Assembly: GCA_021783385.1 (NCBI GenBank)
Contig: JAJXTX010000010.1
Coordinates: 11,010 to 24,154, forward strand
DNA from: Pseudomonadota bacterium
GTDB taxonomy: Bacteria > Pseudomonadota > Gammaproteobacteria > Xanthomonadales > Rhodanobacteraceae
Length of the DNA: 13,145 bases
Direction of reading: 5' to 3'
Part shown: positions 1 to 13,145 of the stretch, one piece after another
Layout of the letters: every line of letters starts with the position of its first letter
How positions within the stretch are numbered: position 1 is the first letter of the stretch
Notes under the pieces: generated by a model
What the model saw: the letters and a program-made list of their open reading frames with translations, nothing else
Database searches by the model: none
What the model was told of the DNA's origin: nothing
Program-made: the position numbers and the translations under genes

Positions 1-1
1 G

Positions 2-160
2 CTGACCTACGACTACGGCATCGTGCTGGAGGTGCCGCACACCGCGCGCCTGAAAAAGCTGTGGCGCTGCCTGTGCGGCTCGCCGCGCTGCACCGGCACC
101 TTGCTCAAGCCAAAATCCAAGCCCAAGCCCAAACCTAAGCCCAAGTCCGGGCGCTTGTAG
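2..160 (+). CDS. SET-domain protein-lysine methyltransferase, C-terminal end (partial)
   Basis: The gene enters from the left edge; 52 codons and a TAG stop are visible. The peptide begins LTYDYGI, the conserved ELTYDY-type motif at the end of SET domains, where the Tyr helps form the lysine channel and S-adenosylmethionine pocket. It is followed by WRCLCGSPRC, a post-SET zinc motif of the form CxCxxxxC. Bacterial SET proteins (known from Xanthomonas and Chlamydia) methylate lysines on DNA-binding or ribosomal proteins; the substrate here is unknown. After the post-SET motif comes an odd tail of alternating Lys and Pro (KPKSKPKPKPKPKSGRL), encoded by repeated AAGCCC-like hexamers. The gene converges on the Gre-family gene at 289-798. 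The family assignment is strong; the N-terminal catalytic part lies outside the window. Confidence 0.8.
   Translation: MTYDYGIVLEVPHTARLKKLWRCLCGSPRCTGTLLKPKSKPKPKPKPKSGRL
106..148 (+). repeat. Hexameric AAGCCC-type microsatellite coding for a Lys-Pro tail
   Basis: Near-tandem six-base units (AAGCCA, AAATCC, AAGCCC, AAGCCC, AAACCT, AAGCCC, AAGTCC) encode the KP-rich tail of the SET protein. Six-base units keep the frame, so repeat number could vary between strains without breaking the protein. A basic Lys-Pro tail could contact nucleic acid, but that is inference. Confidence 0.7.
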
Positions 161-187
161 ATCCGGCCCGCAAACAGCGGATACGCC

Positions 188-227
188 TGTCCTTCGCTCG
201 CGCTTCGCCACGCCCAGGGCGAACGGT
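188..227 (+). repeat. Interspersed repeat, copy 1 (inverted relative to copy 2)
   Basis: This 40-bp segment, from TGTCCTTCG to GGCGAACGGT, matches the reverse complement of 4880-4919 at 35 of 40 positions. It lies in the gap between two convergent genes, a typical place for REP-like elements. Similar CTTCG...CAGGGCGAACGG sequences are, from memory, widespread intergenic repeats in GC-rich proteobacteria. It may also act as a bidirectional transcription stop, but it has no T-tract. Confidence 0.7.
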
Positions 228-288
228 GGAGATGACGCACCGCGGGCCGGATCCATGGTGCGCGTTCGACTCCCCCACGGGACAGGCG

Positions 289-798
289 TCAGTCGTCAGT
301 TTCACCGGCATAGTCGATGGCGATGACCTCGATCGCCAGGTCGCCCGCCGGCCGCTGCCAGATCACCTCGTCGCCCACGCGCGCGCCCAGCAGTGCTCGC
401 GCCAGCGGTGACAGGTAGCTGACGCGCTGTTGTTCGGCGGCCGCCTCGTCCTCGCCGACGATGCGGTAGCGCTGCTCGCCCTCGGCGCTGGCGACGGTGA
501 CGCGGGCGCCGAACGCGACCCGGTCCTGCGGCTGCGCCAGCAGGTCCACTTCGATGGCGCTGTGCATCCGTGCGCTCAGCCAGCGCAGTTCGCGTTCCAG
601 CAGCGCCAGTTCATTCTGCCGGCCGATCGAGTCGGCCGATGCCTTCCCTGCGTCCCGTTGCGCACTCACCAACTGTTGTCGCGCGCGCAGTTGCGCCAGG
701 CCGCGCGGAGTGACGTAGTTCGGATGATTGCTCAGCGGCAGCTCGGGCAGCGGCTCGGGGCTGTTGCCGTCCGGTTCCTTGACGAAGGCACGGCTCAT
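289..798 (-). CDS. GreA/GreB-family transcription factor with shortened coiled coil
   Basis: The 169-aa protein has the Gre C-terminal FKBP-like domain at about residues 92-163: VAFGARVTV, then YRIVGEDEA, then SYLSPLARALLG, closely matching GreA/GreB. The N-terminal coiled coil (about 33-84) is unusual. From the Gly after the first strand to the VD before the C-terminal domain it is about 14 residues shorter than GreB by hand count. The acidic tip motif GD[LR].EN, which donates the catalytic Asp/Glu to RNA polymerase, is missing; the aligned stretch reads roughly DAGKAS. Known Gre factors rescue backtracked RNA polymerase through its secondary channel; Rnk and Gfh1 are relatives that bind polymerase without stimulating cleavage. 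I infer a modulator rather than a cleavage factor. The start at MSRAFVKE is preferred over an ATG seven codons upstream because AGGAGA lies 7 nt before it. It is downstream of the DUF6438 gene on the same strand. Confidence 0.85.
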   Translation of the reverse strand: MSRAFVKEPDGNSPEPLPELPLSNHPNYVTPRGLAQLRARQQLVSAQRDAGKASADSIGRQNELALLERELRWLSARMHSAIEVDLLAQPQDRVAFGARVTVASAEGEQRYRIVGEDEAAAEQQRVSYLSPLARALLGARVGDEVIWQRPAGDLAIEVIAIDYAGETDD

Positions 799-805
799 GG
801 CGGTA

Positions 806-811
806 TCTCCT
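806..811 (-). promoter_or_regulatory. Ribosome binding site of the Gre-family gene
   Basis: AGGAGA on the minus strand, 7 nt before the ATG at 798. It selects this start over the upstream in-frame ATG at 819. Confidence 0.7.
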
Positions 812-824
812 GCACCCATGGCAC

Positions 825-852
825 GGCCGCCCGCTCAGGCGAGGAAGCGGCC
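825..852 (-). terminator. Possible hairpin after the DUF6438 gene
   Basis: GGCCGC (825-830) pairs with GCGGCC (847-852) around an inner CGC-TCAG-GCG stem. It lies between the stop of the DUF6438 gene and the start of the Gre-family gene. There is no T-run, so it is a weak terminator candidate or an mRNA-processing structure. Confidence 0.3.
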
Positions 853-892
853 ATGCGGTAGCGGATCGGGCGGTCGCGCCAGCATCAACTTT

Positions 893-1441
893 TCAGGGGA
901 TCGGTTTGCGCACGCTGAACGGAGCGGGTTTGCCGATCCAGCGCGCGGTATCCAGTTGCTGGTCGATGGTGCCGGCCAGCTGCTCGATACGCGGACGCAC
1001 CTTGGCGGCCAGCGCACCCCGGCAGCCGTAGGAGTAGTCCACCGTCTTGCTGCCCCCGGGGGCAGCGGCGCCGAGGGTGATCCGCACGCTTTTCATGTCG
1101 GTCATCATCGGCCCGCAGCCATCGCTGCGCGAGGTGTAGTGATTGCGCAGGCTGTGCAGGTCGGCGGCGTCGATCGCGCGGCGTATCGCAGCAACCTCTG
1201 CGGGCGTGGCCTGGGCGCTGACCGTGCCTTTGGTCTGCACAAACGCGATGCCGGTAAAGGTGATCTTGCCGTCCTCCGCCAGCGTGACGCGGTAGGCCGG
1301 GCAGGGGCCGAAACAGGTGGTGCGCTGCATGGCCACCACCATGGTCGCAGCGGCAGGCGAGGTGGCGCCGGTGCCGGCATGTGAGTTGCAGGCGGTGAAC
1401 AGCAGGATGCCGGCGATGGTCAGCAGGCGTGGCAGGTGCAT
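893..1441 (-). CDS. DUF6438-domain lipoprotein
   Basis: The 182-aa protein starts with a short signal peptide and a lipobox-like LFTAC, with the putative lipidated Cys at residue 18, so it is probably exported and membrane-anchored. The core begins near residue 38 with MQRTTCFGPCPAYRVTL followed by DGKITFTG. This is the CFGxCPxY...DGxVxYxG pattern I associate with DUF6438, a family without a known function. Four cysteines in the mature domain (C43, C47, one in DGCGPMM, one in YGCRGAL) could form periplasmic disulfides. The ATG at 1441 is preceded by AGGAAA at suitable spacing. It lies 64 bp after the EF-G-like gene on the same strand and may be cotranscribed with it. Family call fairly sure; function unknown. 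Confidence 0.8.
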   Translation of the reverse strand: MHLPRLLTIAGILLFTACNSHAGTGATSPAAATMVVAMQRTTCFGPCPAYRVTLAEDGKITFTGIAFVQTKGTVSAQATPAEVAAIRRAIDAADLHSLRNHYTSRSDGCGPMMTDMKSVRITLGAAAPGGSKTVDYSYGCRGALAAKVRPRIEQLAGTIDQQLDTARWIGKPAPFSVRKPIP

Positions 1442-1505
1442 GGTGAGGTTTCCTGGCGGGTTGATGAGGTGTCCGGCATGCGCGAGGTTGCCGGCGGCTC
1501 CAGGT

Positions 1506-3560
1506 TCAATCTTCCTCCGCCCGCGGCTTCCACGCCTCGCGCAGCTGCTTCTGCAGCGACGCCGGCACTGGCTCGTAGTGGCTGAGGTCGAGGCTGTAGC
1601 GGCCGCGGCCGCCGGTCATCGACTTCAGCTCGGTGGAGTAGTCGGTCAGCTCGCCCAGCGGCGCCTGCGCCTTGATCACCAGCTCGCCGCCGCGCTGGCT
1701 ATCGGTGCCAAGGATGCGCGCGCGCTTGCCGGCGAGGCCGCCGGTGACGTCGCCCACGTGGTGCTCGGGAATCACCACTTCGAGGTTGACGATCGGTTCC
1801 AGCACCACCGGCTGCGCCTTGCCGACGGCATCGCTGAAGGCGCGGCTGCCGGCGCTGACGAAAGCGACCTCCTTCGAGTCGACCGCGTGGTGCTTGCCGT
1901 CGTAGACGGTGACACGCAGGTCCTGCAGCGGGTAGCCGGCGATGGCGCCGCGCCCCATTGCCTGGCGCACGCCCTTCTCGATCGCCGGCAGGAACTGGCC
2001 GGGGATCACGCCGCCCTTCACCGCGTCGACAAACTCGAAGCCGGCGCCGCGCTCCAGCGGCTCCACGCGCAGGAACACTTCGCCGAACTGGCCGGCGCCG
2101 CCGGTCTGCTTCTTGTGCCGGTAGTGGCCCTCGGCGTGGCCGGCGATGGTTTCGCGATAGGCGATGCGCGGCGGATGGGTGCTGACCTCGACGCCGTAGC
2201 GTTCGCGCATGCGCTCGAGCATCACCTTCAGATGCAGGTCGGAGAGTCCGCGCACCACCGTCTGGTTGAGCTCCTTGTGGTGCTCGACGCGAAAGCACGG
2301 GTCCTCCTCGGCCAGCCGCGCCAGCGCGTGGGAAAGCTTCTGCTCGTTGCCCTTGTGGGTGATTTCCAGCGCCAGCCCGACCATCGGCGTGGGAAACGCC
2401 AGCGGCGCCAGCGCGATGCGGTCGTCGTCGTGCGAGTCGTGCAGCACCGCGTCGAAATGGATCTCCTCCACCTTGGCCACCGCGGCGATGTCGCCGGCGG
2501 TCACCGCATCGATTGCCACGTGGGTCTTGCCCTGCAGCCGGAACAGGTGGCTGACCTTGAACGGCTTGTGGCCGTCGTCGATCAGCAGCTGGCTGTCGCG
2601 GCGGATCGTGCCCTGCCACACGCGGAACACACCGAGCTTGCCCACGAACGGATCGTTGACGATCTTGAACACGTCGGCGATCACGTGGCTGGCCGGATCG
2701 GCGCTGACCTGCAGCGGCTCGCCGTCGCCGCGCACGAACGGCGGCGGATTGCCTTCGGCCGGATTCGGCAGCAGCCGCGCGGCCACGTCCAGCAGCTCAC
2801 GCACGCCCGCGCCGGTGCGCGCGCTGACGAAGCAGATCGGCACCAGATGCCCTTCGCGCAGGCACTGCTCGAACGCGTCGTGCAGCTGCTGCGCGGTCAG
2901 CGCGGCCTCGCCGCGGTCGAGGTAGGCGCCCATGGTCGCCTCGTTGATCTCCACCACCTGGTCCAGGATGCGCTGGTGCGCCTGCGCCAGCGAGGAGAAA
3001 TCGGTGGCGCCCTCGCTGTGGAAAAAGCAGTCCAGCACGCGCCTGCCGCCCCCGGCGGGCAAGTTCACCGGCAGGCACTCGCTGCCGAACTCCTCGCGCA
3101 GCGCGTCGACCAGCGCGGCCAGGTCGGCGCCATCGAAGTCGATCTTGTTGACCACCAGCACGCGCGCCAGGCCGCGCTGCTTCGCGTGCGTCATCATGCG
3201 GCGGGTGCCGTGCTCGATGCCGTTGATCGCGTTCACCACCACCGCCACGGTTTCCACCGCGCCCAGCGCGGAAAGGGTGGCTCCGCGGAAGTCGGCGGAA
3301 CCGGCGGTGTCGATCAGGTTGAGGTGGCAGCCGCCGTGGTCGAGGTGCGCGATGCAGCTGTCGATCGAATGCACGCGCGCCTTTTCCTGGCTGTCGGTGT
3401 CCGACACGGTGTTGCCGCGTTCGACCGTGCCGGCCGTCTGGATCGCGCCGCCGGCGAGCAGCAGCGCCTCGAACAGCGTGGTCTTGCCCGCGCCGGCGTG
3501 GCCGGCGAGCGCGATGTTGCGGATGGTTTCGGTGCGGATATGTTCCGTGGAATGCGGCAC
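1506..3560 (-). CDS. EF-G-like translational GTPase (EF-G paralog)
   Basis: The 684-aa protein follows EF-G along its whole length. The P-loop is GHAGAGKTT (20-28), G3 is DTAGSADF (84-91) and G4 is NKID (138-141). Domain II follows, then the domain IV signature KKQTGGAGQFGEV, the domain IV tip HHAVDSKEVAF, and domain V (EPIVNLEVVIPE ... MTGGRGRYSLD). Canonical EF-G (about 700 aa) has HIDAGKT and DTPGHVDF. Here the P-loop Asp is Gly and the catalytic His is Ser. The EF-G-like subfamily is known to differ at these places, so this is probably a specialised paralog rather than the housekeeping translocase, which would sit in the str operon. The GTG start at 3560 is chosen because GGGAGGG lies 7 nt upstream; an upstream in-frame ATG at 3638 lacks this. 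The retained domain IV tip suggests it still enters the ribosomal A site. Confidence 0.9.
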   Translation of the reverse strand: MPHSTEHIRTETIRNIALAGHAGAGKTTLFEALLLAGGAIQTAGTVERGNTVSDTDSQEKARVHSIDSCIAHLDHGGCHLNLIDTAGSADFRGATLSALGAVETVAVVVNAINGIEHGTRRMMTHAKQRGLARVLVVNKIDFDGADLAALVDALREEFGSECLPVNLPAGGGRRVLDCFFHSEGATDFSSLAQAHQRILDQVVEINEATMGAYLDRGEAALTAQQLHDAFEQCLREGHLVPICFVSARTGAGVRELLDVAARLLPNPAEGNPPPFVRGDGEPLQVSADPASHVIADVFKIVNDPFVGKLGVFRVWQGTIRRDSQLLIDDGHKPFKVSHLFRLQGKTHVAIDAVTAGDIAAVAKVEEIHFDAVLHDSHDDDRIALAPLAFPTPMVGLALEITHKGNEQKLSHALARLAEEDPCFRVEHHKELNQTVVRGLSDLHLKVMLERMRERYGVEVSTHPPRIAYRETIAGHAEGHYRHKKQTGGAGQFGEVFLRVEPLERGAGFEFVDAVKGGVIPGQFLPAIEKGVRQAMGRGAIAGYPLQDLRVTVYDGKHHAVDSKEVAFVSAGSRAFSDAVGKAQPVVLEPIVNLEVVIPEHHVGDVTGGLAGKRARILGTDSQRGGELVIKAQAPLGELTDYSTELKSMTGGRGRYSLDLSHYEPVPASLQKQLREAWKPRAEED

Positions 3561-3567
3561 GATGCGA

Positions 3568-3574
3568 CCCTCCC
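3568..3574 (-). promoter_or_regulatory. Ribosome binding site setting the GTG start of the EF-G-like gene
   Basis: GGGAGGG on the minus strand, 7 nt before GTG at 3560. It supports a start 26 codons inside the longest open frame, directly ahead of the conserved GTPase domain. Confidence 0.7.
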
Positions 3575-3790
3575 TCGGTGGGGCAAGGCCTCGGGGCATG
3601 AGCGGCGCCGCATGAGGCCGTGCGTGGACGGCTGACAATGGCGGGCCGTCATGGTCGTCCTGCTTGGGCTAAGGCGCGAGGGCGGTCATGGCGGAGCGGC
3701 GCGGGGGCGCCGCCCGCCCAGACTTGAGCCGATGGCTGCCCGGGTCAAGTTGCACTGCGGGGAACCGCCCCGCGCCGTGATGGTCTGCAT

Positions 3791-3833
3791 GGGAGCGGGG
3801 GCACGCCCGCAGCTGCCCGGCGGGCAGTCTCCC
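3791..3833 (+). promoter_or_regulatory. Potential three-stem RNA structure in the leader of the TonB-like pair
   Basis: GGGAG (3791-3795) can pair with CTCCC (3829-3833). These enclose CGGG/CCCG (3796-3799 with 3806-3809) and CTGCCC-GGC-GGGCAG (3813-3827). The result is a compact three-way junction in the presumed 5' leader. Such pairings arise easily in 70% GC DNA, so this is only a candidate. Confidence 0.25.
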
Positions 3834-3963
3834 GGGGTTCAAGCGCGCTGCGGCATGCTGCCCGCACGCATCCCACCATCGAGGCATCGTCATCGCTCAT
3901 TTGCAGCCGGTCGAAGATCACCGCGAAGTCCCGCCCGTCCGGCCCGCGCCGGCCCGCGGGCTG

Positions 3964-4845
3964 ATGCCGCTGGATGCGTCGACCCGCGCCATGCTGCAGC
4001 AGTGGCACCGGCGCGGCGCGCCACCCGAACGTCGGCTGCCGACACTGGCGCTGGCCGTGGCGCTGCTGCTGCACGCGTTGTTCATGCTGGCGATCTGGCA
4101 CGAGATGCGGCCGCCGGTCAGCGCAGCGGCATCGCCGGAGCGCCCGGACGACGTGCTGCAGGTACGCTTCATCGCCAGCGCACCGCAGGCGGCCACGCCA
4201 CCGCCGCCGCTGCCCGCGCCGCCGCGGGTAATCCTGAAGCAGCCGGTGCCGGCGGCCAGGAATGCAATGACGATGCAGCTGGCTACCCCGACGCCCACCC
4301 CGGCGCCGGCCGCCGTGCCGCAGCTGTACGATCGCGACGGCCTGCCGCGCCTGCCCGCGGCCGCCGCCAGCACCGCGGTGCCCGGCTACGTGCAGCGCAT
4401 GCCCGCGGGCGATACCCGGATCATGCAGCACACCAGCCCGGTGCCGTACAAGGCCACGCGCTTCGAACAGTATTTCCCGCCGCCCGGCGAAACCCTGGGC
4501 GGCGCGGTGCTGCGACATGTGGTCGAGGCGGTGGTGAAATCCACCGACGTCAACCTGCCGCACGGCGTGCACCTGAAGTGCACCACGCTGCTGGGCGTAC
4601 CGATCCCCAACTGCATCAATCCGCCGGCGCCGCCGTCGAAGAAGGACGGCGACGAGCGTCTCAGCATGGCGCCGGCCAAACCGCTGGCGGTCGACCCGCA
4701 CGCGCCGCCGCCGCCCAGCGTGGCGGCATGCATCGCGATGTATCGTGCCGGCCGGCCGCTGGCCTGGGGCTGCCCGGCGGACACGCCGAATCGCTCGGTG
4801 GATGCACAGCTGCGCAAGCATCCGGCCGCCACCGGCCAGCCCTGA
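3964..4845 (+). CDS. TonB-like membrane-anchored periplasmic protein, paralog 1
   Basis: From ATG 3964 the protein has 293 aa. A basic N-terminus leads into one membrane helix (about 26-46) with the motif ALLLHALF, placing His37 inside the membrane as in TonB and TolA (S-x3-H there, A-x3-H here). A Pro/Ala-rich stretch (about 65-140) follows, then a C-terminal domain starting GDTRIMQH (149). This domain is shared with the next gene: GDT.IM.H.SP, Y..TRF, P.GE, LP.GV, four Cys (206, 217, 256, 270), and RLSMAPAKP. The order anchor, linker, periplasmic domain is that of energy transducers, but the C-terminal sequence is not the usual TonB domain. No exbB/exbD is adjacent. The start is uncertain: an in-frame TTG at 3901 adds 21 residues, but Met at 3964 aligns with an internal Met of the paralog. 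Function unknown; periplasmic, inner-membrane anchored by inference. Confidence 0.8.
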   Translation: MPLDASTRAMLQQWHRRGAPPERRLPTLALAVALLLHALFMLAIWHEMRPPVSAAASPERPDDVLQVRFIASAPQAATPPPPLPAPPRVILKQPVPAARNAMTMQLATPTPTPAPAAVPQLYDRDGLPRLPAAAASTAVPGYVQRMPAGDTRIMQHTSPVPYKATRFEQYFPPPGETLGGAVLRHVVEAVVKSTDVNLPHGVHLKCTTLLGVPIPNCINPPAPPSKKDGDERLSMAPAKPLAVDPHAPPPPSVAACIAMYRAGRPLAWGCPADTPNRSVDAQLRKHPAATGQP

Positions 4846-4879
4846 CCCCGCAGCTCCGGCAGCGCGGCGCGTTGTCTGT

Positions 4880-4919
4880 ACCGTTCGCCCTGAGCGTAGC
4901 GAAGCGCCGTCGAAGGACA
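4880..4919 (-). repeat. Interspersed repeat, copy 2 (inverted relative to copy 1)
   Basis: Its reverse complement is identical to 188-227 at 35 of 40 positions. It sits in the 147-bp gap between the two TonB-like genes. A CGTTCGCCC...GCGAAGCG inverted half-site suggests it can fold. It may separate the transcription of the two genes. Confidence 0.7.
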
Positions 4920-4980
4920 GCCATCCACGCCGTTTGCGGGCCGGGTTCCAAGGGTCACATGGCGCCGCGGAAACGCCCGC

Positions 4981-4986
4981 TACACT
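4981..4986 (+). promoter_or_regulatory. Possible -10 element giving a leaderless mRNA for paralog 2
   Basis: TACACT ends 6 nt before the ATG at 4993, so transcription from it would begin at or next to the start codon. That fits the absence of a good Shine-Dalgarno. No clear -35 is visible (CATGGC at the expected place), so confidence is low. Confidence 0.3.
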
Positions 4987-4992
4987 GGCGGC

Positions 4993-6951
4993 ATGCCCGT
5001 ACCGCCCACGGATTCCGCTGCTGGATCGCCCGCCCGAAACCCGGCGCGGGTGATGCTGGACTCGCCGCTGGCGGCCGCCACGCGGGCCAGGGTGTATCGC
5101 CGGCGCACGCGCCAGCGGCCGCGCGAGCGCGCGCTGCGCGTGTTCGCGATGGTCGGCGCGCTGGTGGTGCATCTGCTGTTCCTGTTCGGCTTCGTGCTGG
5201 GTCCGGCCTACCAGCCCACGCTGCCGCCTGCATCGAAACAGCAGTACATGCAGGTGCGGCTGATCGAGCCGCCCGAGCTGCCGCCGCCACCGCCGGTACG
5301 CGGCACGCCGCCGAAAGTGCGCGGACCCCGCCACCAGGGTCATGCCGGCAGGCTGGCTGCCACCAGCCGGCAACCCGCAGCCACCGCCGCCGCCTCGGCA
5401 CCGCCGGCCAGGGCGATGCCACCGATCATGCCGCCGGCGTTGCCGGCCGCGCCGGTGGCGCAGCCGCTCGCGGTGACCACGCCGTCGGCGAGCCTGCCGC
5501 AGCCCGCGCCCACGCCGCGGCTGCAGCCGATTCCGCTGGCCGGGACGCCGCCGCAGGTGAACCTGCCGACGCCGCCGCTGGCTGTGCCGGTGCCGCCGAA
5601 GTTCCAGCCCGAGCGGGTGCGCGCGCCGCAGCTCGAAGGCAACCGCGCGCCGCCGCCACCGCCCTCGCTGGCCTTGCCCGAACTGCCGGCGCAGGCTACG
5701 CCGCCGATCGCCGCGCCCAGCATCGCGCTGAACCTGCCCACGCCGCGCACAAGCGCGCAGGCCAGCATCCAGCCGGCGCCGCTGCTGGTCGCGGCCGCGC
5801 CGCCGGTGCCCGCGCTGCAGCCAATCGCGCTGCCGGCGCAGCCGTCTCCCACGATCAACCTGCAGGCCGAGATCAATCCGCCCGCGCCGCCGGTTCCGCG
5901 CGTGCGGCCGCAGCTGCGGCCGCCGGCGATCACCGTGGCCGCGGTGCAGCCGCAGGCGCTGCCGCCGACGCCCGCTGCGCGGCCGCAGCTGCCGCCGTCG
6001 CTGCCTGCCGTGAAGATCGAAACCCGCACGCCGCCTGCCAGCATCCGGCCGGTACAGGCGCCTGCGTCGCTGAGCGTGGCTGCACCCGCGGCCATCGCCG
6101 TGTCGCCGCTGCCGGCCAGCGCACCCGGCGCGTCAGCGTCGCCCCCTGCCACGGCTCCCGCGCCGACCGCTGCCGCGGCAACGCCCGCTGCGGCGAGCAC
6201 GCCGGATATCAGCACCGCGCCCGACGCCACGCCGCAGGGCAGCGACAGCGCGATCCTGGGCACGCCGGCCGGTGTTCCCGCGGCGCCGGAAAGTACCGCC
6301 CACAGCGATGCCGGCGCCGGGCAGAAAACCGGGCCGGGCAGCTCGCCGGGCAGCGGCGGCGCCAACGCGGCGGCCGGGCAGACCGGCGGCAACCAGCCCG
6401 GCGCCCCGCAGGGCGAGAAGCAGGGCGCGCTCGGCGGCTACGTCGAGCTGAAGCCGCGCGGCGATACCCAAATCATGAATCACGGCAGCCCGAACATCGG
6501 CTACCGGCCCACCCGCTTCGACAAGGACTGGACGCCGGAGGGCGAAAGCTCGATCGACACCGCGCTGCGCCGCGCGGTGGAAAAAACCACCGTGTCGCAC
6601 ACCTTTCATCTGCCGCGCGGCGTGCGCGTGGAGTGCTCGCTGCATCCGCTGCTGCCGAGCGCGCTGTTCGGCTGCCGCAATCCCGATCCGCCGCCGGTGC
6701 CGGTCGCCGACAAGGTCTACGACCGCCTGCACATGGCGCCGGCCAATCCGGTGGCGGCGCCTACCCCGCTCAGCGCCGCCAGCGCGCCCGCGCCGATCCG
6801 GCTCGACAACAGCGCGCTGTGCGCCACCGCCCACGTCGCCGGCGCGCCGCCGCCGCCCGGCTGCGAAACCGTCACGCTGCCGGTGCAGCTGGCGCATCCC
6901 GCTGCCGCCTCATCCGGCTCCTGGGTACCGGCGAGCGATCAGTTTCATTGA
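4993..6951 (+). CDS. TonB-like membrane-anchored periplasmic protein with long proline-rich linker, paralog 2
   Basis: The 652-aa protein has an Arg-rich cytoplasmic N-terminus (YRRRTRQRPRER), one membrane helix (about 50-69) with ALVVHLLFLF placing His60 in the bilayer, then about 400 residues dominated by Pro, Ala and Gln. A Gly-rich hinge (about 440-480) precedes the C-terminal domain beginning GDTQIMNH (490). That domain matches paralog 1 throughout: SP..Y..TRF, P.GE, LR..VE, LP.GV, C548 and C561, D.RLHMAPANP, then C610 and C624 (both proteins have Cys-x13-Cys). The linker is far longer than in TonB (about 240 aa in total in E. coli) and could span the whole periplasm. The anchor with intramembrane His suggests coupling to an ExbBD/TolQR-type motor, but this is inference. 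ATG 4993 is used; Met21 (5053) is an alternative that aligns with the start of paralog 1. The two genes look like a tandem duplication separated by a repeat. Confidence 0.85.
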   Translation: MPVPPTDSAAGSPARNPARVMLDSPLAAATRARVYRRRTRQRPRERALRVFAMVGALVVHLLFLFGFVLGPAYQPTLPPASKQQYMQVRLIEPPELPPPPPVRGTPPKVRGPRHQGHAGRLAATSRQPAATAAASAPPARAMPPIMPPALPAAPVAQPLAVTTPSASLPQPAPTPRLQPIPLAGTPPQVNLPTPPLAVPVPPKFQPERVRAPQLEGNRAPPPPPSLALPELPAQATPPIAAPSIALNLPTPRTSAQASIQPAPLLVAAAPPVPALQPIALPAQPSPTINLQAEINPPAPPVPRVRPQLRPPAITVAAVQPQALPPTPAARPQLPPSLPAVKIETRTPPASIRPVQAPASLSVAAPAAIAVSPLPASAPGASASPPATAPAPTAAAATPAAASTPDISTAPDATPQGSDSAILGTPAGVPAAPESTAHSDAGAGQKTGPGSSPGSGGANAAAGQTGGNQPGAPQGEKQGALGGYVELKPRGDTQIMNHGSPNIGYRPTRFDKDWTPEGESSIDTALRRAVEKTTVSHTFHLPRGVRVECSLHPLLPSALFGCRNPDPPPVPVADKVYDRLHMAPANPVAAPTPLSAASAPAPIRLDNSALCATAHVAGAPPPPGCETVTLPVQLAHPAAASSGSWVPASDQFH

Positions 6952-7030
6952 GCCGCGTTTGTCGAGACGGCTTCGGCGATGGCTTCGCGACCCCCATCGG
7001 ATCTCGGGAAACTTGCGAACGCGGCCAGTC

Positions 7031-7096
7031 TCGATCCAGCAGGCTCAGTACGCCGTGGCCGCCGCGATTGAGCACGTGCGTGTAGATCTGTGCCGC
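7031..7096 (-). pseudogene. Integron integrase (IntI) C-terminal fragment
   Basis: The minus strand encodes AAQIYTHVLNRGGHGVLSLL followed by DR. This matches the extreme C-terminus of integron integrases (typically TTMIYTHVLNRGG.GV.SPLD), including the catalytic Tyr in IYTHVL that attacks DNA in tyrosine recombinases. Upstream of AAQ the similarity stops: the expected LGHxDVxTT segment and everything before it is absent. Downstream the frame runs on into DNA antisense to the TonB-like gene without the normal stop. Only about 22 codons remain, so this is a dead remnant. It implies that a chromosomal integron once lay here, as known in Xanthomonas and relatives. Confidence 0.75.
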
Positions 7097-7155
7097 ACAG
7101 GGATGTGCCAACGCCGCGAGCGCATGGATGCGCAAGAGCGGCAGTAGTGGCGAGA

Positions 7156-7194
7156 GAGGGTGCGCCAAAAAACGGCGCCCCCTCAACGTTAGGT
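7156..7194 (+). other. Hairpin plus GTTRRRY-type core site (possible att remnant)
   Basis: GAGGG-T-GCGCC (7156-7166) pairs with GGCGC-C-CCCTC (7174-7184) with one mismatch around the loop AAAAAAC. Three bases on, GTTAGGT (7188-7194) fits the integron recombination core GTTRRRY. It lies 92 bp from the IntI remnant. A complete attC (an inverse core RYYYAAC paired with this core) is not evident, so this may be a decayed attC or attI, or a plain terminator-like hairpin. Confidence 0.35.
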
Positions 7195-7340
7195 AAGGTG
7201 GCTAGATGTTGTCCTGTTTTCTGCGTCGTGCATGTCAGTGCTTGTGGCGTTGAAGGTTGCCGGACTGCATTTCCGTAAACGGTCTTTGAGCCATCATCGC
7301 TGGCCAGGACCAGGGTATAAACCGCGCCTGGAGACTCCCC

Positions 7341-7691
7341 GTGCTGCTCACGCTGATTCCGAAAGTTTTCTACGCCGACATCAACGTGGGCCTTGACCTG
7401 TTCGGCAGGTGCCTGGGTTTCCAGCTGCTGCATCAGGATGCATCGATCGCGGTGCTGGGCCGGGATGGCGCCAAGGTCTACCTGATGCAGAACGCCGAGC
7501 TGGCGGCGCTGGATCGTCCCGAGCTGGCCATCGAGACGGATGACATTGCGGGCATCCATCAGGAAATCTGCGCACGCGCGCCAGAGCTGCTTCATCCGAA
7601 CGCCAGCGTCATTCAGCGCAGGCCCTGGGGCGCGCAGGAGTTCGCGGTGCTGGACGCGACGACGGTCTGCGTGGTTTTTCGGCAGTGGTAG
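7341..7691 (+). CDS. VOC (glyoxalase/bleomycin-resistance) superfamily protein
   Basis: The 116-aa protein is about the length of one VOC unit. It opens with LIPKVFYADINVGLDLFGRC and LGF, the beta-alpha pattern in which an FY segment and a helix lead to an LGF turn. A second module contains LAIETDDI, and WGAQEFAVLD is close to the usual WG.xxFxxxDP.G ending. VOC proteins bind small molecules or metals; some are dioxygenases, isomerases or drug-binding proteins. I cannot assign a substrate, and the His/Glu metal ligands are not clearly all present, so a bleomycin-resistance-like binding role is possible. The GTG start has GGAG 7 nt upstream. Its place beside an integrase remnant suggests it may be a former gene cassette, since small VOC genes are common cassette cargo. 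Confidence 0.75.
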   Translation: MLLTLIPKVFYADINVGLDLFGRCLGFQLLHQDASIAVLGRDGAKVYLMQNAELAALDRPELAIETDDIAGIHQEICARAPELLHPNASVIQRRPWGAQEFAVLDATTVCVVFRQW

Positions 7692-8162
7692 CCGGGGGAG
7701 TGACACGTCGCCAGTGTCCGGAGTCAGCACACGCTGCCACACCCGACGGGCCATGATCGGCAGCCACTGACGCGAGCAGCCGACTGATCGCCCATGCGCG
7801 CGTGGCTGGCGGTCATCCGGAGGGTTTTGCGCGCGTCTGTCTCGTGCTGCGTGGCAGCAAGACCCGATCCGTTCGGGCGGCCTCGCGGCGCCCGCGCGCA
7901 TGGGCAAATGACCGCGCGCTGGCGAAGGGGCTTTTGCGTTGAAACACACGCCGGCCGACAGTTTGTCTGGCGCATATCCGTGTAAGATCGCCGCTGCCAT
8001 GGTCGGCAAACAGGGTGATTGCAGGGCGTGGCAGTCTCGAACGGGGAGGGCTGCAGCGACCCGGCCGGTGCGCAAGCGCCGCATGACAGGCACCGGACGC
8101 CACGGCATCCCCGCTGCCTGCATGGTTCGAGCCGCAACCGCATGCCTCCATCCCACCCGTCC
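7692..8162. other. Intergenic region without a recognised gene
   Basis: About 470 bp with no protein I can support. A short hairpin GACAC-GTCGCCA-GTGTC (7702-7718) follows the VOC gene without a T-tract. TAAGAT at 7983-7988 could be a -10 for the c-di-GMP genes, but the nearest TTGTCT is only 14 nt away, short for a -35. A frame from ATG 7999 ends in an ATGA overlap with the GGDEF gene at 8163; its product is unrecognisable and may be chance. The region may hold decayed sequence from the same event as the integron scar. Confidence 0.4.
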
Positions 8163-8621
8163 ATGACCGCGCCGGTCGCCGCGACTTCTGACGCAGCGCC
8201 TGCCCATGGTTCGTTGCGCGGACGCATGAGCGACATCGACGGCCTGCTGCAGCGGCATCAGTGCGCGCTGTGTCTGCCGCTGTCGCTGGTGGTGGGCGTG
8301 ATCTCGCTGCTGGAGCCGCTGACCGCGCGCTTCGGCGGCGACGAATTCGTGCTGCTGCTGCCGGGGCTGGACGCGGCGCGCGCCGCGGAGGTGGCCCAGC
8401 GCCTGCTGCGCGAGGCCCGCGAGAGTGCGGAATTGCAGTCCTGGCACGCACTGGCTGCGGTCACGCTGTCGATCGGCCTGGCCACGTATCCCGCGCACGG
8501 CAGCCGGCTCAGCGAGCTGCCGGAAACCGCCGACACAGCGCTGCTTCAGGCCAAGGCGCACGGCAAGAACTGCGTGATGACGGCGGCCGCGCCGGCGACG
8601 TCTGCGGCGACATCCGCATGA
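8163..8621 (+). CDS. Internally deleted GGDEF-domain protein (probably inactive diguanylate cyclase)
   Basis: The frame encodes about 152 aa from ATG 8163 (ATG 8226 is an alternative). GGDEF is intact at residues 58-62 within ARFGGDEFVLLLPG. The normal second half follows: VTLSIGLATYP (usual form SxGxA), then ADTALLQAKAHGKNCV (usual form AD.ALY.AK..GRN). The first half is missing. After LSLVV the sequence goes directly to GVISLLEPLTARF, losing the D.D.FK..ND..GH segment that binds metal and GTP, and the RxxD inhibitory site. In a complete cyclase about 45 more residues lie between these points. Synthesis of c-di-GMP by this protein is therefore unlikely. The stop lies 25 bp before the EAL sensor gene, so the two are probably cotranscribed. 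No good Shine-Dalgarno marks the start. It could be a pseudogene or a regulatory GGDEF half-domain. Confidence 0.6.
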   Translation: MTAPVAATSDAAPAHGSLRGRMSDIDGLLQRHQCALCLPLSLVVGVISLLEPLTARFGGDEFVLLLPGLDAARAAEVAQRLLREARESAELQSWHALAAVTLSIGLATYPAHGSRLSELPETADTALLQAKAHGKNCVMTAAAPATSAATSA

Positions 8622-8646
8622 GGCAGCGCTCGTCCGGTGGCCGCGC

Positions 8647-11568
8647 ATGACCAGCTACCGCTGGCTGCTCAGTCTGCGCGCCCGGGTGCTGGCGCTGGCC
8701 ATGCTGGCGGCGCTGCCGGGCTTCGCGATAGCCGTGATGGATGCGGTGACGTCGTTGCAGCAGACCGAGCAGGCCGCGCGCGCGTCGCTGTCCTCCGCGC
8801 TGGGGCATGCGCGGCGCGACTATGCCGACGTCAGCGGGGATGCGGCGACCGACCTGGCCGTGGCGGCGAGCACGCTGTCCGGATTCGAGACCGGCTGCCC
8901 CGACGCGCTGCACGCGCTGGCGCAGCAGCATCCGGAATACCAGGACGTGGGGCTGGTGCGGGAGGATGGCCAGGTGATCTGCGCGCTCTCCCGCCCGGAG
9001 CGGCAGGCGCGGCCGATCGACCGCGCGCTGCTGCGGCATGCAATCGAACTGCCGGGCCACGCGGCGGTCGCGCTGCTGGCCGACAGCCCGGTCGCGCCGC
9101 CGCGCCTGATGGTGGCGCACGCGCTGCACAAGCCGGGATCGCCGCAGCTGATCGCCTTCGTCGCCACCGCATTCACGCCGCTGCTCGATGCCACCATCGA
9201 GCCGTTCATGCATGAAGCCCGGCTGCTGTTCATCGATACCCGCGGCGGCTTGCTCGACCCGGGCCAACGCCTTTCCGCACGGGCCCGGGCTGACATCAGC
9301 CAGCGCCTGATCCGCTCGGCGCGCGGAACGAATACCGCCTCCGCCAGCGTGGCCACCATCGAGCGGATCGGTTCGGCGCTGGTCGCTTGGCAGCCGCTGG
9401 GAGAACGCGGCGAGGTTGGCGCAATGGCGCTGGCGATCCCCCGCGCTGCCCTGTACGGTCCCGCCTGGCAGGCGCTGCTGCGCAATCTGAGCATGATGCT
9501 GGGCGGCCTGCTGATCGCGCTTGCACTGGTGTGGTGGATCGGCTACCGCCTGATCCTGCTGCCGACACAGGCGCTGATGCTGGCGATCGATCGGCTGGCC
9601 AAAGGCGATCTGCGCGCGCGCACCGGGTTGCTGCCGGGCAACGACGAAATCGCCCGGTTGGGCATGGCCTTCGACCGCATGGCCGGCGACATCGAACAGC
9701 AGGCGGTGGAGCGCGTCGCCCATCTGCGCTCGCTCGAACGCCGCCATCGCCTGCACGCGGTGCTGGCCGGCATCAATGCAGCGATCCTGCGGCGGCTGAG
9801 CGTGGCCCAGCTGCAGGACGAAATCTGCCGCATCGCCTGCGAGGTCGGTGAGTTCAGCCTCGCCTGGATCGGCGAGGTGGACGCGCAGCGGAAGACGCTG
9901 TGCGCGGTCAGCTGGGCTGGCGAGCATTCGCTGGCGATCGGCGAATTGCGCCTGCCGCTGGACCGGGATCTTTCGGGCAGCGCAATTCCCTCGGTGACCG
10001 CTGCCCGCGACGGTGTGGTGGCGGTCAGCAACCGCTATCTGGCCGATCCGCGCACGGCGGACTGGCGCGATCTCGGGCAGCAGCTTGGGGTTCGTTCGGC
10101 AGCCTCGTTTCCGCTCGGGTTTACCGCAGATGGGCACCGCCGCACGCTGACCCTGGGCGTGGACCGGGAAGACTATTTCGAGGCCGACGAGCTGCAGCTG
10201 CTGGAACAGCTGGCGCACGACGCCGCCTTCGGCCTGCACCTGATCGCCACCGAGCAGGCGCTGGCGCACACGCGCACCCACGACGCCAGCACCGGCCTGC
10301 CCAATGACGTACTGCTGCAGCAGCATCTGCACGATGCGCTGCGCCGCGCCCGCAGCACCCGCAAGGGCGTGGTGGTCGGCGTGCTGGAGATCGGTCTGCA
10401 GCGGCTGGTAAGTCAGTGGGGCTCGCAGCTGGCCGACGAGCTGTTCAAGCGCATCGGCCGGGAAGTCGAGGCGCAGCTGGGCGAGGACGACTTCGTCGGT
10501 GTGCTGACCGGCGCCCGCTTTGCCATCGTTCTGGGCAACCTCGACCGCATCGACGACGCCGAACGGCAGATCGAGGCGCTGGTCGAGCGGCTGCAGGCGG
10601 TGCGGATTGCGCAGCGCGACGAGTTCATGGCACCGACGCCGCGGGTGGGCGTGGCGGTGTTTCCGGACGACGGCCATGACCCGCACGAACTGCTCGACCG
10701 GGCGCAGACCGCGCTGGCCGTGCGGCACGCAGGGCGCAGCGAGGCGGTGCACTTTTACGCGCCGGCGATCAGCCTCAGCCTGCAGGAAAACCGCCGGCTG
10801 GAGCAGCAGCTGCGCAGCGCGATCGCCGGCAACGAGCTGGCCTTGCACTACCAGCCAATCATCGATCTGGCGTCCGGCGCGCTGCACGGTTTCGAGGCGT
10901 TGCTGCGCTGGCAGCATCCCGAGCTGGGTGAGGTGCCGCCGACCCGCTTCATTCCGCTGGCCGAGAGCAGCGGCCTGATCATCCCGCTGGGCGACTGGGT
11001 GGTGAGCGAAGCGGTGCGTCAGGCGCTCGCGTGGGAGCGGATGGGCGCGAGCAACCTCGTCATCACGCTGAATGTTTCGGCCGTGCAGATGCGCGATGCG
11101 CAATTCGGCGCGCGCGTGGGCAGGCTGTTGCGTGCAACTGGCGCGCGGCCGGCGGCGGTAAGGCTGGCGCTCGAGCTCACCGAAAGCCAGCTGATGGCCG
11201 ACATCGACGCCAGCGCCAGCCTGCTCGCCCAGCTCAAGGCCGGCGGCATCGACATCATCATCGACGACTTCGGCAGCGGCTATTCGTCGCTCAGCTATCT
11301 GCACCAGCTGCCGGTCGATGCCCTGAAGATCGATCGCTCGTTCACTGCCAGCATCGACAGCAGCCGCAAGGCTGCCATGATCGTGGAGGGCATCCTGGCA
11401 CTGGCCCGCTCGCTGGAGATCGCCACGGTCGCCGAAGGCATCGAGCGCGCCGAACAGATCGAGCGGGTCAAGCGCATGGGCTGCATGTACGCCCAGGGCT
11501 TCTGGTTCGACCGCGCGCTGGCGCCGCAGGCAGTCGAGCAGAAATGGATCGCACGCAGCCTGGTCTGA
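8647..11568 (+). CDS. Membrane sensor c-di-GMP phosphodiesterase (CACHE-like, HAMP, GAF, degenerate GGDEF, EAL)
   Basis: The 973-aa protein has TM1 at about 10-30, a periplasmic sensor region (31-280), TM2 (282-304), HAMP (305-357), GAF (about 365-535), GGDEF-like (about 540-690) and EAL (about 710-965). The GGDEF motif is replaced by TGARFAIVL (621-629), so cyclase activity is not expected. The EAL residues are all present: EAL at 750-752, N809 in LNVS, E843 and E846 in ELTES, DD at 873-874 in DDFGSGYSS, K894 in LKID, E930 and E933 in AEGIE, and Q950 in QGF. It should therefore hydrolyse c-di-GMP to pGpG at the inner membrane, with activity set by a periplasmic ligand through HAMP and by a cytosolic ligand through GAF. 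It probably shares an operon with the deleted GGDEF gene. The start ATG lacks a strong Shine-Dalgarno. Domain assignment is firm; the ligand is unknown. Confidence 0.92.
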   Translation: MTSYRWLLSLRARVLALAMLAALPGFAIAVMDAVTSLQQTEQAARASLSSALGHARRDYADVSGDAATDLAVAASTLSGFETGCPDALHALAQQHPEYQDVGLVREDGQVICALSRPERQARPIDRALLRHAIELPGHAAVALLADSPVAPPRLMVAHALHKPGSPQLIAFVATAFTPLLDATIEPFMHEARLLFIDTRGGLLDPGQRLSARARADISQRLIRSARGTNTASASVATIERIGSALVAWQPLGERGEVGAMALAIPRAALYGPAWQALLRNLSMMLGGLLIALALVWWIGYRLILLPTQALMLAIDRLAKGDLRARTGLLPGNDEIARLGMAFDRMAGDIEQQAVERVAHLRSLERRHRLHAVLAGINAAILRRLSVAQLQDEICRIACEVGEFSLAWIGEVDAQRKTLCAVSWAGEHSLAIGELRLPLDRDLSGSAIPSVTAARDGVVAVSNRYLADPRTADWRDLGQQLGVRSAASFPLGFTADGHRRTLTLGVDREDYFEADELQLLEQLAHDAAFGLHLIATEQALAHTRTHDASTGLPNDVLLQQHLHDALRRARSTRKGVVVGVLEIGLQRLVSQWGSQLADELFKRIGREVEAQLGEDDFVGVLTGARFAIVLGNLDRIDDAERQIEALVERLQAVRIAQRDEFMAPTPRVGVAVFPDDGHDPHELLDRAQTALAVRHAGRSEAVHFYAPAISLSLQENRRLEQQLRSAIAGNELALHYQPIIDLASGALHGFEALLRWQHPELGEVPPTRFIPLAESSGLIIPLGDWVVSEAVRQALAWERMGASNLVITLNVSAVQMRDAQFGARVGRLLRATGARPAAVRLALELTESQLMADIDASASLLAQLKAGGIDIIIDDFGSGYSSLSYLHQLPVDALKIDRSFTASIDSSRKAAMIVEGILALARSLEIATVAEGIERAEQIERVKRMGCMYAQGFWFDRALAPQAVEQKWIARSLV

Positions 11569-11612
11569 GCGGCGCAGCGCGGCCGCAACATTGCCATCAC
11601 CTGCGCCATCGG

Positions 11613-11846
11613 CTGAGCCCGGATGGCAAGGTTTTGGATACCCAGTTCAACCCTCACCGGGAAGTCAGCAATTTCCTCGCCCGGTTGAGGTTCTTTGCGC
11701 TGGCGAAGCGCTGCAGTACCTCGGTCACGATCAAGTCGCCGACGGCCAGTGGCTGGTTTCCCCGGCCGGCCATCAAGCCGGTCGGTTTGCCAGCTGCCGA
11801 TGCCGCGGAAGTAGTCGATCCATGCACAGCAATCGGCCAGGATCAC
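11613..11846 (-). pseudogene. vapC: VapC-type PIN-domain toxin, frameshifted and truncated
   Basis: From GTG 11846 the frame reads MILADCCAWIDYFRG and QTDRLDG, the standard VapC N-terminus with the first active-site Asp (D5). Near 11760 similarity moves to another frame, which encodes PLAVGDLIVTEVLQRF then NLNRARKLLTS and stops at 11656-11654. Similarity then returns to the first frame as FPVRVELGIQNLAIRAQ. The remaining PIN-domain half, with the later acidic residues, is missing; the 3' end abuts the EAL gene. VapC proteins are Mg-dependent RNases, often cutting tRNA. Two frame changes and loss of the C-terminus make this a dead gene, unless the frameshifts are sequencing errors. It overlaps vapB by GTGA (11846-11843), the usual coupling of this operon. 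Confidence 0.75.
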
Positions 11847-11994
11847 CCGTCGGTACGCATGGCATCAAGGCCGCCCTGCCACGGCAGCTTGCTGCGGAAG
11901 CACCGGATGCCGCAGCCGAAGCACCGCGCGCAGCCCCGGCTCGATGGCCTTGCGCTTCGCCCTCAGGGGTGTCGATCACCCTATTGGTGTGCAC
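11843..11994 (-). pseudogene. vapB: VapB-type antitoxin, frameshifted
   Basis: From GTG 11994 the frame reads MHTNRVID, like the VapB N-terminus MRTNIVIDD. The middle is found in a second frame as LRAKRKAIEPGLRAVLRLR, matching the helix of type KREAIEAGLRALLRL. The end is in yet another frame as SKLPWQGGLDAMRTDG, the typical VapB C-terminus that wraps VapC. The segment between the N-terminus and the helix is also shortened. The frame must shift at least twice, so no functional antitoxin is made. GGAG lies 8 nt before GTG 11994. The start region contains a tandem 9-bp duplication (GGTGTGCAC twice, 11986-12003). A chromosomal type II toxin-antitoxin locus has decayed here. Confidence 0.7.
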
Positions 11995-12073
11995 GGTGTG
12001 CACTCCAAAGCAGTGACGTACACACGGCCGCCCGGGCCGAGACGGCCATCGACAGCAGCAACAGCACCTTCAT
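11981..12073 (-). CDS. Small ORF with signal-peptide-like N-terminus (possible gene remnant)
   Basis: A 30-codon frame starts at ATG 12073 with MKVLLLLSMAVSARA, a good Sec signal peptide (Lys, Leu core, ARA cleavage site), and ends in TAG at 11981. It has GGGAG 6 nt upstream and begins 11 bp after the stop of the membrane-protein gene at 12085-12456, so it looks like the next gene of that operon. Its tail overlaps the vapB start in another frame. The likeliest reading is the N-terminus of a secreted-protein gene cut off where the vapBC segment joined. A genuine small exported peptide is possible. I do not recognise the sequence. Confidence 0.45.
   Translation of the reverse strand: MKVLLLLSMAVSARAAVCTSLLWSAHRAHQ
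11986..12003. repeat. Tandem 9-bp duplication at the vapB start
   Basis: GGTGTGCAC occurs twice in direct succession. On the minus strand this gives GTGCACACC twice and offers two in-frame GTG starts; spacing from GGAG favours the inner one. Confidence 0.7.
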
Positions 12074-12079
12074 CGAACG

Positions 12080-12084
12080 CTCCC
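12080..12084 (-). promoter_or_regulatory. Ribosome binding site of the small signal-peptide ORF
   Basis: GGGAG on the minus strand, 6 nt before ATG 12073 and directly after the upstream stop codon, so translation of the two genes could be coupled. Confidence 0.5.
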
Positions 12085-12456
12085 TCAGCCCGGATAGGTG
12101 TCCGACAGCCGCTTACGCGGCCGCTCGCGGGATTTCGCGATCAGCCAGGAGGCAAGGCCATACAAAGTCCAGCAGAAAATGCAGGTCGCGACGAAGGTCA
12201 TCACGGTCAGGCTGTCGCTGCAGTCGCCGCCGCCGCCGCAGCTCAGCGCACGCCAAAGCGATATGGACCATGCGGCAAAGGCGATCGAGCAGACGATGTG
12301 GACCGACACGCCCGCCCAGTAGTGCGCCCGATCGTAAACCGGCGTGCCCCAGCGATGCGCCAGCCAGAGCCATGGAAGCCGGACCAGCGACGGGCAGGCG
12401 GTGAGCGTCAGCGCCTGCAGAATGATGCCCTGCAGCAAGGTGTTGGTTGCTTCCAC
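12085..12456 (-). CDS. Hypothetical three-helix membrane protein
   Basis: The 123-aa protein has three hydrophobic stretches that look like membrane helices: about 7-24, 48-68 (VSVHIVCSIAFAAWSISLW) and 84-106 (LTVMTFVATCIFCWTLYGL). A basic C-terminus (KSRERPRKR) is probably cytoplasmic by the positive-inside rule. The loop between helices 2 and 3 holds SCGGGGDC, two Cys that could form a periplasmic disulfide. Start is GTG 12456, with AAGGA about 10 nt upstream. It follows the 79-aa membrane-protein gene by 56 bp and precedes the small signal-peptide ORF by 11 bp. I do not recognise the family. Confidence 0.65.
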   Translation of the reverse strand: MEATNTLLQGIILQALTLTACPSLVRLPWLWLAHRWGTPVYDRAHYWAGVSVHIVCSIAFAAWSISLWRALSCGGGGDCSDSLTVMTFVATCIFCWTLYGLASWLIAKSRERPRKRLSDTYPG

Positions 12457-12512
12457 GGCTCCACGATCCTTGAAGTGGGCGATGCGTTGTCCGCGTCTTT
12501 CAGGAGAGGTGC

Positions 12513-12528
12513 TCAGGCCTCAGCCTGA
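12513..12528. terminator. Small hairpin at the end of the 79-aa gene
   Basis: TCAGGC-CTCA-GCCTGA forms a perfect 6-bp stem with a 4-nt loop that covers the stop codon of the 79-aa gene. There is no T-run; a weak attenuator or chance. Confidence 0.25.
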
Positions 12529-12752
12529 CGACCTGAAACTGAGGAGGTGCAGGTTGAAACGGCGCGACTGATGCGTAGCAGCTTGCGCATGGCGAGCGCC
12601 AGGAATGCCAGCCCGGCGATGCAGAGTCCCTCCATGAACAGGGTGGGATTGCTCAGGCTCAGTGGACGCGGAAAAAGCAGGAACGCGATGGATACAAACG
12701 TGAGCAACGCGGTGCCAAGTACCAGCAGTGCGGCTGCCTCGAATACTTTCAT
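12513..12752 (-). CDS. Hypothetical small membrane protein (two helices)
   Basis: The 79-aa product has two predicted helices: about 5-27 (EAAALLVLGTALLTFVSIAF) and 37-55 (TLFMEGLCIAGLAFLALAM). A short basic and Ser/Thr-rich tail follows. The ATG at 12752 is preceded by CAGGG and GGGGGAT, a weak to moderate ribosome site. It is the first gene of a likely three-gene minus-strand unit with 12456-12085 and 12073-11981. Small two-helix membrane proteins of this kind often lack a family name; I cannot assign a function. Confidence 0.55.
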   Translation of the reverse strand: MKVFEAAALLVLGTALLTFVSIAFLLFPRPLSLSNPTLFMEGLCIAGLAFLALAMRKLLRISRAVSTCTSSVSGRQAEA

Positions 12753-12888
12753 GACCCTGATCCCCCTGCGTCAACGATGGGATGAAGATAGCCGGTTTCG
12801 ACTTCTGCTGCCCCATCGCTCTGCAGCGTATGTGCTGGCCCCCATGCGCCGGAAGTGATCGGCCTGTGGCGAGCAGTCGGCTCGGCGC
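12753..12888. other. Intergenic region upstream of the small membrane-protein unit
   Basis: The 136 bp between the molybdopterin-subunit gene stop and the 79-aa gene start probably contain the promoter for the latter. I see no clear -35/-10 pair: the TTGACG about 25 nt before the start lacks a -10 at a proper distance. Confidence 0.35.
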
Positions 12889-13145
12889 CTACAGCAGTCG
12901 CAGCAGCTCCTTCATCAGCGGCAGCCGGCGTACGCGCACGGCGCTGGCGCGGAACACCGCGTTGGCCAGCGCGGGGGCGGCGGTGGGCATGGCCAGGAAG
13001 CTGGCGCCGGTGGGCGGAAGGTTGTCGCCAGGGACGCTGATCACCTCCACCGCGTCGGGCAGCTGGGCCATGCTGGCGAGCGGGTAGTCCTTGCCGCTGT
13101 GCTGCTGGATGCGGCCGTCCTTGAAGGTGATGGCCAGGTTCAGCG
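12889..13145 (-). CDS. Xanthine dehydrogenase/IorB-type molybdopterin-binding subunit, C-terminal end (partial)
   Basis: The last 84 codons are visible, entering from the right edge and ending at TAG 12891-12889. FKDGRIQQHSGKDYPL and DAVEVISVPGDNLPPTG, followed by PTAAPALANAVFRASAVRVR and RLPL, match the C-terminus of large subunits of xanthine dehydrogenase, aldehyde oxidase and isoquinoline 1-oxidoreductase (usually PPTGVGEPG.PP.APA.ANA.F...G.R.R.LP). These subunits carry the molybdenum cofactor and hydroxylate aldehydes or N-heterocycles using electrons passed to a 2Fe-2S partner. The usual active-site Glu in the GVGE motif appears as Phe here (TGASFLAMP), which may mark a divergent member. 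The family call is firm; substrate and the rest of the gene are outside the window. Confidence 0.8.
   Translation of the reverse strand, partial: LNLAITFKDGRIQQHSGKDYPLASMAQLPDAVEVISVPGDNLPPTGASFLAMPTAAPALANAVFRASAVRVRRLPLMKELLRLL

Follow-up and report, generated by a model that had tools for sequence, protein, structure and literature searches.

Two paralogous TonB/TolA-like proteins of the Xanthomonadales with an undescribed four-cysteine terminal domain and a probable AUC start codon

The 13,145-nucleotide stretch of a Rhodanobacteraceae genome that was analysed here (the window) contains two adjacent genes, A and B, whose products resemble TonB and TolA in their N-terminal halves and end in a shared domain of another kind. 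This raises the questions of whether the two proteins transmit the force of a proton-driven motor, what their terminal domain is and where translation of A begins. On the sequence evidence set out below, we lean towards viewing A and B as paralogues that serve as force transducers in the inner membrane, in the manner of TonB and TolA, with A translated from an AUC start codon. The features of the locus are listed in Table 1; the histidine-bearing helix, the Pro/Ala-rich linker and the common four-cysteine domain that a preliminary description had assigned to both proteins were found where it had placed them. The pair was also found to be conserved among relatives, as that description had required of a genuine system: in 78 of 80 named loci A is followed by B on the same strand, and in 73 of the 80 a relative of the window's elongation factor G (EF-G) gene stands before A on the minus strand.

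Table 1. Coordinates of the A/B gene pair, its motifs and its upstream neighbour in the window
Feature	Position	Strand	Remarks
Gene A (short linker)	3892..4845	+	317 aa from ATC; 293 aa from ATG at 3964
Shine-Dalgarno-like GAGG	3881..3884	+	7 nt before proposed ATC start
ATC, proposed non-canonical start codon of gene A	3892..3894	+	72 bases before assumed ATG 3964
A membrane helix	4042..4107	+	His37 codon 4072-4074; helix 21-48 in model; pLDDT blocks 80, 97, 94
A D-box-like LQVRFI	4156..4173	+	pattern as given in the accessible part of PMC10907165
A LYDRDGLPRLP motif upstream of domain	4324..4356	+	D123, G126, L130, P131 invariant, 38 sequences
A C-terminal domain	4396..4842	+	Cys codons 4579, 4612, 4729, 4771
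Repeat element between A and B	4884..4904	+	second copy 203-223 (-), 2 mismatches
Gene B (long linker)	4993..6951	+	652 aa
B membrane helix	5140..5208	+	His60 codon 5170-5172
B D-box-like MQVRLI	5248..5265	+	
B Pro/Ala-rich linker, residues 92-480	5266..6432	+	25% Pro, 21% Ala
B C-terminal domain	6439..6948	+	Cys codons 6634, 6673, 6820, 6862
Divergent elongation factor G gene upstream of A (context, outside system)	1506..3638	-	NF009891 E 1.8e-277; Pfam EFG_IV and others

The membrane histidine occupies its column in all A sequences with a letter there (117/117) and in all such B sequences (109/109; 121 sequences in each alignment), and in 116 of 120 distant relatives from Lysobacter and its kin (the Lysobacter side), the remainder having Asn (2) or Gln (2). 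Four residues before it, the Lysobacter side mostly has Ser or Thr (111/120; Ser 56, Thr 55, Ala 9), B has Ala 85, Thr 16 and Ser 11 among 112, and A has Ala 64, Val 42, Met 4, Thr 3 and Ser 1 among 114. A D-box-like pattern, sought as an alternation 14-50 residues after the histidine and compared with expectations from shuffling, was present in 107 of 117 A sequences (6.1 expected) and 109 of 110 B sequences (3.8 expected), and in its strict form in only 40 of 116 Lysobacter-side sequences (4.0 expected). The distance between histidine and D-box was 26 in 103 of 109 B sequences, 26-28 in 84 of 107 A sequences with another 18 at 20, and 28 or 30 in 31 of the 40 Lysobacter-side sequences. The genome's own TonB, whose contig also carries an exbB (L001), has Ala-x3-His in its helix (AVAIGLHAF) and VQVNFIEPPPPP at a distance of 25. 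Among 112 single-helix open reading frames from the same loci, 7 had the histidine and 3 both histidine and pattern; two of the latter adjoin family members with a similar layout. Among 32 open reading frames with a TonB_C domain, used as a positive control, the histidine was found in the chosen helix of 13 and the pattern in 9, 6 having no helix above threshold; TonB_C proteins can therefore lack the signature. A conserved helix face running through the histidine was not significant (projection P 0.23 for A, 0.058 for B and 0.11 for the Lysobacter side).

A and B share with TonB (PF03544, TonB_C) the single N-terminal helix with x3-His, preceded at the fourth position by a mostly small residue (A/V in A, A/T/S in B, Ala in the genome's own TonB), a D-box-like strand at similar spacing, a Pro-rich linker and a C-terminal domain. 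They differ from it in their terminal domain, which neither sequence nor profile relates to that of TonB, in their four cysteines, in the far longer linker of B and in not having been seen beside exbBD, an arrangement common though not universal for TonB. With TolA (TIGR02794; PF06519) they have in common a cysteine pair in the terminal domain, and most Lysobacter-side relatives have its Ser/Thr-x3-His anchor; one of these gave a weak match to the TolA N-terminus (TIGR02794, E 0.0042, below the cut-off). Unlike TolA, A and B do not lie in a tol-pal-like locus, the EF-G gene adjoining the pair instead, and their terminal domains do not match its profiles; the genome has a TolA of its own (L234, TIGR02794 E 5.8e-20) on contig C163, where neighbouring genes resembling tolB and pal were named by sight. 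A precedent for the layout, as far as the accessible portion of the source describes it, is provided by transducers with an SHLS helix, a motor box and a terminal vWA domain, whose genes are often found next to those of motors in the PVC group (Williams-Jones et al. 2025, PMC12204202). A and B likewise combine a TonB/TolA-like helix, a motor box and a Pro-rich linker with another terminal domain, but show no vWA match in Pfam (the fold models behind any comparison are of low confidence) and no recognised motor gene nearby.

By analogy with these systems, the N-terminal helix would use its histidine to dock laterally on an ExbB/TolQ-type pentamer, the strand after it (LQVRFI or MQVRLI) would be captured by an ExbD/TolR dimer, and the Pro/Ala-rich linker would span the periplasm. 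The terminal domain would then grip a target in the cell wall or outer membrane other than a standard TonB-box transporter, the very long linker of B suggesting a reach that is mobile or associated with the wall, and not a taut rod. The suggestion of the preliminary description that the two are energy transducers is partly supported: it gains from the histidine, from Ser/Thr at -4 on the Lysobacter side, from the D-box-like strand and from the Ala-x3-His and D-box of the resident TonB, and it loses from the lack of a motor gene beside the pair: no exbB-, exbD- or tolQ-like gene adjoining A or B was recognised in the loci read, with genes called by script and mostly named by sight. In favour of the suggestion, the genome itself has four matches to the MotA/ExbB family, and among these is an ExbB-ExbD pair whose contig shows no TonB_C match. 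The neighbourhood was rejected as a clue to function: the EF-G, GreA/GreB-type, SET-like, acyl-CoA dehydrogenase-like and transporter-like genes around the pair (named by sight, apart from profile-matched ones such as EF-G) look like conserved synteny and not like a pathway.

The lack of a recognised motor gene nearby also speaks for a rather unlikely alternative, in which A and B have a passive part as structural or tethering proteins made of an anchor, a spacer and a domain binding the wall or outer membrane, with histidine and strand retained for another purpose or from a TonB-like ancestor. The linker of B, at 389 residues, far exceeds what a taut rod needs, and parts of it are strongly conserved in 29 relatives together with the extreme C-terminus, as in a binding protein. 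Against such a passive role, the histidine and the D-box pattern are kept in about 91-100% of A and B sequences while much of the helix and linker varies, and no Pfam domain was found. The proposal, drawn earlier from the great difference in linker length, that A and B could reach different depths of the envelope is weakly founded. An extended Pro-rich linker of 48-75 residues already matches the width of the periplasm, so reach alone does not explain the 389 residues of B.

The start of A had been placed at the ATG at 3964, and this had to be revised, since translation probably begins upstream at the ATC. At this site the codon is ATC in 79 and ATT in 2 of 81 aligned loci, a count for which isoleucine was not required in the selection and whose 80 loci were the best matches of one search. 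A Shine-Dalgarno-like 4-mer lies 5-14 nt upstream in 65 of the 81 A loci versus 89 of 504 other in-frame ATC codons, and in 60 of the 81 no in-frame canonical start is preceded by such a 4-mer. Paralogue C has at the same codon ATC in 15, ATG in 8 and GTG in 4 of 27 cases (14/8/5 by script, L256 being ATC by eye; L041 was left without assignment), mostly directly after an in-frame stop. Copies of A from other genera seem to use ordinary starts: 13 further stretches, representing 12 genes (L264 is identical to L272), gave GTG 6, ATG 1 and ATC 4, at least some of the ATC cases coming from genomes already represented in the 80 loci; in L271 the start site reads CTC and a GTG lies four codons upstream.

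It is very unlikely, in our judgement, that A instead starts at the ATG at 3964 or at the TTG at 3901, the conserved upstream part being a regulatory RNA or leader. The varying lengths and N-termini of database copies of A would fit such a start, as would the position of the TTG three codons after the ATC in the window, the GTG or ATG of copies from other genera (L264-L270, L272) and the missing ATC in L271. Differences between 35 loci, picked by a pattern requiring isoleucine at the site, are however dominated by the third codon position right after the ATC (856/686/2374 for positions 1/2/3) and show no third-position excess before it (2643/2852/2718). In 6 of the 81 loci, moreover, ATG, GTG and TTG are all absent from the in-frame stop to codon +45, and the alternation of ATC, ATG and GTG at one codon of paralogue C also argues against a downstream start. 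Initiation at AUU or AUA is described for infC and pcnB, with a strong Shine-Dalgarno site in S. aureus, in the accessible parts of PMC9410913 and PMC13009471. Gene A would resemble these in its non-canonical start and differ from them in having AUC in nearly all copies, in encoding an envelope protein and in that the codon persists across genera and also in part of a paralogue; no account of an AUC start matching this case was found in the part of the literature covered. Such a start may keep A at a low level tied to IF3. If the AUC start is right, many database copies of A carry wrong starts, and its retention in A and part of the paralogue, next to AUG or GUG there in some species, would offer a natural comparison for weak starts and IF3 control.

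The C-terminal halves of A and B, which had been described as sharing a domain, are 36% identical over 160 aa (BLASTP E 1e-16), and this likeness is therefore not due to chance. The cysteines are spaced C-x10-C (Cys206/217) and C-x13-C (Cys256/270) in A, numbered from the ATG at 3964, and C-x12-C (Cys548/561) and C-x13-C (Cys610/624) in B. Among the relatives listed (120 of 287 found for A and 120 of 382 for B), the domain start was recognised in 117 of each set, 3 in each remaining unparsed; it was followed by four cysteines in 105 and six in 12 A relatives, and by four in all B relatives. All four cysteines, whose conservation had been anticipated, are invariant in an alignment of 120 domains, consisting of the two from the window and 118 from a less redundant set of 131 that was drawn from the 80 A and 73 B pieces of the named loci. 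Of the two cysteine pairs noted earlier, the second is C-x13-C in both proteins, as stated, and is restricted to A, B and C types of the Rhodanobacter side; only the first recurs widely, in 25 of 30 aligned family members, the other 5 being without the hairpin pair. This C...GC pair accompanies a Y..T.F...W.P..E core that is common to the family in the 30-sequence core alignment. In A and the Lysobacter-side copies the domain is preceded by L[Y/F]xxxGxxRLP (A residues 121-131), which was not seen in B of the Rhodanobacter type.

Neither Pfam nor NCBIfam contained a match to A or B at E 1, and at E up to 10 the Pfam matches of 38 members were scattered, the best (PF13314, DUF4083, in 2 members, E 0.0061) being taken as chance. 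Of 398 genomes of the order, 222 had a match at E 0.01 to a domain model built from A and B. The terminal domain, as judged by these sequence comparisons, is small and undescribed, without a match to a known family, and it probably bears disulfides. Structure models of the domain are weak (pLDDT 66 and 64, pTM 0.25 and 0.24) and show a predicted helix followed by strands. The proposal that it is not the TonB domain is supported, and the idea that A and B are diverged ordinary TonBs, serving outer-membrane transporters through a TonB_C or TolA fold that has changed strongly, is highly improbable, because TonB_C is unmatched in A and B at E 1 and in 38 A members at E 10 (Pfam), hhalign gave a probability of 0.1% against 26 TonB_C domains and of 0.5% against a TolA alignment of 4 rows only, and the cysteine pattern differs, even though the N-terminal half is TonB-like and the predicted helix and strands loosely recall part of the TonB_C and TolA folds.

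Taking A and B as force transducers, we tentatively suggest, as an idea with less than an even chance of being right, that they form one more class of proton-driven force transducers in the periplasm, next to TonB/TolA and the vWA class, with an envelope target and with a small disulfide-hairpin terminal domain that is confined to one order. The class would perhaps be served by the ExbB-ExbD of a Lol/ComEC-like cluster without a nearby TonB gene, and its first member would be AUC-started across several genera, with IF3 setting its level. Were the pair to dock on ExbBD- or TolQR-type motors, one order would couple the proton motive force to an envelope process of which the literature searched holds no account, the small terminal domain would be a handle for finding the target, and there would be support for the idea that unrelated end domains have been attached to the motor-docking half of TonB/TolA on more than one occasion. 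No description of A/B-type proteins was found in the literature covered, which was a part of the whole, and the accessible portion of a study of S. maltophilia TonBs (PMC11002078) says nothing of them.

Some of the Lysobacter-side relatives, related to A and B distantly by profile, are named 'transmembrane repetitive protein' in the source records, a name for which the part of the literature covered yielded no publication. They are mostly about 550-600 aa long and share with A and B the Y..T.F...W.P..E core, the first cysteine pair and the anchor histidine, but have a longer cytoplasmic N-terminus and, in the aligned members, no C-x13-C pair. In 6 of their loci read, an NfuA-type gene adjoins them in place of EF-G.

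Energy transduction is the best supported reading of the short-linker gene A and the long-linker gene B, and the proposal in the preliminary description that they may be TonB-like transducers gained support from the membrane-helix histidine and the D-box pattern, with motor coupling and any target still putative. TonB and TolA are described as docking through an SHLS motif in the helix (PMC12204202, PMC10907165), and the D-box as an alternation of hydrophobic and polar residues directly after the anchor, with Pro on its flanks (PMC10907165). The helix His was found in every A (117/117) and B (109/109) sequence that had a residue at this alignment position, out of 121 per set, and in 116 of 120 sequences of the Lysobacter side (distant relatives), where position -4 was occupied by Ser (56), Thr (55) or Ala (9). 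A scan for a strict five-residue alternation 14–50 residues past the His, from which 4 A, 11 B and 4 Lysobacter-side sequences with no His in the chosen helix were excluded, detected the D-box pattern in 107/117 A, 109/110 B and 40/116 Lysobacter-side sequences (6.1, 3.8 and 4.0 expected, respectively, after shuffling the same stretch). A most often had LQVRFI and B most often LQVRLI. His20 of E. coli TonB is the basis of a His-to-D-box spacing of about 25 residues; the pattern in A started at 26–28 in 84 of the 107 sequences and at 20 in 18, where it is a different stretch. The TonB encoded in the genome of the window (L001, contig C81, with exbB on the same contig) carries AVAIGLHAF followed by VQVNFIEPPPPP at +25, showing that Ala-x3-His is in use by a TonB here. 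Among 32 TonB_C ORFs taken as positive control, 13 had the His and 9 the D-box pattern, and of 112 single-helix background ORFs such a His was present in 7 and His plus pattern in 3, two of which adjoin family members. The linkers differ in length as first described, with 48 aa in A (residues 71–118, 29% Pro) versus 389 aa in B (residues 92–480, 25% Pro, 21% Ala), but length is no simple measure of depth in the envelope, since polyproline II rises by about 0.31 nm per residue and 48–75 residues would already span about 15–23 nm.

Four matches to the MotA/ExbB family were found in the same genome: one adjoining a tolA gene (L234; TIGR02794, E 5.8e-20), one on the TonB contig C81, a MotA-like match with a low score, and an ExbB-ExbD pair (L231, contig C61) whose NCBIfam tolQ/exbB and tolR/exbD matches were below cut-off. 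The last pair lies in a cluster named by sight as lolC-lolD-comEC-exbB-exbD, followed in two relatives (L232, L235) by msbA- and lpxK-like genes. Its contig had no TonB_C match, and no TonB-like gene was recognised beside it in the readable part of the stretch; this ExbB-ExbD pair is a candidate partner of A and B.

The N-terminal half of A and B would work like that of TonB and TolA, whereas the terminal domain is that of neither. In agreement with the preliminary description, an unrecognised C-terminal region is common to A (293 aa counted from the ATG) and B, which has 652 aa; the two copies align over 160 aa with 36% identity (E 1e-16). Neither protein matched a Pfam or NCBIfam family at E 1; a PDB sequence search with A returned nothing at E 1. 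Four Cys were present in 105 of the 120 listed relatives of A (six in 12, 3 unparsed) and in 117 of those of B (3 unparsed), and were invariant across 120 aligned domains (118 of the 131 less redundant domains of the named loci, plus the window's own two). Of the two Cys pairs originally described, the hairpin pair extends more widely, being found in 25 of 30 aligned members (A, B, the dispersed paralogue C and distant copies; 31 collected, 1 unparsed) and missing from three k15-type copies of other genera and two short Lysobacter-side copies, but the C-x13-C pair was seen among these members only in own-family proteins of type A, B or C, and not in every one of those (absent from A of L046, one residue shorter in L045). 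The core common to the 30 members reads L[YF]..dG..rlp ... Y..TrF...W.P..E ... P.g....C......ggC. AlphaFold models were weak for A (pLDDT 65.7, pTM 0.25), in which the membrane helix was confident and a helix (178–190) preceded strands 191–198, 202–209 and 212–218, and for the B domain (pLDDT 63.8, pTM 0.24; helix 35–46, strands 49–55, 59–65 and 75–77); fold searches with these weak domain models gave no match of note. The middle of the A domain occurs in two versions among the homologues of alignment A1, YFPPPGET...VHLKC and DW..NA...VRIHC...GGCGG, with the rest similar, and the second, B-like version may stem from gene conversion or recombination. The B tail WVPASDQFH (6922–6948) was almost invariant in 29 close relatives.

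As judged from sequence conservation, A and paralogue C appear to start at AUC in most copies read, and many database starts of gene A are probably wrong. Both the open reading frame of A and its conservation continue 5' of the ATG at 3964, and in a start-site alignment of 81 loci (80 named loci plus the window) the codon at the onset of protein conservation was ATC in 79 and ATT in 2.

Features of the A/B region and the evidence on which they rest
Feature	Position	Strand or place	Evidence
SD-like site and proposed ATC start of A	3881-3894	+	conservation across A loci
Divergent elongation factor G gene	1506-3638	left of A/B pair	NF009891, E 1.8e-277

An SD-like 4-mer lay 5–14 nt upstream of this codon in 65/81 loci; the corresponding figures were 89/504 for ATC codons elsewhere in frame in these genes and 7.5% for random positions. 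In 12/81 loci an in-frame stop was found at most 4 codons upstream of the ATC; no in-frame ATG, GTG or TTG occurred between stop and ATC in 32/81, or from the stop through codon +45 in 6/81, and 60/81 had no SD-preceded canonical in-frame start either upstream or to +45. The third base is weakly informative because ATC is the usual Ile codon here (515/638 in A genes). In 35 loci picked by an Ile-containing pattern, pairwise differences at codon positions 1/2/3 were 856/686/2374 after the ATC and 2643/2852/2718 before it. Paralogue C, which sits elsewhere in the genomes, had ATC in 21, ATG in 10 and GTG in 4 of 36 copies with 1 unassigned (counted by eye; a script count differed for one copy, L256), and an in-frame stop at most 5 codons upstream in 33 of the 35 assigned; such an exchange of ATC, ATG and GTG is what a start site predicts. 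The ATC was not universal: A copies of another genus had GTG (six, L265–L270) or ATG (one, L264, again in L272) in a longer N-terminus, and L271 had CTC at the site. Among distant A-like copies, L064, L217, L218 and L221 carried an ATG on the called start or close to it, and L046 had an ATG three codons upstream of an ATC. In E. coli, infC and pcnB are described as starting at AUU, and S. aureus has other such starts; non-canonical starts are reported to lower expression and to be discriminated against by IF3 (PMC9410913, PMC13009471). IF3 may act on the start codon of A.

Most relatives of A were found in records of Rhodanobacter, Dyella, Frateuria and Fulvimonas and in genome bins. Within the own family the A model matched 172 of 197 genomes, some weakly, with every one of the 26 sampled genera represented, and the B model matched 67/299 genomes of the order (65 of the own family and 2 outside, both weak). 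The domain model A3 matched 222/398 genomes of the order at E 0.01, those of another large family, f2, at E values from 0.01 down to 7e-11; of 369 genomes sampled across the class it matched 2, both from the own order. A protein-database search with an f2 member returned hypothetical or 'transmembrane repetitive' proteins (120 of 470 listed), many from Lysobacter, hence the name of that set; in six loci a Lysobacter-side copy adjoins an NfuA-type gene (one of the six assigned, below the curated cut-off). The pair was conserved in relatives: in 78 of the 80 named loci B lay downstream of A in the same orientation, with some copies truncated where the stretch read ends. The distance was within 1 kb for 77 loci, and about 2.9 kb for L137; B was not seen after A in L132, and the contig of L087 ends first. 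An EF-G relative lay on the opposite strand upstream of A in 73/80. Adjoining family-like genes in other genera (k9 with k15, and two k23 genes) suggest that tandem duplication has been recurrent in the family. The A-type genes beside EF-G appear to be ancestral, with B as a long-linker sister and C as a dispersed copy, and the ATC start looks to have been gained before the A/C split or shared by exchange. Other genera also carried TonB-like genes close to the EF-G locus (L217, L218, L220, L221, L223), which in L218, L220 and L221 formed neighbouring pairs; these genes kept the T.F core, but the Cys hairpin was changed or missing in the second gene.

The source genome (2.83 Mb, 79.8% complete) contains a DUF6438 gene and a GreA/GreB-C gene beyond the EF-G gene on the left, and on the right of A/B a 116-aa ORF that matched nothing in Pfam, a GGDEF fragment and a HAMP-GAF-GGDEF-EAL protein. 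L121, from a record titled Candidatus Eremiobacteraeota, contains EF-G and A as well as the first part of B and is probably mislabelled or a mixed bin. Between A and B lies a 21-base repeat (4884–4904, +) that recurred with 2 mismatches near the left end of the window, at 203–223 (-) (0/200 shuffles).
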